A stretch of 64,000 nucleotides of DNA from Calothrix sp. FI2-JRJ7 (GTDB lineage Bacteria; Cyanobacteriota; Cyanobacteriia; Cyanobacteriales; Nostocaceae), in NCBI GenBank assembly GCA_019359675.1, contig JAHHGX010000070.1, positions 62,001 through 126,000 of the forward strand, in the 5' to 3' direction. Every line of letters begins with the position of its first letter. The first letter of the stretch is position 1. Both the position numbers and the translations under genes were made by a program. Positions 1-64,000 of this stretch are shown here, piece after piece. The notes below the pieces were generated by a model. That model did not search any database. It saw only the letters and a program-made list of their open reading frames with translations, and was not told where the DNA came from.

Positions 1-1121
1 TGTGCCAAATATTTAGAAATGTTATTAGACCCCATTAAAGACATTTCTTTGTTACTCTTCCATACATAATCGAGTTTTTCTAGGTAAAGTTTATAAGATT
101 CCATTGCTTCGGTATGTGTGTTGTAGCTACGATGTAGTCCTTCGCTTTCTTCTGTAAAACAGCGTCGCATCATTTCTTTTGCTTCGGCGCCGCTCATATT
201 AAAGACTGGTGAACACAACAAAAGGTATACTGCCTTATATAAAGCGGGGTCATACCAGAAAATACCGTTGATAACACAAGAAAAGTGATAATGGTCTTTT
301 TGACAACCTTGTAAACCTAGGTTTGCTACTAATTTTTCAAATTCTGTTGGTGGTTTGAGACAATGAATCACGTCATGGGAGATTATTGTCGAACTGTTAA
401 AGTGAAAACTCTCGTCCATGAAGTGATAGTAAGATATTTTGGCTGGTATAGGCGCCTGTTCTTGGTGGGGATGTTTTTGGTAATAGTTACTTAGCTTGTG
501 CTGTACGAGTTTACCGTTGAGTGTTCTAACTCCCCGCACGGTAAAATACTGACAAGCCAAAAAGGTGTTATCTGCTGAAAGTAACCCAAAAGCTTTTAAT
601 TGTAGTTCTTTCCATTTGCGCTTGAAGTAGTTGGTGTCGGCAAAAACCATTGTTTCGGCAAACGGACTACGCATAGGATAGCTAAATATACGTTTGCCAA
701 ATAATGCGGACTCAACTTCGTTCGCTACCGTTTTGAAAGCATTTATATGGGCGCGTTCTTGACTCGATTCTAAATCAAGGGTGTCACAAACTATGCGAAA
801 ATCTTCTTGGGCGTAAAGTCCTGCTGCACTAGTTTGGTTAAAATAAATGGTAGCAATTTCTGCGGAGATGATTTGCGAGTAATATGCTACCCAGTAAAGT
901 TGATTTAAAATAATGCGTTGGCTAGGAGTCGCTTGTTCCCATAGGGGAGTGCCATACATTAAGGAAAATTCTTCAGGGTTCCAGTATTCATTTTTACAGT
1001 TTTCGTAATTGAAAGCAGCAGATGCAGCATCGAGTAGTGCGGTGTGGTCTTGCTGTTTGTTACGTTTGTGGTTTATTTCTAGTCTACGGTTGACTTGTTG
1101 ATTTTCTGTAATTGTATTCAT
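1..1121 (-). CDS. AurF-like diiron N-oxygenase (partial)
   Basis: The frame is open from an ATG at 1121 down to base 3 (373 codons) and runs off the left edge, so the C-terminus is missing. Three metal-ligand groups match the p-aminobenzoate N-oxygenase (AurF) pattern: E88, E122-x2-H125, and H233/E237/H240, where the spacing H-x3-E-x2-H is that of AurF H223/E227/H230. E88 to E122 is 34 residues (35 in AurF). Such enzymes oxidise amines to hydroxylamine or nitro groups with O2 at a diiron centre, in the cytoplasm. The fourth carboxylate ligand expected between about 175 and 220 is not obvious. It is the last visible gene of a four-gene minus-strand operon, 10 bases after the ferritin-like gene, with a Rieske oxygenase upstream. 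Substrate unknown. Fold assignment is fairly good; the N-oxygenase activity is inferred. Confidence 0.7.
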   Translation of the reverse strand, partial: MNTITENQQVNRRLEINHKRNKQQDHTALLDAASAAFNYENCKNEYWNPEEFSLMYGTPLWEQATPSQRIILNQLYWVAYYSQIISAEIATIYFNQTSAAGLYAQEDFRIVCDTLDLESSQERAHINAFKTVANEVESALFGKRIFSYPMRSPFAETMVFADTNYFKRKWKELQLKAFGLLSADNTFLACQYFTVRGVRTLNGKLVQHKLSNYYQKHPHQEQAPIPAKISYYHFMDESFHFNSSTIISHDVIHCLKPPTEFEKLVANLGLQGCQKDHYHFSCVINGIFWYDPALYKAVYLLLCSPVFNMSGAEAKEMMRRCFTEESEGLHRSYNTHTEAMESYKLYLEKLDYVWKSNKEMSLMGSNNISKYLA

Positions 1122-1131
1122 AATCTTTTAT

Positions 1132-2043
1132 TTATAAGCTCGCACACTGTTCTACTGAAAAAGGTGTAAAAGCGTTTTGTTCGTCTAGTTCTTGGACTAT
1201 TGAGACAGTTTGCGGGTTTGTCATTAACCCGCGCAGTAAATTTAAACGACTGCTACTATGATATTCGGCGCCTAATTGTTGAAATACGGTTATTTTCTGC
1301 TGACGTGATAAACTGCCTTTGATTTGTTCGACTGCTGCGACAACTCCCTGTGGTCCGACTTGTACCATTTGTAGAAAGGATGCGAGTATTTCAATAATGA
1401 TTTTGCGACTTTGATGTTCTATCGAAACTTGTTCACATAACCTGACACCTGTTGCATGGTGACGACTTTCGTCTTCTAAAAAGCTTTTTAGTACTGCTTT
1501 AAGTTCTGTGGTTATACAGTTTTTTGCCAAGTTCCGATAATGCGTTAACCCCCATCCTTCGAGTATTACTTGCAGTACAAATATTAGTACAGCTTTGTCA
1601 GAAGTTTCTGCGACATCAGTGAGTAGGTGTAAGAAAGTGTTATTTGTAGAAACTAGTTCGGGGTTTGGTAGAAAAGAACTTATTTTAGCAAGGTGAGTTA
1701 CTTCATCTGCGCTAAATAATGCGTAAAGCATTCGTTCTTCAGTAGTTTCTGCCAGCATGACCATTTTTGACATGTAACCAATACCTGCTTTTTCGATGAA
1801 GTAAGCTTCTTCTAGTAGTGTTTGGTTACAAAGGTGCAAAATTTGGATTTGTTCTTCTAAAGTACTAGCTGTGAAAATATCGACTTTATCTAAATCAAAA
1901 TGTTCTGCGCTCCAGTAAATTGAGTCTGTAGTATAAACTTTTATTTTCCCCACTTTACGTTGAAGCGCAGAGTCTAATATTCGACGCAGTTTGTCTTCTT
2001 TAGAAACATGAGGAATATCAAAACCAGTAACTTTATAATTCAT
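1132..2043 (-). CDS. Ferritin-like diiron carboxylate protein
   Basis: A 303-residue soluble protein with a four-helix-bundle diiron ligand set: Glu79/84 in helix one, E114-x2-H117, E162, and E192-x2-H195. That is the classic E, ExxH, E, ExxH order of ferritin-like oxygenases and oxidases. The N-terminal 60 residues and the C-terminal 80 residues carry no motif I recognise. It starts at an ATG 10 bases downstream of the Rieske gene's stop and ends 10 bases before the AurF-like gene, so the three are very probably cotranscribed. Having two different diiron proteins and one Rieske enzyme side by side suggests successive oxidation steps on one small molecule. Substrate and product cannot be read from the sequence. 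Confidence 0.65.
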   Translation of the reverse strand: MNYKVTGFDIPHVSKEDKLRRILDSALQRKVGKIKVYTTDSIYWSAEHFDLDKVDIFTASTLEEQIQILHLCNQTLLEEAYFIEKAGIGYMSKMVMLAETTEERMLYALFSADEVTHLAKISSFLPNPELVSTNNTFLHLLTDVAETSDKAVLIFVLQVILEGWGLTHYRNLAKNCITTELKAVLKSFLEDESRHHATGVRLCEQVSIEHQSRKIIIEILASFLQMVQVGPQGVVAAVEQIKGSLSRQQKITVFQQLGAEYHSSSRLNLLRGLMTNPQTVSIVQELDEQNAFTPFSVEQCASL

Positions 2044-2053
2044 ATTTTTAATA

Positions 2054-3094
2054 TTAAATACTTTCTTCCCATGTTCTCCATGTCAGAGGTTTTTGTTTTT
2101 CTGCATGGTGGATAAATTGCATAATGGAGTTATCAGCTTTGGTTGGTGTTTTTAAATCAAATTTAATTGTTTGGAAGATTTTAGTATCACCTTTGGCAAA
2201 GTAATTTCCAACTGCATTAGTTAAAGCCAATACTATTCTATTAAAAATCCAGCCAAGTATTCCCACGCGCTTTTTAGTAATTAAAATTGTTTGCCCTTCA
2301 GTTTTTCCTCCTTCTAATAGTCGCAACGTAAACATAATATGGAAGTGTAATAAGTCGGGACCAACTGTAACTACACCTGTACTTCCATACCAGTAACACA
2401 TGTTGTATGTCACGGCGTTTTTATAAAAGGGACGAATTAATTTCAGGAATAATGAATTTTCTCCTCCTCGTGTAATATTACTAAAAGTGATAGCGTTTTT
2501 AATTTCGTTTTTTTCAAATACTATTTTTACAGGAAAGTTATGAACTGTGTTGAAATGGTGAGCATCTATAGCATTCACCATCACAACATTTGGGTGACAG
2601 TTCTTGATGAATCTTTTTGCTAAAGCACTATCACATTTTTCGTGTTCTAACTCAGGAACGAAAGGTAAGGGTAAGCGTTCAGGGGGCGCCGTTTTACCAG
2701 TCCATACCCAAATCATCCCGTACTTTTCTGCTGTTTGCCAAGTATTTATTTTGACGGGTAAAGCTTCACCTATACAAGGTACTTCTATACATGTCCCGTC
2801 TGCATCAAATTTCCAGTTGTGGAAAAAACAGCGCAGTGCGTTACCTTCTACTTTTCCTTCTGCTAAATGGGCGCCCATATGTGGACAATATGCATCAACA
2901 GCAGTAACTGAACTGTCTTGTCCTCGAAATATTGCTAAGTCTCTACCCATAAGAGTTACAGGTTTAACTTGACCTTTTTTAAGATGATGTGAAGGTAATG
3001 CCCAGTACCATCCTTCGATAAAATATTCTGGGTTATTAAATATTTTATTAAACATAAAATAAAACTGGTTTATATTCGAGAAATTAATTTTCAT
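2054..3094 (-). CDS. Rieske non-heme iron oxygenase
   Basis: An O2-dependent Rieske oxygenase, probably acting on an aromatic, amine or lipid-like substrate. Numbered from the ATG at 3094, the [2Fe-2S] ligands are C70-x-H72 and C89-x2-H92, and the mononuclear iron site is D177-x2-H180-x4-H185, the canonical D-x2-H-x4-H arrangement. The catalytic core therefore looks intact (about 346 residues). The frame extends upstream to 3196, but those 34 codons translate the GAAACC/GGTTTC repeat (KPGFLS twice), so I place the start at 3094; 3055 is also possible. Neither has a clear ribosome binding site. The gene sits between an unknown protein and two diiron proteins in one operon. A reductase partner is not visible in the window. 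Confidence 0.8.
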   Translation of the reverse strand: MKINFSNINQFYFMFNKIFNNPEYFIEGWYWALPSHHLKKGQVKPVTLMGRDLAIFRGQDSSVTAVDAYCPHMGAHLAEGKVEGNALRCFFHNWKFDADGTCIEVPCIGEALPVKINTWQTAEKYGMIWVWTGKTAPPERLPLPFVPELEHEKCDSALAKRFIKNCHPNVVMVNAIDAHHFNTVHNFPVKIVFEKNEIKNAITFSNITRGGENSLFLKLIRPFYKNAVTYNMCYWYGSTGVVTVGPDLLHFHIMFTLRLLEGGKTEGQTILITKKRVGILGWIFNRIVLALTNAVGNYFAKGDTKIFQTIKFDLKTPTKADNSIMQFIHHAEKQKPLTWRTWEESI

Positions 3095-3096
3095 TA

Positions 3097-3192
3097 TAAT
3101 CTTTGACAAGAAACCTAATAAAGATAAGAAACCAGGTTTCTGTTTGACAATTTTATTTTTTATTATAGTCTTTGATAAGAAACCTGGTTTCT
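3097..3192. repeat. GAAACC/GGTTTC palindromic repeat cluster
   Basis: Three copies of the genome's AAGAAACCTGGTTTCT-type palindrome lie here: a partial one at 3108-3117, AAGAAACCAGGTTTC at 3126-3140 and a full one at 3177-3192. A longer direct repeat, roughly TATAATCTTTGACAAGAAACC, starts near 3097 and again near 3163. The block occupies the junction of two operon genes. It encodes the last nine or so residues of the upstream gene and would encode an artificial N-terminus of the Rieske gene if the long frame were used. Confidence 0.8.
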
Positions 3193-3885
3193 CCAAACTC
3201 TTCTACCAGCTTTTGTTAAGTTTTCTTCACTAATTTCAGCTAAACAAACAAACTCATCACCTCGAATATAACCTGGGTTATGTTTGGCAAAGAATTCGAT
3301 ATGTGGGTCTTGTAGACGTTCTAATGGAATTTCTTTTAACTCGTCGCAAAGTATATGAGGATGTGGAAAACGGACTATTCCTGCTATATGTTTATAAGAC
3401 TCACCAAAGCGCTGATATCCTAAAAAGTGCATTAAGTCAGAGATATTTTCTGGTGTAGCTTTATCATATCGCGGATAAAACTCCTGCCAAAATATCGGTA
3501 GAAATCTATAGGTACGAAAACCACCTGAAATTAACAACCAGTATAATTTACCTTCTGGGTACTGGCGCCTAATTTTTTGAACTGAAGTTATCCAAGTGCG
3601 AGAAAGTGTAGAACTCGACCAAGCACTAGGGTCTACAATCGTATCTCCAGAATAAACTATATTAATATTTTCATTATTAAATTGCGTAGTGTATATTAAT
3701 AATGTCGAAAAACCTTTGAGTTGTTGAGTTTTCTCGTCTTCAAGCAAAATAACCCAGTTCTTGTTACTCAAATCTGATTCAAACACATCTCGCTTTACCC
3801 CATTAAAATGGTTGCCAAGCAACAAATACATGGCATCTTTTTGCTTATGTGATAAATATTCTATTTCTAATACTTGGCTTTTCAT
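3163..3885 (-). CDS. Conserved hypothetical protein, possibly GNAT-fold
   Basis: First gene of the oxygenase operon, 240 codons from an ATG at 3885. I do not recognise the family with certainty. The central part (SGDTIVDPSAW, then KLYWLLISGGFRTYRFLP) resembles an acyltransferase-like alpha/beta fold with exposed beta strands, and no signal peptide or membrane segment is seen. The last nine or so codons (after RRVW) lie in the AAGAAACCTGGTTTCT repeat, so the true ancestral C-terminus has probably been replaced by repeat-encoded residues. Its place at the head of an operon with three non-heme iron oxygenases suggests a role in the same pathway, perhaps transferring an acyl group or binding the substrate; this is inference only. 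Confidence 0.6.
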   Translation of the reverse strand: MKSQVLEIEYLSHKQKDAMYLLLGNHFNGVKRDVFESDLSNKNWVILLEDEKTQQLKGFSTLLIYTTQFNNENINIVYSGDTIVDPSAWSSSTLSRTWITSVQKIRRQYPEGKLYWLLISGGFRTYRFLPIFWQEFYPRYDKATPENISDLMHFLGYQRFGESYKHIAGIVRFPHPHILCDELKEIPLERLQDPHIEFFAKHNPGYIRGDEFVCLAEISEENLTKAGRRVWRNQVSYQRL

Positions 3886-3997
3886 AGTTTGTATATAAAA
3901 GATAATTATTTTGCTCTGTCATGACTACTTTAATTTGTTCTTGAGGGTAGTGTATTGACCTATGTGTCAGATATTATACTGGACTAAATAAATTTTT

Positions 3998-4723
3998 ATG
4001 GCGCAACTACAACGTATTACTATTTCTCCGCACCAAATTAGAGATAATCAGGTTGTATTGGAAAAAGACCAGCTTCATTACCTAACCAGGGTTCTGCGGT
4101 TATCTGATGGTGATAAATTCATTGTCATGGATGGGGTAGGAAAATGGTGGTTAACAAAATTACAGTCCGAGTACGGTGAGATATTAGAAGCTTTAGAGGT
4201 ACAGACAGAGTTAAAAGTATCTATCAGCTTATTGTTAGCACTGCCGAAAGGTAACGCTTTTGATGATGTAGTACGTATTTGCACGGAATTGGGTGTTGAT
4301 ACTATTGTTCCGATAATAAGTGAGCGTACTCTTTTAAACCCTAGTTCGCAAAAACTTGAACGCTGGCGCCGAATAGCAGCAGAAGCAGCAGAGCAATCTG
4401 AACGTGCGTTTGTTCCAGTTATTTATGAGCCAGTTAGTTTTAGTCAGGGGTTGAATTTATTTGAAGCTGAACAAAAGTACATTTGTGAGGGGCGTGGTGA
4501 TAATCCACATTTATTAAAGTGTTGGCGCCAAGTTGGGGAAGGTCAGCTAAAGGTTGTTATTGCCATTGGACCAGAAGGTGGGTGGAGTCAGGAAGAGTTG
4601 GAAGGTGCTGTGAATGCTGGGTTTAAAATGGTTTCGCTAGGTAAAAGAATTTTACGTGCTGTAACGGCGCCTTTGGTTGTTTTGTCTATTTTGGCTGCTG
4701 AGATGGAAAACGAGTCGTATTAA
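3998..4723 (+). CDS. rsmE: 16S rRNA m3U1498 methyltransferase RsmE
   Basis: A 241-residue SPOUT-class methyltransferase. RsmE methylates N3 of U1498 in 16S rRNA using S-adenosylmethionine. The N-terminal PUA-like part (HYLTRVLRL) is followed by the knotted SPOUT domain with KGNAFDDVVRICTELGV, the SERT-like loop, EAAEQSER, and the C-terminal SAM knot IGPEGGWSQEE and LGKRILRAVTAPL. The ATG at 3998 is the natural start. It is transcribed divergently from the oxygenase operon; the 112-base spacer must hold both promoters. Length is normal for the family. Confidence 0.93.
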   Translation: MAQLQRITISPHQIRDNQVVLEKDQLHYLTRVLRLSDGDKFIVMDGVGKWWLTKLQSEYGEILEALEVQTELKVSISLLLALPKGNAFDDVVRICTELGVDTIVPIISERTLLNPSSQKLERWRRIAAEAAEQSERAFVPVIYEPVSFSQGLNLFEAEQKYICEGRGDNPHLLKCWRQVGEGQLKVVIAIGPEGGWSQEELEGAVNAGFKMVSLGKRILRAVTAPLVVLSILAAEMENESY

Positions 4724-4854
4724 GGACTTCAGTCCTTACCATAAGTACCTACAAATAAATATCCGAGATTTCTACGTTTTAGTTTGGGGGGGGAAAGCAC
4801 TAAAGTGCTTACAACATAGTGCTTACAACGTAACGTAACGAACTTTATATATAT

Positions 4855-5964
4855 ATGATTGATTCTGTTGCAGCTGCCTTTGAACAACAAGATTATAAAA
4901 CTGCTGGTAAGTTACTTAAACAGCTTTTAAAAGAATCACCAAGAGACCCTTGGGTTAAGTTTTATGTGGGTAGACTCCAAGAGGTGTCTGGAAAATATCA
5001 AGATGCTGAAAAAATTTATCGGCACCTGCTTCGCGATGAAACGAATAGTAAAATAATGGCTCAAGCACGTCAAGGTTTACAGCGACTGCGCGAGTTTGAG
5101 GAGGAGGAACGTAAACGCGGTATTTCTCAAGCGATGGGAGATACTCACGGTAATGAACCTGGTGTGTTGATTTTAGAACCTATAAGTAACGAGTTGAAAA
5201 CACAAGCTGCACAAAGATTTGCTAAAGTTACTCAGATGGATGCTTATAGTGCGAGGTTGTTATTGCCTAGTCGGGGTTGGCGCCTGTATAGAATTGGGGC
5301 AATAGGGGAGTTAAAATATTATGGGGAGCAGTTACAGCAAGCTGAGATTCCTTGTTTCTGGTCAACGCTTGCAGCATTACAGCAAATTCAGGTTTTTCAA
5401 GTTGATTATTTTGAGAAGAGTGAGTCAAATAGTAGGCAAGTTACCGTTGTTTGTCATAACCAAGGTAAACAACTTGGTTCGCTGACGTTTGAATGGAATG
5501 AAGTTAAAGCACGTGTTGTTGGGTTATTGCCTATCTTTGAAGAAGTTGTAGACCGTAATGCACGAGGAAAACTTGAGCGTAAAACTCAAACTCTAGATTA
5601 TGCACAATTTTGCGATTTACATATTCCTGGTAGAAAATGTATTTTAAGAATTTTTGATGGTGGATATGATTGGAAGAAGGGAGTTGAAGTTAGTCCATTG
5701 AATAGTCAAAATACTGTTCGTATTAATTGGAATAATTTGTCTAGTTGGCTTGATGAACAATTACCACAAGTAAAAGTTTGGTCTGATTTTACACCTTTTG
5801 CTGAAACTACATTAGACCAAAACGAAATGCTGAGTCATATTCAGTCTAATGTGCATCTCTTTCGTAAAGAAGCAAGTAACTGGGACTCAGCATTTCAGTT
5901 ATATAGTGGATTGGTTTTTTGTAGGGTGCGTGACGCCATAACAATTGTGAAACAAAACGAATAA
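4855..5964 (+). CDS. TPR-containing conserved hypothetical protein
   Basis: A 369-residue soluble protein. The first 85 residues form tetratricopeptide-like helical pairs (AAFEQQDYKTAGKLLKQLL, then YVGRLQEVSGKYQDAEKIY), followed by an acidic/basic linker and a large domain of unknown function without catalytic motifs I can name. Proteins of this design are common in cyanobacteria and are usually annotated only as TPR proteins. The last 14 or so codons (from CRVRDAITIV) coincide with the GGGTGCGTGACGCC repeat at 5924-5936, so the C-terminal tail is probably repeat-derived. It follows rsmE by 131 bases and could be cotranscribed. Confidence 0.7.
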   Translation: MIDSVAAAFEQQDYKTAGKLLKQLLKESPRDPWVKFYVGRLQEVSGKYQDAEKIYRHLLRDETNSKIMAQARQGLQRLREFEEEERKRGISQAMGDTHGNEPGVLILEPISNELKTQAAQRFAKVTQMDAYSARLLLPSRGWRLYRIGAIGELKYYGEQLQQAEIPCFWSTLAALQQIQVFQVDYFEKSESNSRQVTVVCHNQGKQLGSLTFEWNEVKARVVGLLPIFEEVVDRNARGKLERKTQTLDYAQFCDLHIPGRKCILRIFDGGYDWKKGVEVSPLNSQNTVRINWNNLSSWLDEQLPQVKVWSDFTPFAETTLDQNEMLSHIQSNVHLFRKEASNWDSAFQLYSGLVFCRVRDAITIVKQNE

Positions 5965-5990
5965 TCTTGTAGCGTCACGCACCTTACCCT
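5922..5990. repeat. GGGTGCGTGACGC inverted repeat element
   Basis: GGGTGCGTGACGC at 5924-5936 and GCGTCACGCACC at 5972-5983 form inverted arms around about 35 bases. The same arms recur near 9191-9251 and 38782-38864. The left arm lies inside the 3' end of the TPR gene; the element also separates this gene from the convergent Ala/Lys-rich gene and could act as a terminator for either strand. Confidence 0.75.
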
Positions 5991-5993
5991 TAA

Positions 5994-6545
5994 TTACTTC
6001 TTCTCGTTTGGTGTTTTGACTTTGCTTGCCATTTCCAAGAATGAGTTCATGTTTGGACCTGGACGACGACGACCGTTAGAGCTAGGAGTCATCAAATATT
6101 TTGTAGCAAAGTTGTTTTCTTTAGGCAATTGTACTTCAGCCTTTTTCGCTACTGCTGCTGCTGCTAGTTCTGATGGGTCTTTCGGTCTAGCTTCTGCTGC
6201 TTCTTTTTCTGCTCTCGCTTTCTGAGCAGCATCAATTTTAGATGCTTTTGCTGCTGCCGCTGATTCTTTTCTGGTCATTTTACCATTTGATGAAGCAGCC
6301 GCAGGCGCCTGAGCAGGTGCGGGTTTTAGTTCTTGTTTCGTCGCTGCTTGTTTTGCTTCTTGTTTTGTTTCTTTTACTTTCGCAGCAACCTTTCCTTTTT
6401 TGTCCTCAATATTTTCTTTTACATCAGAAATTTTGTTTCCTACCTCTTCCTTTACGTCAGCAATTTTCTCGTCTACTTCTTCCTTGAGTTCTAGAAAAAA
6501 CTTGTTGTCGCTTCTTTTTGCTAAATTTTTGATAAATCCGAACAT
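5994..6545 (-). CDS. Ala/Lys/Glu-rich hypothetical protein
   Basis: A 183-residue low-complexity protein starting MFGFIKNLAKR. Residues 15-75 are charged heptad-like repeats (KEEVDEKIADVKEEV, then ENIEDKKGKV) predicted to be coiled coil or amphipathic helix. The middle is an Ala/Pro/Lys stretch, and the C-terminus has a short conserved-looking block (NNFATKYLMTPSSNGRRRPGPN). No enzyme motif and no membrane segment. The highly charged amphipathic helix suggests membrane or nucleic-acid association, or a desiccation/stress-type disordered protein, but this is speculative. The ATG at 6545 is used. Convergent with the TPR gene. Confidence 0.6.
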   Translation of the reverse strand: MFGFIKNLAKRSDNKFFLELKEEVDEKIADVKEEVGNKISDVKENIEDKKGKVAAKVKETKQEAKQAATKQELKPAPAQAPAAASSNGKMTRKESAAAAKASKIDAAQKARAEKEAAEARPKDPSELAAAAVAKKAEVQLPKENNFATKYLMTPSSNGRRRPGPNMNSFLEMASKVKTPNEKK

Positions 6546-7136
6546 GATTATTGACTCTCCGTTTGCTCTATTTGCTAATCGATTAAAACCGTAAAGAATC
6601 AGGTAAATTCTTACCCTTTTGAATAATTAATTGATGCTGCTAGCTTCAGCTAAACAAGCAACAGGCAAAATTTCATTTGACCAACTTTGCCTCTATTCTA
6701 ATAAAAATTAACTCATAAAACTAGGGGAATTACCTAACTTTTAATTTGCTCGTTAAATTGTTACTGCTCTTTGACTCAAGTTTACTTCCTATAACTAGGT
6801 ACTTAGTTAACTCTAGTTCCTAAAAGCACAGTGTTTTTTCACTAAAAAGTTCACACTAAAAATAATACCAGAATATAACCTCCACAAAATATGCAACACC
6901 CCACGAGATTATTATGAGATTTATTTCTGCTCAAGGCAATCATTTTTATCATTAGTATTTACAAAAATTTACATAACTTCATCCTGTAAATTGCTTCGTA
7001 TCCTCGAATTAGCATGAGAATCTCATGATATCTCAAGCAAAAGTGCTTTTAGACATTGGTTTCCAGTTACGCTTGAGATATTATATGAACCAGCATGTTA
7101 TCTTTGTTACCTAGAAACATCAGTTAAATTATTGAG
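6546..7136. other. 591-base intergenic region
   Basis: A+T-rich spacer between the divergent Ala/Lys-rich gene and the lipase gene. I see no convincing ORF, tRNA or repeat family member. It must contain the promoters of both genes; no motif stands out clearly enough to call. Confidence 0.6.
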
Positions 7137-7769
7137 ATGGAACGCAACCCAGTAATACTAGTACACGGTATCAATGATACAGGCGCCGTGTTTAATAAAA
7201 TGGCGACCTTTTTGAAAAAAGAGGGGTGGTCAGTATACACACTCGATATGATTCCCAATAACGGTGATGTCGTACTGGAAAACCTAGCTAGGCAAGTAGC
7301 CAAATACATATCAACAACCTTTGCACCAGACCAACCCATAGATATAGTTGGCTTTAGTATGGGAGGACTAATTAGCAGATACTACATCCAGCGACTAGGA
7401 GGAATTTTTCGTACACAAAGGTTTATAACCATCTCCTCACCACACAACGGAACCGTAGTTGCTTATGCCTCAGAACGTGCTGGTTGCGTGCAAATGCGTC
7501 CAGATAGTTTATTTATCAAAGACCTGAACTGCGATGTTGAAATGTTGAAGCAACTTAACTTTACTTCCATCTGGACACCATACGACCTAATGATAGTGCC
7601 ACCTAATAGTTCAGTGCTGCCCTTTGGAAACGAAGTAATAATACCCGCATTAACTCACCCGTGGATATTAACCGACATAAGAACAATTAAAACAGTAGCC
7701 GAAGCACTTCAGGCGCCTCTTTCACCAATTTCGGCAAACTCAGGGCTACCAAAAATCGCTTCTGAGTGA
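7137..7769 (+). CDS. Alpha/beta-hydrolase, triacylglycerol lipase-like
   Basis: A 210-residue esterase/lipase. The oxyanion-hole motif VILVHGIND sits near residue 6, the nucleophile elbow GFSMGG near residue 75 provides the catalytic Ser, and SSPHNGT follows. The likely catalytic His is in ALTHPW near residue 180. This set matches class I/LipA-like bacterial lipases, which hydrolyse acyl esters. No signal peptide is visible, so it is probably cytoplasmic. The 3' end overlaps the convergent VOC gene by 61 bases. Substrate unknown. Confidence 0.85.
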   Translation: MERNPVILVHGINDTGAVFNKMATFLKKEGWSVYTLDMIPNNGDVVLENLARQVAKYISTTFAPDQPIDIVGFSMGGLISRYYIQRLGGIFRTQRFITISSPHNGTVVAYASERAGCVQMRPDSLFIKDLNCDVEMLKQLNFTSIWTPYDLMIVPPNSSVLPFGNEVIIPALTHPWILTDIRTIKTVAEALQAPLSPISANSGLPKIASE

Positions 7770-8140
7770 CGATAAAATTTAAACTCCATCAAATTATAAA
7801 AAGGGTCTTCCAAAAAGAAAGTTTTGTGTTCCAAAGGACTACCAACAAAACGCTCCTTAGCCTCTTCTCGGAACAAAAGCTGGCGCCGTAGTGCCCTATC
7901 TAACAACTCTTCCCAATCCTTCTCCTCAGTAAAAACAAGCCCAAAGTGTCTTGGGTAAATACCGCGTTGAGGTTCTAAAGGTTCCTTAGTAGTATGCGCG
8001 ACTAATTGATGACCGTACAAATTAAGAATAAGCGCATGTCTATTTTCGCGACCAGGAATACAGCCCAAACCATCCACATAGTAAGCTTTTGCTTGGGCAA
8101 CATCAGTAATTGGAAAAGCCAAATGAAATATAGTCTTCAT
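7709..8140 (-). CDS. VOC-family (glyoxalase/dioxygenase fold) protein
   Basis: A 143-residue single vicinal-oxygen-chelate domain pair. It opens with FHLAFPITDVAQAKAYYVDGL, the usual first beta-alpha unit with a His ligand at residue 6. A second His-containing strand (GHQLVAH) and a late Glu (NLMEFKFY) complete a plausible metal site. Family members include glyoxalase I and extradiol dioxygenases; the substrate cannot be deduced. The 3' end overlaps the lipase gene on the opposite strand by 61 bases, so the two transcripts are antisense at their ends. Confidence 0.82.
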   Translation of the reverse strand: MKTIFHLAFPITDVAQAKAYYVDGLGCIPGRENRHALILNLYGHQLVAHTTKEPLEPQRGIYPRHFGLVFTEEKDWEELLDRALRRQLLFREEAKERFVGSPLEHKTFFLEDPFYNLMEFKFYRHSEAIFGSPEFAEIGERGA

Positions 8141-8152
8141 ATACTGTACTGT

Positions 8153-8174
8153 GGCACAGGCATACGAACTGTGC
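8153..8174. repeat. GCACAGGCATACGAACTGTGC palindrome-like repeat
   Basis: A short inverted repeat (GCACAG and CTGTGC arms). Related copies are at 47033-47052 (almost identical) and 63768-63788 (GGCATCCTGCC core). It lies in the 87-base gap between the VOC and sugar kinase genes. Confidence 0.6.
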
Positions 8175-8227
8175 AGTGTCTAATACATTTATTTTTACCA
8201 CATAGACTATTAGGACACAGAGAATTA

Positions 8228-9169
8228 TTACACTTGTTTTAACGCTAACAAACAGGCACCATAAGCAGGCTCATACCGTGGCAAAATTACTCTAGCATTT
8301 CCAAACTCAGCACTAATAGATTCCATAAACTTCTCACGTGTATTAGACTTTGCCCCCCAGACACTACCCACAGTCACAATTTCAAAGCCATTATTCGCTA
8401 GATTCAGGTCTTTCACCACCACTATTGTTGCCTTTACTAACTCTTGTACACCCTCGTCAATAATTCTCTGTGCTACATCATCTCCATTTACTGCTGCATT
8501 ATCAACGACAGGCGCCAAAGAGGCAATTTCCCTTACACCCCACCCACGTCGATAAACAACTTCAATTAAATCCTCAATACTTTCTAACCCAAGTCGTTTT
8601 TTAAAATCTTCAACCAAACTAGTTGAGAGTTCGCGTCCATCATACGCACGCATCGCAGCTTTCATTCCAGCAACAGCAATATTATAGGCGCCACCTTCAT
8701 CACCTAAAATATATCCCCATCCACCAACACGCTTAGTTTGTCCTTGTTGGTTACGTCCAAATACAATAGTACCAGTTCCCGCAGCAACAACAATACCAAC
8801 ATCGTTACCAATGCCACCAACTAATGCGGTTAAAGCATCATGGCAAATAATTATATTATTAGGTGATATCCACTCAATCGGTAAATTAGGACTTTGTTGT
8901 AAATCTCTAACTATACCCTGTATAACTTCGATATCCTTAGAACGTCCGGCGCCTGCTAATCCTAAACATATTGCTTTAAGTTGAATTTTTCCTGTTTGTT
9001 CAATAGCTGCTTTAATTGCTGATTCTATAGATTTTAAAGCAGCAGTGGCACCGATACTTTGATAATTTGAGGCGCCTGCTTCACCACGACCTAATATTTG
9101 TTTTTCCTCATTCATGACAAGACAAAGAGTCTTAGTCCCACCACCATCAATTCCTAAAACATAGTACAT
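8228..9169 (-). CDS. BadF/BadG-type ATPase, N-acetylglucosamine kinase-like
   Basis: An actin-like sugar kinase of about 313 residues. The phosphate-1 motif GIDGGGTKT is at the N-terminus, a second ATP-binding loop AAGTGTIVFG lies in the middle, and GGWGYILGDEGGAYNIA is the typical BadF/NagK signature. The likely reaction is ATP-dependent phosphorylation of N-acetylglucosamine or a related amino sugar, as in cell-wall recycling. The open frame extends upstream to 9250, but those codons translate the GGTGCGTGACGC repeat, so the ATG at 9169 immediately before YYVLGIDGGG is the better start. Confidence 0.88.
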   Translation of the reverse strand: MYYVLGIDGGGTKTLCLVMNEEKQILGRGEAGASNYQSIGATAALKSIESAIKAAIEQTGKIQLKAICLGLAGAGRSKDIEVIQGIVRDLQQSPNLPIEWISPNNIIICHDALTALVGGIGNDVGIVVAAGTGTIVFGRNQQGQTKRVGGWGYILGDEGGAYNIAVAGMKAAMRAYDGRELSTSLVEDFKKRLGLESIEDLIEVVYRRGWGVREIASLAPVVDNAAVNGDDVAQRIIDEGVQELVKATIVVVKDLNLANNGFEIVTVGSVWGAKSNTREKFMESISAEFGNARVILPRYEPAYGACLLALKQV

Positions 9170-9190
9170 ATATGTATATAATAAACCGTA

Positions 9191-9251
9191 GGGTGCGTGA
9201 CGCCATGAAAAAATTTCACTGAAAATAATAATACCCGTAGCGTCACGCACC
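9191..9251. repeat. GGGTGCGTGACGCC inverted repeat element
   Basis: Arms GGGTGCGTGACGCC (9191-9204) and GCGTCACGCACC (9240-9251) flank about 35 A+T-rich bases. Same family as 5922-5990 and 38782-38864. It sits just upstream of the sugar kinase start, where it inflates the apparent N-terminus. A short direct repeat (GCGATTAATATT) follows at about 9253 and 9302. Confidence 0.75.
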
Positions 9252-9312
9252 GGCGATTAATATTGTATGTAATAAACCACAAAGGCGCCAAGTAAAGTAC
9301 CAGCGATTAATA

Positions 9313-9787
9313 TTACATGAGTTCGACAAACCTCTCCCCAACCCCTCTCCTACGATGAGAGGGGCAAATAAATCCTCCTTCAAAGAAACCAGAATCTAAT
9401 AGTTGGATAAGATTAGGGTGTTGTAATGCTTTGGTATATTCAATTTCCCTCATAAATCTATCGACAGCACTTTGACTAACTGCAGCGCCTGGTAACATTA
9501 CTTTTAGAGCAACATATTTACCAGATGTATTATGCTGTGCTAAATAAACTTCTCCAAATCCACCTTTACCAATAAGTTGAATTAACTTATAACCCTTTAT
9601 TGCTTCCAGACTTTGATTACCACTTTCCGCCAAACCTATCCAGCGATTAACTAATTCTACACAATAAGGTGGTTGTGTTGGGTCTTGATTAAAATGAATA
9701 GTTGCGGGGAAAAAGTTGGGAATGATAATTTCATTAGGGTCTAATTCAACACTAACTTCAAATGTAGTATTACTGAGCTTGAAAATT
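9313..9787 (-). pseudogene. Fragment of a Ser/Thr protein kinase gene
   Basis: The frame is open from the stop near 9790 to 9313 but has no ATG; the only candidate is a TTG at 9633. It reads about 50 residues of unknown domain, a linker, then a protein kinase N-lobe: YKLIQLIGKGGFGEVYLA (glycine loop), VALKVM (ATP-binding Lys) and the alpha-C Glu (REIEY). It stops after DSGFFEGG, where a CTCTCC.../GAGAGGGG hairpin repeat (about 9330-9366) supplies a foreign C-terminus. The catalytic HRD and DFG segments are missing, so no active kinase is possible. It is a remnant of a Hanks-type kinase gene truncated at both ends. Confidence 0.75.
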
Positions 9788-9855
9788 TTTTAGATGCTTC
9801 ACGGGGCATGACTCATGACAGTGAAAATTTTTAAGATGCTTCTACCTGGGCATGA
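9780..9855. repeat. Imperfect tandem duplication at the glsA 3' end
   Basis: About 31 bases starting GAAAATTTTTTAGATGCTTC at 9781 recur at 9823-9855 with small changes and the same GGGCATGA ending. The second copy contains the glutaminase stop codon, so the last residues of that protein (HVMPR) are encoded inside the duplication. Confidence 0.65.
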
Positions 9856-10825
9856 CATGGGGAAGGCGCCTATCAACGCAGTCAAATAAATGTAAACCAA
9901 ATTGTTGTGATAATTCTTCGCAAACTTTGACGCCACGAATACTGTTACCTCGTGCGTCTAATAAAGGAGAAAACACTCCTATTCCCATTTGACCGGGAAC
10001 TACGGCAATAATTCCACCACTAACACCGCTTTTTGCTGGTAGTCCAACTTTATATGCCCATTCTCCTGCAAAGTTATACATTCCACAGGTGTACATCACA
10101 CTCAAGATGTCTTTTATATATTGACTATCAACTGCTTGCTCTTTTGTGAGTGGGTTAACACCTCTGTTTGCTAATGCTGCTGCCATTACTGCTAAGTCGC
10201 GACAGTTTACCACGACTGCACATTGTTGAAAATATAAATCTAATGATTCGTCAATTGGTCCATCTATCATGCCGAAGTTGAGCATTAAATACGCCATTGC
10301 TCTGTTGCGATGTCCAGTGCTGCGTTCTGACGTAAATACAGATATATCTACAAATACATCTTTACCTACATAACGTTGGAACATTTCGAGTAATCTGTTC
10401 AAACGTTCGGTGGCGCCTTTACCTTTGATTAAACCTGTAGTGGCAATAGCGCCTGCGTTTACCATTGGGTTATAAGGCCGCTTCGATTGCTCGTCTAAAA
10501 TAATTGAGTTAAATGCATCTCCTGTTGGCTCGACTCCAACCCGCTTTAACACATAGTCCCTACCGTGGTCTTCTAATGCAAGTCCATGAACAAACACTTT
10601 CGATATTGATTGAATTGTAAATAAATGCTCGAAGTCACCGACTTGTACTACGTCACCGTTGACTGTAACGATGCAAATACTAAATAAGTCAGGGTTTACT
10701 TTTGCCAGTTCTGGAATATAATCTGCTACCGCACCAGTTCGCAATGATTTGTATTTGGAATATAAATCATTCATAAATTCCGATAGCGAAGATGCACTTA
10801 TGTCGGTGTTTTTTGTGTCTGTCAT
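9842..10825 (-). CDS. glsA: Glutaminase A
   Basis: Hydrolyses L-glutamine to glutamate and ammonia in the cytoplasm. The serine beta-lactamase-like fold is shown by [10 protein letters not shown] (catalytic Ser-x2-Lys), the NPMVNAGAI block, the [14 protein letters not shown] segment, and KSGVSGG near the C-terminus. The frame opens at 10897, but the extra 24 residues ([13 protein letters not shown]) look non-coding. The ATG at 10825 gives 327 residues, close to the family norm. No operon partner; the flanking kinase fragment is unrelated. Confidence 0.93.
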
Positions 10826-11670
10826 TATTGGAAGAGAAAAGGGGAAAGGAAAAACGGGAAACTCACAACATAAAAATGTGATATTCAATTGTCCCATTAT
10901 TCGGGCTGTTTGGATGCCAATTTATTAATCTAACGTATACTTACTATCTGCTCGAACGGTAAACATACAAAGCGTGCCAATACTTTTATTACTATTTATA
11001 TGCATACTTGGCGCCAAAAAATTCTCGTTCAATACTAACTTTTTAGAGCTTATTATTTTTACTTATATAAAATAAACTTAAGTATTAAACATTATTTAAT
11101 TTCACGTTAGTAAATATACTTAAGCATTAGTAATATCACTTACGTAAGTGTGTGTTGCCGTTGACATGATTTTTTACCGCTCGCCTTGTGTTTATTGTGG
11201 CGCCGTGTCACATACTTAACCACCTTGGGCACCTCTAGTTTTAGAGGGTTGTTACTACCTGTCTTGCTAAAATAACCAATTAGGTGATGTGTACTGAAGT
11301 GTATGAATGAGAAGGATTTGAGAGTTTTAGGTGTGGATAATTATTGATGATGCGAGCGTTGTTTTAGTTCCCAAAAGCTGTTAAGTTTTGAAAAAAAATT
11401 TTACGACTTTGCAAAAAAATTGTTACATAGCCCAAAGTCTCTTTGCGCTTAAGTTAGACCTTTGTCATTTTTTTTTTAAATTACCAAATTTACCAAAGTT
11501 TACGATAAATCCCTGATCCCCAAGTGCAAAATTTCGTGTTAGTCTGTTGCAGTCACAATCAAAAAGTGAAAGCGGAATGAGTTCGATATGCTCTGCTTTT
11601 TGCGCTGCCGTAGTGCAGTACCAGATGTCAGTTTCTGACTCTACCTTATGTCGCTTTAAATTCGGACAAC
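10826..11670. other. 845-base intergenic region upstream of the RlpA-like gene
   Basis: Divergent spacer between glsA and the RlpA-like gene. It is A+T-rich on the left and more structured near 11500-11660. I looked for a c-di-AMP riboswitch, which often precedes RlpA-type genes, and could not align one convincingly. A 124-codon antisense frame at 11465-11839 has no recognisable protein features and is treated as chance. Confidence 0.5.
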
Positions 11671-12705
11671 ATGAACCATAGATATATATTGACCGTTGTT
11701 GCAATGTTCTGTGCTGTTTTAAGCACACCTTCGATTGCTCGAAGTCAAACGAACAACCAAGTAGCTCCAGAAACAACTTCAGGGACATCACCATCCGTGA
11801 CGAAAGTGGGAGAGTATCAAACAAGTAACCCAGAAACAACTGCGGCTACAGAGATACATACCCATAATGTAGCTGGACGACAAGCAGCAACGCTTTACAT
11901 TCGTGATATTCCGGTTTTGACTTTTGTGGGTCAACAAGAAAACGTTAGCACTGAAACTAAAGTTGGTGCAATTGCTACTAGCAACCCACAATCTGATGTC
12001 GATACCGATAACCAGGTTAATAGCTTAGACCCAGTTCAAAGAGCGAGTATGGTAGCTGCTCGCGTCAATGACTTAATTCGCCAGAGAGTTGATGCTAACA
12101 AGATTACGGTAAGCTGGCAACAAGCCGTTGATACAAGTGCGGATACTGCCCAAACAAAAAGTTTGTCTAACAATGAATCCAACGGTCGCTACGTCATCAA
12201 AGTTGACGGTCGAGAACTTGTAGCGATTGATAACTTAACGATTGCGCCAGATTCAACCAAAAATCGCGCTGCTGATGCACTGACGGCAACTAACCGCTTG
12301 CGGAGACTAATCGGAAATGCGGCGCCAATAGACTCTATTGCCAATTTCCCAGTTTCGCTGCCATCATTGTCAATACCCAAATTGCCCAATGAAATAGTAG
12401 AGCCAATCAAAGTAACGATGCGTGGAATAGCTTCGTTCTATGGCTACGATGGTTCGGGCAATCGTACAGCATCGGGACAACGGTTTAACCCTGAACATAT
12501 GACCGCTGCCCACCGCCATTTGCCGTTTGGAACACGAGTACGTGTCACAAACACTCGTAATGGTCGTTCTGTAGTCGTGCGAATCAACGACCGAGGACCA
12601 TTTATTCGCGGTCGAGTTATTGACCTCTCCTACGGCGCGGCTCGTGTTATTGGTATGCTTGGCAAAGGTTTGGCGCCTGTCAAAATTGAGGTACTAGGTA
12701 GATAG
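11671..12705 (+). CDS. RlpA-like septal ring lytic transglycosylase
   Basis: A 344-residue exported protein. Residues 1-25 form a signal peptide (hydrophobic [13 protein letters not shown], then a likely cleavage after SIARSQ). Residues about 26-240 are a variable, Thr/Asn-rich periplasmic region. The last 100 residues are a double-psi beta-barrel: GIASFYG, then [24 protein letters not shown], and [18 protein letters not shown], with the Asp of NDRGPF and the nearby His typical of RlpA. RlpA enzymes cleave peptidoglycan strands lacking stem peptides, which matters for septum processing in filaments. The preceding gene is divergent; no operon. Confidence 0.88.
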
Positions 12706-13090
12706 TTACCCAAAGCACCAATAACAAACTAGTGCCAGAAGGCAGAAGATAGGAGGCAGAAGGCAGAAAAAAGATTCCTTACTTGATAAGCTTTGTAGCT
12801 TTTTCTAACTGGATAGTTATTTTAGCCATGCTGCACTAGTTGATGCTGGAAAAACATAAAACTTTCTTATTACAGGCATCAATAAAATCTTAATTTACTT
12901 CATCCGCTTTCACTTAAAACATCGAATCAGTATAAATACTTATTCGACAATCTAGAGACCGTACATACATGTACGGTCTCTTTATCATTTTTGATAGAAA
13001 CCAGGTTTTTTGAAAAAACCTGGTTTCTCGTCATCGAATAAGAACGATAAACTAACGTAGGCAGGGAACCGATAAAATTAGGGGTATTGT
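12706..13090. other. 385-base spacer with two hairpin repeats
   Basis: Between the RlpA-like gene and panC-cmk. It holds a purine-rich tandem motif (AGGCAGAAGGCAGAA, about 12736-12770) and the two palindromes at 12954-13029 listed separately. No ORF or RNA gene seen. Confidence 0.6.
12954..13029 (+). terminator. Double hairpin, likely terminator region
   Basis: The first hairpin is AGAGACCGTACAT/ATGTACGGTCTCT (12954-12981), followed by TTTATCATTTTT. The second is AGAAACCAGGTTTTTT/AAAAAACCTGGTTTCT (12996-13028). Both belong to repeat families found elsewhere in the window. Together they lie between two plus-strand genes, where they would plausibly end rlpA transcription. The terminator role is inferred from position and stem quality. 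Confidence 0.5.
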
Positions 13091-14698
13091 GTGCGTTGTA
13101 TCACGACAATTGCAGCTTTGCGCTGCTATATAAAGAAATGCGGTGATAAACAAGATGATTTGAACCATTCAGAGCCGCTACAATTTGAAGTAACTAGCTC
13201 TCATCAAACAGCAGTAGGTTTGGTGCCAACGATGGGAGCTTTACATCAAGGGCATCTCAGCTTAATTCAACGGGCACGGGCGGAAAATGCCACTGTAATA
13301 GTAAGCATTTTCGTTAACCCCTTACAATTTGGTCCAGAGGAAGATTACCAACACTATCCTCGGACATTAGACCAAGACCGAAAATTGTGCGAGGAGGCAG
13401 GAGTCGATGCAATTTTTGCACCAACTCCGGAACAGATGGGAATAATCGGGAAGAATATACAAGAGTCAAAAGTAACACAGGTTATCCCTCCATCTGCTAT
13501 GATATCTGGCTTGTGTGGTCGTTCTCGGCTTGGTCACTTTCAGGGTGTGACAACAATTGTTACCAAACTTTTTAATTTGGTACAGCCCGACCGAGCTTAT
13601 TTCGGTCAAAAAGACGGTCAACAGTTAGCTGTTATTAAAAAGCTCGCGTGTGACCTGAACTTGCCGGTTGAGATTGTTAGCTGTCCTACGGTACGAGAAG
13701 CATCTGGTCTTGCGATGAGTTCGCGCAACAAATATTTGAGCGAACCTGAAAAAGAACAAGCTGCCATCTTATACCAAAGTTTACAGCTAGCTCAAGCTGC
13801 ATTTAAAGCAGGAACTCGCGACACCAACAAATTAATTGCTTTAGTTAAGCAATGTTTGGCGGTAGTTAGTTCTGTAAAAGTCGAATATATTGAATTGGTT
13901 GAACCGACTACTTTGATGCCATTGGAATTAATTCAGGAGGAAGGAATGCTCGCGATCGCTGCTCGTCTTGGTTCTACACGCTTAATCGACAACACCATAC
14001 TACGCGATCGCAAACCGATTATTGCTATCGATGGTCCTGCTGGTGCTGGAAAATCAACTGTTGCTCGTCAAGTGGCAGCTAATCTCGGTTTGATTTATTT
14101 AGATACTGGAGCTATGTATCGAGCAGTTACATGGTTAGTACAGCAATCAGGCATTTCTATTTTGGACGAATGCGCGATTGCTGAATTGGTTAGTCAGTGC
14201 GTTATTGAACTGGCGCCAAGCCAAAATCTAAGTTCCCCAGTTCAGGTATGCATCAATGAGCATGACGTTACCCAAAAAATCAGAACCCCTGATGTAACGT
14301 CAAATGTATCAGCGATTGCTGCACAAACTGCTGTTCGTCAAGCATTGGTTAAACAGCAACAAGTTTGGGGCAAAAAAGGTGGGTTAGTCGCTGAAGGTCG
14401 TGATATTGGTACCCAAGTTTTCCCTGATGCTGAAGTCAAAATTTACCTAACTGCATCCGTCAGCGAGCGCGCACGTCGGCGCCAATCTGACTTTACAAAG
14501 CAAGGTTTACCACAAATGAACCTAGAGCAGTTAGAAAAAGACATCGCCGAACGCGACTGGAAAGACAGTACCCGTAAGGTTTCTCCACTACGTAAAGCCC
14601 CTGATGCCGTCGAAATTCAAACCGATGGTTTAGATATTTCTGATGTCACAGCAAAAATTATCGATTGTTATGAGCAGCGCTTATCGCCGCAGGAGTAA
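13091..14698 (+). CDS. panC/cmk: Bifunctional pantoate-beta-alanine ligase / cytidylate kinase
   Basis: A fused enzyme typical of cyanobacteria (535 residues, GTG start at 13091). The N-terminal half is pantothenate synthetase, joining pantoate and beta-alanine with ATP: LVPTMGALHQGHLSL (first HIGH-like motif), FVNPLQFGPEEDY, YFGQKDGQQLAVI and MSSRNKYLS. From about residue 310 it becomes CMP kinase: IAIDGPAGAGKST (Walker A), LDTGAMYRAVTW, AEGRDIGTQVFPDA and RARRRQ. The products serve coenzyme A and pyrimidine nucleotide synthesis. The inter-domain linker contains the only two GCGATCGC (HIP1) octamers seen in the window, at 13952-13959 and 14004-14011. Confidence 0.96.
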   Translation: MRCITTIAALRCYIKKCGDKQDDLNHSEPLQFEVTSSHQTAVGLVPTMGALHQGHLSLIQRARAENATVIVSIFVNPLQFGPEEDYQHYPRTLDQDRKLCEEAGVDAIFAPTPEQMGIIGKNIQESKVTQVIPPSAMISGLCGRSRLGHFQGVTTIVTKLFNLVQPDRAYFGQKDGQQLAVIKKLACDLNLPVEIVSCPTVREASGLAMSSRNKYLSEPEKEQAAILYQSLQLAQAAFKAGTRDTNKLIALVKQCLAVVSSVKVEYIELVEPTTLMPLELIQEEGMLAIAARLGSTRLIDNTILRDRKPIIAIDGPAGAGKSTVARQVAANLGLIYLDTGAMYRAVTWLVQQSGISILDECAIAELVSQCVIELAPSQNLSSPVQVCINEHDVTQKIRTPDVTSNVSAIAAQTAVRQALVKQQQVWGKKGGLVAEGRDIGTQVFPDAEVKIYLTASVSERARRRQSDFTKQGLPQMNLEQLEKDIAERDWKDSTRKVSPLRKAPDAVEIQTDGLDISDVTAKIIDCYEQRLSPQE

Positions 14699-15100
14699 CT
14701 AGCTTAATTACGGTAGCAGCGTTATTGACAAATTTATTGGTCGGCTGGGGTGAGTTGGTAAATTCTGGCTCACCTATATTAACATTTATATATTTATTCC
14801 ATATATTCTATATTTCATAGTACAATTTAACCATAAATAATTTATAATAGTAATTTAGTATTGGTTAAATGAACAAAATTTAATCTGTAAAGCTTAAGAT
14901 GTTAAAAGTACTTAAGTGTCACACGTATTGCCCAATCAAAGTGGTAAAAAAGTTATTATTCGGTACAAAAACGTAATTGCATTTTTTTGATGGGGCATCT
15001 CACATGTGGAGCAAAAACAAACAGCAGACGTATCTGAGGCGCCTAACATATCATTCAAAATGCACAGTCCTTTCATCCAACCCTTCAAAAGCTCTTAAAA
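14699..15100. other. 402-base intergenic region
   Basis: A+T-rich spacer (notably 14780-14880) between two plus-strand genes. No ORF, hairpin family member or RNA gene recognised. It presumably carries the promoter of the acidic-tail protein. Confidence 0.55.
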
Positions 15101-15988
15101 ATGAAAGCTTCAGCAAAATTCGACTTTGAAGATGAGAAGTTTAATGCACCACCGTCTCAGGTCATTCCTTGGTGCCAAATGATAAATCCACGTTATGGCA
15201 CCGATGGTATGCAAGCCTATGGGTTAGCAGTAAAGCTCGATAATGCCCAAGCTGTAGGCTTTGAACCTGATTCAAATTGGCAGCAAATTGAACATGAATT
15301 CACTTCTGGGGTCGAAACGGTGTATCTAACCACAACTCCAAAAATAGTGATAGTGCGTCGCGGGCCGTTGTCGGTTAAAGACCGAGAAACAGGGAACAAG
15401 CTTGGTACACTTCGTGATAATTATGATGCATTTTTAGCAGATAAACTAAAATTTAAAACCTTTATCCGCTATCTTGTTTTTTTAGTCGGTGAGAATAAAC
15501 AATTCTTGCACGAAAAACCCTTACAATTAACACTTCACGGCGCCGCAGGTGCAAGTTTTAGTAAAACTTACTGCGAATATCAACAAGGAAGACCATCTGG
15601 TGGGTTTGTAGTAGAACTCGAACGGTCATATGCAGCTTTTCGTAAACTACCTTTTACACCCAAAGGACCATTATTTCACGCTCACGGCATTTTCTGCCCA
15701 ATTATCGACTGTGAAGAACGAGGAATTCAACCAAATACAGTTTTAGTTTCCTCGACAATAGATTATAAACATCCCACAGTTTCCAATTTAACGCAATTCT
15801 TAATCGCCTCCGATTCTCCCGAATCTCAACTTATTAATAAAACATTTGAAGAGCATAAAGAGTTCGGTAAAGAACAAGTTCGTGCGGAAAAAGAAAATCA
15901 TAACAATAACAAAATGGCAATGGCAGGAGTTGCAAGCGCTTCTTACGCTTACCCAGATGATGATGAATTTGGGTATCCTCCTTATTAA
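15101..15988 (+). CDS. Conserved cyanobacterial protein, DUF5895-like, acidic C-terminal tail
   Basis: A 295-residue protein of unknown function; from memory it resembles the cyanobacterial DUF5895 family, which I cannot verify. It has a folded part (residues 1-240, beta-rich, e.g. QVIPWCQMINPRYGTDG and LTLHGAAGASFSKTY), then a polar linker (EHKEFGKEQVRAEKENHNNN) and an acidic aromatic end (YPDDDEFGYPPY). That layout, fold plus flexible linker plus acidic tip, is like single-stranded DNA-binding proteins, whose tails recruit partners. No catalytic motif or membrane segment. Its own transcription unit, convergent with the PIN gene. Confidence 0.6.
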   Translation: MKASAKFDFEDEKFNAPPSQVIPWCQMINPRYGTDGMQAYGLAVKLDNAQAVGFEPDSNWQQIEHEFTSGVETVYLTTTPKIVIVRRGPLSVKDRETGNKLGTLRDNYDAFLADKLKFKTFIRYLVFLVGENKQFLHEKPLQLTLHGAAGASFSKTYCEYQQGRPSGGFVVELERSYAAFRKLPFTPKGPLFHAHGIFCPIIDCEERGIQPNTVLVSSTIDYKHPTVSNLTQFLIASDSPESQLINKTFEEHKEFGKEQVRAEKENHNNNKMAMAGVASASYAYPDDDEFGYPPY

Positions 15989-15999
15989 AACTTAGCTGG

Positions 16000-16079
16000 C
16001 AACGGATACAACGGATGCAACGGATAAATTACTAGTTACGAATCAACCATCCGTTACATCCGTTCATCATCCGTTGTTA
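16000..16079. repeat. CAACGGAT-type inverted repeat
   Basis: Left arm CAACGGATACAACGGATG and right arm CATCCGTTCATCATCCGTTG form a long imperfect hairpin. It belongs to the same repeat family as the copies flanking ilvD (58586-58614 and 60645-60673). The right arm encodes the last codons of the PIN gene (DDERM, then stop). Confidence 0.7.
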
Positions 16080-16638
16080 TGAGTCCTTGTTTTAATAGCA
16101 ATAATTTCGGATTTGCGGTCAAAATAGTTAAATTAGTACCGCTAAAATCAGCATCATGAGTAACTAACTTTAAATTATTTACCCTACACAATTCTGCTAA
16201 AACTTGGTCATTAAAATCAGCTTCTCCACCTGCATATTCACTTAATATTGAGACAATTTCTGCTGATTCAAATCGGATTTTAGCTGGTTCAGATTTTTCA
16301 AGAATTTTACGCGCACGTCGAGCAATTTGTTCTGCAACAGGTTTAAAACTAGAACTGTTACGGAACAATTTAAAATCGCCCGGTTTTAATTCGGATGGCA
16401 GTTTATTATAAAAAAATCTGGCGTAAGCGTTTATAAATTCTGATAGTACTAAAGCATCTAGCACAATTTGACATCCGGCGCCACGTATTCGACGTAAGGC
16501 AGAAGTATAAGCGTATCTATACTGTGACGATATATGACTGGGAGGACCATATATATACATCCAAATATTCGCGTCAAACAGTACCCCATCATGGGATTTA
16601 AAATGATATGTATCAATGGGGTACACTTGTTTGGTCAT
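16054..16638 (-). CDS. PIN-domain protein
   Basis: A 194-residue PIN-fold protein, the fold of Mg2+-dependent ribonucleases. Acidic positions are visible in order: LFDANIWMYIYG (Asp near residue 22), LSEFINAYARF (Glu), EADFNDQVLAEL (Asp pair) and LVTHDADF (Asp). These match the usual four acidic residues of active PIN nucleases. It overlaps the upstream STAS-like gene by four bases (ATGA), so the two are translationally coupled. The final residues are encoded by the CAACGGAT repeat. A toxin-like or RNA-processing role is inferred. Confidence 0.8.
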   Translation of the reverse strand: MTKQVYPIDTYHFKSHDGVLFDANIWMYIYGPPSHISSQYRYAYTSALRRIRGAGCQIVLDALVLSEFINAYARFFYNKLPSELKPGDFKLFRNSSSFKPVAEQIARRARKILEKSEPAKIRFESAEIVSILSEYAGGEADFNDQVLAELCRVNNLKLVTHDADFSGTNLTILTANPKLLLLKQGLITTDDERM

Positions 16639-17129
16639 ATACTATCTTCACCCATAGCTTGAATAATCGCATTTTTAAATTGCTGCGGATTATTAAGGTA
16701 GTCTTTCACATCTTGGATGACACATTCAATATCGGCTGCATCATCGGGGTCGATGTCGGTAAAAGTTAAACTGTTCTCTATATATTCTTCTGAGAAATTT
16801 GTGTATAACCGAGAAAAAGCTTCAGCCAAAAACGCTGAGGTAATGTCTTCGCCACCTCTAAAGGAGAGATGAACCTTTTTACCCGCTCTTAAAGCTGTGG
16901 CTACGTGTTCATAAACCCGCTTTCCGTCTTCACACACTATACAGAATCTATCTCCGAGGATGTCAGTCACACAAATCGTAACTGTACTTTCGTTTTGAGT
17001 AGGCAAGGATATGAAGCGATTCATTTTGAAACGGGTGATACCATTTTCAATATTTAATTCTAACTCGATATGCAGTTCAATGCAGGCACATACAATACAA
17101 CATTGCCGAACAACAATATTATTGAGCAA
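16635..17129 (-). CDS. STAS-like domain protein (DUF4325-like)
   Basis: 164 codons from the first start; the conserved part begins at about M36 (ATG at 17024, MNRFISLPTQNES), which may be the true start because the first 35 residues look unstructured. The core FRGGEDITSAFLAEAFSRLY followed by LTFTDIDPDD matches the STAS-like DUF4325 family. Such domains often accompany ATPase or nuclease partners. It overlaps cinA by 11 bases if the long start is used, and overlaps the PIN gene by four, indicating one transcript. Function unknown; a regulator or antitoxin for the PIN protein is plausible but unproven. Confidence 0.65.
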   Translation of the reverse strand: MLNNIVVRQCCIVCACIELHIELELNIENGITRFKMNRFISLPTQNESTVTICVTDILGDRFCIVCEDGKRVYEHVATALRAGKKVHLSFRGGEDITSAFLAEAFSRLYTNFSEEYIENSLTFTDIDPDDAADIECVIQDVKDYLNNPQQFKNAIIQAMGEDSI

Positions 17130-18366
17130 GCAGTTTACGCCGTAACTGGTCTAATGCTGTACAAGCACTAACATGACGAATTAAACTACGTCCACGTGTA
17201 GCGCCAAATTTATTTTCAGTAACATCAACGCCATTTAGACCTGCAATTCCAATATAAACCAACCCAACTGGTTTGGTCTCAGTGGAGCCTGTTGGTCCAG
17301 CAATACCTGTTATACTTATTCCCCAAGTTGTCCCCAAACGGTCTTTGACACCAAGTGCCATTTGTTCGGCAACTATTGCACTGACTGCACCATACTTCTC
17401 TAAGTCAGAAGCATTAACACCCAGTAAATTAATTTTTGCTGAGTTGTCGTATGATATTACACCACCCCAAAAATAGTCAGAGCTTCCTGACATTTCTGTC
17501 AGCATTTGTCCTAAGATTCCACCAGTACACGATTCTGCCACAGAAACGGTATGATTTTTAGTTCGTAATAATTCACCAACTACAGAAGCTAAGGTATCAT
17601 CATCGGCACCGTAATAGTCAAGTCCAGCGATTTGTTTGAGTTGTTTTTCGACTGGGGCAATAATTTCTTGTGCGGCAGCATTAGATGTTGCTTTCGCTGC
17701 AACTCTTAATTTGACTTCGCCTTTAGAAGCATATGGCGCCACTGTTGGGTTGGGCAAGTTTAAATAAGAACTAACTTTTTCGGCTAAAGCAGATTCTGCA
17801 ACACCCCAAAACCTTAGCATTCTACTATAAATAATTTCTTGACCCCAACCTTGGCTTTTTAGGTATGGAACAGCAGTTTCTTGCCACATTCGATGCATTT
17901 CATACGGAACACCAGGAAAAGTCAGAATTATTAAATTTGGCTTGGGTTGCCATATAATACCAGGCGCCGTGCCTGTTGGATTTGGTAGAATATCGGCACC
18001 TTGGGGAATTAAAGCTTGCTTACGGTTGCTGGGTGTCATCACCCGGTTACGAGCAGCATATTTTTTGGTTATATCCTCAATGATATCAGCCCGTTCGATG
18101 AGGGGGGCACCAAAATAATGTGCAATTGTTTCGCACGTTAAATCATCAGGTGTGGGTCCTAAACCACCTGTAAATATTAAAATTTGTGAACGAGAACAAG
18201 CAATTTTAATTACATCAAGTAAACGTTCTGTATTGTCACCAACAACAGTTTGATAATAATGAGGAATACCTAATTTTGCTAATTCCTGGGCAAGGTATTG
18301 AGAATTACTATTAAGAATATCACCTAGTAATAGCTCAGTACCAACACAAATAATTTCTGCGCTCAT
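17119..18366 (-). CDS. cinA: CinA, nicotinamide-nucleotide amidase / ADP-ribose pyrophosphatase family
   Basis: A 415-residue two-domain CinA. The N-terminal MoCF-like domain shows AEIICVGTELLLGDILN, FTGGLGPTPDDLT and LTFPGVPYEM. The C-terminal amidase domain (from about residue 260) has SVAESCTGGILGQMLT and GISITGIAGPTG. CinA recycles pyridine nucleotides by deamidating NMN and is linked to competence in some bacteria. It starts two bases after the WecA-like gene ends, and the STAS-PIN pair follows directly, so all may be on one transcript. Confidence 0.94.
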   Translation of the reverse strand: MSAEIICVGTELLLGDILNSNSQYLAQELAKLGIPHYYQTVVGDNTERLLDVIKIACSRSQILIFTGGLGPTPDDLTCETIAHYFGAPLIERADIIEDITKKYAARNRVMTPSNRKQALIPQGADILPNPTGTAPGIIWQPKPNLIILTFPGVPYEMHRMWQETAVPYLKSQGWGQEIIYSRMLRFWGVAESALAEKVSSYLNLPNPTVAPYASKGEVKLRVAAKATSNAAAQEIIAPVEKQLKQIAGLDYYGADDDTLASVVGELLRTKNHTVSVAESCTGGILGQMLTEMSGSSDYFWGGVISYDNSAKINLLGVNASDLEKYGAVSAIVAEQMALGVKDRLGTTWGISITGIAGPTGSTETKPVGLVYIGIAGLNGVDVTENKFGATRGRSLIRHVSACTALDQLRRKLLAQ

Positions 18367-18368
18367 TC

Positions 18369-19418
18369 TTAACTCCTAACTTTTGACCTTCTCCAGACTT
18401 TCCAAGAAGTATAACTGAGTAAAGATGTCGCAGCACAGGCAAAAATGGCGCCACTAGGAATTCCAACAATTGCCACCGCCAAACTACCCAACCACAATGT
18501 TAAGGAGTAAATAAATAAAACTGCCCAACGATGAGATAGTCCAGCATTGAGTAAACGGTGATGTAAATGACGTTTATCGGCACTGAAAGGTGATTTCCCT
18601 TGACGTAAACGCAAAAGAATTACAGCGGACATATCAAAAATGGGTACTGCTAAAATTACATACGGCAGCAATACCGCAGTCACAGCAGGAATTTTTACTA
18701 GACCAATAATACTAACGGCAGCAAGGGTAAAGCCCATAAAATATGAGCCACCGTCGCCCATAAAAATTTGAGCCGGGTTAAAGTTATATCGTAAAAATCC
18801 TAATGAAGCTCCAGCAAGTGCAGCAGCAATTAATGCAGCAGCAGGTTGCTTCATATATAACGAAACAACAAGTAGAACAACAGCGGCAATTCCCGATACA
18901 CCTGCTGCTAATCCATCTAATCCGTCAATCCAGTTAATGGCGTTTACCATTCCAGCCAGCCAAATAACCGTGATTGGTAAACTTAGCCACCCCAGTTGAA
19001 CGATACCAAACATTGGAATCGTAACGAAATCTATACTTACGCCAGCTTTCCAAACACAAGAAGCTACAATTATTTGTAATAGCAAACGTATAAATGGTGA
19101 CAAGTTTAATAAGTCATCTGCAAACCCAATTGAGAAAAAGCCGATTCCTCCTAAAATTACACCAATAACTTGCCATTCTTTGTCTGGAGGTAAATGTCCA
19201 AATCCACCTAACCACCACACAAGAATTAATGAAATCATGGCGCCAGCGAAGATGCTCACACCTCCAAGACGAACCATTGGACGTTGATGGACTTTTCTTT
19301 CTCCAGGCTTATCAAGTTTTCCGCTTTTTATACCAATATTTCTAACATCTGGTGTAGTCCAGAGAACGACTACTGCGGCAACAAGAAAAGCAATCAGATG
19401 ATATATCTGGGCAAGCAT
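18369..19418 (-). CDS. WecA/MraY-type undecaprenyl-phosphate sugar-1-phosphate transferase
   Basis: A 349-residue polytopic membrane enzyme with about ten hydrophobic helices. Family motifs are present: KVHQRPMVRLGG (N-terminal), GFADDLLNLSP (Asp pair for Mg2+), INWIDGLDGLAAG, FMGDGGSYFMGF and the cytoplasmic HLHHRLL His motif. WecA enzymes move GlcNAc-1-phosphate from UDP-GlcNAc to undecaprenyl phosphate, starting O-antigen or exopolysaccharide synthesis at the plasma membrane. Only two bases separate its stop from the cinA start codon. Confidence 0.9.
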   Translation of the reverse strand: MLAQIYHLIAFLVAAVVVLWTTPDVRNIGIKSGKLDKPGERKVHQRPMVRLGGVSIFAGAMISLILVWWLGGFGHLPPDKEWQVIGVILGGIGFFSIGFADDLLNLSPFIRLLLQIIVASCVWKAGVSIDFVTIPMFGIVQLGWLSLPITVIWLAGMVNAINWIDGLDGLAAGVSGIAAVVLLVVSLYMKQPAAALIAAALAGASLGFLRYNFNPAQIFMGDGGSYFMGFTLAAVSIIGLVKIPAVTAVLLPYVILAVPIFDMSAVILLRLRQGKSPFSADKRHLHHRLLNAGLSHRWAVLFIYSLTLWLGSLAVAIVGIPSGAIFACAATSLLSYTSWKVWRRSKVRS

Positions 19419-19604
19419 TAGTATATTTAACTAGTAATGTATACAACAGTTTTCAATTGAATTTTATTTCAGATACATTCTCAACTTTATATATATACTA
19501 AGCTTTAAATGCTAATCAGTATAGTGTTTTTAATCTACGTAATCTTAATTTAGATATAATATGAGCGCTCAAATTTATAGGTAATTATTGTCACATAACC
19601 CAAA

Positions 19605-19634
19605 TGTAGAGACGTTACATGTAACGTCTCTACA
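19605..19634. repeat. GTAGAGACGTTACAT perfect palindrome
   Basis: A 28-base perfect palindrome (GTAGAGACGTTACAT and its complement) 16 bases beyond the glyA stop. It is one of about seven related GTAGAGAC hairpins in the window. It may end glyA transcription, although no long T run follows on the minus strand. Confidence 0.75.
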
Positions 19635-19649
19635 ATTCATACGTTTATC

Positions 19650-20933
19650 TTATACCAAAGCTGGTACAGGAATTTGAATATGTGGATACAATGGAAAGCG
19701 CGCGCATAAAGTTGCTACTCGGCGCCGACAATCATCAGCTACACTATTAGACTCAGGGTTAGTCAGGCAGTCAGCAATAATATTGGCAATTTCAACAAAT
19801 TCTGCTGCTCCCATTCCCCGTGTCGTCATTGCTGGTGAACCTAGTCGTAAACCACTGGTTACAAATGGTGACTCTGGGTCAAATGGCACTGTATTTTTGT
19901 TAGCAGTTATATTTACTGTACTAACAAGTTGGTCTGCCTGTTTTCCTGTCATTCCTACGCTACGTAAATCTACTAGCATTAAATGATTATCTGTGCCATT
20001 GGAGACAATTTTTAAACCACGCTGTTGCAATTGGTTAGCCATTGCACGGGCGTTTTCGATAACTTGGGCAGAATAAGCTTTAAATTCAGGTTTGAGTGCT
20101 TCGCCAAAGGCAACAGCTTTACCTGCAATTACATGTTCTAATGGACCGCCTTGGGTACCTGGAAAAACTGATTTGTCGAGTTTTTTACCTAGTTCTGCGT
20201 CGTGGGTCATAATTAAACCACCACGAGGTCCGCGTAAGGTTTTGTGAGTTGTTGTTGTGACAACATCACAATAAGGGATAGGGTTGGGGTGGTGTCCTGT
20301 TGCTACTAATCCGGCAATATGAGCAATATCTGCTAGCAAGTAGGCGCCCACTTCATCCGCAATACTACGGAATTTTTCAAAGTCAATAATTCTTGGATAT
20401 GCTGAATAACCGCAAATAATGAGCTTAGGACGCTCCCTAAGCGCCTGCTCACGGATAGCATCGTAGTTCAACTGTTCGGTTTGTTGGTCTACACCATAAT
20501 GGGAAACTTCAAACCATTTACCTGAGACGTTTACTGGTGAACCGTGAGTTAGGTGTCCACCATGTGACAAGTCCATCCCCATGATTTTGTCACCAGGAGA
20601 TAGTAGCGTTAGAAAAACAGCAAAGTTAGCTTGGGCGCCTGAGTGGGGTTGAACGTTAGCATGTGCGGCGCCAAATAATTGTTTAACACGGTCAATCGCT
20701 AACTGTTCAACTTTATCCACATATTCACAGCCACCGTAGTAACGTTTGCCAGGTAAACCTTCAGCGTATTTGTTCGTTAGTACCGAACCTTGAGCAGCAA
20801 GTACCGCAGCTGAAGTAAAGTTCTCACTCGCGATTAACTCTAAGTGGTCACGCTGACGTTGCAGCTCGTCACCAATTAACTCCGCAACCGCTGGGTCAGA
20901 AGTTGCCAAAAAATCAGAATTTGTCTTAGTCAT
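19650..20933 (-). CDS. glyA: Serine hydroxymethyltransferase
   Basis: PLP enzyme interconverting serine and glycine with tetrahydrofolate. It shows the signatures [42 protein letters not shown], and [14 protein letters not shown], whose Lys binds PLP. The frame starts at 20951, but the ATG at 20933 ([10 protein letters not shown]) gives the normal length of 427 and omits an odd FTIR extension. The protein is complete. It is the only gene in its unit and is separated from the WecA-like gene by the palindrome at 19605-19634. Confidence 0.97.
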
Positions 20934-21377
20934 AGTTCTAATCGTGAACATGTAGCTATTTTAATCCGCCTCCCCACTATAAATCATAGGGATTCGAGCT
21001 TCTACAATTGCGTAAACCATGATAACCTTCTTTTGCGACCCTAGGTGTGAAATTAAGTTGTGAAGTATTGATGTGTTTAATTAATTTCTGTATTCATTAT
21101 CACAAAGCGATTGGATTCCTAATATATTTAACATTAGAATATTATTAAGAATAATTTTTATTATTAAAGGATTACAAATAATAACCTATGTGTTATAAAG
21201 AATACTACTAATTCTGACTGGGTAAGAATTAGGAATGTTTTTTGAAAAATTTATCATCACAAAGAAACCTGGTTTCTTTACCGATACCTTGTAATAAAAA
21301 TAACGATTTGTCTGCGACAATGAACGCGTAGAAACCAGGTTTCTGGTTTCTAAGATATTTCAAAATAGGGGAATGGT
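20934..21377. other. 444-base intergenic region with a 90-bp repeat element
   Basis: Divergent spacer between glyA and a small cysteine protein. The left 300 bases are A+T-rich without recognised features; the right part is the GAAACC/GGTTTC element at 21262-21350. Confidence 0.6.
21262..21350. repeat. About 90-bp MITE-like GAAACCTGGTTTC element
   Basis: Ends are AAGAAACCTGGTTTCTTT and GTAGAAACCAGGTTTCTGG; the interior contains ACCTTGTAATAAAAATAACG. The copy at 37993-38092 has the same interior in the opposite orientation (CGTTTTTATTACAAGTTATCG), so this is one dispersed element with inverted ends. No coding capacity. Confidence 0.75.
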
Positions 21378-21578
21378 ATGTTAGCAGCGATTTTAACAGA
21401 AAACCAAATTTTGGTGCCGTCTAAAGTTTGTGAGTCATGTATGCTGGCAGATGCAAGTGGTCAACCGCGTTGGCGCGAAGGGCAACTGTACTGTGGTCGG
21501 GCTATTGATAAAATTACAACAGAGCAGCCCGAACAGTATCAGTGCGTTATGGGGTTTCGCGTTGTTAAAGTCGATTAA
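21378..21578 (+). CDS. Small conserved cysteine-containing protein
   Basis: A 66-residue protein starting MLAAILTENQILVPSKVCESC. It has C18, C21, C39 and C55, a spacing that could hold a metal, and GRAIDKITTEQPEQYQCVMGFRVV at the end. I believe such small proteins recur in cyanobacteria, but function is unknown. The ATG at 21378 follows a G-rich GGGGAATGGT leader acting as a weak ribosome binding site. It is convergent with the WcaI-like gene, 12 bases away. Confidence 0.6.
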   Translation: MLAAILTENQILVPSKVCESCMLADASGQPRWREGQLYCGRAIDKITTEQPEQYQCVMGFRVVKVD

Positions 21579-21590
21579 ATGACTTTAAAT

Positions 21591-22979
21591 TTACTCTATG
21601 AGTGTTCCTTTAGAAACTGTCTTTGGTTTTCGAGTCACTTCATTCTCACTAACGGTATAAAATATAGGCTCGTATGTTGGCTGAATCACAACTGGTTGGA
21701 CTATTGGTTGAATGCTTGATTCAATAACTGCTTGAACAACTGGGCTTGTGGCTGGCTCTGTAATTGCATAAAATAAGTTCTCGTATTGATTCAAGGCGTT
21801 ATTAAACGAGTAGTTTTCTACTGCATACTTTCGACTGTTGTAGCCGAGTGAGTTAACTAGTTCTGGCGCCGAATATAATTGCAAAATAGAGGCGGCTAAT
21901 GCGTCGGGGTCTTCTGGAGGAACGACAATACCACCACCACTCTGAGATATTGCCTTTGCCGCTGTTCCTGTATCGGGTACTGATGCTATAATGGCACGTC
22001 CACTTGCTAGCGCCACCTGAATTTTAGACGGCATATTAAACGAAATAACATTTTTCTTTTGTACTACCAAGCTCACATCTGCCGCAGCCAACATTGTTGG
22101 TAACTTTTCACGTTTTTGAAATGGTAGTAATATCACGTTGTCGGCGCCCAATTTGTCGCATTCTTGTTGCAAGCGCTGTAAACCTTTAGCTTCTCCAACA
22201 ATTACAAATACAATATCACGGATGTGGCGCACCTGACTGGCGGCTTTGACGACAGTTTCTAAACCTTGAGTTAAAGCAATATTCCCTGAGTACATCACCA
22301 CAAACTTACCGTTGAGGTTGTGGGTGTGACGAAATTCATTATCTTCTTTAGACAAGGAACGAATAAAATTAACATCTACCCAATTGGGTATTTTGACCAT
22401 TTTGTTGGCTGCAACGCCCTTTTGTAACAAATTATCAACGAATCCATCAGCAATGACGCTGATTTTTGTCGCGGTGCGGTAAGCAAATTTTTCCAGCGTC
22501 TGAAAAACTTTGATTAGATATTTGTTCTTGAGTAAACCAACGTGAATTGCAGCGTCTGGAAGAATATCTTGAAGGTTTAAAACAACTGGGCAACGGTTCC
22601 ACCATCCTAATAAAGCAGCAGGTACACAGCAGGGAAGCGATGGTGAGGTTGTCAATATAACGTCTGGGCGCCAGCCAGATAATGCTGGGACAAAACTGGT
22701 TAATGCAAAACTAGCGTCGAGCAAAATACGGTCGAGTAAGTTTGGTTGAGGACGTATCCAAACGAAACTGCGTTGAATCTTAACGCCATTCTTCTCTTCT
22801 GTAACAAAAAATTTACCACGATACTCTTCATAAATTTGACGCTGAGGATAATTAGGCATTGCTGTAACAACACGCACCTCATGTCCACGCTTTACTAATC
22901 CCTCTGCTAGCTCGGTCATTAACGGAGCAATACCAATAGGTTCGGGGTGATAGTTGTAAGAGTAAATTAAAATTCTCAT
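21591..22979 (-). CDS. WcaI-like family 4 glycosyltransferase
   Basis: A GT-B glycosyltransferase of 462 residues from the ATG at 22979 (MRILIYSYNYHPEPIGIAP, the usual WcaI start); the frame opens 15 codons earlier. The N-terminal acceptor domain contains GHEVRVVTAMPNYP. The donor domain has VMYSGNIALTQGLE, LLPFQKREKLPTMLAAADV and PSKIQVALASGRAIIASV with SGGGIVVPPEDP. Enzymes of this kind add sugars to lipid-linked exopolysaccharide precursors. The last 55 residues form a Pro/Val/Gln-rich tail (VQAVIESSIQPIVQPVVIQP) beyond the family core. Functionally linked to the nearby sugar transferase. Confidence 0.87.
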   Translation of the reverse strand: MRILIYSYNYHPEPIGIAPLMTELAEGLVKRGHEVRVVTAMPNYPQRQIYEEYRGKFFVTEEKNGVKIQRSFVWIRPQPNLLDRILLDASFALTSFVPALSGWRPDVILTTSPSLPCCVPAALLGWWNRCPVVLNLQDILPDAAIHVGLLKNKYLIKVFQTLEKFAYRTATKISVIADGFVDNLLQKGVAANKMVKIPNWVDVNFIRSLSKEDNEFRHTHNLNGKFVVMYSGNIALTQGLETVVKAASQVRHIRDIVFVIVGEAKGLQRLQQECDKLGADNVILLPFQKREKLPTMLAAADVSLVVQKKNVISFNMPSKIQVALASGRAIIASVPDTGTAAKAISQSGGGIVVPPEDPDALAASILQLYSAPELVNSLGYNSRKYAVENYSFNNALNQYENLFYAITEPATSPVVQAVIESSIQPIVQPVVIQPTYEPIFYTVSENEVTRKPKTVSKGTLIE

Positions 22980-23476
22980 AAATATAGTAAGTTTGAACAG
23001 CCCTGGTCGGTGATTTAAAGGCAAGCTTTATTTTTGTTATCGCTTACCTAAAAAACGTTGGTTACTATTAATTTTCTCTTCAGAATTTATTAATGTCCGT
23101 TTTTTTTCGTTGAAGATTGAGTAAACTTCGAGTCAACTCTTTACATAGTGCGTAATACTTTTTTTACTTGCACCCATTTACTTTATGTTTACTTAGAATA
23201 ATTTATCTCAGTGAATACCCTCACTTTTAGAGGCGAAAATATTTATATAACTAAGCTATACAAACATAATATTCAGTATTTACGCTTGTAATGGTCATTA
23301 TTTAGCGTTTAAATTAGTAATTGCAAATTGCAAATCGAATCTAAATTATTGGTATTAACCGAGACAGCTTTAACGAATTCCCCCATTAACAAGCTAAAAT
23401 GACTTTAAGGTTTCTACGTGAAAAAAAACCTGGTTTCTTTAAGAAACCAGGTTTTTGAGTGATGATTGGTTGTATT
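22980..23476. other. 497-base intergenic region
   Basis: Between two minus-strand polysaccharide genes. A+T-rich, no ORF recognised. Its only clear structure is the terminator-like palindrome at 23424-23456. Confidence 0.6.
23424..23456 (-). terminator. Perfect hairpin with T run after the STAS-sugar transferase gene
   Basis: AAAAACCTGGTTTCTT and its complement form a 16-bp stem with a one-base loop. On the minus strand a run of eight T residues follows directly, so it is a good intrinsic terminator for the gene ending at 23477. The stem is made of the GAAACC repeat family. Confidence 0.7.
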
Positions 23477-24475
23477 TTAGACGGCGCCGCTGTTTTTCTT
23501 GAACAAAATTGTAATAGTTCTGAAAATCAGCTTGAGGTCGTATAGTAATGTCCAATTTTTTTGGTACTGCAAATCCAGACGAATTACATCCTCGAAACTG
23601 CGTATACTAGAGCGACCGTTAACTTGCCACTCTCCGGTCATCCCTGGTTTCACGTCTAAACGTTGCCATTCAGGCACTTCGTAACGCGCAACTTCATCGG
23701 GTGTAGGAGGTCTAGTACCAACCAAACTCATTTCGCCTTTAAGTACGTTTAAAAATTGCGGCAGTTCATCAAGAGAAGTTCGTCGCAGAAAACGTCCGAC
23801 TCTTGTAACTCGTGGGTCGTTATCAATTTTAAAAAATGCTCCTTGGACTTGATTTTGCTTTAATAGTTCAGCCTTTTTGGCTTCTGCATCAACGCACATC
23901 GAACGAAATTTCCACATTCGGAAATGTTTACCCATCCAACCACAGCGCGTTTGAGCAAAGAAAATCGGGCCTGGGTCATCGATTTGGATTGCAATTATAA
24001 TTGGAATTGCCAAGATAGCGGTAATTACCAAACCTACAATAGCTCCAACGATATCGATAAAGCGCTTCATCCAAGATTTAACGCTTGGATGAGTTGTGGG
24101 TAAGTTTTCTTCCAACTGATCTGAATGCGAAACAGGTTCGGACTTTGATTCAATTGGGAAAACTTCATCTAATCCGGTCAAATTTAATACTGCCATCACC
24201 TGTGGTGTGACATTCCGCAACGTCATGGAAATTCCTTGTTGTTGAGCAATTTTGAAATTACTCACCAAAGCACCTAACCCACTACTATCCATGAAAATAG
24301 TATTGTCAAAAGCAATAATAATTTGTTTCAATACGTTATCTTTTTGGGTTAGGTCTTGGCAGGTTTGCTTGAAAGCTATAGCTTCAAGTACGCTCAACCT
24401 TGCAGGAACCTGAACTATTGCCGTATCCGCTTGGTATTTAACGGAAAAATCTGCCTCTGTGGGTTGGCTAGTCAT
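23477..24475 (-). CDS. STAS domain fused to a polyprenyl-phosphate sugar transferase
   Basis: A two-part protein of 332 residues. Residues 1-110 are a STAS domain like anti-sigma-factor antagonists, with the phosphorylation-type motif [10 protein letters not shown] (Ser near 64). After a linker, residues 132-332 are a bacterial sugar transferase (WbaP/PglC superfamily): [13 protein letters not shown] and a membrane helix, [42 protein letters not shown] and GTRPP. It would load a hexose-1-phosphate on undecaprenyl phosphate. The STAS part suggests control of priming by a phosphorylation switch. The protein is intact; the ATG at 24475 is the only sensible start. Confidence 0.9.
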
Positions 24476-24784
24476 GAAACTTTGTACTGAAACTTGCTGT
24501 AATTATTAATTTTGCTAAACATGATTATGTTGTAATAAATACTTTACCGTTCTTAGTGTACTGAATATATAACTACTACGATGGCATCATAATCATTTGT
24601 TCACATACTCTTGTCTAAACACTGTTGTCTCTAACTATAGTTTTTTTACTATGGCACCTCCTGTACTTAAAGAAAGGTTGATGTAGGTTAGAAAAGTTAA
24701 AACATATTCGGAACTACAATGTCAATTTTATTACAGTCTTATTTTAGCTGTGTTTTTAGTCACGTTCTTTGATATATCCATAGT
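24476..24784. other. 309-base divergent spacer
   Basis: Between the STAS-sugar transferase gene and queE, which diverge. No ORF, repeat family member or RNA gene seen; both promoters must lie here. Confidence 0.6.
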
Positions 24785-25588
24785 ATGACCGCAAAAACAA
24801 CTGTTACAACTACTACAACTAATGCACGCTTAGTTGAGGTGTTTTCTGCCATCCAAGGGGAAGGACTAAACGTTGGAACTCGTCAGATTTTTATCCGGTT
24901 CGCACTGTGTGACCTGCGCTGTCACTTTTGCGACAGTTCCAATACATGGAATGCACCAACAACATGTAGAATTGAACGCCACCCTGGTTTACGCGATTTT
25001 GAAGTATATTCAAACCCTGTAACATTATCTATGTTAGTCGAATGGGTTGAGCGACAAAATATACCTCAGCTACACGATAGCATTAGCTTGACAGGTGGTG
25101 AACCACTTCTTCATGCCTCTTTCCTTGTTGAGTTTTTACCGCAAGTCCGAAACAAGACTCAATTACCTATATATTTAGAGACTGGTGGACATCGAAGCGA
25201 GCAACTCGCAATGGTGTTACCGTATCTTGACGCAGTAGGTATGGATTTTAAACTTGAAAGCGTCAGTGGTGAAAAGCGTTTAGTTGAACACGCACGCTTT
25301 TTACAACTTTGTCATGATGCACAAGTAGAAGTTTTTGTCAAGATTATTGTTTCGGGTTCGACGGATGTAGAGGAGTTAAAGCAAGCAGCGCAAATAGTCG
25401 CGGACATAAATCCATTAATTCCAATATTTTTGCAGCCTGTAACACCGTTAGTATCGCCAACACATGCCGAAAAAGAAATAATGGCGCCCGAACCCGACCA
25501 AGTTTTGGTATGGCAAGCCATGATGAAGCGAATAGTCAAGCATGTGCGAGTAGTTCCTCAAACTCATAAGATGTTAAACCAGTTGTAG
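24785..25588 (+). CDS. queE: 7-carboxy-7-deazaguanine synthase QueE
   Basis: A 267-residue radical SAM enzyme making 7-carboxy-7-deazaguanine from carboxytetrahydropterin in queuosine (7-deazaguanine) synthesis. The [4Fe-4S] triad is CDLRCHFC (C-x3-C-x2-C), preceded by EVFSAIQGEGLNVG and IRFALCD. SLTGGEPLLH and YLETGGH are the SAM-binding segments. Length and order fit the QueE family. Followed by a hairpin at 25623-25651. No other queuosine genes lie nearby. Confidence 0.92.
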   Translation: MTAKTTVTTTTTNARLVEVFSAIQGEGLNVGTRQIFIRFALCDLRCHFCDSSNTWNAPTTCRIERHPGLRDFEVYSNPVTLSMLVEWVERQNIPQLHDSISLTGGEPLLHASFLVEFLPQVRNKTQLPIYLETGGHRSEQLAMVLPYLDAVGMDFKLESVSGEKRLVEHARFLQLCHDAQVEVFVKIIVSGSTDVEELKQAAQIVADINPLIPIFLQPVTPLVSPTHAEKEIMAPEPDQVLVWQAMMKRIVKHVRVVPQTHKMLNQL

Positions 25589-25622
25589 CTGCAATTCTCG
25601 ATATCGAGCGAATTTTCCATAT

Positions 25623-25651
25623 TGTAGAGACTTTCTCGCTAAGTCTCTACA
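25623..25651 (+). terminator. GTAGAGACTT hairpin between convergent genes
   Basis: TGTAGAGACTT and AAGTCTCTACA form an 11-bp stem 35 bases after queE, followed by GCTTTATAGTATTTTT. It lies between convergent genes and belongs to the GTAGAGAC repeat family. Terminator role inferred. Confidence 0.5.
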
Positions 25652-25786
25652 GCTTTATAGTATTTTTAAAACTACAGCACAATTTGTTTATTTAATTCGA
25701 GCAATATAAATAAATTAAATAAATTCAGCAGTAATTGTCACGCAGGTGGTATCGTAAAACTTTCCCTACGCGACATTTTAACTGAC

Positions 25787-26431
25787 CTACATATCGTCGT
25801 CGGCGCTTCTGGGGGATTTGCCACGAACTTTGTTGGCACTGCGTTTTAGAGCTGAAAGACGCGCTTCATATTTAGAGCGTTCACGTTTACTGTTGGTGGT
25901 ATCAATCAGAGTTTTCAGGGCACTACCAAGACTTTTATAAGCGTTGGGGACAGTGTAACCGAAACGCTGTGCAAGTCCAATTGCCTTTTCATCTGCTTCA
26001 ATTAGTTCGCGTGCGATTTTTTCGCCACTATTTTTTTGATAAAGGCGCCATCCAGAAACACCGCATAATGCTAAAGCTAGGATTAATAATAATCCATCTT
26101 GTACCCAAAGTTCACCAACGGCGCCACCTAAACCAATAGCAAGTGCCGCCATTTCCCATCCATCTTTGGGAATAGTATCATTTTGAACGCGAGCAACTTC
26201 ATGCCAAAATAACAAGTTGCGCTGGTCGATAGCGAGAGAGTCCCATTTCACCAAATCGATTTGAATTTCAACTTGGTCTTTACCTATTTCTTCGCATCTA
26301 ACAAGGGGTGGATTGACTTCTGTCGTTCCTTCGACCGTGACCCAGCTTTGTAATTCAGGTGGCAATAAACCTTTTAATCGGCGTAATTCGCTCATTTCTG
26401 CCTTCGCAGAAGAGGTTGCATAGGATGTCAT
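25787..26431 (-). CDS. DUF3318-like membrane protein
   Basis: A 214-residue cyanobacterial protein resembling DUF3318. The N-terminal part (ELRRLKGLLPPELQSWVTVEG) is soluble. Two hydrophobic segments lie around residues 93-125 (MAALAIGLGGAVGELWV, then LLLILALALCGVSGW). The C-terminal 70 residues are basic and helical, ending in an acidic DDDM. The segment LLFWHEVARVQND contains a His-Glu pair reminiscent of a metalloprotease site, but no zinc motif is complete. Function unknown. Transcribed divergently from uvrC. Confidence 0.75.
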   Translation of the reverse strand: MTSYATSSAKAEMSELRRLKGLLPPELQSWVTVEGTTEVNPPLVRCEEIGKDQVEIQIDLVKWDSLAIDQRNLLFWHEVARVQNDTIPKDGWEMAALAIGLGGAVGELWVQDGLLLILALALCGVSGWRLYQKNSGEKIARELIEADEKAIGLAQRFGYTVPNAYKSLGSALKTLIDTTNSKRERSKYEARLSALKRSANKVRGKSPRSADDDM

Positions 26432-26501
26432 ATATCCAGCCCCAGAATAAATCAGTACAATAGAGTATCACTTTGGAGTATAGCTATTTTAAAACGATTT
26501 A

Positions 26502-26532
26502 TGTAGAGACGCCTTGGATGTAACGTGTCTAC
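26502..26532. repeat. GTAGAGACGCC hairpin repeat
   Basis: TGTAGAGACG...CGTGTCTACA imperfect palindrome in the promoter gap between the DUF3318-like gene and uvrC. A GTAGAGAC family member lying between divergent genes, where a terminator function makes little sense. Confidence 0.6.
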
Positions 26533-26620
26533 ACATGATTGGGTAGTATCGCCATATGCGTCACGTTCATCAAAAAATTAAAATATATATAGATATATTA
26601 TAAAATAACCATTTTTAACT

Positions 26621-28501
26621 GTGACAGTATCTGGTAGAGTATTACCGCTCGTAAAAGACCCCGAACGCTTAGAAAATCGCCTCAAAGAAATTCCCTCACA
26701 ACCTGGGGTATATTTCATGCGCGATGCTAGTGACCGCATTATGTATATTGGTAAGTCTCGCAAGCTGCGGTCTAGAGTTCGTTCGTATTTTCGCGACTCG
26801 CAGCGTTTGACTGAGCGTATTGCGACGATGGTTAAGCAAGTGACTGATATTGAATTTATTGTCACCGATACCGAAACCGAAGCACTCGCGCTCGAAGCAA
26901 ACTTAATTAAGCAGCATTTGCCTTATTTTAACGTTCTGCTCAAAGACGATAAAAAGTATCCATACGTATGTATTACTTGGTCAGAAGATTATCCGCGTAT
27001 TTTTATCACACGCAAACGACAGGTTGGCAAAGGGAAAGATAAATTTTATGGGCCTTATACAGATTCGCGGTTGTTAAGAGAGATATTACGCATTTGTAAG
27101 CGTATTTTTCCGTTACGTCAGCGTCCGCAACCTTTATTTAAAGACCGTCCTTGTTTGAATTACGATTTAGGCCGTTGTCCTGGGGTATGTCAAAAACTTG
27201 AGACTCCAGAAGAGTATCGTAAGACAGTGCAAAAAGTCGCGATGGTCTTTCAAGGACGTGGGCAAGAGTTGGTAGATATATTAACAGACGCGATGTGTAA
27301 ACAGGCAGAAGCGTTAAACTTTGAATCTGCTGCACGTTATCGCGACCAAATTAATGGGTTAAAGTCGTTGACAGCAGACCAAAAGGTATCGCTTCCCGAT
27401 GATACAGTTTCGCGTGATGCCATCGCTTTGGCAAAAGATGATAATCATGCTTGTATTCAATTATTTCAGATTCGTGCAGGTCAGCTTGTTGGGCGCCTAG
27501 CATTTGTTGCAGATGGAAGTGCAGAACCGGGAGCTATAATACAACGGGTGTTAGAAGAACATTATCAAACTGCTGATGATGTAGAAATTCCTGCCGAAAT
27601 ATTGGTACAGCACGAGTTACCCGATACTGATATATTGGCTGCGGCTTTGAGTCAACGAAAAGGTCGTAAAGTTACTATTGTGGCGCCACAACGTCAACTC
27701 AAAGCAGAATTACTCGATATGGTAGAGCGTAATGCTCAGTACGAGTTAGAACGAATGCAAAAATTGGGTGACCGTAATTCGGAGGCAATGCAAGATTTAG
27801 CGGCAATAATAGACTTACCCGACTTACCCCACCGTATCGAAGGTTATGATATTTCCCATATTCAAGGTTCTAACGCAGTTGCTTCGCAGGTGGTATTTAT
27901 CGATGGTTTACCTGCAAAACAACATTACCGTCATTACAAAATCAAAAATCCTACAGTTACAGCAGGTCACTCAGATGACTTTGCCTCACTTGCGGAGGTT
28001 ATACAGCGAAGATTTCGTAAATTTATCGAAGACCCACAATTACAGCGTTTGGGAAATCCTGATTTTCCTGACTTAGTAATGATAGATGGTGGTAAAGGAC
28101 AACTTTCTGCCGTTGTCGCTGTTCTGCAAGAAATGAATTTAATGGAAGACGTGCGTGTTGTTAGTTTGGCAAAAAAGCGTGAAGAAATCTTTTTACCTGG
28201 CGCCAGTTTACCAGTAGAAACCGACGCGGAACAACCAGGAGTACAACTTTTACGACGCTTACGTGATGAAGCACACCGTTTTGCCGTTACCTTCCACCGT
28301 CAACAACGAAGTGATAAATTGAAGCGGTCGCGTTTAGATGAAATACCAGGTTTAGGAAGTCACCGTCAAAAACAGCTGTTGGCTCACTTCCGCTCGGTAG
28401 ATTATATTCGTTTAGCAACATTAGCACAACTGAGTGAAGTTCCAGGTATTGGGCCGCGTTTAGCTCAAGAAATTTACGATTATTTTCACCCGTCAAATTG
28501 A
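26621..28501 (+). CDS. uvrC: Excinuclease ABC subunit C
   Basis: Nuclease subunit of nucleotide-excision repair, cutting on both sides of a lesion held by UvrB. The 626-residue protein (GTG start at 26621) has the GIY-YIG domain at the front ([19 protein letters not shown]), the conserved FYGPYTD and [13 protein letters not shown], a UvrB-binding helix ([15 protein letters not shown]), the RNase H-like endonuclease core ([27 protein letters not shown]), and tandem helix-hairpin-helix motifs at the end ([19 protein letters not shown]). Complete and of normal length. Confidence 0.97.
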
Positions 28502-29516
28502 TGGATAGTATTTAAAAATGCAGCTTCTACAAAAGAAATCATGGGTAATTGACAGTTGGAAAATTCCACTCTCGATTACCCATTACCGATTACCCATTAC
28601 CCATTACCAACCACTACCTTAGCAAATCTCTCAAAGACTGTTAATGTCTAACATTGGAATTTTTGATTAAATTTTCTTACAAAATAATATTTTTACTCAT
28701 AATTAACAAAATATTAATTAATTATTAAGTTTTGTATAGTCAAATTGATAAAATATATCTAGGTAAAGCTTGCTTTTTTTAAGTTTATTAAAAATTTCTG
28801 TACTGATTTTTACAATATTTTAGCTTTTTAACGCATAATGATTCTTTCTTGTAAAGTATTGAAGCTTTCAGTACGTATTTCAAGTCAGAATCTATTTTTT
28901 TGTGAAAATAGTCCAGATATCTGGCATGTCAGCGATATAAACTGGATAAATAGTAAATTTTGATACAAAATATCAGTTATGTTTTTAACCTTTCCTTATA
29001 TAGAGTATAGTATTTCACAGGTAGTGGCGCCGATTCAAAACAGGTTGTTCTCAAGGGTTACACATTAGGGATCATCGTAAAAGCTTTAAGTTGGCATGTA
29101 AAAATGATTAGCTAATATGTCTGAAGTTATATAGGCAATTGGAATTTTATTGAGCATAATAGAAAAACATATCTATAAGTTTTACAGAAGGCAGGTATCA
29201 GGACGACATTTGGCGCCGATTGTGTATTTATGTAAAGCGACTTGTGTTGATTGACTCGTTTTAATGCAATAGCTGAAGAAACTGATTTGAAAGCTAGGTA
29301 AGTTAGGGTAAATTGCTCACTCATTTATTGAGAACTAATCCTATTAACTTAGTGAATTTGATGAATACGACTTAGATAATAAAACTCGATAAATAGAATC
29401 TAATTTAGAGTCTAAATTCGCGCTTAATTTACGTAATTGTCGTTAACTGCTTGCCTGAAAACTACCGAATTTGTAAAACTTTAACAAACTAAAACGATTA
29501 TAAAAGGGGCTTTAAG
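28502..29516. other. 1015-base intergenic region
   Basis: Long A+T-rich spacer. It contains an imperfect tandem run of CATTACC/GATTACC units at 28573-28611 and two GGCGCC sites, but no recognised gene or stable RNA. A 65-codon minus-strand frame at 29127-29324 has no protein-like features. If anything functional lies here, a small RNA is the most likely, but I see no motif for one. Confidence 0.5.
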
Positions 29517-29696
29517 GTGCAAATTATACAAAAAGTACGCTGTCCTAACTGCGGTAGTGAAGGTGAAAGACATTATATTTTAGAAAGTCAAATACAAAGG
29601 ACGCAGTGTCCAGCTTGTGATTATTTAATGATTATGTGTACTCATACTGGCAGAGTCATAGAAGCTTACGCACCAGGAATTGCGTTACGTAAGTAA
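29517..29696 (+). CDS. Small two-CxxC (zinc-ribbon) protein, 59 residues
   Basis: A GTG-initiated frame encoding QIIQKVRCPNCGSEGERHY and later TQCPACDYLMIMC, ending APGIALRK. Two CPxC knuckles (C9-x2-C12 and C31-x2-C34) form a zinc ribbon. AAGG just before the GTG may help initiation. The knuckles, codon pattern and conserved-looking end (GRVIEAYAPG) argue that it is real. A nucleic-acid-binding or chaperone-like role would be typical for such mini-ribbons; no function is known to me. Confidence 0.7.
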   Translation: MQIIQKVRCPNCGSEGERHYILESQIQRTQCPACDYLMIMCTHTGRVIEAYAPGIALRK

Positions 29697-29893
29697 AAGA
29701 AGACACTAAGAAGCCGGGTTTATACACGGAGAAACTCGGTTTCTAGGATTTTATATATATCCCCAAAGAAAGAGTCAGTTTCCTTCAAAGGCAAGATGTA
29801 AAAGAAGTAGATATTCAATCATTATTACTTTTGTAAGACTTGTGCTGAAGGATAATTACAGCACAATGAAGCTTTGCAGGGTAGTGGAATGTG

Positions 29894-30388
29894 ATGAGTA
29901 AAATAATTACACAAAACAAAAGAGCCTCGTTACCGATAGCGGTTTTTCTTTCAGCTTTACTAGCAGCACCAGTGTTACACGGTTGTGGTGGTGGTGGAAC
30001 ACGAACCGAAGCTCCTCCTGTAAATGATGCAGCAGGTAGACAGGTAAATTATCCAACCAATGCGAACCAACAAGCTCAAAAGAAACCAGGACTTTCAACG
30101 CGCAATAAAGTATTAATTACCTTAGCAGGCGCCGCAGCACTTTACTATCTCTACAACCAGCGCAAAAATGCTAAAGGTGACGGGGCACAGGGAAAGCATT
30201 ATCTTTCTAAAAATGGAAGAGTTTATTACCGTGATGCTCAAGGTCGTCCAGTATGGGTAACACCACCATCTGGAGGTATTCAAATACCAGCGGAAGAAGC
30301 AGAAAAATACCGTGATTTTCAAGGATACAACGGACGCTCTACAGGACGTGATTTGAGAGAACTGGCGCCCCAAGGGTCTACGTTTTAA
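29894..30388 (+). CDS. Putative lipoprotein with one membrane-like segment
   Basis: 164 residues from the ATG at 29894 (a GTG one codon earlier is possible). An N-terminal signal LPIAVFLSALLAAPVLHGC ends in a lipobox-like LHGC, predicting lipid attachment at that Cys and a GGGG spacer. A second hydrophobic stretch (VLITLAGAAALYYLY) follows near residue 77, and the remainder is a Tyr/Gly-rich domain (GKHYLSKNGRVYYRDAQGRPVWVTPP). The next gene, 38 bases downstream, is the tandem-repeat protein, so the two are probably an operon and may act together at the cell surface. Function unknown. Confidence 0.65.
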   Translation: MSKIITQNKRASLPIAVFLSALLAAPVLHGCGGGGTRTEAPPVNDAAGRQVNYPTNANQQAQKKPGLSTRNKVLITLAGAAALYYLYNQRKNAKGDGAQGKHYLSKNGRVYYRDAQGRPVWVTPPSGGIQIPAEEAEKYRDFQGYNGRSTGRDLRELAPQGSTF

Positions 30389-30426
30389 CGAAAGTTTTTA
30401 AGGCTAATTTAGTAAGGAGAGAAATT

Positions 30427-30948
30427 ATGGTAGGCGATTTTTTCCGTAAAGCGAAAGATTTTTTAGCAAGCGGTGTTGAAAGCGACAGGGATGAGGAACG
30501 TGAGTACGGTGAAAACGTTCGTCCAGCTTCAGAAGACCCATACGGAGACCCTGCTGACCAACAATATTATGGCGAGCGCGCGGGTTACGAACAATATGGA
30601 GACGTTCGTCCAGCATCAGAAGACCCATATGGCGACCCCGCTGACCAATATGGTAGTGCAGGTTATGGACAATATGGAGACGTTCGTCCAGCATCAGAAG
30701 ACCCATATGGCGACCCTGCCGACCAATATGGTAGTGCAGGTTATGGACAATATGGAGATGTTCGTCCAGCATCAGAAGACCCATATGGCGACCCTGCCGA
30801 CCAATATGGTAGTGCAGGTTATGGACAATATGGAGATGTTCGTCCAGCATCAGAAGACCCATATGGCGACCCTGCCGACCAATATGGTAATGTTCGTCGA
30901 GCATCAGAAGACCCATATGGCGACCCTGCCGATGAAGGTTATCGTTGA
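30427..30948 (+). CDS. Tandem-repeat acidic protein, 3' end set by an IS
   Basis: 173 residues: a leader (MVGDFFRKAKDFLASGVES), then six copies of VRPASEDPYGDPAD (the last VRRASEDPYGDPAD), mostly spaced by QYGSAGYGQYGD. The full unit is 26 residues (78 bases) and three middle copies are nearly identical at the DNA level. Strong ribosome binding site AAGGAG at 30415-30420, six bases before the ATG. No signal peptide, but the N-terminus is amphipathic. The stop codon TGA (30946-30948) lies inside the right end of the IS200/IS605 element, so the protein may have been shortened. Probably an intrinsically disordered structural protein; function unknown. Confidence 0.7.
   Translation: MVGDFFRKAKDFLASGVESDRDEEREYGENVRPASEDPYGDPADQQYYGERAGYEQYGDVRPASEDPYGDPADQYGSAGYGQYGDVRPASEDPYGDPADQYGSAGYGQYGDVRPASEDPYGDPADQYGSAGYGQYGDVRPASEDPYGDPADQYGNVRRASEDPYGDPADEGYR
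30604..30890 (+). repeat. 78-bp tandem repeat array
   Basis: About four units of 78 bases, each containing GTTCGTCCAGCATCAGAAGA and later GACCAATATGGTAGTGCAGG, with only scattered silent changes (for example GAC/GAT before the unit start). The high identity implies recent expansion or homogenisation, and such arrays change copy number by slippage. Two shorter partial units flank the array within the same ORF. Confidence 0.85.
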
Positions 30949-30978
30949 CACTCCTCGACCTAAAGGTACGAGGATTCT

Positions 30979-32247
30979 TCATTGAATTGCTTTGGTTTTC
31001 CAAATACGAATTCTAGAAACGGTGGTCAAACACCGTCTAACTAGTCTGCTTAGGTCTATGCCTAAGTTTCCAGCTACTTTACGTAAAATATTCGCGCTAC
31101 CATTCAAGTCAGCGTTGATCAAACTACCGTTTTGTGTGCGGTACAAACCACGTTTAGTTCTCTTGCCAGACGGTTTCCACCCAACAGATTTTTCTCGATG
31201 TTTGGGCAGGGAGTCTCCATCTAAATACGAAGCGCAAGAAGTATTAGCTTCTTCCGTTTCAACGTAGCGAATACCGTAAACTTCACACAGTTGTTTAATC
31301 CTTTCTTTTAATTTGGCTAAAGGCATTTGAACGAATTGCTGATTTGAAACTCGTCCCATGTCAGCACCGTCTTTGATACCTTGATTCCAACCTATTATAA
31401 TAGTTCCAATCCCATGAGCTAAACAATGATTAATAGCCATGCGTGCAGCTTTATTAACCATGTCTCTCATTTGATTATTGCGCTTAAGGGTAATTTTATT
31501 TAAGAAATTATCCCAATACGCTTGTGGTTTTCCTTGTTTATAATTAGCGACTCGTTTATTGTAAAGTTGGTTCATCGACTTTGCGTGTCGAGAATCAATT
31601 AAAAATGAGTTACCTAGAGTATCAACACAAGCCATTAAATTAGCCGAAGTCCCAAGGTCAATGGACAAAGCTTGATTTATATCCAATTCAACGAACACTG
31701 GTTCGACTTCATAGCTACACTCTAAGTAAAATTTTCCATTCTTGGGTAGTATAGTAAATTCCTTAATCTTTTTAAAATCAAGATTAGCTGGAAAAGGCAA
31801 GAAAAATTCTTTTACCTTAAACCATCGATTAATTTGATTGCCCAAAGGGAAACGGATTAAGCCATCTATAAAGCTTGGTTTACCTGCACCAGTATTGGGA
31901 TACGCAACTTTATACATGCTTCCAGAAGTTCTGTAATTTGGAGCTTGTGGCTTTTGGTCTAACTCTTTTTTGAAGAACCTTGTTCGTAGTTCCTTAAAAG
32001 ATTTAAAAGCTTCCGAGACTGAAAGTAAAGTTTGCTGTGCTGGAACACTGGGCATGGCTTGAGCATGGATATTATTCCCTACTTCATACACTGGTTCAAA
32101 TTTAGAAACTATTCTTCCTGTTTTGAAAAATATTTGACGTGCCCAGTACACTCCACAGTTATACAAACTATTTGACTGTTCACACAAAAAAGTCAATATA
32201 GCTTTTGTGTCAGCATCACAATATATTAAGTTTTGCTGGACACCCAT
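30979..32247 (-). CDS. tnpB: TnpB, RNA-guided nuclease of the IS200/IS605 family
   Basis: About 422 residues from the ATG at 32247 (a TTG at 32277 is possible). The RuvC-like active site is intact: D in ALSIDLGTSANLMA, E in RYVETEEANTSC, D in INADLNGSANI. TnpB proteins cut DNA guided by an RNA derived from the 3' end of their own gene and element end. The usual four-Cys zinc ribbon between the second and third acidic residues is not present: one Cys follows EEANTS and the rest (DGDSLPKH, GKRTKRGLY) has none. No frameshift seen. It could be active as nuclease even though its tnpA partner is dead. Confidence 0.85.
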   Translation of the reverse strand: MGVQQNLIYCDADTKAILTFLCEQSNSLYNCGVYWARQIFFKTGRIVSKFEPVYEVGNNIHAQAMPSVPAQQTLLSVSEAFKSFKELRTRFFKKELDQKPQAPNYRTSGSMYKVAYPNTGAGKPSFIDGLIRFPLGNQINRWFKVKEFFLPFPANLDFKKIKEFTILPKNGKFYLECSYEVEPVFVELDINQALSIDLGTSANLMACVDTLGNSFLIDSRHAKSMNQLYNKRVANYKQGKPQAYWDNFLNKITLKRNNQMRDMVNKAARMAINHCLAHGIGTIIIGWNQGIKDGADMGRVSNQQFVQMPLAKLKERIKQLCEVYGIRYVETEEANTSCASYLDGDSLPKHREKSVGWKPSGKRTKRGLYRTQNGSLINADLNGSANILRKVAGNLGIDLSRLVRRCLTTVSRIRIWKTKAIQ

Positions 32248-32348
32248 TAACGACTTGTCCTTTTTGCTTTTCCCCAATTAAAATCACCTCCAATCTGGCT
32301 TGTGATATACTTGGTTTGTCAAAACTAGTATATATAGGTCTGTGTAAG

Positions 32349-32741
32349 TTGACAAGTAGCTTACGCAAAGAAAGACATAGCATTTCCGACCTAAAAATGC
32401 ATTTGGTCTGTGTGACTAAGTACCGTAGGTCTGTATTTAGACAAGAAAGTCTTTCTGTAATTGAGGAATCATTCAAGGAAGTTGCTAGGAAAATGGATTT
32501 CCAGATACTTGAATTCAATGGGGAAGCTGACCACATTCATGCTGTTAATTGAATACCCCCCAAAGCTCTCGATTTCTCAAATCCTCAACTCTTTGAAGGG
32601 TGAATAAGCGTCGTATGTATGGGAAAGCTGGTTTTGAAAAGCCTTATGGATTCATACGCACTGTGGAGTCCTAGTTATTTTGTTTCTTCTGTAGTCGGCG
32701 CACCAATTGAAATTCTTAAAAAATATATACACACATCTTGA
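32349..32741 (+). pseudogene. tnpA: tnpA (Y1 transposase of IS200/IS605), frameshifted
   Basis: The first part reads SLRKERHSISDLKMHLVCVTKYRR in one frame to the HUH motif (ADHIH) and then a stop at 32551. The downstream sequence still encodes YPPKAL, then in another frame ALWSPSYFVSSVVGAPIEIL, which is the conserved C-terminal end of these transposases. At least one frameshift and a premature stop separate them, so the enzyme is not made whole. The element may be moved only in trans. Confidence 0.85.
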
Positions 32742-32775
32742 AAAGCCGTCCTTCTAGGACGGGGTTTTATACCCA

Positions 32776-33139
32776 AGTTTTCGATAAACTTTATCCTCTA
32801 GTGGTTTGTGTCATTAATTTTGGGGTGTTGAATAAACGAACCGCAAAGAACGCTTCATAACGCAAAGGAAGAAATAAGAAGAAAGAACACAGCAAAACTT
32901 ATGACATGAAGTACTAGGAATTTTGGCGCCTATAATTTTCAAGCGAGGATATATTTTTGAATATTTAATTTATCCTCTAGGAATTTTAAAAAATTAAATT
33001 ATACATCTTGTGGGATGGGCATCGCAAGCCCGTCCTATTACCATAAGAGAAGATAAGTTTATAAGTTCGATTTTTATAAAAGGCGGGCAGGGATGCCCGC
33101 TCCACAAGATGCATGTATCTATTAAAGTTTGTTTAATAC
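32776..33139. other. 364-base repeat-rich spacer
   Basis: Between the IS left end and mdh. It contains TTATCCTCTAG motifs (two, also near 38530-38570), a GTGTCATTAATTTTGG motif shared with 38656 and inverted near 60600, and a large inverted repeat at 33004-33113. No ORF. Confidence 0.6.
33004..33113. repeat. Inverted repeat, CATCTTGTGGGATGGGCAT arms
   Basis: CATCTTGTGGGATGGGCAT at the left and GGATGCCCGCTCCACAAGATG at the right form a long imperfect stem around about 70 bases. It lies just past the mdh stop on the minus strand and could act as terminator, though it looks like another extragenic repeat. Confidence 0.65.
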
Positions 33140-34096
33140 TTATTTTACTTTGTCAATATTATGACGTACAAAGGTAGCGGAAATACGCAAAGTGTCTAAC
33201 TCTGTGTCGGTTAAATTCAATTCAATAACTTTTTCAATTCCCCCGCAACCTAAACGGCAAGGTACACCAATAAATAAATCATTCAGACCATATTCCCCTT
33301 GTAGAAGTGCTGATATGGGTAACATTCGTGAGTGGTTACGCAGTATAGTTTCTATCATCATACAAGTAGCCGAAGCAGGTGCAAAAAAGGCGCCACCAGT
33401 TTGAATAGAATCAACTATTTCTGTACCACCTTTACGAGTACGATTTACTAAACGCTCAATAGTTTCAGCGTTCATTAATTCTGTAATTGGAATACCGTTA
33501 ACTGTAGAGTAACGGGGCAAAGGTAACATTGAATCACCATGACTTCCCAAAACCATCGCGCTAACATCTTGAGGTGAAACACCTAATTCCATTGCAATAT
33601 AAGTTTCAAAGCGGGCAGAGTCTAACACACCAGCCATACCCATAATTCTATCTCTTGACAAACCAGTGGCTTGCCAAACTAAATATGTCATTACATCCAA
33701 AGGATTTGTGACGACAATAAAAATAGCTTGTGGAGAGTGAGTAATTGCGTTTATGGCAGCTTCTCTGACTATTTCGGCGTTTTGTTGCAGCAAGTCATCG
33801 CGACTCATACCAGCTTTGCGCGGAAAACCTGCTGCAATAACTACTATTTCTGAGCCAAATATATCAGCATAATCGTTGGTACCAATAATCCTGCGGGTGT
33901 GGTTTTCTAAAGCGCGTGCTTCCATCAAATCCAGCGCTATCGCTTGCGGCATTTTCGGAATAATGTCTAGCAATACCACATCCGCAAGGTTTTTCTCAAC
34001 GATTCTTTGAGCAAGCGTACTACCTACCCGACCAGCGCCAATAATACTAACGCGCGGTGAATGACACAGAATCGGCGAAGAAGAGTCAGAGAGCAT
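33140..34096 (-). CDS. mdh: Malate dehydrogenase
   Basis: NAD-dependent malate dehydrogenase (318 residues) of the LDH-like class. The Rossmann motif is VSIIGAGRVGSTLAQ; AAGFPRKAGMSRDDLL carries the substrate-specificity Arg, VVTNPLDVMTYL and MGMAGVLDSARFE follow, and VLGSHGDSMLPLPRY contains the catalytic His. It interconverts malate and oxaloacetate in the cytoplasm. The long N-terminal leader (about 14 residues) is unusual but in frame from the only ATG. Confidence 0.94.
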   Translation of the reverse strand: MLSDSSSPILCHSPRVSIIGAGRVGSTLAQRIVEKNLADVVLLDIIPKMPQAIALDLMEARALENHTRRIIGTNDYADIFGSEIVVIAAGFPRKAGMSRDDLLQQNAEIVREAAINAITHSPQAIFIVVTNPLDVMTYLVWQATGLSRDRIMGMAGVLDSARFETYIAMELGVSPQDVSAMVLGSHGDSMLPLPRYSTVNGIPITELMNAETIERLVNRTRKGGTEIVDSIQTGGAFFAPASATCMMIETILRNHSRMLPISALLQGEYGLNDLFIGVPCRLGCGGIEKVIELNLTDTELDTLRISATFVRHNIDKVK

Positions 34097-34175
34097 AATT
34101 GAGATTCCGATTCTTTACCTTTCCTTATCCTATATCCTTACGGGTATTAGTGTTCAAAATTTGTACGTCTTTGCA

Positions 34176-34850
34176 TTAATTGGCGCCGACTAAGACTTTT
34201 TCCTCACTTGGTCGTGTTATTAGTACACCGCGCATTCCAACAGCTTTGGCGCCATAATAATCATCGTTTTTGCTATCACCAACATGCCAAGCTTCGGACG
34301 CTGGACAGTTGTGCTTTGCTAAAGCGATACCAAATATTTTGGCTTCAGGTTTCGCGGCGCCGACTTGAGTGGAAATGGTTATCGAATCAAAATAATCTTG
34401 TAGTTCTAAAGCTCGCAGCACCGAGAAAATACGCGAATCGAAATTAGATATTATACCTAGTTCTATTCCTTTGGTGCGCCAATTTTTTAAAGCTGGAATA
34501 ACATCAGGGTAAACAAACCAAGGTGACTCGGTACCAAAATGGATATATAATTCGCCAAAGAATGTATCAAAGTCTGTAAATTTGTGTAAGGCGCCTGCTT
34601 TGTTAAACGTTTCGCGCACAACAGCAAACCACCATTTATACTCAAGGTCGGGCACATCGTGAACTGGAGCATCAGGGAATGTGGGAGATGGTGCAGCTTT
34701 AAAGCTTTGCAAAAACGCTTGGTTTAAAGCGGAGGATGATATATGAACCCCAAACTCACTAGCTATTTGACTATATACCTCACCAACACTGCCTTTGACA
34801 GAGAATAAGGTACCAACAGCATCGAGAAATAAAACTCTCGGTTTCGGCAT
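34176..34850 (-). CDS. HAD-family hydrolase, REG-2-like
   Basis: A 224-residue haloacid-dehalogenase-type phosphatase. Motif I is FLDAVGTLF (nucleophile Asp, with Ala/Val in place of the usual second Asp, a pattern of the REG-2/HDHD3 group), motif II is GIISNFDSRI, and motif III/IV AKPEAKIFG and HVGDSKNDDYYGAKAVGM. It may dephosphorylate a small metabolite; no substrate can be named. ATG at 34850, 79 bases upstream of the mdh start on the same strand, so an operon is possible. Confidence 0.88.
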   Translation of the reverse strand: MPKPRVLFLDAVGTLFSVKGSVGEVYSQIASEFGVHISSSALNQAFLQSFKAAPSPTFPDAPVHDVPDLEYKWWFAVVRETFNKAGALHKFTDFDTFFGELYIHFGTESPWFVYPDVIPALKNWRTKGIELGIISNFDSRIFSVLRALELQDYFDSITISTQVGAAKPEAKIFGIALAKHNCPASEAWHVGDSKNDDYYGAKAVGMRGVLITRPSEEKVLVGAN

Positions 34851-34990
34851 ATAAAGTTTTTTCTTATCTTCAGAGTAAATACTGATTATTATATTCTGGC
34901 TTTCCCAAGAAATAAAAGCTCTCCATAAGTATTTACACGCGAATCGAAAACAAAACCGACTATTATAAAGCGAATGTAAAAAATAACCTT

Positions 34991-35776
34991 TTATCTTAAT
35001 GCATTTTCTCGCAAAAACGTGTCAAGCCAATCTTTATCAGTATTTGATAATGCGGGTACAGGGTCTTTTGTATAATCAATAACTAAGTCATAGCTTGCGC
35101 GGTCATATAAATCATGCAATATATTTTGTAAATCAAATATCGGTTCAGAATCTCTGTGACGTAGAGGCAATGGAAAAGATGGTATTGAATTTTGAAGATT
35201 AAAAGCGTATAAATCAGCTTTGGGGCGGAATTCACTGCGACTTACTAATATACGATAATAGGAATGAATATCATTTTGCACAATTGCCATTGATTTGCCG
35301 TTACGCAATAAATCAATTTCAACTAAGTTACTTAGACTACCTAGCACTCGTAAGCGTTTTTTGTTATAACTCTGGTGCCCATCTCCAGCACGTTTATTTT
35401 TAGGAGATAATACTTCAATTACTGTTACTACTTCCTTTGTAGCGACATCCCGTACTTCTAAGTAAGTTTCTCGCACTGTTTCAGGCATTGGAATAGTTAC
35501 AGTCACCGCTTGAGTGGGAGGAGAAGCAACAGCAACATTACCTGTTTCCTGAATATTAGTAGTTTGGTGACTTTGCACCGCTACATCAGGCACACCAACT
35601 AAAAGAGAATCTCCATCAGTTGTTTGATATACTCGCTGTTCGATAGCAACTCGATATTTAGGTCTTAATATTGGATTAAGTGTTTGAGAGATTAATGAAA
35701 TTAAAAGATTATGAAATTCTGACCAAAAGGCAGGATTTTCTAAATAAGGATTCATCCCTGGAAAAGGCGAAGGCAT
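34991..35776 (-). CDS. DUF4058 family protein
   Basis: A 261-residue cyanobacterial protein starting MPSPFPGMNPYLENPAFWSEFH, the hallmark of DUF4058. The central part VREVLEVRDVATKEVVTVIEVLSPKNK-type sequence (here TYLEVRDVATKEVVTVIEVL) and LVEIDLLRNGK resemble PD-(D/E)xK or Uma2-type nuclease folds, with E and K residues in IEVLSPKNK. Whether it is a nuclease is not established. No operon; the downstream spacer holds an inverted repeat. Confidence 0.85.
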   Translation of the reverse strand: MPSPFPGMNPYLENPAFWSEFHNLLISLISQTLNPILRPKYRVAIEQRVYQTTDGDSLLVGVPDVAVQSHQTTNIQETGNVAVASPPTQAVTVTIPMPETVRETYLEVRDVATKEVVTVIEVLSPKNKRAGDGHQSYNKKRLRVLGSLSNLVEIDLLRNGKSMAIVQNDIHSYYRILVSRSEFRPKADLYAFNLQNSIPSFPLPLRHRDSEPIFDLQNILHDLYDRASYDLVIDYTKDPVPALSNTDKDWLDTFLRENALR

Positions 35777-35799
35777 AATAGCAAGTCCTAAAAGTAAAA

Positions 35800-35906
35800 C
35801 GTAGGTTGGGTGGAGGAACGGAACCCAACAAATATTGTTGTCTTGGCGTTGGGTTGTGCCTACGGCATACTACGTAAACTATTGCCTCCACCCAACCTAC
35901 AATCTT
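35800..35906. repeat. GTAGGTTGGGTGGAGG inverted repeat
   Basis: GTAGGTTGGGTGGAGG at 35801 and CCTCCACCCAACCTAC near 35888 form a long stem-loop of about 100 bases with an internal GTTGGGTT pair. A related arm (CCTCGACCCAACCTAC) ends at 38942. It lies between ndbB and the DUF4058 gene. Confidence 0.7.
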
Positions 35907-35917
35907 TATTAAGGGGA

Positions 35918-37111
35918 TTAACTTGAAAGTACTTCAATAATAGGACGAGCGAGCCAGTTGAAACCAACTTTTAACTGGTGGTCTAATGTAGGCATACGAT
36001 ATAAATAAGCTACGCGACGGGCAATATTAGCAAGTGGTCCAGAGAGTTTAATACCTAATCCTGTGAGGGTGGCATTATCAATACCCAACGTCATCATTTC
36101 GCCTAATGGTTGGTAACGGAAAGGCAATAATGGACGATTTGTTAAACTTGCCCAAATATTCCACGCAGTATAATCGGCTTGTTGCAAGGCAGATTGAGCG
36201 GTGCTTGGCACTTTTTGTCCAAGAGCATCGTGACATTCAGCTAAATCACCTAATGCAAAAATATCAGGATGGTCAGGCGGCTGTAAAGTTGGTTCAACGA
36301 TAATTTGACCGCGTTGATTTTGCTTTAACGGAAGACCACGAACTACAGGCGCCACTCTTGTACCTACAGTCCAAATTACCAAATCAACGGGAATAGTATC
36401 AACTTGATTTTTATATTCAAGGGTGATGCTATCTTGGCTAATAGACTCTACCTTGGTGTCGAGGTCGAGAAATACTCCATGTTTTTCTAAAGCTTTTTGC
36501 GCTGCTTCGCGGTTAAATTCGGGGGAAGTGCGTAAAATTTGGTCGGCAACTTCTACTAAACGAAATCTTCCTCGGTCGCCAAGTCTATCAGATAATTTAC
36601 ACGCTAACTCCACACCGCTATAACCGGCGCCGACAATAGCGATACGAATTTTATCTTTATTAGATTCTTCTAAAAGACGTAAACGTTCTTCAAGACGATA
36701 CGCATCACTTACTGTACGGAACGGATAGGCATAAGATGTTGCTCCTGGTACCATATCAAGGGGAGTTTCACCACCTAATGCCAAAACTAAACGGTCACAT
36801 TTAATTTCAGGGCCATCATGTAAGTGAACACTCTTCGAGTCAACATCAATTCCAGCTACAGCAGCTTGGCAGAACCGTACACCTGTATTTTGCAGCAGTT
36901 CAGCAAAAGGCGGAGCAATTTCCCAAGTTTGTAACTCTCCAGTCAAAAGTTCGTACAATAGCGGAGAGAATAAAAAACGGTCACTTTGGTCAACAAGGAT
37001 AATTTCTGGCTTTTGGCTATTATCCCAAGGTAACTGACTGAGGCGTAAAGCGGTATAAAGACCGCCAAAACCTCCACCTAGTATACAAATTCGTGCAGAT
37101 TGTTCAGACAT
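35918..37111 (-). CDS. ndbB: Type II NAD(P)H dehydrogenase, NdbB-like
   Basis: A 397-residue FAD enzyme oxidising NAD(P)H and reducing quinones without proton pumping. The FAD site is ICILGGGFGGLYTALRL near residue 8, the nicotinamide site IAIVGAGYSGVELACKL near 160, and IFALGDLAECHDA is the second FAD motif. In Synechocystis the NdbB orthologue reduces demethylphylloquinone in vitamin K1 synthesis; the orthology is from memory. The C-terminus lacks a long hydrophobic helix, so membrane binding would be peripheral. Confidence 0.85.
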   Translation of the reverse strand: MSEQSARICILGGGFGGLYTALRLSQLPWDNSQKPEIILVDQSDRFLFSPLLYELLTGELQTWEIAPPFAELLQNTGVRFCQAAVAGIDVDSKSVHLHDGPEIKCDRLVLALGGETPLDMVPGATSYAYPFRTVSDAYRLEERLRLLEESNKDKIRIAIVGAGYSGVELACKLSDRLGDRGRFRLVEVADQILRTSPEFNREAAQKALEKHGVFLDLDTKVESISQDSITLEYKNQVDTIPVDLVIWTVGTRVAPVVRGLPLKQNQRGQIIVEPTLQPPDHPDIFALGDLAECHDALGQKVPSTAQSALQQADYTAWNIWASLTNRPLLPFRYQPLGEMMTLGIDNATLTGLGIKLSGPLANIARRVAYLYRMPTLDHQLKVGFNWLARPIIEVLSS

Positions 37112-37161
37112 TTGTCAAATGTGGTGTTAAGGGCGCGCATTGGGTCTACTATCCAGTGTAC

Positions 37162-37725
37162 TTACTTATTCTTGTCCCTTGCCATTAACCAGCAATCTCG
37201 ATACCCCCCTTCATGCAATTCGTGTTTTGGTAGCAGTTTTACTTTCACAAACCCACACTTTTCGTAGCAGTGGATAGCACGTGTGTTCCAAGTTTCTGGG
37301 TCTACAACAACTCTTTGCACGTTGAGTTCATTAAATAAATAGTCAACAACCTTTGATATAACTCTACTACCAATGCCTTGATTCCAATACTCAGTTTCGC
37401 CAATAAACAAATCTAGCGCGTACACACCACTCGTATCTTCCAAGTTGTAAGTTTCCCTATCTGCTTGCGTTAATTTATCTAAAGCACAATATTGTAAGTA
37501 ACCAATAGGCTGATTTTGGTAGTAGATAAAGCAAGCGACTTCAGCATCTTCACCACAAACAGTTGGTTGATAGGTCTCAATAACTCGTTCAAGTGGGAAA
37601 GGATTATCTCGACCTTCAAAAAATTCCAAAACCTTCTCGTCAGTTAACCACTTTGCCATCAACTCATAGTCATGCATATTATCTTGCATGAGACGAATCG
37701 AAATTTCGTCAGTTTTTAGCAGCAT
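37162..37725 (-). CDS. GNAT acetyltransferase, AAC(6')-like
   Basis: A 187-residue acetyltransferase. MAKWLTDEKVLEFFEGRD, GYLQYCALD, YALDLFIGETEYWNQGIGSR (acetyl-CoA pyrophosphate loop) and the VVVDPETWNTRAIHCYEKCGF segment match the aminoglycoside 6'-N-acetyltransferase group. Chromosomal relatives often act on unknown amines, so resistance should not be assumed. 50 bases from the ndbB start on the same strand, so possibly cotranscribed. Confidence 0.85.
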   Translation of the reverse strand: MLLKTDEISIRLMQDNMHDYELMAKWLTDEKVLEFFEGRDNPFPLERVIETYQPTVCGEDAEVACFIYYQNQPIGYLQYCALDKLTQADRETYNLEDTSGVYALDLFIGETEYWNQGIGSRVISKVVDYLFNELNVQRVVVDPETWNTRAIHCYEKCGFVKVKLLPKHELHEGGYRDCWLMARDKNK

Positions 37726-37779
37726 ATAACAATCACATCACGCTAAAAAACTATTTTAACGAAAAAATATTTTATTCTT

Positions 37780-37923
37780 CTACTCTTGATTCCTAAACTC
37801 GGCAATTACCTCAATTTCCTCGACAATATGAGTATTAAAATTATCTAAATCTTCGGCGGGTATCCAATACTCTTGGTGTTGCGAACTACCTACAGTTTGA
37901 TTTTTGTTAATAGGTGACGCCAT
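37780..37923 (-). CDS. Small hypothetical protein, 47 residues
   Basis: An ATG frame too short for routine calling: it starts MASPINKNQTVGSS and ends IVEEIEVIAEFRNQE, with the middle EYWIPAEDLDNFN. The WIPAEDLxxFN...IxGxIxxI-type ending is one I associate with small cyanobacterial toxin-antitoxin-like or hypothetical proteins, from memory. No recognisable domain and no clear ribosome binding site. It lies 54 bases upstream of the acetyltransferase gene on the same strand. Confidence 0.45.
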   Translation of the reverse strand: MASPINKNQTVGSSQHQEYWIPAEDLDNFNTHIVEEIEVIAEFRNQE

Positions 37924-37992
37924 CTTGGTAATTTTGTTTTTAAATTAAGGCAGCGATAATATTTATACTCCAAAGCCAAAATTGAAGTATTT

Positions 37993-38092
37993 AGGACTTA
38001 CGTAAAGAAACCTGGTTTCTACGCAAAACCGTCGTTTTTATTACAAGTTATCGACAGAGAAACCAGGTTTCTAGAATTTTTGCGTAAGTCCT
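37993..38092. repeat. 100-bp nested inverted element of the GAAACCTGGTTTC family
   Basis: Outer arms AGGACTTACG / CGTAAGTCCT (37993 and 38083), inner arms AAGAAACCTGGTTTCT / AGAAACCAGGTTTCT, interior CGTTTTTATTACAAGTTATCG. The interior matches the reverse complement of the element at 21262-21350, proving a dispersed element. Nested palindromes could fold into a long cruciform or RNA hairpin. Confidence 0.8.
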
Positions 38093-38781
38093 GGTATTGA
38101 AGAAGAAAGATATTATCCCATGTAATAATGCAAGGCACCGCATTAAACGTGACGTTGTTTGAACATCAGAAACTTAACAAGTCAAGCCAATAGCGAAGGA
38201 GAACTATAAAAATTCCTAATAGTCAAGGTCAGTTTGACTCGGAAAATCTAAACATGGAGAAGAGTTATTTCTTTCAATTTAGAGTCTAAGCAAATTTTTC
38301 CTAGAGGATATCGTTTCATTTGAGTCCCTCAATAATACTGACCTTGGAGCAGTAAAAATGTACTTTAACGTATAAAAACAATATTATTTTAGAAATTTTT
38401 CTTATTAAAATAGCACTTTTCTTGCGATAAATACTTAATTTTTGATAAAGAAGGTAATAATATTAACTTTTAGATATAATAGTATATATGTATTTAATTT
38501 TCTCTATAAATTAGAGAAGTGAAGATTTTTCCTAGAGGATATATTTATATCTAATTTATCCTCTAGGAATTTGGAGTCTTGGCAGATTTTTCTAGGGCAT
38601 TGCCCACCCTACTATCGGTGTCTACACATCAAAACTTATGACACGAACCACTACTAGTCCGTGTCATTAATTTTGGTGGGTTACTTATTCTTTTTTTTTG
38701 TTTGTGTATTTGTGGCTCATTCTTTTAACTCATCAAAATTAATGAAATCAGGATTTACGATACTGCCACAACGCTCTTGTC

Positions 38782-38864
38782 GGTGCGTGACGCTTGTAGT
38801 AGGGTGCGTGACGCTACCAATAACTGCGCTTCGTTTCAGAATTTTAGTGGCGTCACGCACCCTA
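38782..38864. repeat. GGTGCGTGACGC element with duplicated left arm
   Basis: GGTGCGTGACGC occurs at 38782-38793 and 38802-38814 and is answered by GCGTCACGCACCC at 38850-38862. Third copy of this family in the window. Confidence 0.75.
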
Positions 38865-38946
38865 CGTTGAAATATTTTCGTAGCCTGATCCCACCCTACG
38901 GGAAAACTCCGTTTACGTTTATGTTCCTCGACCCAACCTACAAAGA

Positions 38947-40572
38947 TTACCAACTTATATAACCTTGTAACTTTTGCAACTTACTAGTACTTAATCCTTT
39001 TACTTGTTGCAAATCCTTTAATGATGTGAAAGATTTTTGTTGTCGCGCGTCAATAATTCGCTGTGCTGTTTTTTTACCTATACCAGGTAATGCTTCAATT
39101 TCAGCCAGAGTTGCAGTATTCAAATTAACCTGCACAGATTTATTTTCTATCGTTGAAGGTGACTCTATTTTCTGACATTGTTTTTGTTGAGATTTGATTT
39201 TTTGTTGAATTTTTTGTGGTAATCCAGGTTGCGATTTTTTGTATAATCTTTCAAATTCGCGTGTGTAGTGAGCAGCTATAACGGGGTTTTGAATTACTAA
39301 AAGTGTTTCGTCGTTGCCACTATTAGCTGCTTCTGACCAGTTGTGTGAACCTGTAATTACTGTTTGATTATCTATGACACCAAATTTATGGTGTAATAAG
39401 TCACCTCTGAGTAATGAGGGTATAGCAACGGTGGTGATGGGTTGGCGCCAAGGTTTATTATCGACTTCGTATTTACATTTGTCGCTAAGTGCCAGACCCA
39501 TCATGTCTAACCCTTCACTATAAAAGCGATATGCAAAGCTTTTTTCGAGTAATGCTCGAATTTGAACGTTTTGTTGATGGCGCCATTCTAAGATATTAGC
39601 TAGTCGTTGTTCGGAAAAAACAAACAACGCCATGTCTACAGATTTGGTAGCAGTTGATAAATTTGTATTGATTAATCCATTACTACTATTTATCCAGGGT
39701 TGGGTTGGAGAAGTCGGTGAAAAATGAACTGTTACTGTACTATCGCCTATTTTGATTGTTTTTGGCGCCCGTATTGGTTTTTTTAGTCCAAATTTTTGGC
39801 TAGTTTTACCCCCAGTTCCCCACATCAAATTAAATTCTTCTGTAAATAGTGCTGCGATATCAGGACTGTCAATTTTTAATAAGTTGTTGGCATTTCCCAA
39901 AGTTTCTGGTTTTGTATAGTCACCATGAACATCTGAAAGTGTAAAGTTCGCTGATGTAACAATTACAAAACGGTTATCGACGATGACAAATTTATGGTGC
40001 ATCAAGTCACTACCACGACTACCATCTGATGTATCGTCAAGTTTTGTGACTTTGGCTTTGTTGAGAATTGCTAAAGCATCACGTTGTTCTATTTCTTTCG
40101 TATCTAGCTTACCATCTTGATTGATGTCAACAAAACTACGATATTCTTTATACTTTTGCGCTTCCCTTGGTTTGAGCTTTTTGACTTCTTGGGGTAATAG
40201 ACTATTAATAGGACGATTGTATGTGTTTTCGATAATTAATCTAACTTTTACCCCTGCTTTCTGCTTTGCTGCTATCGCTTGGGCTATTTTTGGTAAGCGT
40301 AACTCTTGTACTGCTATATCTACTTGAGACTTGGCGCCCATTATTGTATCAACTATTTGTTTTTCTAAATCATCACCCTGCCGCTTTTTATCTTTGTAAG
40401 GTTCTTGATATTCTGAAGTTTCGGAATGATTTAAATAGACTTGAATCAATGGGTCTTGAGGTAACGGTGTGAGCGTTTGTTCTATCTTTTTTTGCTGACA
40501 ACCATTTTGACACCCTGTGAGAATGAGTATAAAAGAACAAGATATATACTTTTTGATTAATTTGAGATTCAT
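38947..40572 (-). CDS. Lipoprotein with two phospholipase D motifs, an EF-hand and a ComEA-like HhH
   Basis: A 541-residue secreted lipoprotein: the signal ISCSFILILTGC ends in a lipobox (LTGC, Cys21). Two PLD half-sites are complete: MHHKFVIVDN with TSANF near residue 192, and LLHHKFGVIDN with GSHNW near 408. Together they form one HKD active centre of a nuclease or phospholipase. A canonical calcium loop, DINQDGKLDTKE (residues 149-160), interrupts the first half. The last 65 residues are a helix-hairpin-helix DNA-binding module (VNLNTATLAEIEALPGIGKKTAQRII) as in ComEA. It suggests a cell-surface DNA-processing enzyme, perhaps in DNA uptake or scavenging, but activity is not proven. Confidence 0.85.
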   Translation of the reverse strand: MNLKLIKKYISCSFILILTGCQNGCQQKKIEQTLTPLPQDPLIQVYLNHSETSEYQEPYKDKKRQGDDLEKQIVDTIMGAKSQVDIAVQELRLPKIAQAIAAKQKAGVKVRLIIENTYNRPINSLLPQEVKKLKPREAQKYKEYRSFVDINQDGKLDTKEIEQRDALAILNKAKVTKLDDTSDGSRGSDLMHHKFVIVDNRFVIVTSANFTLSDVHGDYTKPETLGNANNLLKIDSPDIAALFTEEFNLMWGTGGKTSQKFGLKKPIRAPKTIKIGDSTVTVHFSPTSPTQPWINSSNGLINTNLSTATKSVDMALFVFSEQRLANILEWRHQQNVQIRALLEKSFAYRFYSEGLDMMGLALSDKCKYEVDNKPWRQPITTVAIPSLLRGDLLHHKFGVIDNQTVITGSHNWSEAANSGNDETLLVIQNPVIAAHYTREFERLYKKSQPGLPQKIQQKIKSQQKQCQKIESPSTIENKSVQVNLNTATLAEIEALPGIGKKTAQRIIDARQQKSFTSLKDLQQVKGLSTSKLQKLQGYISW

Positions 40573-40652
40573 TATTATTTTCTACAAATCTTGGTAAATC
40601 AATTTACAAATTTATATTTCCCAAGATTATGTATCAAATAACATTACAAAAA

Positions 40653-40681
40653 TGTAGAGACGTTACATGTAACGTCTCTAG
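40653..40681 (-). terminator. GTAGAGACGTTACAT palindrome after ctaB
   Basis: GTAGAGACGTTACAT/ATGTAACGTCTCTA stem, 41 bases past the ctaB stop, followed on the minus strand by CATTTTTG. Almost identical to the palindrome at 19605-19634. Likely terminator of the ctaA-ctaB unit, made from a dispersed repeat. Confidence 0.55.
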
Positions 40682-40721
40682 AATTGCGTGACAATTGCGT
40701 GATTTCGACAGATAGAAAATA

Positions 40722-41678
40722 TTACCCAACGAGCGAATGTAATTTACTAACCGCGAAATTGACCGCATGATGAGTGATGGGGAGACTATCAACAACCATA
40801 CCCAAGCACAGCAACATCATGTAAGAAATCGAATAGAGAAACAATCCTTTTGCGGTTGGTTTATCTTCTGGATTTTGTAATAATTTCCAAGCTTTATGTA
40901 TGAATACACCACCTAGAGATGCTGCTATTACACCATAAATAAATCCTGTCTCATGCAGGGGATAAATTAGTAGGAGACTTGCCAATACTGTTATTAAGGT
41001 ATAATACCAAATTTGTTGTACGGTAGCTTTAGCGCCTGCAACTACTGGTAGCATTGGTATACCCACTTTTGCGTAATCATCCCGAATCATTAACGCCAAT
41101 GCCCAAAAATGGGGAGGTGTCCAAACGAAGACGATAGCAAAAATTAACCATGCAGCCCAGCTAAGAGTTCCTGTGACTGCTGCCCACCCGACTAAAGCCG
41201 GAATCGCACCAGCGGCGCCACCAATTACAATATTTTGAGTGCTGTGACGTTTCAGAAGGTGCGTATAAATTAACACGTAAAACACAATACCTGACATCGC
41301 CAAAAGTGCAGCAAGCAAGTTAGCGAAAACAGATAAAAGTGTGAAAGAAAGAACTGCGAGTACAGCGGCAAAAATTAAAGCATCGCGTGATTGAACTTTG
41401 CCCGAAGGTAAGGGACGATGGCGCGTGCGCTCCATGTCATAATCAATATCCCGGTCATAGACACAATTGATTGTTTGGGCACTAGCTGCCGCGAGAGTAC
41501 CACCTGCTAGAGTTACTAACAACAGTAATGGGTCTACTTGTCCTTTGGCGGCAATCCACATGCTGCCAGCGGTGGTAATTAGTAGTAATGGGATAATACG
41601 GGGTTTGGTGAGCAAATAGTAGCTCTGAACCACTTCTAAAAAAGTTTGGTGGTGTCTCGAGACATTAGTCTCAATCAT
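40722..41678 (-). CDS. ctaB: Protoheme IX farnesyltransferase (heme O synthase)
   Basis: A 318-residue polytopic membrane prenyltransferase that joins farnesyl diphosphate to heme B, giving heme O for cytochrome oxidase. The Asp-rich motif [20 protein letters not shown] near residue 75, the loop [29 protein letters not shown] and eight or nine hydrophobic helices identify it. It lies 125 bases downstream of ctaA on the same strand and works in series with it. Confidence 0.95.
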
Positions 41679-41803
41679 TTTGGCACTAGTTCCTTATTTA
41701 TAAATAACTGGGAATGGGCGGTGAGAATTGGTTGCACACCAACCCATTCGTATCTCTTTTTATGAATTTGATTCTGTAAGAGGTGAACTTGTTCGGTTTA
41801 CTG

Positions 41804-42748
41804 CTAGTTGAGCGTTATTACTAGTTCTGTTTGTTTATTTGTTTGTGCATCACGGATTGCTAAAACACTAAAGACAACTAGGGTACCTAACAATGTGGCG
41901 CCGATTGTAGAGTGCAATACAGTGAGCGGTTCAACTTGAAGATGTAGTCTGAATGTGGCGACACCTAACAAAATTTGCAGAACAAGTAATCCACCTGCCA
42001 TGTTAGCTAGCTTTCGTAACGCTGGGTGTAACGCTGGAGTTCGCCATGCCATTACTACTAAAGACAGAATTGCTAGTGTTGGCGGTATTAAGCCAAAAAT
42101 GTGACTATACATGACACCGCAGAGTTGGTATCCTGCAAAACATTGGTGAAGTGCCCAACGTGAACCAACAACGGCGCCTAACAAACTTTGAACATACACC
42201 AAAATCGCAGCAGTTAAACCTATCCAAGGTAGCTTGCCGACAGTTCCAGTCCCCTGATATGGTGTACTGGCTGTACCTATGATTAGCAGAGTTATGAAGA
42301 ATAATAATGCCGTTCCTAGGTGTGCCGTCACGATATCGAATCGTAACAATTGAGTAACTGTTAGACCACCTAATACACCTTGGAAAACAATTAGGAATAA
42401 GGCAAATGTCGATGCTATTGGTAGCCAGTTGGGAAGATGGCGCCGTTTCCACCAGCTTAAAAAGACTAGTACTATGGCACTTAGACCAATTAGCGAAGCA
42501 TCCAATCGATGAAACCACTCCAAGAAGACTTGAAGATTCATTTGTTTGGCTGGAACAAGTTCACCGTAGCACAGAGGCCAGTCAGGACAAGCGAGTCCAG
42601 CGTTCATTACACGAGTGGCACTGCCAATCGCGATTAGAATCAGTGTGGCGATAGAAATCTTCCAGACCAAGCGACGAATTCGCTCAACAGGTTGAGTTTC
42701 TGCCGCTACATTTCGTTGTTCATTTTGTTCAAGGACAAACTCGCTCAT
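41804..42748 (-). CDS. ctaA: Heme A synthase
   Basis: A 314-residue COX15/CtaA-type membrane protein with about eight helices that oxidises heme O to heme A. Conserved elements include IGSATRVMNAGLACPDWPLCYG, the EWFHRLDASLIG His, the TAHLG His, CFAGYQLCGVMYSH and LHSTIGATLLG. The ATG at 42748 is the only start. Divergent from the oxidase operon, forming the head of the heme A unit with ctaB. Confidence 0.95.
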   Translation of the reverse strand: MSEFVLEQNEQRNVAAETQPVERIRRLVWKISIATLILIAIGSATRVMNAGLACPDWPLCYGELVPAKQMNLQVFLEWFHRLDASLIGLSAIVLVFLSWWKRRHLPNWLPIASTFALFLIVFQGVLGGLTVTQLLRFDIVTAHLGTALLFFITLLIIGTASTPYQGTGTVGKLPWIGLTAAILVYVQSLLGAVVGSRWALHQCFAGYQLCGVMYSHIFGLIPPTLAILSLVVMAWRTPALHPALRKLANMAGGLLVLQILLGVATFRLHLQVEPLTVLHSTIGATLLGTLVVFSVLAIRDAQTNKQTELVITLN

Positions 42749-43061
42749 GAATGATACCTTTTGCCCACTATTCGTAGACTATACTAACCGAACGTAATCT
42801 ATTTAGTAACGAACGGACAATTTGATTAATAAGCAATATTAATCTAAGAAGTTTACAAAAATTGTGTTCTGCTTACTTACACCCTAGCTCATAGATTTCG
42901 GGTTGGAGACAAAGTTTTACAATGACCTACTAATCAATCTAAAGATAGGTCATATCTACTTGCCAAAAGCTTTAAATATTTTTTAGCTTATAAGCAGCGT
43001 ACAACAACCACTATTCTACTTGGTGCGTCTTTTTACTCAAATACACACCCAGGAGTAAGTT
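42749..43061. promoter_or_regulatory. Divergent regulatory region between ctaA and ctaC
   Basis: 313 bases between the heme A synthesis unit and the oxidase operon, ending at the small leader ORF. It must carry both promoters. I could not assign a transcription factor site with confidence; no GTA-N8-TAC (NtcA) box was found by eye. Confidence 0.45.
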
Positions 43062-43184
43062 ATGCCAAAGGGTTTTCACATATTTGACAATCGAACTCAA
43101 CCCGAAAAAATTAATAATTATTTCACCTTCTCTTACCCCATGTCGTATAGGCTGCATTACCGTAGTAGAAGAGTGAGCAGTTAG
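43062..43184 (+). CDS. Possible 40-residue leader ORF before ctaC
   Basis: An ATG frame preceded by AGGAG at 43051-43055 with a six-base spacer, the strongest ribosome binding site in this region. It encodes MPKGFHIFDNRTQPEK...YRSRRVSS and stops 38 bases before the ctaC start. The ribosome site and position suggest a translated upstream ORF, but no family is recognised and codon use is not distinctive. It may be non-functional. Confidence 0.35.
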   Translation: MPKGFHIFDNRTQPEKINNYFTFSYPMSYRLHYRSRRVSS

Positions 43185-43222
43185 TTCCATGCATTAGTTA
43201 AGTCGGAGAGCGTAAATCCACC

Positions 43223-44308
43223 GTGAAAATTCCAAGTTCAATCTGGACTTTACTTATTGGCATCCTGCTGACCCTTGTCAGCCTTTGGTACGGTCAAAAT
43301 CATGGCTTGTTACCAACTGCTGCTAGTAGTGAAGCCTTTCTCATTGACGGTTTGTTCAATACCATGATGACCGTCTCTGTTGGTATCTTCGTCTTAGTTG
43401 AAGGTATTTTAATTTACAGTGCTTTTAAGTATCGTCGTAAAGCCGGAGATGAAACAGACGGCGCCCCAGTACACGGAAACGTCCCATTAGAAATTCTGTG
43501 GACTGCGATTCCAGCAATTATTGTTATTGGTATATCTGTATACAGTTTTGAAGTGTATAACGACATGGGTGGTTTTGATCCCCATGCGGGACATGCGGCA
43601 CCGATGTCTCCTGAAGCAATGAAAATGCCAGGTGCTGCAATAGCAGCGACGTTAAATGATACTCCACCCACTGACCAACCTAACCGCAACCAGGAACAGT
43701 CAGACGAGGCAATGCAAGACCCAGCGACTGCTGAAGTTCGTAATGCCGACCAAATACCCCAGATAAACGATGCTCCAGGTATGGGGATCAGTTCTCCAAG
43801 ATTAGGCGCCACTCCTGATAAAGAAGGAAAGGCGCCTGAATTAGTAGTAAACGTCACAGGTTTACAATACGCCTTTATTTTTACTTATCCTGAAACAGGT
43901 GTAACCAGTGGCGAAATGCATGTTCCCATTGGACGCGAAGTCAAGTTAGAAATGAGTGCTAACGATGTTATCCATGCTTTTTGGGTTCCAGAGTTTCGAC
44001 TCAAGCAAGACATAATTCCTGGTCGCCAAACTGAAATTCGTTTTACTCCACAAAAAGAAGGCAATTATCCTTTAATTTGTGCTGAGTTGTGCGGGCCTTA
44101 TCATGGCGCCATGCACACGACTGTTGTAGTGCAACCTCAACAAGAATACGATAATTGGATACAAGAGCAATTAGTTGCTAGTCGAGAAACCCTTAATCAA
44201 GCTGTAGCTATGAATCCTACAGATAAATCAGTTTCTGATTTCTTGGCGCCTTATACCCAGCACATGGGAATTGAAGCAAACGAAGTATTACATCAAATTC
44301 ATCATTAA
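43223..44308 (+). CDS. ctaC: Cytochrome c oxidase subunit II
   Basis: A 361-residue aa3-type oxidase subunit with two N-terminal membrane helices (residues about 5-25 and 45-65). A cupredoxin domain carries the binuclear CuA site: the His of DVIHAFWVPEF, then CAELCGPYHGAMH (two Cys, Glu, His). Receives electrons from cytochrome c or plastocyanin at the outer face. An about 85-residue Pro/Ala/Asn-rich insertion separates the helices from the copper domain. It starts at a GTG (codon before KIPSSIW) and its stop overlaps the ctaD ATG by one base (TAATG). Confidence 0.95.
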   Translation: MKIPSSIWTLLIGILLTLVSLWYGQNHGLLPTAASSEAFLIDGLFNTMMTVSVGIFVLVEGILIYSAFKYRRKAGDETDGAPVHGNVPLEILWTAIPAIIVIGISVYSFEVYNDMGGFDPHAGHAAPMSPEAMKMPGAAIAATLNDTPPTDQPNRNQEQSDEAMQDPATAEVRNADQIPQINDAPGMGISSPRLGATPDKEGKAPELVVNVTGLQYAFIFTYPETGVTSGEMHVPIGREVKLEMSANDVIHAFWVPEFRLKQDIIPGRQTEIRFTPQKEGNYPLICAELCGPYHGAMHTTVVVQPQQEYDNWIQEQLVASRETLNQAVAMNPTDKSVSDFLAPYTQHMGIEANEVLHQIHH

Positions 44309-46050
44309 TGACACAAGCAAAAATTCAGGAAGCTGCGAATATTCCAGCAAAGATTGAAGAACCTGGTGTTAGAAAATGGTGGGAGTTTTTCACCTTTAGC
44401 ACCGACCATAAGGTTATTGGTATTCAGTACATTGTTACCAGCTTTATTTTTTACTGTATCGGCGGGGTAATGGCTGACTTAATTCGCACCGAACTGCGAA
44501 CCCCCGAAACCGATTTTGTGACGCCGGAAGTATATAACAGCTTGTTTACACTGCACGCCACAATCATGATTTTCTTGTGGATTGTGCCAGTAGGCACTGG
44601 ATTTGCCAATTATTTGATACCCCTAATGATTGGGGCGAAGGATATGGCATTTCCTCGCCTTAACGCTGTTGCATTCTGGATGATTCCTGTAGGCGGTTTG
44701 CTACTAATTAGTAGTTTAGCTTTGGGAGACGCACCAGATGCAGGCTGGACTTCATACCCTCCACTGTCACTAGTTACAGGACAAGTGGGTCAGGGAATAT
44801 GGATTATGAGCTTGCTAATATTGGGAACATCGTCAATTTTAGGGGCGATTAACTTTATAGTGACGCTGCTCAAAATGCGTATACCGGGAATGGGGTTTCA
44901 CCAAATGCCATTATTTTGCTGGGCAATGCTCGCAACTTCGGCACTGGTATTAATTTCCACCCCAGTATTAGCGGCAGGTTTGATTTTGCTGGCGTTTGAC
45001 TTAATTGCCGGCACGACATTCTTTAATCCTACCGGTGGTGGCGACCCAGTTGTTTACCAGCACATGTTCTGGTTCTACTCGCACCCAGCCGTATACATCA
45101 TGATTTTGCCTTTCTTCGGGGGCATATCTGAAATTATCCCTACCCACGCGCGTAAACCAATTTTTGGTTACAAAGCTATTGCCTACTCCAGTTTGGCTAT
45201 TAGCTTCCTTGGACTAATCGTTTGGGCACACCACATGTTTACCAGTGGTATTCCAGGTTGGTTACGGATGTTTTTCATGATTACCACCATGATTATCGCC
45301 GTACCTACTGGTATCAAAATATTTAGCTGGTTGGCGACAATGTGGGGCGGTAAAATTCGACTCAACACTCCAATGCTCTTTGCGATGGGGTTTGTTGGAA
45401 CATTCGTTATTGGTGGTATCAGTGGTGTAATGCTTGCGGCTGTACCATTTGATATCCACGTACACGATACATACTTTGTGGTTGCCCACCTTCATTACGT
45501 ATTATTTGGTGGCAGCGTTCTCGGCATTTTCGCAGGAATTTATCATTGGTTCCCCAAAATGACCGGACGGATGTTCAACGAGTTTTGGGGTAAAGTTCAC
45601 TTTGCCTTAACAATTGTTGGTTTGAACATGGCCTTCTTACCCATGCACAAACTTGGTTTGATGGGTATGAACCGTCGTATTGCTCAGTACGACCCGAAAT
45701 TTACAACAATAAACGAAATTTGCACCTACGGTTCTTATCTTCTTGCTATCTCAACCTTGCCCTTCATCGTTAATATGGCTTGGAGCTGGTTGTATGGCGA
45801 AAAAGCAGGTGACAACCCTTGGAGAAGTCTCACCCTAGAGTGGATGACAACTTCGCCACCAGCAATTGAGAATTTTGAAGGAATTCCTGTATTAGCAACA
45901 GGTCCCTACGACTACGGTTTAGAAAATGCCAAATACGGCGTACCCATGGAAAGTGATGACCCACTTACATCGGCAGGCACAAATTCTGTGTTGCGTGCAG
46001 ACCCTGACGAACCATATCCGTCAATAGCAGCAAAAACTGACGAACGATAA
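44308..46050 (+). CDS. ctaD: Cytochrome c oxidase subunit I
   Basis: The 580-residue catalytic subunit with twelve helices, reducing O2 at the heme a3-CuB centre. LHATIMIFLWIVP contains a heme a ligand, MFWFYSHPAVYIMILPFFG the Tyr-His crosslink and CuB His, LGLIVWAHHMFTSG the CuB His pair, and HDTYFVVAHLHYVLFGG the heme ligands. Starts on the last base of the ctaC stop, so translation is coupled. Followed by a hairpin made of repeated GAGTTAGGAGTT units before ctaE. Confidence 0.97.
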   Translation: MTQAKIQEAANIPAKIEEPGVRKWWEFFTFSTDHKVIGIQYIVTSFIFYCIGGVMADLIRTELRTPETDFVTPEVYNSLFTLHATIMIFLWIVPVGTGFANYLIPLMIGAKDMAFPRLNAVAFWMIPVGGLLLISSLALGDAPDAGWTSYPPLSLVTGQVGQGIWIMSLLILGTSSILGAINFIVTLLKMRIPGMGFHQMPLFCWAMLATSALVLISTPVLAAGLILLAFDLIAGTTFFNPTGGGDPVVYQHMFWFYSHPAVYIMILPFFGGISEIIPTHARKPIFGYKAIAYSSLAISFLGLIVWAHHMFTSGIPGWLRMFFMITTMIIAVPTGIKIFSWLATMWGGKIRLNTPMLFAMGFVGTFVIGGISGVMLAAVPFDIHVHDTYFVVAHLHYVLFGGSVLGIFAGIYHWFPKMTGRMFNEFWGKVHFALTIVGLNMAFLPMHKLGLMGMNRRIAQYDPKFTTINEICTYGSYLLAISTLPFIVNMAWSWLYGEKAGDNPWRSLTLEWMTTSPPAIENFEGIPVLATGPYDYGLENAKYGVPMESDDPLTSAGTNSVLRADPDEPYPSIAAKTDER

Positions 46051-46059
46051 ACACAAAAG

Positions 46060-46125
46060 AGTTAGGAGTTAGGAGTTATGAGTTGTTTTTTAACTCCTAA
46101 CTCATAACTCCTAACTCATAACTAA
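46060..46125 (+). repeat. GAGTTAGGAGTTATGAGTT inverted repeat between ctaD and ctaE
   Basis: GAGTTAGGAGTTATGAGTTG, then TTTTTT, then repeats of the reverse complement AACTCCTAACTCATAACTCC. A strong hairpin inside the ctaCDE operon. It may attenuate or process the message between subunits I and III; the same short motif is a common cyanobacterial repeat. Confidence 0.65.
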
Positions 46126-46153
46126 ATTCCTGTTCTTTAAATAATAAATCTTC

Positions 46154-46771
46154 ATGCAAAGTCAAACTATTGACACTAAATTAACCGAGTTAAATCATCA
46201 CCATACAGCCGAAGCGCATCACGAAGAACACCCAGACCATCGTATGTTTGGACTTGTTTTCTTCCTAATTGCTGAAGGTATGATTTTCATGGGCTTATTC
46301 GGCGCTTATCTTGCCTTTAGGTCTGTACTACCCGTTTTTCCACCTGAAGGAACCCCTGAACTTGAGTTATTACTACCTGGTATTAACACCGTTAACCTAA
46401 TAGCTAGTAGCTTCGTTATCCATAATGCTGATACCGCAATTAAAAAGAACGACGTGCGGGGAATGCAATTGTGGTTTGGAATTACCGCGCTAATGGGAAT
46501 CACATTCTTGTTTGGTCAAGTATATGAATACACCCACCTTGAATTTGGTTTAACAACAAACTTATTTGCTAGTGCATTTTATGTACTAACTGGTTTTCAC
46601 GGATTACACGTAACAATTGGTGTAATTGCAATTCTCGCCGTATTATGGCGTTCTCGCAAACCCGGTCATTACAGCAACGAACATCATTTCGGTATCGAAG
46701 CAGCTGAATTATATTGGCACTTCGTTGACGTAATCTGGATTATATTATTCGGTTTACTGTACATTCTATAA
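46154..46771 (+). CDS. ctaE: Cytochrome c oxidase subunit III
   Basis: A 205-residue subunit III with about five hydrophobic helices and a His-rich N-terminus (LNHHHTAEAHHEEHPDH). It contains the family segments FLIAEGMIFMGLFGAYLAFR, FYVLTGFHGLHVTIGV and AAELYWHFVDVIWIILF. It stabilises subunit I. Complete; third gene of the operon, 103 bases after ctaD. Confidence 0.95.
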   Translation: MQSQTIDTKLTELNHHHTAEAHHEEHPDHRMFGLVFFLIAEGMIFMGLFGAYLAFRSVLPVFPPEGTPELELLLPGINTVNLIASSFVIHNADTAIKKNDVRGMQLWFGITALMGITFLFGQVYEYTHLEFGLTTNLFASAFYVLTGFHGLHVTIGVIAILAVLWRSRKPGHYSNEHHFGIEAAELYWHFVDVIWIILFGLLYIL

Positions 46772-47161
46772 ATGTCATTCTGAGCGTAGCGAAGAATCTT
46801 TATAACGCACGAATATTAATGAGATGCTTCACTACGTTCAGCATGACAATGAATGTTATACGAGTAATTGGTATTTTTCTTGTGCCAGAGGGTAAAGCGG
46901 GCGCCAAACTAATCTATTAGTCAAAACAAGCTCGAATTGCGTGAGTATAATTTAATAATTCATTTCTCTATGTTATAAAAATTTTATAATCTTTTCTTCG
47001 CTTCTTCTTAACCTTTATTTTGATAACTTGTAGCACAGGCATACGAACTGTGTATTTAAGGTATTCTTATTTACCCTAGAAATACATAGGTAGTTTGAGG
47101 TGCCTACCCTTTACCTATCGTAGTGTTGTATATTTATTGTTTGGCGATAAATACAAACGAT
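46772..47161. other. 390-base intergenic region
   Basis: Contains an inverted repeat TCATTCTGAGCGTAGCG / CGTTCAGCATGACA at 46772-46850, common genomic repeat debris, and a GCACAGGCATACGAACTGTG copy at 47033-47052. No gene seen. Confidence 0.55.
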
Positions 47162-47965
47162 ATGAGAAAATTGGTTATTTTGAGTTTTTGTCTAGTTATT
47201 GGGTTATTTGTATGGAGTAATGAGGCAAAAGCTGGGGAATTAGCGCAAAGGTTAGTAAATTTTTCGCAATGGGAGAGATTAACCAGTACTCAACCTGCAA
47301 ATGGAGATTTAATATATCCAACTTGGATGCAGGGTGAATGGATTGTAAAAAGTACCTTAGTTGATTTGGCGGCGCCTCTCTTGCCTGATATAATTACACC
47401 AGGCTTTGAAGGAAATCGACAGTATTTAAATCAACCAGTTAGTTTTAAAGTTAAATTTGTACCAGAAAAAACTTATATAACTGGTTCCAAGCTAATCCCT
47501 CGTATAGTAAACAAATCTGCTGCTATTGTTGCAGATAGAGCATACAACGGTTTAAGTTTAGCGCGTGCATATTTAGGACAAGACACAGTAATATCTGTTA
47601 AAGTAGACCCAGAGTCACCCAACCGTCAAATTACCACACTCAAAAATAACTTACAGCTAGTGTCAATAGTCACTACACGGGCAACAGAAACAACACCCGA
47701 CAAGTACATTACAGCCGAAGTATTTCAACAGTTATTCAAAGGCGCCAAAAATCCTTACTTTAATATAGTAGAATCTACTACCGCATATCAACAACAACCA
47801 ACAAAAGAACCTGCCATTATTGCCGACCAAGTTACCGCAGTCTACCTATCTCCCCAAGACCCCAATTACTTCAAAGCAGGCAAAAGTCCAGTAGCATTAT
47901 ATAGATATAAGTTAGAATTTAACACTACAAACAATAGTCAAGAAAAAATGGCAATGGCTAAGTAA
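47162..47965 (+). CDS. Exported conserved hypothetical protein, DUF6816-like
   Basis: 267 residues from the ATG at 47162 (MRKLVILSFCLVIGLFVW); the frame opens 13 codons earlier with an unlikely leader. The N-terminus is a signal peptide with a cleavage-like NEAKAG. The mature protein has GDLIYPTWMQGEWIVKSTLVDLAAPL and the beta-rich FKVKFVPEKTYITGSKL, which I recall from a cyanobacterial and plastid thylakoid lumen family (DUF6816), unverified. No catalytic motif. Possibly lumenal or periplasmic. Stand-alone gene. Confidence 0.65.
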   Translation: MRKLVILSFCLVIGLFVWSNEAKAGELAQRLVNFSQWERLTSTQPANGDLIYPTWMQGEWIVKSTLVDLAAPLLPDIITPGFEGNRQYLNQPVSFKVKFVPEKTYITGSKLIPRIVNKSAAIVADRAYNGLSLARAYLGQDTVISVKVDPESPNRQITTLKNNLQLVSIVTTRATETTPDKYITAEVFQQLFKGAKNPYFNIVESTTAYQQQPTKEPAIIADQVTAVYLSPQDPNYFKAGKSPVALYRYKLEFNTTNNSQEKMAMAK

Positions 47966-48040
47966 AGTAGAGCAGGAATGCACATGCAGTAACCATTCGA
48001 TTGTATTAATTTGATTTATTGACACACCACACTTTAGCGT

Positions 48041-48763
48041 GTGAAAGTACAAAGCGATATAAAGCACTTATTTCCAAGAACGAGAGTGATAATTCTTTCC
48101 ACGTTTCCCAAGGGTGGTATTGGTAAAACTATACTTGCGGTTCGTGTTACAGGTTTACTCTTATCTGTAACCAAAGAACGAATACTGTTAATTGACGCTG
48201 ACCCCCGATCTGATTCTTGGCGTTTTTATCTGGGTAGAAAACCGAATTTAGGCTTATAACATAAATTCATAGAGCTTAACAAACGCTTCGATATAGTCTG
48301 GAACCCTCCAAAATATGGCAAGAAAGATAGATTCCGACCTATAAAAAAAGCAGAGTTGGATGAATATGGTTATATAGTTATGGATACGGATGCGCCAATG
48401 GAGGATGCAATCGCTATGATTAGTAATAACAGTCCAAATATAATACTCTCACCTATTAATACCTCGCAAAGAGATACAGCGTTAGAACATCTTCCCGACT
48501 TTCTTGGAGTATTGTATCAAATTTGCGGTTCTGATTATTCCCCGATGGTTAGAGTGGTTCTTCTAGGTGTAGGGCAAAATTTGGTTTCTCTTCGGATTGA
48601 ACAATCTTTAGATAAGCCAGAAAATTGTAAAGCTGCACCAGCAATGAGAAATCTACAAGCTAGAATGAGCAAAGCAAAAAAACAAAGGAAGTATATTTGG
48701 AATTATTCTGGCTATGAAGAATTATTAGATTATTTTAGCTCAATAATAGAAATAGATATTTAA
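48041..48763 (+). pseudogene. ParA-like partition ATPase interrupted by one TAA
   Basis: One reading frame runs 48041-48763 except for a TAA at 48257-48259. Before it lies the deviant Walker A motif FPKGGIGKTILAVRVTG and the ILLIDADPRS segment; after it come YIVMDTDAP, a region rich in helical Ile/Leu, RNLQARMSKAKKQRKY and a final SGYEELLDYFSS. Both halves are in the same frame, so the ancestral gene had about 240 codons. It starts at a GTG. A single nonsense change, or a read-through codon, explains it. ParA ATPases segregate plasmids or cargo. Confidence 0.8.
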
Positions 48764-48774
48764 AATAAAGAGAT

Positions 48775-49193
48775 ATGTCTACTAAAGCACAATTAAATCA
48801 AGTTAATAATGGGGTTGTTGAAAGAGCTTTACTAATTGGTCAGCAGCAATTTAATGAAGATGAGTGGCAAGACAAAAGCGTAATTAAAGTTACAGAAGCC
48901 CAAGAAGAAAAATTAGAGCAACTTAGTGATGTTACAGGATTGTCTTTAGAAACTATTGTAAACTTAGCAACAAGTATTCTTTATACTACGTAAAAATTCA
49001 GGAAGTTAACTTTACTGAGTTGAAAGACTACCCAAAACGGCTTGGTTCAAATATTATGAAAGTGTCAATCACTGGTAAAACAACTACCAGACTGCAAGAA
49101 GCTAAGTTAGATGAAAAGATTTCGGAGTGTGTGGTAGTAGGGATTAAATTGCTTTATAGAAAATTAATTATGGCGCCTCTAGATTTGCTATAA
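48775..49193 (+). pseudogene. Frameshifted small partner of the ParA-like gene
   Basis: An ATG frame (72 codons; LNQVNNGVVERALLIGQQQF, then VTEAQEEKLEQLSDVTGLSLETIVNLA) ends at TAA 48991-48993. From about 48984 a different frame continues YYVKIQEVNFTELKDYPKRLG and MKVSITGKTTTRLQEAKLDE to a stop at 49193, and reads naturally onto the first part, so a one-base deletion or two-base insertion near 48983 has split it. Position, 12 bases after the ATPase, suggests the ParB-like or centromere-binding partner. Family not recognised with certainty. Confidence 0.65.
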
Positions 49194-49216
49194 TAAAAAA
49201 TAAAATCGAACTAAAA

Positions 49217-49393
49217 ATGGTTAAACCTAAAAATCTGTATCGCGGACACACAATCGAAAAAGTCGGTCACGGAAAAAGAGCAGTATTCCAAACAACTCTC
49301 AATGAAAAAGAATGGTCAGCTGTAACAGAATCTGAAGTAAAAAGAGCAATTGATGCTTGGATTGACCAAGGGGTAGAACCAGACGATTTGTAA
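49217..49393 (+). CDS. Small hypothetical protein, 58 residues
   Basis: ATG frame encoding MVKPKNLYRGHTIEKVGHGK, then TLNEKEWSAVTESEVKRAID and WIDQGVEPDDL. Charged and probably helical in its second half. It lies 24 bases downstream of the broken partition partner. Its sequence is protein-like (no repeats, acidic C-terminus) and I take it as real, but I know no function. Confidence 0.5.
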   Translation: MVKPKNLYRGHTIEKVGHGKRAVFQTTLNEKEWSAVTESEVKRAIDAWIDQGVEPDDL

Positions 49394-49425
49394 TGTGAAA
49401 AGTTTAAAGATGCTTTGTTCACGAC

Positions 49426-49707
49426 TCATGGTTGTTTTGGTAATAAGATAGTAAACTTTGTCCCTTTTCCAACGATGGAAAAACATTCGAGCTTGCCACC
49501 ATGTTTTTCTATAATTTTGTAGCTAACTGCCATTCCTAACCCGTTGCCTGAACCAACGGGTTTTGTTGTAAAGAATGGGTCGTAAATTCGGCGCCTTATT
49601 TCTTCGCTCATTCCGCATCCGTTATCTATAATGTTGATAACTACTTGGTTTTGTTCGTTAATATTTGTATTGATAACTATTTCTGTGTATAAAAACCAGT
49701 TTGAACA
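49426..49707 (-). pseudogene. Histidine kinase C-terminal remnant
   Basis: The open frame reads back through VVINIIDNGCGMSEEIRRRI (G1 box) and GLGMAVSYKIIEKHGGKL (G2 box), ending in TKFTILLPKQP, the end of a HATPase domain. The frame opens at 49707 without the dimerisation and His box, so only the ATP-binding C-terminus survives. The one ATG inside (49611) lies after the Asp box. Too short for a functional kinase. Confidence 0.7.
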
Positions 49708-49936
49708 TTAAAATTTGCATTAAAAAATACATTCAAAACTATACTTATCAAATTAGAGACGTGATTTTAACACGGATGCAACAGCTATTATCTAATTTTA
49801 TTCAAAGTCATATTGATTTCACATAAAAATTAAGTCTTTAGGTAGATGATTTCTATAGATAATTATTATTAATGGCGTGTACATACTGACTGATTTGAGT
49901 TAAAATAACAACGTCTTTTATACATACCCTACAATC
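49708..49936. other. 229-base A+T-rich spacer
   Basis: Between the kinase remnant and the recombinase-domain gene. No feature recognised apart from A+T richness; it should include the promoter of the following gene. Confidence 0.4.
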
Positions 49937-50311
49937 ATGACAGCAGATAGCTCCCAAAGAGGAAGTATCTGGGAGAGGCTAGAACAAGGACGAAAGCTAA
50001 AGGCGGCGCGCGGTGGCTATGCTGGCTACGGTTCACCACCTTTTGGTTTGACGTCAATTAACGGTGAACTTGTCGAAGAACCGCAGGAACAAGCTGTAAT
50101 TGAGCTAATTCGCCGTCATCACAAATCAGGAAAGTCTCTACAACAGATAGCTAACTGGCTCAATGAGCAAGGATATCGGACTAAGCGTTGTCAGTTGTGG
50201 AAACGAATATCTGTCAAACGAGTTTTAGACAGGCTTTACGGAAAATCGTTGAGAATATCTGGGGTTGATTGCCTTGTTGGCGAAGCTTTGGACTTTGATG
50301 AAGAAGACTGA
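49937..50311 (+). CDS. Stand-alone recombinase-domain protein
   Basis: 124 residues with the fold signature of the Recombinase domain found in large serine recombinases (GGYAGYGSPPFGLTSINGELVEEPQEQAVIELI, then SGKSLQQIANWLNEQGYRTKR and SVKRVLDRLYG). The catalytic serine resolvase domain is absent, so this protein could only bind DNA or is a fragment of an XisF-like enzyme. The frame is neat, with an ATG and a normal acidic C-terminus (LDFDEED), so it may be a functional stand-alone DNA-binding protein. Last gene of the decay zone. Confidence 0.6.
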   Translation: MTADSSQRGSIWERLEQGRKLKAARGGYAGYGSPPFGLTSINGELVEEPQEQAVIELIRRHHKSGKSLQQIANWLNEQGYRTKRCQLWKRISVKRVLDRLYGKSLRISGVDCLVGEALDFDEED

Positions 50312-50338
50312 GTAAATAATGTAGAGACTTGACATTCG

Positions 50339-50361
50339 AGACTGTACATGCACAGTCTCTA
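50339..50361. terminator. GAGACTGT/ACAGTCTC hairpin between convergent genes
   Basis: AGACTGTACATGCACAGTCT hairpin 28 bases after the recombinase-domain gene, within the GTAGAGAC repeat family. Convergent position favours a bidirectional terminator. Confidence 0.45.
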
Positions 50362-50504
50362 TATGTAGGTGCCTTTTATTGACGGAACCTATAAGTATTT
50401 GAAAAACTTTATACTATTGCTTTTAAGGCAGATTAAGCGTAACATCTCTAACACTGGCGATAATAATTTCGGTATCGGCATCGGATATATTTAGTTGAAT
50501 ATAT

Positions 50505-53500
50505 CTAAACTAGCAAGCGTAGGTGTGAACCTTCTTGAGTTTTGGTAACTTCGATACGTGCTTGAAAGGCTTCTTTGAGATGTGGCATGTGTGTTACCGT
50601 CAGGATACAAGCAAAGTCGGGAGCTATCGCGTTTATTGCTGCAATTAAACGGTCACATCCTTCTGCATCTTGTGTCCCAAAACCTTCATCGACTATCAGC
50701 ATTTGCAGTGCGGCGCCTGCACGTTGTGCTAATAATTTAGCTAGTGCAAGTCGTATTGCAAAGTTGATTCTAAACGCTTCACCACCTGAGTAAGTTTCAT
50801 ACGCACGTGTTCCCCTTGCATCTGCAATGAGAATATCTAAGGTATCTATTAATTTGGCATTTTTCTTTGTGGATTTGCCATTGCGCCCATGTCGTTGTGT
50901 AACAAATTGCACGTGTAACTGATTGGCGGTTAAACGTGAAAGTAATTGATTTGTCTCGGCTTCAAGCTGAGGTAACACGTTTTCAATCATGAATGCTTGG
51001 ATACCATTTTTACCAAAGGCTTGCGCTAATTCCTGATATACACGCTGTTGGTTGCGTGTTTCAGTGAGTTGTTGCTGTTGCTCACTGTACTGAGTTTGTA
51101 AGGTGTCTAAGTACTGCGATTGCTGTTCGAGTCTTCCTAAACGTCCAAGCTGTTCATCGAGTTGACGGCGCCTAATTGCTAATTGTGCTTCTAATGTTTG
51201 AATTTGTTGTGTTGGGTTAGCACTTTGTTTTAATTGCTCAATAGTTGCTTCGATTTGCGATGCTAAACGCTGACGCTCAACTCCACGCTCTGCTAATGCT
51301 GCACTTAATTCATTTAACCGCGATTGTCGGGTGGGGTATATAGTTTTGGCATTATGTAACTCTTGGTAACGTAGATGCCAAGCTTGTGCAGTACGAAGCG
51401 CGGTGCGAATGTTGTTATGCTCGTTATTGTCGTAACCAATGGAAGCAATATATTTATCTAAAGCTGCAATTTCTAAAGCGCATTCAGACTCTACTGCTTC
51501 TAATTCGATACGTCGTTCTAAATCGGCGATTTGCGCTTCTAACTCTGGTTTACGCTTGTCGAGTTGCGCTTGTCGCTTTGCCGCATCTTTAATTTGCCCT
51601 TGTTTAATTTCTGCCCATCGCCATCTTTCAACTTCGTTACGTGCTAAAGCGTGGTCTTGTTCGTTGTAATTTAAACTTTGTATATACTCGTCAAGGTGAC
51701 GTAATTCCTCTTGTTGGTCAGGTGCATAATCTCCCAAATGTAACGCACGCTCTAATTTTTCTTTTTCAGCAGCAATTTGATGTAGTTGTTCTTCTGCATC
51801 GCTACTAGATTCTAACTGCGCTGCTAATTGTCCTCTTTGCTCGCGTAATGTATCGTAAGGGGATAATTTTTGGGAGATGTCGCGGTATTCTTGCCTTAAA
51901 ACTTGAATTTCACGGTCAGATACAGCCATTTGCTCGCGGAACACCCATAATTGTCCTTCGGTATCTTTATATTCTGTCTCTGTTTTACTAACAACTCGGT
52001 TCCAGTGATGTTCATCTAAAGGACGTTCACATAATGGACAAATGGCGTTAGGTGTTTTTAGAAGCTGTAATTTTTGGTCGAGTTCACCTAAAAGTCGCTC
52101 ATATTCGCGCTGCTGTGCTTGCAAACGCTCCATAAAATGGCGCCGTTCTTGACCTTTTTCTTGAACTCGCTGTAAATAAACGCGGGTTTTTTCGAGTTCT
52201 TCTATTTGCGCTGCGACTGCTAATACTGCCTGTTGAATTTGCGGTTGACGTTTTGTTGCACGTTGTAATTGAATTTCACTCGTTTCTAGTTGTTCAATAC
52301 GTGCTACCAAACCCGCATGTGCTTTATCAAGATGGCTTTGCAGTTGAGTACGTTGACGCAATATCGGGGCAACGCGCATTTGCAAATCGTCAAGATGTGT
52401 TAAATGATTACGAGATTCCCGTAATTTTTCTAAAGCAGCTTCAACTTCTTTGGACTTATTGAGCGTTTGTTGAATATCCCGTTCTTGTTGCAACACCGCT
52501 TCTAATTGTGCCTGCGCTTGCTGTAATTGCCGCTCTAAAGCATTAATTTGTTGATTAAGCTGTTGCTGTTTTATACCACGCTGTTGCTGAGTACGGGTAA
52601 ATTCTTGAAATTTTGTCGAAAAAGCTTCTTCTTTTGCTTGCACATTTTGGTAATGTTGGTACCCTGCGATGATATCTTTTTCACGTTTTAATAATTCATC
52701 TAATTTAGCCAACTCGGCGCCAACACTAAAACGGTCTTTTTCTAAACGCTCACAGTCTTGGGTTAAATTCGCAAACGAGGAACGGACGAAACTAAGTTGC
52801 TCTTCCCAAGATTTGCGCTGATGTTCTACAACCTGCAAGCTTTGCAATTGTATAGTTTCAAACTGCTGTTGCTGTTGAAGTTGATTAAGTTCCGCTTCTA
52901 ATGACTTGCGCTGAGTCGTGATGGTATCCCGGTTTTGCAATTGACTTTTTATTGTGTCCAGCGTGCGTTCTATCTCATCTGAACGAACTTTCAAAGTCTT
53001 TGATAGCTCTTTTGCTCGCTCCTCTAATTCATCGTACTGGTTAAGCTTTAATAACTCAGCTAATATCTCTTTACGTTCAGCCGGACGCTTGAGCATAAAC
53101 TCGTCAGCGCGTCCTTGGCGCAGATAAGCCGAATTTATAAAAGTATCGTAATCTAGTTTAATATGGGATTGAATTAAATCTTGAGTTACCCTAAGACCCT
53201 TACCAGTTAAAGCCTTAAAACCACTTGGCGTTTCGATTTGAAACTCCAACCCCCCAGTTCCCCCACGACTGCGAGTTCTAATGACTCGATAAATTTGTTG
53301 ATTTGCCTCAAACACAAAATCAACACGCACATCTTTACTGCCAGTATGAATTACATCATCTTCTGAAGCGGCACGACTTTCACCCCATATTGCCCAGGTG
53401 ATTGCTTCTAATAGCGAAGATTTTCCGGCGCCGTTTGAGCCGCAAATACACGCGGTATGCAAACCGTGGAAATCCAACGTGCTAGAGCGATACGAGAGAA

Positions 53501-53531
53501 AATTTTTGATGGTAAGTTGTAGTGGAATCAT
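50505..53531 (-). CDS. sbcC: SbcC/Rad50-type exonuclease ATPase subunit
   Basis: A 1008-residue SMC-like protein. N-terminal Walker A is CGSNGAGKSSLLEAITWAIWG, followed by two long coiled-coil arms (Gln/Leu/Glu-rich) with the zinc hook CPLCERPLDEHHW at the apex near residue 500. The C-terminal ABC signature SGGEAFRINFAIRLALAKLL, Walker B MLIVDEGFGTQD and a trailing His complete the ATPase. SbcCD degrades hairpins and processes DNA ends. The sbcD partner is not in this window. Complete. Confidence 0.93.
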   Translation of the reverse strand: MIPLQLTIKNFLSYRSSTLDFHGLHTACICGSNGAGKSSLLEAITWAIWGESRAASEDDVIHTGSKDVRVDFVFEANQQIYRVIRTRSRGGTGGLEFQIETPSGFKALTGKGLRVTQDLIQSHIKLDYDTFINSAYLRQGRADEFMLKRPAERKEILAELLKLNQYDELEERAKELSKTLKVRSDEIERTLDTIKSQLQNRDTITTQRKSLEAELNQLQQQQQFETIQLQSLQVVEHQRKSWEEQLSFVRSSFANLTQDCERLEKDRFSVGAELAKLDELLKREKDIIAGYQHYQNVQAKEEAFSTKFQEFTRTQQQRGIKQQQLNQQINALERQLQQAQAQLEAVLQQERDIQQTLNKSKEVEAALEKLRESRNHLTHLDDLQMRVAPILRQRTQLQSHLDKAHAGLVARIEQLETSEIQLQRATKRQPQIQQAVLAVAAQIEELEKTRVYLQRVQEKGQERRHFMERLQAQQREYERLLGELDQKLQLLKTPNAICPLCERPLDEHHWNRVVSKTETEYKDTEGQLWVFREQMAVSDREIQVLRQEYRDISQKLSPYDTLREQRGQLAAQLESSSDAEEQLHQIAAEKEKLERALHLGDYAPDQQEELRHLDEYIQSLNYNEQDHALARNEVERWRWAEIKQGQIKDAAKRQAQLDKRKPELEAQIADLERRIELEAVESECALEIAALDKYIASIGYDNNEHNNIRTALRTAQAWHLRYQELHNAKTIYPTRQSRLNELSAALAERGVERQRLASQIEATIEQLKQSANPTQQIQTLEAQLAIRRRQLDEQLGRLGRLEQQSQYLDTLQTQYSEQQQQLTETRNQQRVYQELAQAFGKNGIQAFMIENVLPQLEAETNQLLSRLTANQLHVQFVTQRHGRNGKSTKKNAKLIDTLDILIADARGTRAYETYSGGEAFRINFAIRLALAKLLAQRAGAALQMLIVDEGFGTQDAEGCDRLIAAINAIAPDFACILTVTHMPHLKEAFQARIEVTKTQEGSHLRLLV

Positions 53532-53835
53532 CGATTAGCAATCCGTAGCATCTTACTTTTTGTCGTTTTTAACAATAAGAACAAACATACACCTAAACGT
53601 TAGTGTAACTATCTATAATGCATCTTTCTAGTCTTCTTGACTGCATCTTTACAAATGTTTACAATTTTTGATAAATTTAACGTTTGTAAATAGCCAGTCA
53701 ACTATTCTTTGTGTGCAAAAAACTTTTGCTCTAAAAAAATAAAAACAATTATTAAGGAATTATGTAGAGACACGTAATCCGCAGGATTTCCCGTAAAGCG
53801 GAGCTTTTCCCGCAGGGTAGGGATTAATCGTGTCT
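53532..53835. other. 304-base intergenic region
   Basis: Upstream of sbcC. A+T-rich and featureless up to the hairpin at 53762; no gene. Confidence 0.55.
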
Positions 53836-53841
53836 CTATAA
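53762..53841 (-). repeat. TGTAGAGACACG hairpin with inserted GCAGGATTTCCCG segment
   Basis: TGTAGAGACACG...CGTGTCTCTATA arms with an about 50-base centre containing GGATTTCCCGTAAAGCGGAG. A GTAGAGAC family member enlarged by another short repeat. It covers the stop of the amidase gene and probably acts as its terminator. Confidence 0.6.
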
Positions 53842-55173
53842 TCCAGCAGATTGATATAATTGGCGAACAATAGCGATAATTTTGGCGCCATAATTTCTAT
53901 CAGCAGACCAGCGACCAGATAATTGTTCAACAATAGGCGCCACACCGCGTGTTACAAATCGGAATCTGGGGTCAACAACTTCTTGTGATAACGGGTCAGA
54001 ACTAGCGTAAGCTTTGAGATGTTGAATATGTGCCCTAACACCAATACGTGCGCTTTCAAACGTAGCAGTTTCCGAACCACCTTCAACAGTACCGAGACCA
54101 GCAAAGTTATTTTGTTGAGGTTTTATATCACCACTAAAGCGCAAAAAATCAGTCTCTAAACACATTTGGCAAAAAGCAATGTCATGATTTACACCTTCGA
54201 TTCGAGCTTCTTCGATATAAAGTGAGGGGATATCGGGAAACTGTACGGAACCAGATTCATTTTTGCTACGTAAGAATATGTGTAGTTGAACTTCTGATGC
54301 TCTACCCGAACCCATAATTTCATTAATTTCTTGGTTTGAAGATGCCGACTTTAAGTTAAGTGTACGAGTTGCGCTATCCCAACCAACCGACACACCCAAA
54401 GTACGCAAGTCAACAGCTTTAACATAAGTAGCTCCTTGGTAAGTAACTCGACCGAGAGAACCTTTAGATAAATCCACTTGTAACTCGTCAGCTAAGTCAG
54501 TAGGCATATAAGCGCTACCGCTAACTAAAATTCCTCTATTGGGATAATTTTTGCTATTAATATTAATATTGATAGAAGGGTATTCTGGTTCGCTAGGTGT
54601 TCCACTTGGGTCAATGACACGACTCCAGGATATTAAACCCTCTGCAATTCCCACTGCAAAATCACGGCGCCGAGTTTGTAACAGTCTCCTATCTTCGGGA
54701 TTAGTTAAAAACCCTACCGCCATAACAAGCGCAGCAATAGATGTTTGACGGCAAAAAGCTAAACCACCTGTACCAATACTTGTATCAGGTCTAGTACCAC
54801 GATTAGGTAATTGGGAAACACGTTGAATTAAAGCTAACAATAACAAATCAGCATTAGTTTTACGTTCTGCATTATTGCCAATGAAAAATACACTAGCACC
54901 ACGTACCGAAGGATTAGGCGCCGCATCAGTTTGAATTTCGAGTGCAACATCGCGTGAATTTGCACGGGCATTAATCCAATTAATAGTACCTCGCGCGCTC
55001 AAATCATCAGGAACCGATAAAACCTGCCAATTTCGACCGCGTAACTCAGTAACTATTAAATCTCGTAGCAAAATCATTTCGCGAGCTTCTGTAGTACCCC
55101 CAGCAATAGTACCTGGGTCAATTCTTCCGTTTTCTCTACCTCCGTGTGCTGCTGAAATAAATATACGTCCCAT
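53836..55173 (-). CDS. Amidase_3-like peptidoglycan protein, probably inactive, with glucosaminidase-like end
   Basis: 445 residues without a signal peptide. Residues 1-185 are an N-acetylmuramoyl-L-alanine amidase (Amidase_3) fold: SAAHGGRENG with the first zinc His (H10) and TEARE with the Glu. The second zinc His is replaced (ALEIQTDAA, Q81), and the catalytic Glu of active enzymes is Ala (VMAVGFLTN, A152), so hydrolysis is doubtful. Residues about 200-290 resemble a copper-amine-oxidase-like stalk. The end (GVNHDIAFCQMCLETDFLRFSGDIKP and QNNFAGLG) matches a glucosaminidase domain. ATG at 55173. Confidence 0.85.
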   Translation of the reverse strand: MGRIFISAAHGGRENGRIDPGTIAGGTTEAREMILLRDLIVTELRGRNWQVLSVPDDLSARGTINWINARANSRDVALEIQTDAAPNPSVRGASVFFIGNNAERKTNADLLLLALIQRVSQLPNRGTRPDTSIGTGGLAFCRQTSIAALVMAVGFLTNPEDRRLLQTRRRDFAVGIAEGLISWSRVIDPSGTPSEPEYPSINININSKNYPNRGILVSGSAYMPTDLADELQVDLSKGSLGRVTYQGATYVKAVDLRTLGVSVGWDSATRTLNLKSASSNQEINEIMGSGRASEVQLHIFLRSKNESGSVQFPDIPSLYIEEARIEGVNHDIAFCQMCLETDFLRFSGDIKPQQNNFAGLGTVEGGSETATFESARIGVRAHIQHLKAYASSDPLSQEVVDPRFRFVTRGVAPIVEQLSGRWSADRNYGAKIIAIVRQLYQSAGL

Positions 55174-55225
55174 TTCTCAGTATTTCCTTTGCTAAAATCT
55201 AGGTACAGGCAATTAGTTATATCAT

Positions 55226-55334
55226 TTCAGAATTCAGAATTCAGAATTCAGAATCGTAACTTCACGCCTCCTACCTCCTGACTCCTGACCCCCTCCTACC
55301 TCCTGACCCCCTCCTACCTCCTGACTCCTGACCC
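55226..55334. repeat. Short tandem repeats before dnaG
   Basis: TTCAGAA units (four, 55226-55254) followed by about three CCTCCTACCTCCTGAC units up to 55334, immediately before the dnaG ATG at 55336. The pyrimidine run could affect initiation, since no purine-rich ribosome binding site remains. Confidence 0.7.
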
Positions 55335-55335
55335 T

Positions 55336-57267
55336 ATGCAAATCCCTCGCTTACACCCCGATACAGTAGAAGAAGTCAAACAACGAGCTGATATATATGA
55401 TGTCGTCTCAGAATATGTTGTTTTACGTAAGCGTGGCAAAGATTATGTAGGGTTATGTCCTTTCCACGATGAGAAAAGCCCTAGTTTTACAGTTGCCCCA
55501 ACCAAGCAAATGTACTATTGCTTTGGTTGTCAAGCAGCAGGGAATTCAATCAAGTTCATGATGGATTTGCAAAAGCGCTCATTTTCGGAGGTAGTATTAG
55601 ACTTAGCGCGTCGCTACCAAATTTCAGTAAAAACGCTTGCACCCGAACAAAGACAAGAATTAGAGCGTCAAATATCCCTACGTGAGCAGTTACATCAAGT
55701 TTTAGCACTGAGCGCGCAATTTTACCAACATGCGCTCAAAAATTCAGGTGGTGGCGCCTTAGATTATTTACAGAATAAGCGAAAATTAAGTCCAGAAATA
55801 ATCCAGCAGTTTGGTTTAGGGTATGCACCACAGGGTTGGGAGACTTTATATAGATATTTAGTCGAAGACAAGCATTATCCTGTACAGTTAGTGGAAAAAG
55901 CAGGTTTAATCAAACCTCGTAAAGAAGGAAGCGGGTATTACGATGTATTTCGCGACAGGATAATAATTCCGATTCGCGATGTGATGGGGCGTGTGATAGC
56001 TTTTGGTGGTAGAACAATGGGGGATGAGCAACCAAAGTATTTAAATTCCCCAGAAACAGAATTATTTAGTAAAGGTAAAAACTTATTTGCACTTGATGCC
56101 GCTAAAAATGGCATATCACAATTTGACTCTGTTGTGGTAGTAGAAGGATATTTTGATGCCATAGCGCTTCATGCTGCTGGAATAAATAATGCTGTTGCAT
56201 CGCTTGGAACTGCATTAAGTATCGAACAAGTCAAATTAGCACTACGATATACTGAGTCAAAGCAACTAGTTCTCAACTTCGATGCAGATAAAGCAGGTAC
56301 AAATGCAGCAGAACGTGCCATAGGGGAAATAGCTGACTTAGCATATAGAGGAGAAGTACAGCTTAAAATTCTCAATATTCCAGATGGTAAAGACGCAGAT
56401 GAATATTTACACACCCATTCAAGCCAAGAATATCAGCAATTATTAGCACAGGCGCCGCTATGGTTAAACTGGCAAATTGAGCAAACCATCAAAGATAAAG
56501 ACCTAAAACTTGCAGTAGACTACCAACAAGCATCGCAACAAATCGTAAAATTACTTAAAAAGATAGTCAACTTAGACACACGTTCGTATTACGTAACATA
56601 CTGTGCAGAAATTCTGAGTTTAGGAAACGCGCAGTTAGTACCTTTGCGAATAGAAAACTTACTAACACAAATAACATCGAGCGCAAATTCGGCACCTAAT
56701 AAAAGTCCAATAAATCGTGCTAGTATACCAAATAATAAAGAAACAGACAAATCAAAACCCAGGATAGAAAAAAGCTTACTAGAAAAAGCAGAAGGGTTGG
56801 TGCTACAAATATTTCTACATTGTCCAGGGCAACGACAAAACATAGTAGACATTATAGATAAACGCGACTTGCAATTTAGCCACTCGCACCATCGGTTCCT
56901 GTGGCAAAAAATTCTAAGAGTATTAGAAGAAACATCAGACGAATATAATTCTGCTGTAATATCAAAATTACAAGATGCATGTCTAGAGAATCCAGAAGAA
57001 ACGGCGCCAGTTACACACTTATTTCATTTAACACCACAAACCAAATCAGAGATATTACGGGCACAGCAAGTAATTAAAGCAGCAATTGCCTGCATGGAAA
57101 TAGCCATGTGTGAAAAGTGCGTACAACATTACAAAGAACTTTGGCAATCAATAGACCCAGAAGTAGACCGTGAAAGACACGAGTATTATTTTCAGAAATA
57201 CTTTGAAGAAAGAATGAAACTACGAGAGCTAGAAAAACAACGGCAGTTCTCAATACTTGATTTATAA
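55336..57267 (+). CDS. dnaG: DNA primase
   Basis: A 643-residue bacterial primase that lays RNA primers at the fork. Zinc-binding domain CPFHDEKSPSFTV with CFGC, RNA polymerase domain FGLGYAPQGWETLYRYL, VFRDRIIIPIRDVMGRVIAFGGR, TOPRIM VVVEGYFDAIAL and LNFDADKAGTNAAERA, and a C-terminal helical region for DnaB interaction. Complete. The start lies directly after the TCCTAC tandem repeats with no obvious ribosome binding site. Confidence 0.96.
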   Translation: MQIPRLHPDTVEEVKQRADIYDVVSEYVVLRKRGKDYVGLCPFHDEKSPSFTVAPTKQMYYCFGCQAAGNSIKFMMDLQKRSFSEVVLDLARRYQISVKTLAPEQRQELERQISLREQLHQVLALSAQFYQHALKNSGGGALDYLQNKRKLSPEIIQQFGLGYAPQGWETLYRYLVEDKHYPVQLVEKAGLIKPRKEGSGYYDVFRDRIIIPIRDVMGRVIAFGGRTMGDEQPKYLNSPETELFSKGKNLFALDAAKNGISQFDSVVVVEGYFDAIALHAAGINNAVASLGTALSIEQVKLALRYTESKQLVLNFDADKAGTNAAERAIGEIADLAYRGEVQLKILNIPDGKDADEYLHTHSSQEYQQLLAQAPLWLNWQIEQTIKDKDLKLAVDYQQASQQIVKLLKKIVNLDTRSYYVTYCAEILSLGNAQLVPLRIENLLTQITSSANSAPNKSPINRASIPNNKETDKSKPRIEKSLLEKAEGLVLQIFLHCPGQRQNIVDIIDKRDLQFSHSHHRFLWQKILRVLEETSDEYNSAVISKLQDACLENPEETAPVTHLFHLTPQTKSEILRAQQVIKAAIACMEIAMCEKCVQHYKELWQSIDPEVDRERHEYYFQKYFEERMKLRELEKQRQFSILDL

Positions 57268-57311
57268 ATCTCTCTGTGTACTAATAGTCTCTGTGGTAAT
57301 AAAATGATGTA

Positions 57312-58583
57312 ATGATTACTGTTAAATCTTTATCTACCAAAGTCACCCAAGTCACAAACGGGCTAATGTTTCCTGCTACGATGTGGTTTGCAAGTCGTAC
57401 ATTGATATTAGTGGCAATGCAGCTAGTGGCGCCATTACTACCAGCACCACATAAAGGAGTTGCCGCAACATTTGGGTTAGGGGTCTTTTCAGGTTGGGAT
57501 AGCGGACATTACCATGATATTGCGACTTCAGGGTACCATTACATCAACGGTAGAGGAAATGTTGTATTTTTTCCTCTTTATTCGTTGATAGTACGCGCGC
57601 TAATGAATATTGGCTTATCTTTTGAAGTTGCGGGTATATTAGTTAGCAACCTAGCATTTTTGCTATTTTTATACGTATTGTATCTTTGGCTATATCAATA
57701 TCAAGGTGAAAAAGTCGCGCGTTGGACTGTTGCACTTGCTGCGTTATTTCCATTATCAATATTCACAGCAACAATATATACAGAGGCATTATATTTATTA
57801 CTTAGTACAGCAGCATTGCGAGCATTTGACCAAAATAAATATACTCAAACAGCAATATTCGGCGCCTTAGCAACAGCAACACGTCCCACAGGGTTAGCAT
57901 TAATACCTGGGTTTTTGTTAGCAGCATGGAAACAAAATAAATCACCAAAAGCTTACTTAGCAGGACTTTTAACGAGTGTAGGAGTAGTTAGTTTCAGTAT
58001 TTATTGTGCAGTACAGCATGGAGACCCGCTTGCATTTATTCATGCTCAAAAAGCTTGGCGCCCAAACCCAGGCTTTGACTGGCAGACATGGTGGAAAATG
58101 CTAATGCAAATTACCGTGGGAATGCGGAATTACAAACATGGAGGTATTAAAGATATTACCCATCCTTTGGTATTTTTAATTATAGTAGGATGTAGTTATT
58201 TGCTGTGGCGCCATCGAAATAAATTTAGTGCAGCAAAGGTTGATTATGGTTTTGGAATATTATTCTTGGGTTTATGGTTACTAGCAGGAGACCCCGTAAT
58301 AAATACTTCAGTATTTATAGTGAGTATTTTTCTACTTTGGCACTACCGTAGTGAATTAACTCCTGTAACCTTATTTTATGGTTTATGTGGCATGGCAATG
58401 CTGTTATTATCAGGTGGAACTATTTCGCTTTCGCGTCTTGTTTACGGTATTGTCCCCACAATAATGGCATATGGTATTTTTCTCGCGCGTCATCCGCGTT
58501 GGGGCTATATGAGTATAGGATTTTTCACAATACTATTATTTATTTTCAGTATACGTTTTGCACAAGACCTTTGGGTCGGGTAA
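57312..58583 (+). CDS. PIG-V-like membrane mannosyltransferase
   Basis: A 423-residue polytopic membrane protein with about ten hydrophobic segments. The loop FSGWDSGHYHDIATSGY (a WDxxHY signature) and VVFFPLYSLIVRAL, then TATIYTEALYLLLSTAAL and LATATRPTGLALIPG, resemble PIG-V/GT-C dolichyl- or polyprenyl-phosphate mannosyltransferases. It probably moves mannose from a lipid carrier onto an outer glycan. ATG 44 bases after dnaG, possible cotranscription. The stop TAA overlaps the start of the inverted repeat flanking ilvD by a few bases only. Confidence 0.8.
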   Translation: MITVKSLSTKVTQVTNGLMFPATMWFASRTLILVAMQLVAPLLPAPHKGVAATFGLGVFSGWDSGHYHDIATSGYHYINGRGNVVFFPLYSLIVRALMNIGLSFEVAGILVSNLAFLLFLYVLYLWLYQYQGEKVARWTVALAALFPLSIFTATIYTEALYLLLSTAALRAFDQNKYTQTAIFGALATATRPTGLALIPGFLLAAWKQNKSPKAYLAGLLTSVGVVSFSIYCAVQHGDPLAFIHAQKAWRPNPGFDWQTWWKMLMQITVGMRNYKHGGIKDITHPLVFLIIVGCSYLLWRHRNKFSAAKVDYGFGILFLGLWLLAGDPVINTSVFIVSIFLLWHYRSELTPVTLFYGLCGMAMLLLSGGTISLSRLVYGIVPTIMAYGIFLARHPRWGYMSIGFFTILLFIFSIRFAQDLWVG

Positions 58584-58585
58584 TG

Positions 58586-58614
58586 GCAACGGATGAACAC
58601 GGATGTAACGGATA
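58586..58614 (+). repeat. Left 29-bp inverted repeat flanking ilvD
   Basis: GCAACGGATGAACACGGATG...GGATA; the exact reverse complement is at 60645-60673. Both lie just outside ilvD, about 2.06 kb apart. A related imperfect pair is at 16000-16079. Confidence 0.85.
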
Positions 58615-58664
58615 TAAGAACATCTTCGATTAAACTTGAACTATTAATAACCTTTAGATACGTC

Positions 58665-60509
58665 ATGCCTACCTATCGATCCAAAACCTCCACTCAGGGA
58701 CGTAATATGGCTGGTGCCCGCGCGCTTTGGCGTGCCACCGGAATGCATACAGCAGATTTCGAGAAGCCAATAATTGCAGTCGCTAACTCCTTTACCCAAT
58801 TTGTACCCGGACACGTTCACCTGAAGGATTTGGGTCAATTAGTGTGCCGTGAGATTGAAGCCGCTGGTGGTGTGGCCAAGGAATTCAACACTATTGCAGT
58901 GGATGATGGCATCGCTATGGGTCATGACGGGATGCTCTACAGCCTGCCCTCGCGCGAGATCATCGCTGATTCGGTCGAGTACATGGTCAACGCTCATTGT
59001 GCCGATGCCTTGGTGTGCATTTCCAACTGTGACAAAATCACCCCTGGTATGTTAATGGCAGCCCTACGTCTTAACATTCCCACAGTATTTGTCTCCGGTG
59101 GTCCTATGGAAGCTGGCAAAACTAAGCTCTCAGAACACAAACTAGACTTGGTGGATGCTATGGTGGTTGCTGCGGACGACAGTATCAGCGACGAGGTTGC
59201 CGAAGAATATGAGCGTTCCGCGTGCCCAACGTGTGGCTCTTGCTCTGGCATGTTCACCGCAAATTCTATGAACTGTTTAACCGAGGCTATCGGCCTCGCC
59301 TTACCAGGCAACGGCACCGTACTCGCAACCCATTTCGACCGTAAGGAGCTGTTCCTCAACGCCGCGCGGACTATTGTCAGTATTACCCGACGCTACTACG
59401 AGCAGGACGATGAATCGATACTGCCACGCTCGATAGCCAGTTTTAAAGCGTTTGAAAATGCCATGACGCTGGACATCGCTATGGGCGGCTCCACCAACAC
59501 CATTCTGCACTTGCTTGCTGCCGCACATGAAGCCAATGTCAATTTTAGCTTGACCGACATCGACCGCCTCTCGCGTAAAGTTCCACAATTTTGCAAGGTG
59601 GCGCCTAATACACCCAAGTATCATATTGAGGATGTCCACCGTGCCGGGGGCATCTACAGCATTCTCGGCGAGCTAGATCGTGCCGGACTCCTCCATACAG
59701 ATTTACCAACAGTCCACAGTAAAACTCTTTCTGAAGCGCTCGATCACTGGGATATAATGCGTACCAACTCAGAAGCCGTCCACACCTTCTTCAAGGCTGG
59801 CCCTGCGGGTATTCCAACTCAGCAAGCTTTCAGTCAATCGACCCGTTGGCCCTCACTCGATCTAGATCGAGAAAACGGCTGTATCCGCAGCATTAAAAAC
59901 GCCTTTAGCACCGAGGGTGGACTTGCAGTGCTATACGGCAACCTCGCCGAACGCGGTTGTATTGTGAAGACGGCAGGTGTTGACGAAAGCATTCACGTGT
60001 TTAAAGGTAAAGCACGCATTTATGAAAGTCAGGATACCGCTGTCAAAGGAATTCTTAGCGACGAAGTGGAACCGGGCGACGTGGTGATCATTCGCTATGA
60101 AGGTCCGCGTGGTGGGCCTGGTATGCAGGAAATGCTGTATCCAACAAGTTACATTAAATCCAAGGGTTTGGGCAAAGTTTGTGCATTATTGACCGATGGT
60201 CGCTTCTCAGGCGGTACATCGGGTCTCTCGATTGGTCATGCTTCTCCAGAAGCGGCAGCAGGCGGCAACATAGCTTTAGTTCGCGACGGCGACTTAATCC
60301 TGATTGACATCCCCAATCGCAGCATTAATGTAGATATCTCGGCTTCGGAATTAGCCAACCGTCGCGCTGCAATGCAAGCAAAAGGTAAAGAAGCCTGGAA
60401 GCCTGAACAAAAGAGGCAACGTCGGGTAACAGCAGCACTCAAAGCTTATGCATTGCTGGCAACTAGTGCGGATCAAGGCGCAGTACGAAACCTGGAAATG
60501 CTTGAGTAG
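58665..60509 (+). CDS. ilvD: Dihydroxy-acid dehydratase, foreign-looking
   Basis: 614 residues from the ATG at 58665 ([21 protein letters not shown]); the frame starts at 58593 inside the left inverted repeat. It dehydrates dihydroxy-isovalerate and dihydroxy-methylvalerate in valine, leucine and isoleucine synthesis. Iron-sulfur and Mg sites: [39 protein letters not shown] and [15 protein letters not shown]. The [27 protein letters not shown] start and length match the long proteobacterial form rather than what I recall of cyanobacterial IlvD. G+C is higher than its neighbours (32 of 60 bases at 58861-58920 against 23 of 60 at 58201-58260). Probably transferred. Confidence 0.96.
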
Positions 60510-60829
60510 GAAAATAAGCATACAGGCGCCGCTCCTCCAAATCTCTTAACTTTTATTTCTGTGGACTCTGTGTCTCTGTGGTAAAAAAATACCACCAAAA
60601 CTAATGACACAGACCACGCTCCTCACAGTTTGTAACCAATAAATTATCCGTTACATCCGTGTTCATCCGTTGCAAATTAACCCCCAAGTTTATATTTATC
60701 ACGAGCGCACAAGCGTACTGAAAGATTCTACCCTTCGGGAAAACTACCCTTCGGGAAAACTACGTTTACGTTTACGCTGCGCTCAGAATGACAATTAATA
60801 TTTATTACTCAGCACTCAGCACTTTCTAC
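60510..60829. other. 320-base repeat-containing spacer
   Basis: Contains the right 29-bp inverted repeat, a CCACCAAAACTAATGACAC motif related to 32800 and 38650, and the CCCTTCGGGAAAACTACG pair (60731-60770). No gene seen. Confidence 0.6.
60645..60673 (-). repeat. Right 29-bp inverted repeat flanking ilvD
   Basis: TATCCGTTACATCCGTGTTC...TTGC, the perfect reverse complement of 58586-58614. It lies 136 bases past the ilvD stop. Confidence 0.85.
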
Positions 60830-62512
60830 CTACTTTGTAAAGCTATAAATTTTCTGCGTTTGTAAGTGTTCGTGACAAACTGAGGAAGGCGCCTTTCCAA
60901 CATCAAAAACTTCACGGTCTAGTTGTACTTGTAGGTTGCTAAGTGGGTCAACACCAGGGGAAACTAAAAACTCTAGCTTTTCGATGTAAGGTAAATCTAT
61001 TAAGTTATCTAATATTTGGCTTACAGCTTGTATATAAGGATGACCTGTTTGAGAGTACCAGTCTGCTGCTGCCATGCCAGGTTGGTCAAAACCTAGGTGT
61101 ACTGCTAACGATGGTTTATCGAATAGTGCTATCGCTAATGGACGCGCGTCTTCTTGTAGTAATAAGTCTTGGGTTTTTGCTAAATACCTTAGTTTCTCTA
61201 ATCTTTCATATCTATCGGTAACACATTGCGGGTCGTCTTTCCAATGTATTGCTACTGTTAACAAATAGGTTTGCAGTAGCATATGACCGAGTTTCTCGGC
61301 TTTTGTGCTTAAGTAATAAGAGTTGTAGTCGTTTGCTTCGATTAACAACGGTACTCTGTCTACAATTTCTAAATCATAACCTTTCAAGCCAGCAATTTTA
61401 CGAGGATTGTTGGTAATTAAACGTATTTGGTGTAAACCTAAATCCATGAGAATTTGGGCGCCCATTCCGTAGTCACGCAGGTCAGCAGGAAAACCCAAAC
61501 GCTTGTTAGCTTCGACTGTATCCAACCCCATATCCTGCAATGAGTAAGCTTTGAGTTTATTAATTAACCCAATACCTCGACCTTCTTGACGTAGGTATAC
61601 AACAACACCTTTACCCGCATTTTCAATCATCTTGAGCGCTGCCTGAAGTTGCATTCTACAGTCACAACGTAGTGAACCTAGTGCATCACCTGTGAGACAT
61701 TCCGAGTGCATTCGTACCATTACTGGTTCATCAACAAAAGTGCTAGGGTCGCCTTTAACAATGGCAACGTGTTCTGTATTGTTAAGAATATAGCGGTAGC
61801 CGTAAATATTAAACTGACCAAAACTTGAAGGTAGTTTGGTGACAGTTTCGCGAACAATTAAACGGTCGTGCTGTAAGCGGTAACTAATTAAATCGGCAAT
61901 ACTAATAATTTTTAGGTTATGGTGTTTGGCGTATTCCATTAACTGAGGTAATCGCGCCATCGAACCGTTGGGATTTTGAATTTCACAAATTACACCAGCA
62001 GGATACAAGCCAGCTAACCGAGCTAAATCTACTGCTGCTTCGGTATGACCTGCACGTTTGAGAACTCCACCTTCTTTTGCCCGCAATGGGAAAATGTGAC
62101 CAGGGCGCCGTAAGTCTTCTGGTTTAGTTGCGGGGTTTAAAGCTACTTGGATAGTTCTAGCGCGGTCTTCGGCGGAGATACCAGTACTAACACCTAAATT
62201 AGGGCCTGCATCGATACTAACTGTGAATGCAGTTTGATTAGTATCTGTAATATTTCGCACCATCAAAGGCAAATCGAGTTCATCGAGACGCTCACCCATC
62301 ATTGCCAAACAAATCAAACCGCGCGCTTCGACAGCCATAAAATTAATGGTGTCAGGTGTGGCAAATTGAGCAGCGCAAATTAAATCACCCTCGTTTTCGC
62401 GGTTCTCGTCATCAACCACCACGATAGAACGACCAGCTTTTAAGTCAGCTAGGGCGGCATTAATCGGGTCAAATCTAAATTCTTGAGCTAGTTCTTCTTG
62501 ATGCTGCGACAC
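60830..62512 (-). CDS. ribBA: RibBA: DHBP synthase / GTP cyclohydrolase II
   Basis: A 560-residue bifunctional riboflavin enzyme. The N-terminal half is 3,4-dihydroxy-2-butanone-4-phosphate synthase ([41 protein letters not shown]). The middle is GTP cyclohydrolase II with the zinc triad [20 protein letters not shown] and [20 protein letters not shown]-terminal extension of about 130 residues beyond the catalytic core is usual for cyanobacterial RibBA. It makes both riboflavin precursors. Divergent from argC. Confidence 0.96.
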
Positions 62513-62683
62513 AAATGTTAATTATCCGGCGACCAATCGTAAATATCATTGTAGCTTATGATGTTAACTCACGAGTAAATTATTCTAATTCTCAGTTCTC
62601 GATTCGCGCTGTTTGCGTTTTAATACTAGAGTGAGTTTTTGACTAAACAGCAAATTACAAAAACAGATAAGGATTTTGATATT

Positions 62684-63742
62684 ATGGGTAATTCTAGGCG
62701 CGTAAGAGTTGGGATAGTTGGCGCGTCCGGTTATGGCGGAGTTCAGCTAGTGCGATTGTTAATAGACCACCCAGATGTAGAGGTAGTGTACATGGGAGGT
62801 GATAGCACTACTGGTAAAAAATTTGCGGATATTTACCCGCACCTAGCACACGCAATTAACTTGACAGTTGAGAAGGTAGACCCGGAAGTTATTGCAGAAC
62901 GTTGTGAAGTAGTGTTTCTTTCAGTTCCTAATGGTTTAGCTTGCCAAATGGCGCCTGTACTCTTGGCAAAAGGATGTAAAGTACTAGACTTAAGCGCCGA
63001 CTATAGATTTACTAATTTATCAACATACTCAGCATGGTACGGCAAAGAACGAAGCGACAATGAAACAGCATCAAAAGCCGTATATGGTTTACCAGAACTA
63101 TACCGCGAGCGCATAGCAGAAGCACAACTAGTAGGATGTCCTGGTTGCTATCCAACAGCGAGCTTACTTGCCTTATCACCACTACTTAAACAAGGATTAA
63201 TAGTACCTGAAACAGCCATTATCGACGCAAAATCTGGCACATCAGGTGGAGGACGTGAAGCCAAGGTTAATATGTTACTTGCAGAAGCAGATAACTCAAT
63301 AGCAGCATACGCTGTAGCAAAACACCGTCACACCCCAGAAATAGAGCAAATTTGTAGCGAACTAGCAGGACACGAACTAACAATCCAATTTACACCGCAC
63401 TTAGTACCAATGGTGCGCGGTATTCTCTCCACCGTCTACGCAAACCTTCGTGACCCAGGATTAGTACGTGACGACTTAATCACGATTTACCGCGCGTTCT
63501 ACCGTAATTCCCCGTGGGTCAAAATTTGTGACGCTGACACATACCCCCAAACAAAATGGGCATGTGGTAGTAACCTTTGTTACATAGGTATAGAAGTTGA
63601 CACCCGCACCGGGCGAGTTGTTGTAATGTCCGCCATCGACAACTTAATTAAAGGACAAGCCGGACAAGCAATTCAATGTATGAACCTCATGATGGGCTGG
63701 GATGAAACATTAGGACTACCCAAACTAGGCTTCTACCCCTAA
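62684..63742 (+). CDS. argC: N-acetyl-gamma-glutamyl-phosphate reductase
   Basis: 352 residues from the ATG at 62684 ([19 protein letters not shown]); AAGGA lies at about 62669. A TTG at 62639 opens the frame earlier. Third step of arginine synthesis, NADPH-dependent. NADP site [18 protein letters not shown]; catalytic Cys in [13 protein letters not shown]; the His in [15 protein letters not shown] and the conserved [14 protein letters not shown]-like segment (here [13 protein letters not shown]). Complete. Confidence 0.95.
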
Positions 63743-63875
63743 TTTTAAAATTCTTGTGGCACAGAGTGGCACAGGCATCCTGCCTGTGTTACCCAACAAA
63801 TAACTTTGCATTAACACGCATTAAAGATTTTTACCACAGAGACACAGAGTACACAGAGTAATACAATATCTACTC
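63743..63875. repeat. Repeat debris after argC
   Basis: Contains GGCACAGGCATCCTGCCTGTG (63768-63788), a palindrome of the GCACAG family, and ACCACAGAGACACAGAG (63831-63847), a widespread low-complexity repeat in cyanobacterial genomes. No gene. Confidence 0.55.
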
Positions 63876-64000
63876 AGAATACAGAAAATTTTACTACTAC
63901 AGTCAAGGAGATAAATTTACTCTTTATAAAGCCAATGCTGTTTATCCTAAAAAGGGGGAGCCAGCTTTACCATTTACAAACCGTGTTGTAATCGAACCAG
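63876..64000 (+). other. Possible start of a partial CDS at the right edge
   Basis: One frame is open from just after a TAA (near 63862) to the window end. It reads YYYSQGDKFTLYKANAVYP and then KKGEPALPFTNRVVIEP, which looks protein-like. No ATG, GTG or TTG precedes it in frame, so it is either a fragment or depends on an unusual start. I cannot name the family. Confidence 0.3.

Follow-up and report, generated by a model that had tools for sequence, protein, structure and literature searches.

A ten-gene cyanobacterial operon that probably builds and oxidises a fatty-acid amide, with glutamine fixed at an active-site position of its CylC-type protein

The operon described here has ten genes. 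Its probable role, in many cyanobacteria and a number of other bacteria, is to make a fatty-acid amide and to oxidise it extensively, perhaps with chlorination. It is a further member of a described orphan class of gene cluster, to which the analysis adds some new facts on the core genes and on an active site. Three of these are new findings: a Glu-to-Gln change at the ninth active-site residue is fixed across the clade to which the CylC-type protein of the operon belongs, a GH3-type ligase is the constant partner of that clade, and in most genomes that have the GNAT protein without the clade a GH3 gene is nearby. The window, i.e. the whole stretch of 64,000 nucleotides that was analysed, comprises positions 62001-126000 of contig C70 in the 8.66 Mb genome of Calothrix sp. 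FI2-JRJ7. Its start falls inside the operon, which lies on the minus strand, and the DNA to its left was also examined.

The ten genes lie in a row in the window and the DNA to its left. In order, they encode a GNAT-fold protein, a Rieske protein (Rieske 1), a ferritin-like protein, an AurF-like (CylC-like) protein, Rieske 2, a [2Fe-2S] ferredoxin, Rieske 3, an FA_hydroxylase-type membrane protein, a hexapeptide protein and a GH3-type ligase; there are thus three Rieske-domain proteins. The Pfam domains found across the operon are GH3 N/M/C, FA_hydroxylase, Hexapep, Fer2 and Rieske. Plus-strand ORFs are present on both sides (window 3998-4723 and L009 8983-9954), so the boundaries of the operon look clear. 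The number of sites given by a scan for promoters and terminators did not rise above that in shuffled sequences.

The original prediction, made from the letters of the window, described four genes packed head to tail and a continuation of the operon to the left. Both are correct. The four ORFs lie on the minus strand at 3163-3885, 2054-3196, 1132-2043 and 3-1121, where the window edge truncates the last of them, and the continuation comprises six further genes. The 10-base gaps that it reported separate the AurF-like from the ferritin-like gene and the latter from the Rieske gene, while that between the Rieske gene and the fourth gene is about 70-110 bases. The gene content also agrees with the proposal of an operon of biosynthetic type that has many non-heme iron oxygenases. 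Six of the ten products are expected to be O2-activating iron proteins, i.e. the three Rieske proteins, two soluble diiron proteins and one membrane diiron protein, and their presumed ligand residues are kept in at least 97% of aligned orthologues. The ligand roles given to these residues are those usual in the families, except for the CylC-like protein, for which they follow a published analysis (PMC12101540). The features in the window are collected in the table.

Table. Features of the operon within the window (positions in the window unless a locus is given).
Feature	Position	Strand	Remark
CylC-family dimetal (putative halogenase) protein	1..1121	-	cut by window edge; full gene L009:15964-17121, 385 aa
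Ferritin-like (putative diiron) protein, 303 aa	1132..2043	-	weak Ferritin_2 match
Rieske oxygenase 1	2054..3055	-	start by homology ATG 3055 (or 3094); mechanical ORF from 3196
Dispersed palindromic repeat, AGAAACC-GGTTTCT type	3115..3195	.	at GNAT/Rieske 1 junction; outside pathway
GNAT-fold protein, 240 aa, first gene of the operon	3163..3885	-	predicted fold

The set of genes is strongly co-conserved. When GTDB genomes were searched with the CylC-like protein, 130 relatives came up. The best 80 were retained as loci, and the closest named ones among these are from Calothrix and Dulcicalothrix. Flanks of 8 kb or more on each side are available for 51 of the 80 loci, 45 of them cyanobacterial and six other. 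Among the cyanobacterial loci, 44/45 carry Rieske 1, 44/45 the ferritin-like gene and 44/45 the ferredoxin gene, and 43/45 carry the GNAT-like gene. Rieske 3 and FA_hydroxylase each occur in 40, Rieske 2 in 39, the hexapeptide gene in 37 and GH3 in 34 of the 45; the fetched flanks are without GH3 in 11 loci, without the hexapeptide gene in eight and without Rieske 2 in six, where these genes may lie elsewhere. In locus L035 only the CylC-like and Rieske 2 genes are left in the fetched flanks, and again the rest may lie elsewhere. The full set of ten genes was present in 28/45 cyanobacterial and 3/6 other loci. In the six other loci each gene, including Rieske 1 and those for the ferritin-like and GNAT-like proteins, was found in 6/6 with the exception of Rieske 2 (3/6). 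The original prediction would have been refuted had the genes not been kept together in other genomes; they are kept together.

The six non-cyanobacterial loci are labelled Myxococcota, Elusimicrobia, Alpha- and Gammaproteobacteria, and a further six loci, which are shorter, extend the list to Planctomycetota, Melainabacteria and Bacteriovorax. Eleven of these 12 carry the label metagenome-assembled, so that the organism names may be wrong. For each gene, pairwise distances correlate with the CylC-like ones at r of 0.89-0.97, to which shared species descent contributes a part; none of 200 permutations gave a correlation as high. Some loci carry additional genes. A family with a scanned member that is Mpo1-like (2-hydroxy fatty acid dioxygenase) is present in 24/80, and one with a scanned amidohydrolase in 21/80 of these best 80 of the 130 relatives; we count both in favour of the lipid-type pathway proposed below.

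The operon fits a class that is already in print. Eusebio et al. 2021 (PMC8406957) sorted clusters with CylC homologues into seven types, the commonest of which, termed 'Rieske-containing' (36 clusters), is described as orphan and tied to no known product. The original prediction knew of no described pathway with this set of genes, and that statement is outdated. With three Rieske proteins the operon is within the published range of two to four, and it shares with the description a protein of the sterol-desaturase family, a single CylC homologue, the lack of a carrier protein and an occurrence in Nostocales/Oscillatoriales with relatives beyond the cyanobacteria. The paper states that substrate-activating or carrier proteins are absent near this clade, and its main text does not contain the term GH3; here, by contrast, GH3 is a constant partner and GNAT part of the core. 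Searches of the open-access PMC literature showed no characterised product of the class. Nostochlorosides were considered as the product and rejected because their cluster is a PKS cluster with a different, CylK-linked CylC (PMC10849952).

The CylC-like protein has a single match in its own genome, and neither the protein nor its profile matched any PDB sequence at E up to 1. The two published halogenase motifs, ExxQExxH and HxxDExxH, are present in all 80 loci (the best 80 of 130 relatives). The six proposed metal ligands (E88, E122, H125, H233, E237 and H240; three His and three Glu) are kept in 91/91 members of the clade, comprising the protein itself, the 80 loci and 10 sequences from the phylum searches. 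These are features of the CylC/NocO dimetal halogenases. Nine active-site residues have been described for that family, and substitution of any one by alanine abolishes chlorination by NocO (PMC12101540). Eight of the nine are kept in the clade. The ninth, at the position of AurF E196 and NocO E252, is Gln207 in 91/91 members and Glu in 21/21 other CylC homologues (counting a fragment without the last motif), an equivalence that is based on the ungapped stretch preceding it and on the spacing. The distance between this position and the Asp in HxxDExxH is 30 residues in AurF (196/226), NocO (252/282) and the homologue L018 (counted by eye), and 29 here. In a tree of 55 rows the Glu/Gln split is a single branch with a support of 100/100. 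PMC12101540 mentions a small subset of the family with Gln at the ninth residue, and we infer that this is the present clade, for which we found no activity reported there.

The Gln bears on the chemistry of the protein in two opposite ways. Since NocO E252A gave no chlorination (PMC12101540), it could mean that halogenation has been lost. The pathway would then be the same, with the CylC-type protein acting by way of the Gln as a hydroxylase, desaturase or other diiron oxidase that uses no halide. The fixation of Gln in every member, on one fully supported branch, is consistent with this, and we judge such a role only slightly less probable than an even chance. The halogenase-specific Gln of ExxQExxH is nonetheless kept in every member together with all six proposed ligands, and a neutral residue at position 207 should keep the proposed halide site open. 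Judged from these residues, chlorination by the CylC-type enzyme is close to an even call, with the motif and the ligands speaking for it and the changed essential residue for caution.

The same residues largely refute a proposal of AurF-type N-oxygenation. The original prediction suggested that an AurF-like N-oxygenase, acting with a PrnD-like Rieske protein, leads to a nitro or hydroxylamine product. There is distant similarity to AurF p-aminobenzoate N-oxygenase, including an AurF-like pattern of diiron ligands, and the ferritin-like protein weakly resembles AurF. The match of the CylC-like protein to PF11583 (AurF) is 19.3 bits, below the cut-off of 29.6, and the protein falls in the published CylC family. 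QExxH replaces the AurF-type DExxH in 91/91 members (D135 of AurF becoming Gln), and the E196 ligand is Gln as well. Given the motifs and these two substitutions, neither N-oxygenation nor a nitro product has support, and we consider this reading highly improbable.

We surveyed 386 genomes of the cyanobacterial phylum, 21 of which contain this CylC clade. Its members score above 600 bits, and other CylC homologues below 300, which served to separate the two. GH3 is present in 21/21 of the clade genomes and in 31/365 others; the corresponding numbers are 21/21 and 9/365 for the GNAT-like protein, and 21/21 and 4/365 for the ferritin-like protein. Fisher p values for these three associations range from 8e-21 to 5e-31, which overstates independence because the sampled genomes are related; at the level of genus they are 2e-10, 3e-15 and 8e-18. 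Among the 12 genomes that have only other CylC homologues, GH3 was found in one. In five of the 21 (G131, G082, G122, G044 and G099) a low-scoring GH3 is far away or on another contig, so the link of GH3 with the clade is not positional only. Of the 31 GH3-positive genomes without this CylC clade, 23 also lack the GNAT protein, which shows that the GH3 family serves other systems too and does not by itself mark this one.

The GH3-GNAT pair also occurs apart from this CylC clade. In eight of the nine GNAT-positive genomes without the clade, GH3 shares a contig with the GNAT gene at a distance of no more than about 5 kb, and either adjoins it or is separated from it by a few genes. The exception is G064, where the 19 kb that were fetched have the GNAT, ferritin-like and hexapeptide genes only. 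The neighbours of the pair in these genomes include a fatty-acid-desaturase-family gene in two loci (the one scanned resembling GntB, 52 bits), a Rieske gene in one and a family with a radical-SAM scanned member in four. Because GH3 lies near GNAT in eight of nine such genomes, the pair looks like the core of the system, with the oxygenases as tailoring enzymes.

The GH3 ligase matches PF03321 with 79.2 bits, above the cut-off of 23.6. S85-G86-S87, R337-Y338 and D342 are kept in at least 97% of 50 rows, and we take these to be the nucleotide-binding motifs. Neither Pfam nor NCBIfam matches the GNAT-fold protein at E up to 1, and a GNAT-superfamily fold is assigned to it by prediction. The AlphaFold2 model has a pLDDT of 92.5, and its top Foldseek match is AAC(2')-Ia (E 1.2e-6, with a TM-score by query length of only 0.40). 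There are 199 matches at E 0.001 or better, and the 50 listed have TM-scores by query of about 0.3-0.44. G58-F59-S60-T61 and S79-G80-D81-T82 are invariant in 30 aligned sequences. This is probably an acyl-transfer enzyme.

The FA_hydroxylase-type protein, of the sterol-desaturase family, matches PF04116 with E 8.1e-25 and keeps nine His in at least 97% of 60 rows. At E up to 1e-5 NCBIfam gives it a single match, to the ornithine-lipid hydroxylase OlsE (NF052566), which is superfamily-level only since its 53.8 bits lie far below the cut-off of 475. OlsH, a GH3-type enzyme of a planctomycete, converts free fatty acids to N-acyl ornithine (PMC12493201). That system resembles the operon in having a GH3-family ligase and a separate acyltransferase. 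It differs in that the partner acyltransferase is an alpha/beta hydrolase, where GNAT and hexapeptide proteins are found here, and in being described without the set of oxygenases. Given the analogy with OlsH, together with the GNAT protein, the hexapeptide acyltransferase and an FA_hydroxylase related to OlsE, an oxidised acyl-amide lipid would be the likeliest product. Several observations count against an acyl-amide model. GH3 enzymes accept many acids, and a fatty acid is not required; Rieske 1 resembles steroid oxygenases; and some loci are without GH3 or the hexapeptide gene in the fetched flanks.

The start of Rieske 1 requires correction. The listed start is TTG 3196, which lies within a copy of a dispersed repeat, so that the mechanical ORF overlaps the GNAT gene; homology to Rieske 2 indicates ATG 3055 or 3094 as the likely start. 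At E below 1e-3 the repeat occurs 12 times in the genome, counting this copy, and at E up to 10 there are 112 occurrences in total. Rieske 1 has a Pfam Rieske domain (E 1.4e-23), with C104/H106/C123/H126 and D211/H214/H219 kept in at least 97% of 73 rows (numbered from 3196). Rieske 1 and Rieske 3 were searched against solved structures, and the closest were 3-ketosteroid hydroxylase, SxtT/SxtDIOX and NdmA. Those closest to Rieske 1 are KshA and SxtT/SxtDIOX, with KshA (3-ketosteroid 9alpha-hydroxylase) the best match at E 1.7e-23. The three Rieske proteins and the sterol-desaturase-family protein might act on a polycyclic lipid in a sterol- or terpenoid-type tailoring pathway, and NCBIfam gives a weak match of Rieske 1 and 3 to the sterol oxygenase SdmA. 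These matches reach 93 and 75 bits where the cut-off is 600, no cyclase was found among the five accessory families scanned, and GH3 and the acyltransferases would be superfluous in such a pathway, which we regard as improbable.

The ferritin-like protein would be the second of the soluble diiron proteins. Its Ferritin_2 match is 21.4 bits, below the Pfam cut-off of 24.7, and the AlphaFold2 model is helical with a pLDDT of 88.5. E79, E84, E114, H117, E162, E192 and H195 are invariant in 32 aligned sequences, and kept in at least 97% of 74 rows, so that the residues of an E, ExxH, E, ExxH ligand pattern are present. Foldseek gave no PDB fold at E 0.001, the best being a ribonucleotide reductase beta subunit at 9.2e-3. 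The family profile had only weak matches in the PDB, the best of which is a designed diiron protein (E 0.001), and with such matches we place it in no particular subfamily. A second ferritin-like gene in the same genome stands among seemingly unrelated genes and was left aside.

A GH3-GNAT acyl-amide core decorated by six O2-activating iron proteins is our best explanation of the whole, offered tentatively and at a little under even confidence. In the sequence of steps that we envisage, GH3 would use ATP to activate a free acid, fatty or similar, and couple it with an amine that is probably an amino acid, in the manner of OlsH. Acyl groups would be added by the GNAT protein and by the hexapeptide protein, the latter as an acyltransferase. 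The three Rieske, FA_hydroxylase-type, ferritin-like and CylC-type proteins would then oxidise the chain or the head group, with the ferredoxin as the likely electron donor; no ferredoxin reductase is encoded among the ten genes. No carrier protein was found by Pfam among the ten operon proteins (from ORFs of 80 aa or longer), and the set differs from the CylC/NocO systems (PMC12101540) in having neither an acyl carrier protein nor FAAL. The CylC-type enzyme would be carrier-free, with a 3-His/3-Glu diiron site in which Gln replaces the extra Glu ligand of AurF. It may chlorinate an unactivated C-H, the chlorine being either permanent or a cryptic leaving group, or else carry out a related radical oxidation.

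A bolder version of the acyl-amide model is, we think, unlikely though worth stating. The clade would be one of carrier-free diiron halogenases in which the Gln leaves the halide site permanently open, as a diiron counterpart of the replacement of a carboxylate by halide in SyrB2, and which act on an acyl amide made by GH3. The lipid pathway would be common to cyanobacteria, Myxococcota, Elusimicrobiota and Pseudomonadota, and in lineages without this CylC clade the GH3-GNAT core would be decorated by radical-SAM enzymes.

We note that the clade-wide conversion of Glu to Gln at the presumed halide site is a natural experiment on what distinguishes a diiron oxygenase from a halogenase. The GH3 and GNAT partners provide a handle on the substrate and the product of a widespread orphan pathway.

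The end of the GNAT-fold protein gene and the apparent start of the Rieske 1 gene are covered by a palindromic stretch of 81 bases, for which a similarity search (E up to 10) returned 112 matches across the Calothrix genome. The Rieske 2 gene has a comparable palindrome at its end. Accessory genes adjoin the cluster in loci L040, L042, L053, L072 and others; by their scanned members these families are Mpo1-like, amidohydrolase, SnoaL-like, GT2 glycosyltransferase and SDR.

Coordinates of the repeats and of the second ferritin-like gene
Feature	Position	Setting
AGAAACC-GGTTTCT palindrome stretch	window 3115-3195	dispersed in own genome
Comparable palindrome	L009 (own-genome operon region) 14958-14978	Rieske 2 gene end
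Second ferritin-like gene	L143:8675-9643, contig C81 of own genome	outside cluster

We note that the GNAT gene also occurs in genomes lacking this clade of CylC-like proteins. In four such loci (L172, L175, L176 and L177) GH3-GNAT pairs adjoin a common gene family, the scanned member of which (L176) is a radical-SAM protein. A second conserved neighbor of these pairs encodes a protein of ~360-380 aa that is present in L171 too, where the scanned copy had no Pfam match. In L170 and L171 a fatty-acid-desaturase-family protein is found together with GH3 and GNAT; that of L171 has a weak likeness (52 bits vs a cut-off of 380) to GntB, an NCBIfam model for arginine hydroxylase. Locus L178 is a reduced version, in which the GNAT, ferritin-like and hexapeptide genes are grouped; CylC-like and GH3 matches were absent from its genome (G064) at the thresholds used.

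The second ferritin-like gene of the Calothrix genome is 46% identical. In its protein D and K stand at the positions of the invariant E162 and E192 of the cluster's ferritin-like protein, as judged by eye, and it may therefore be a non-enzymatic paralogue.
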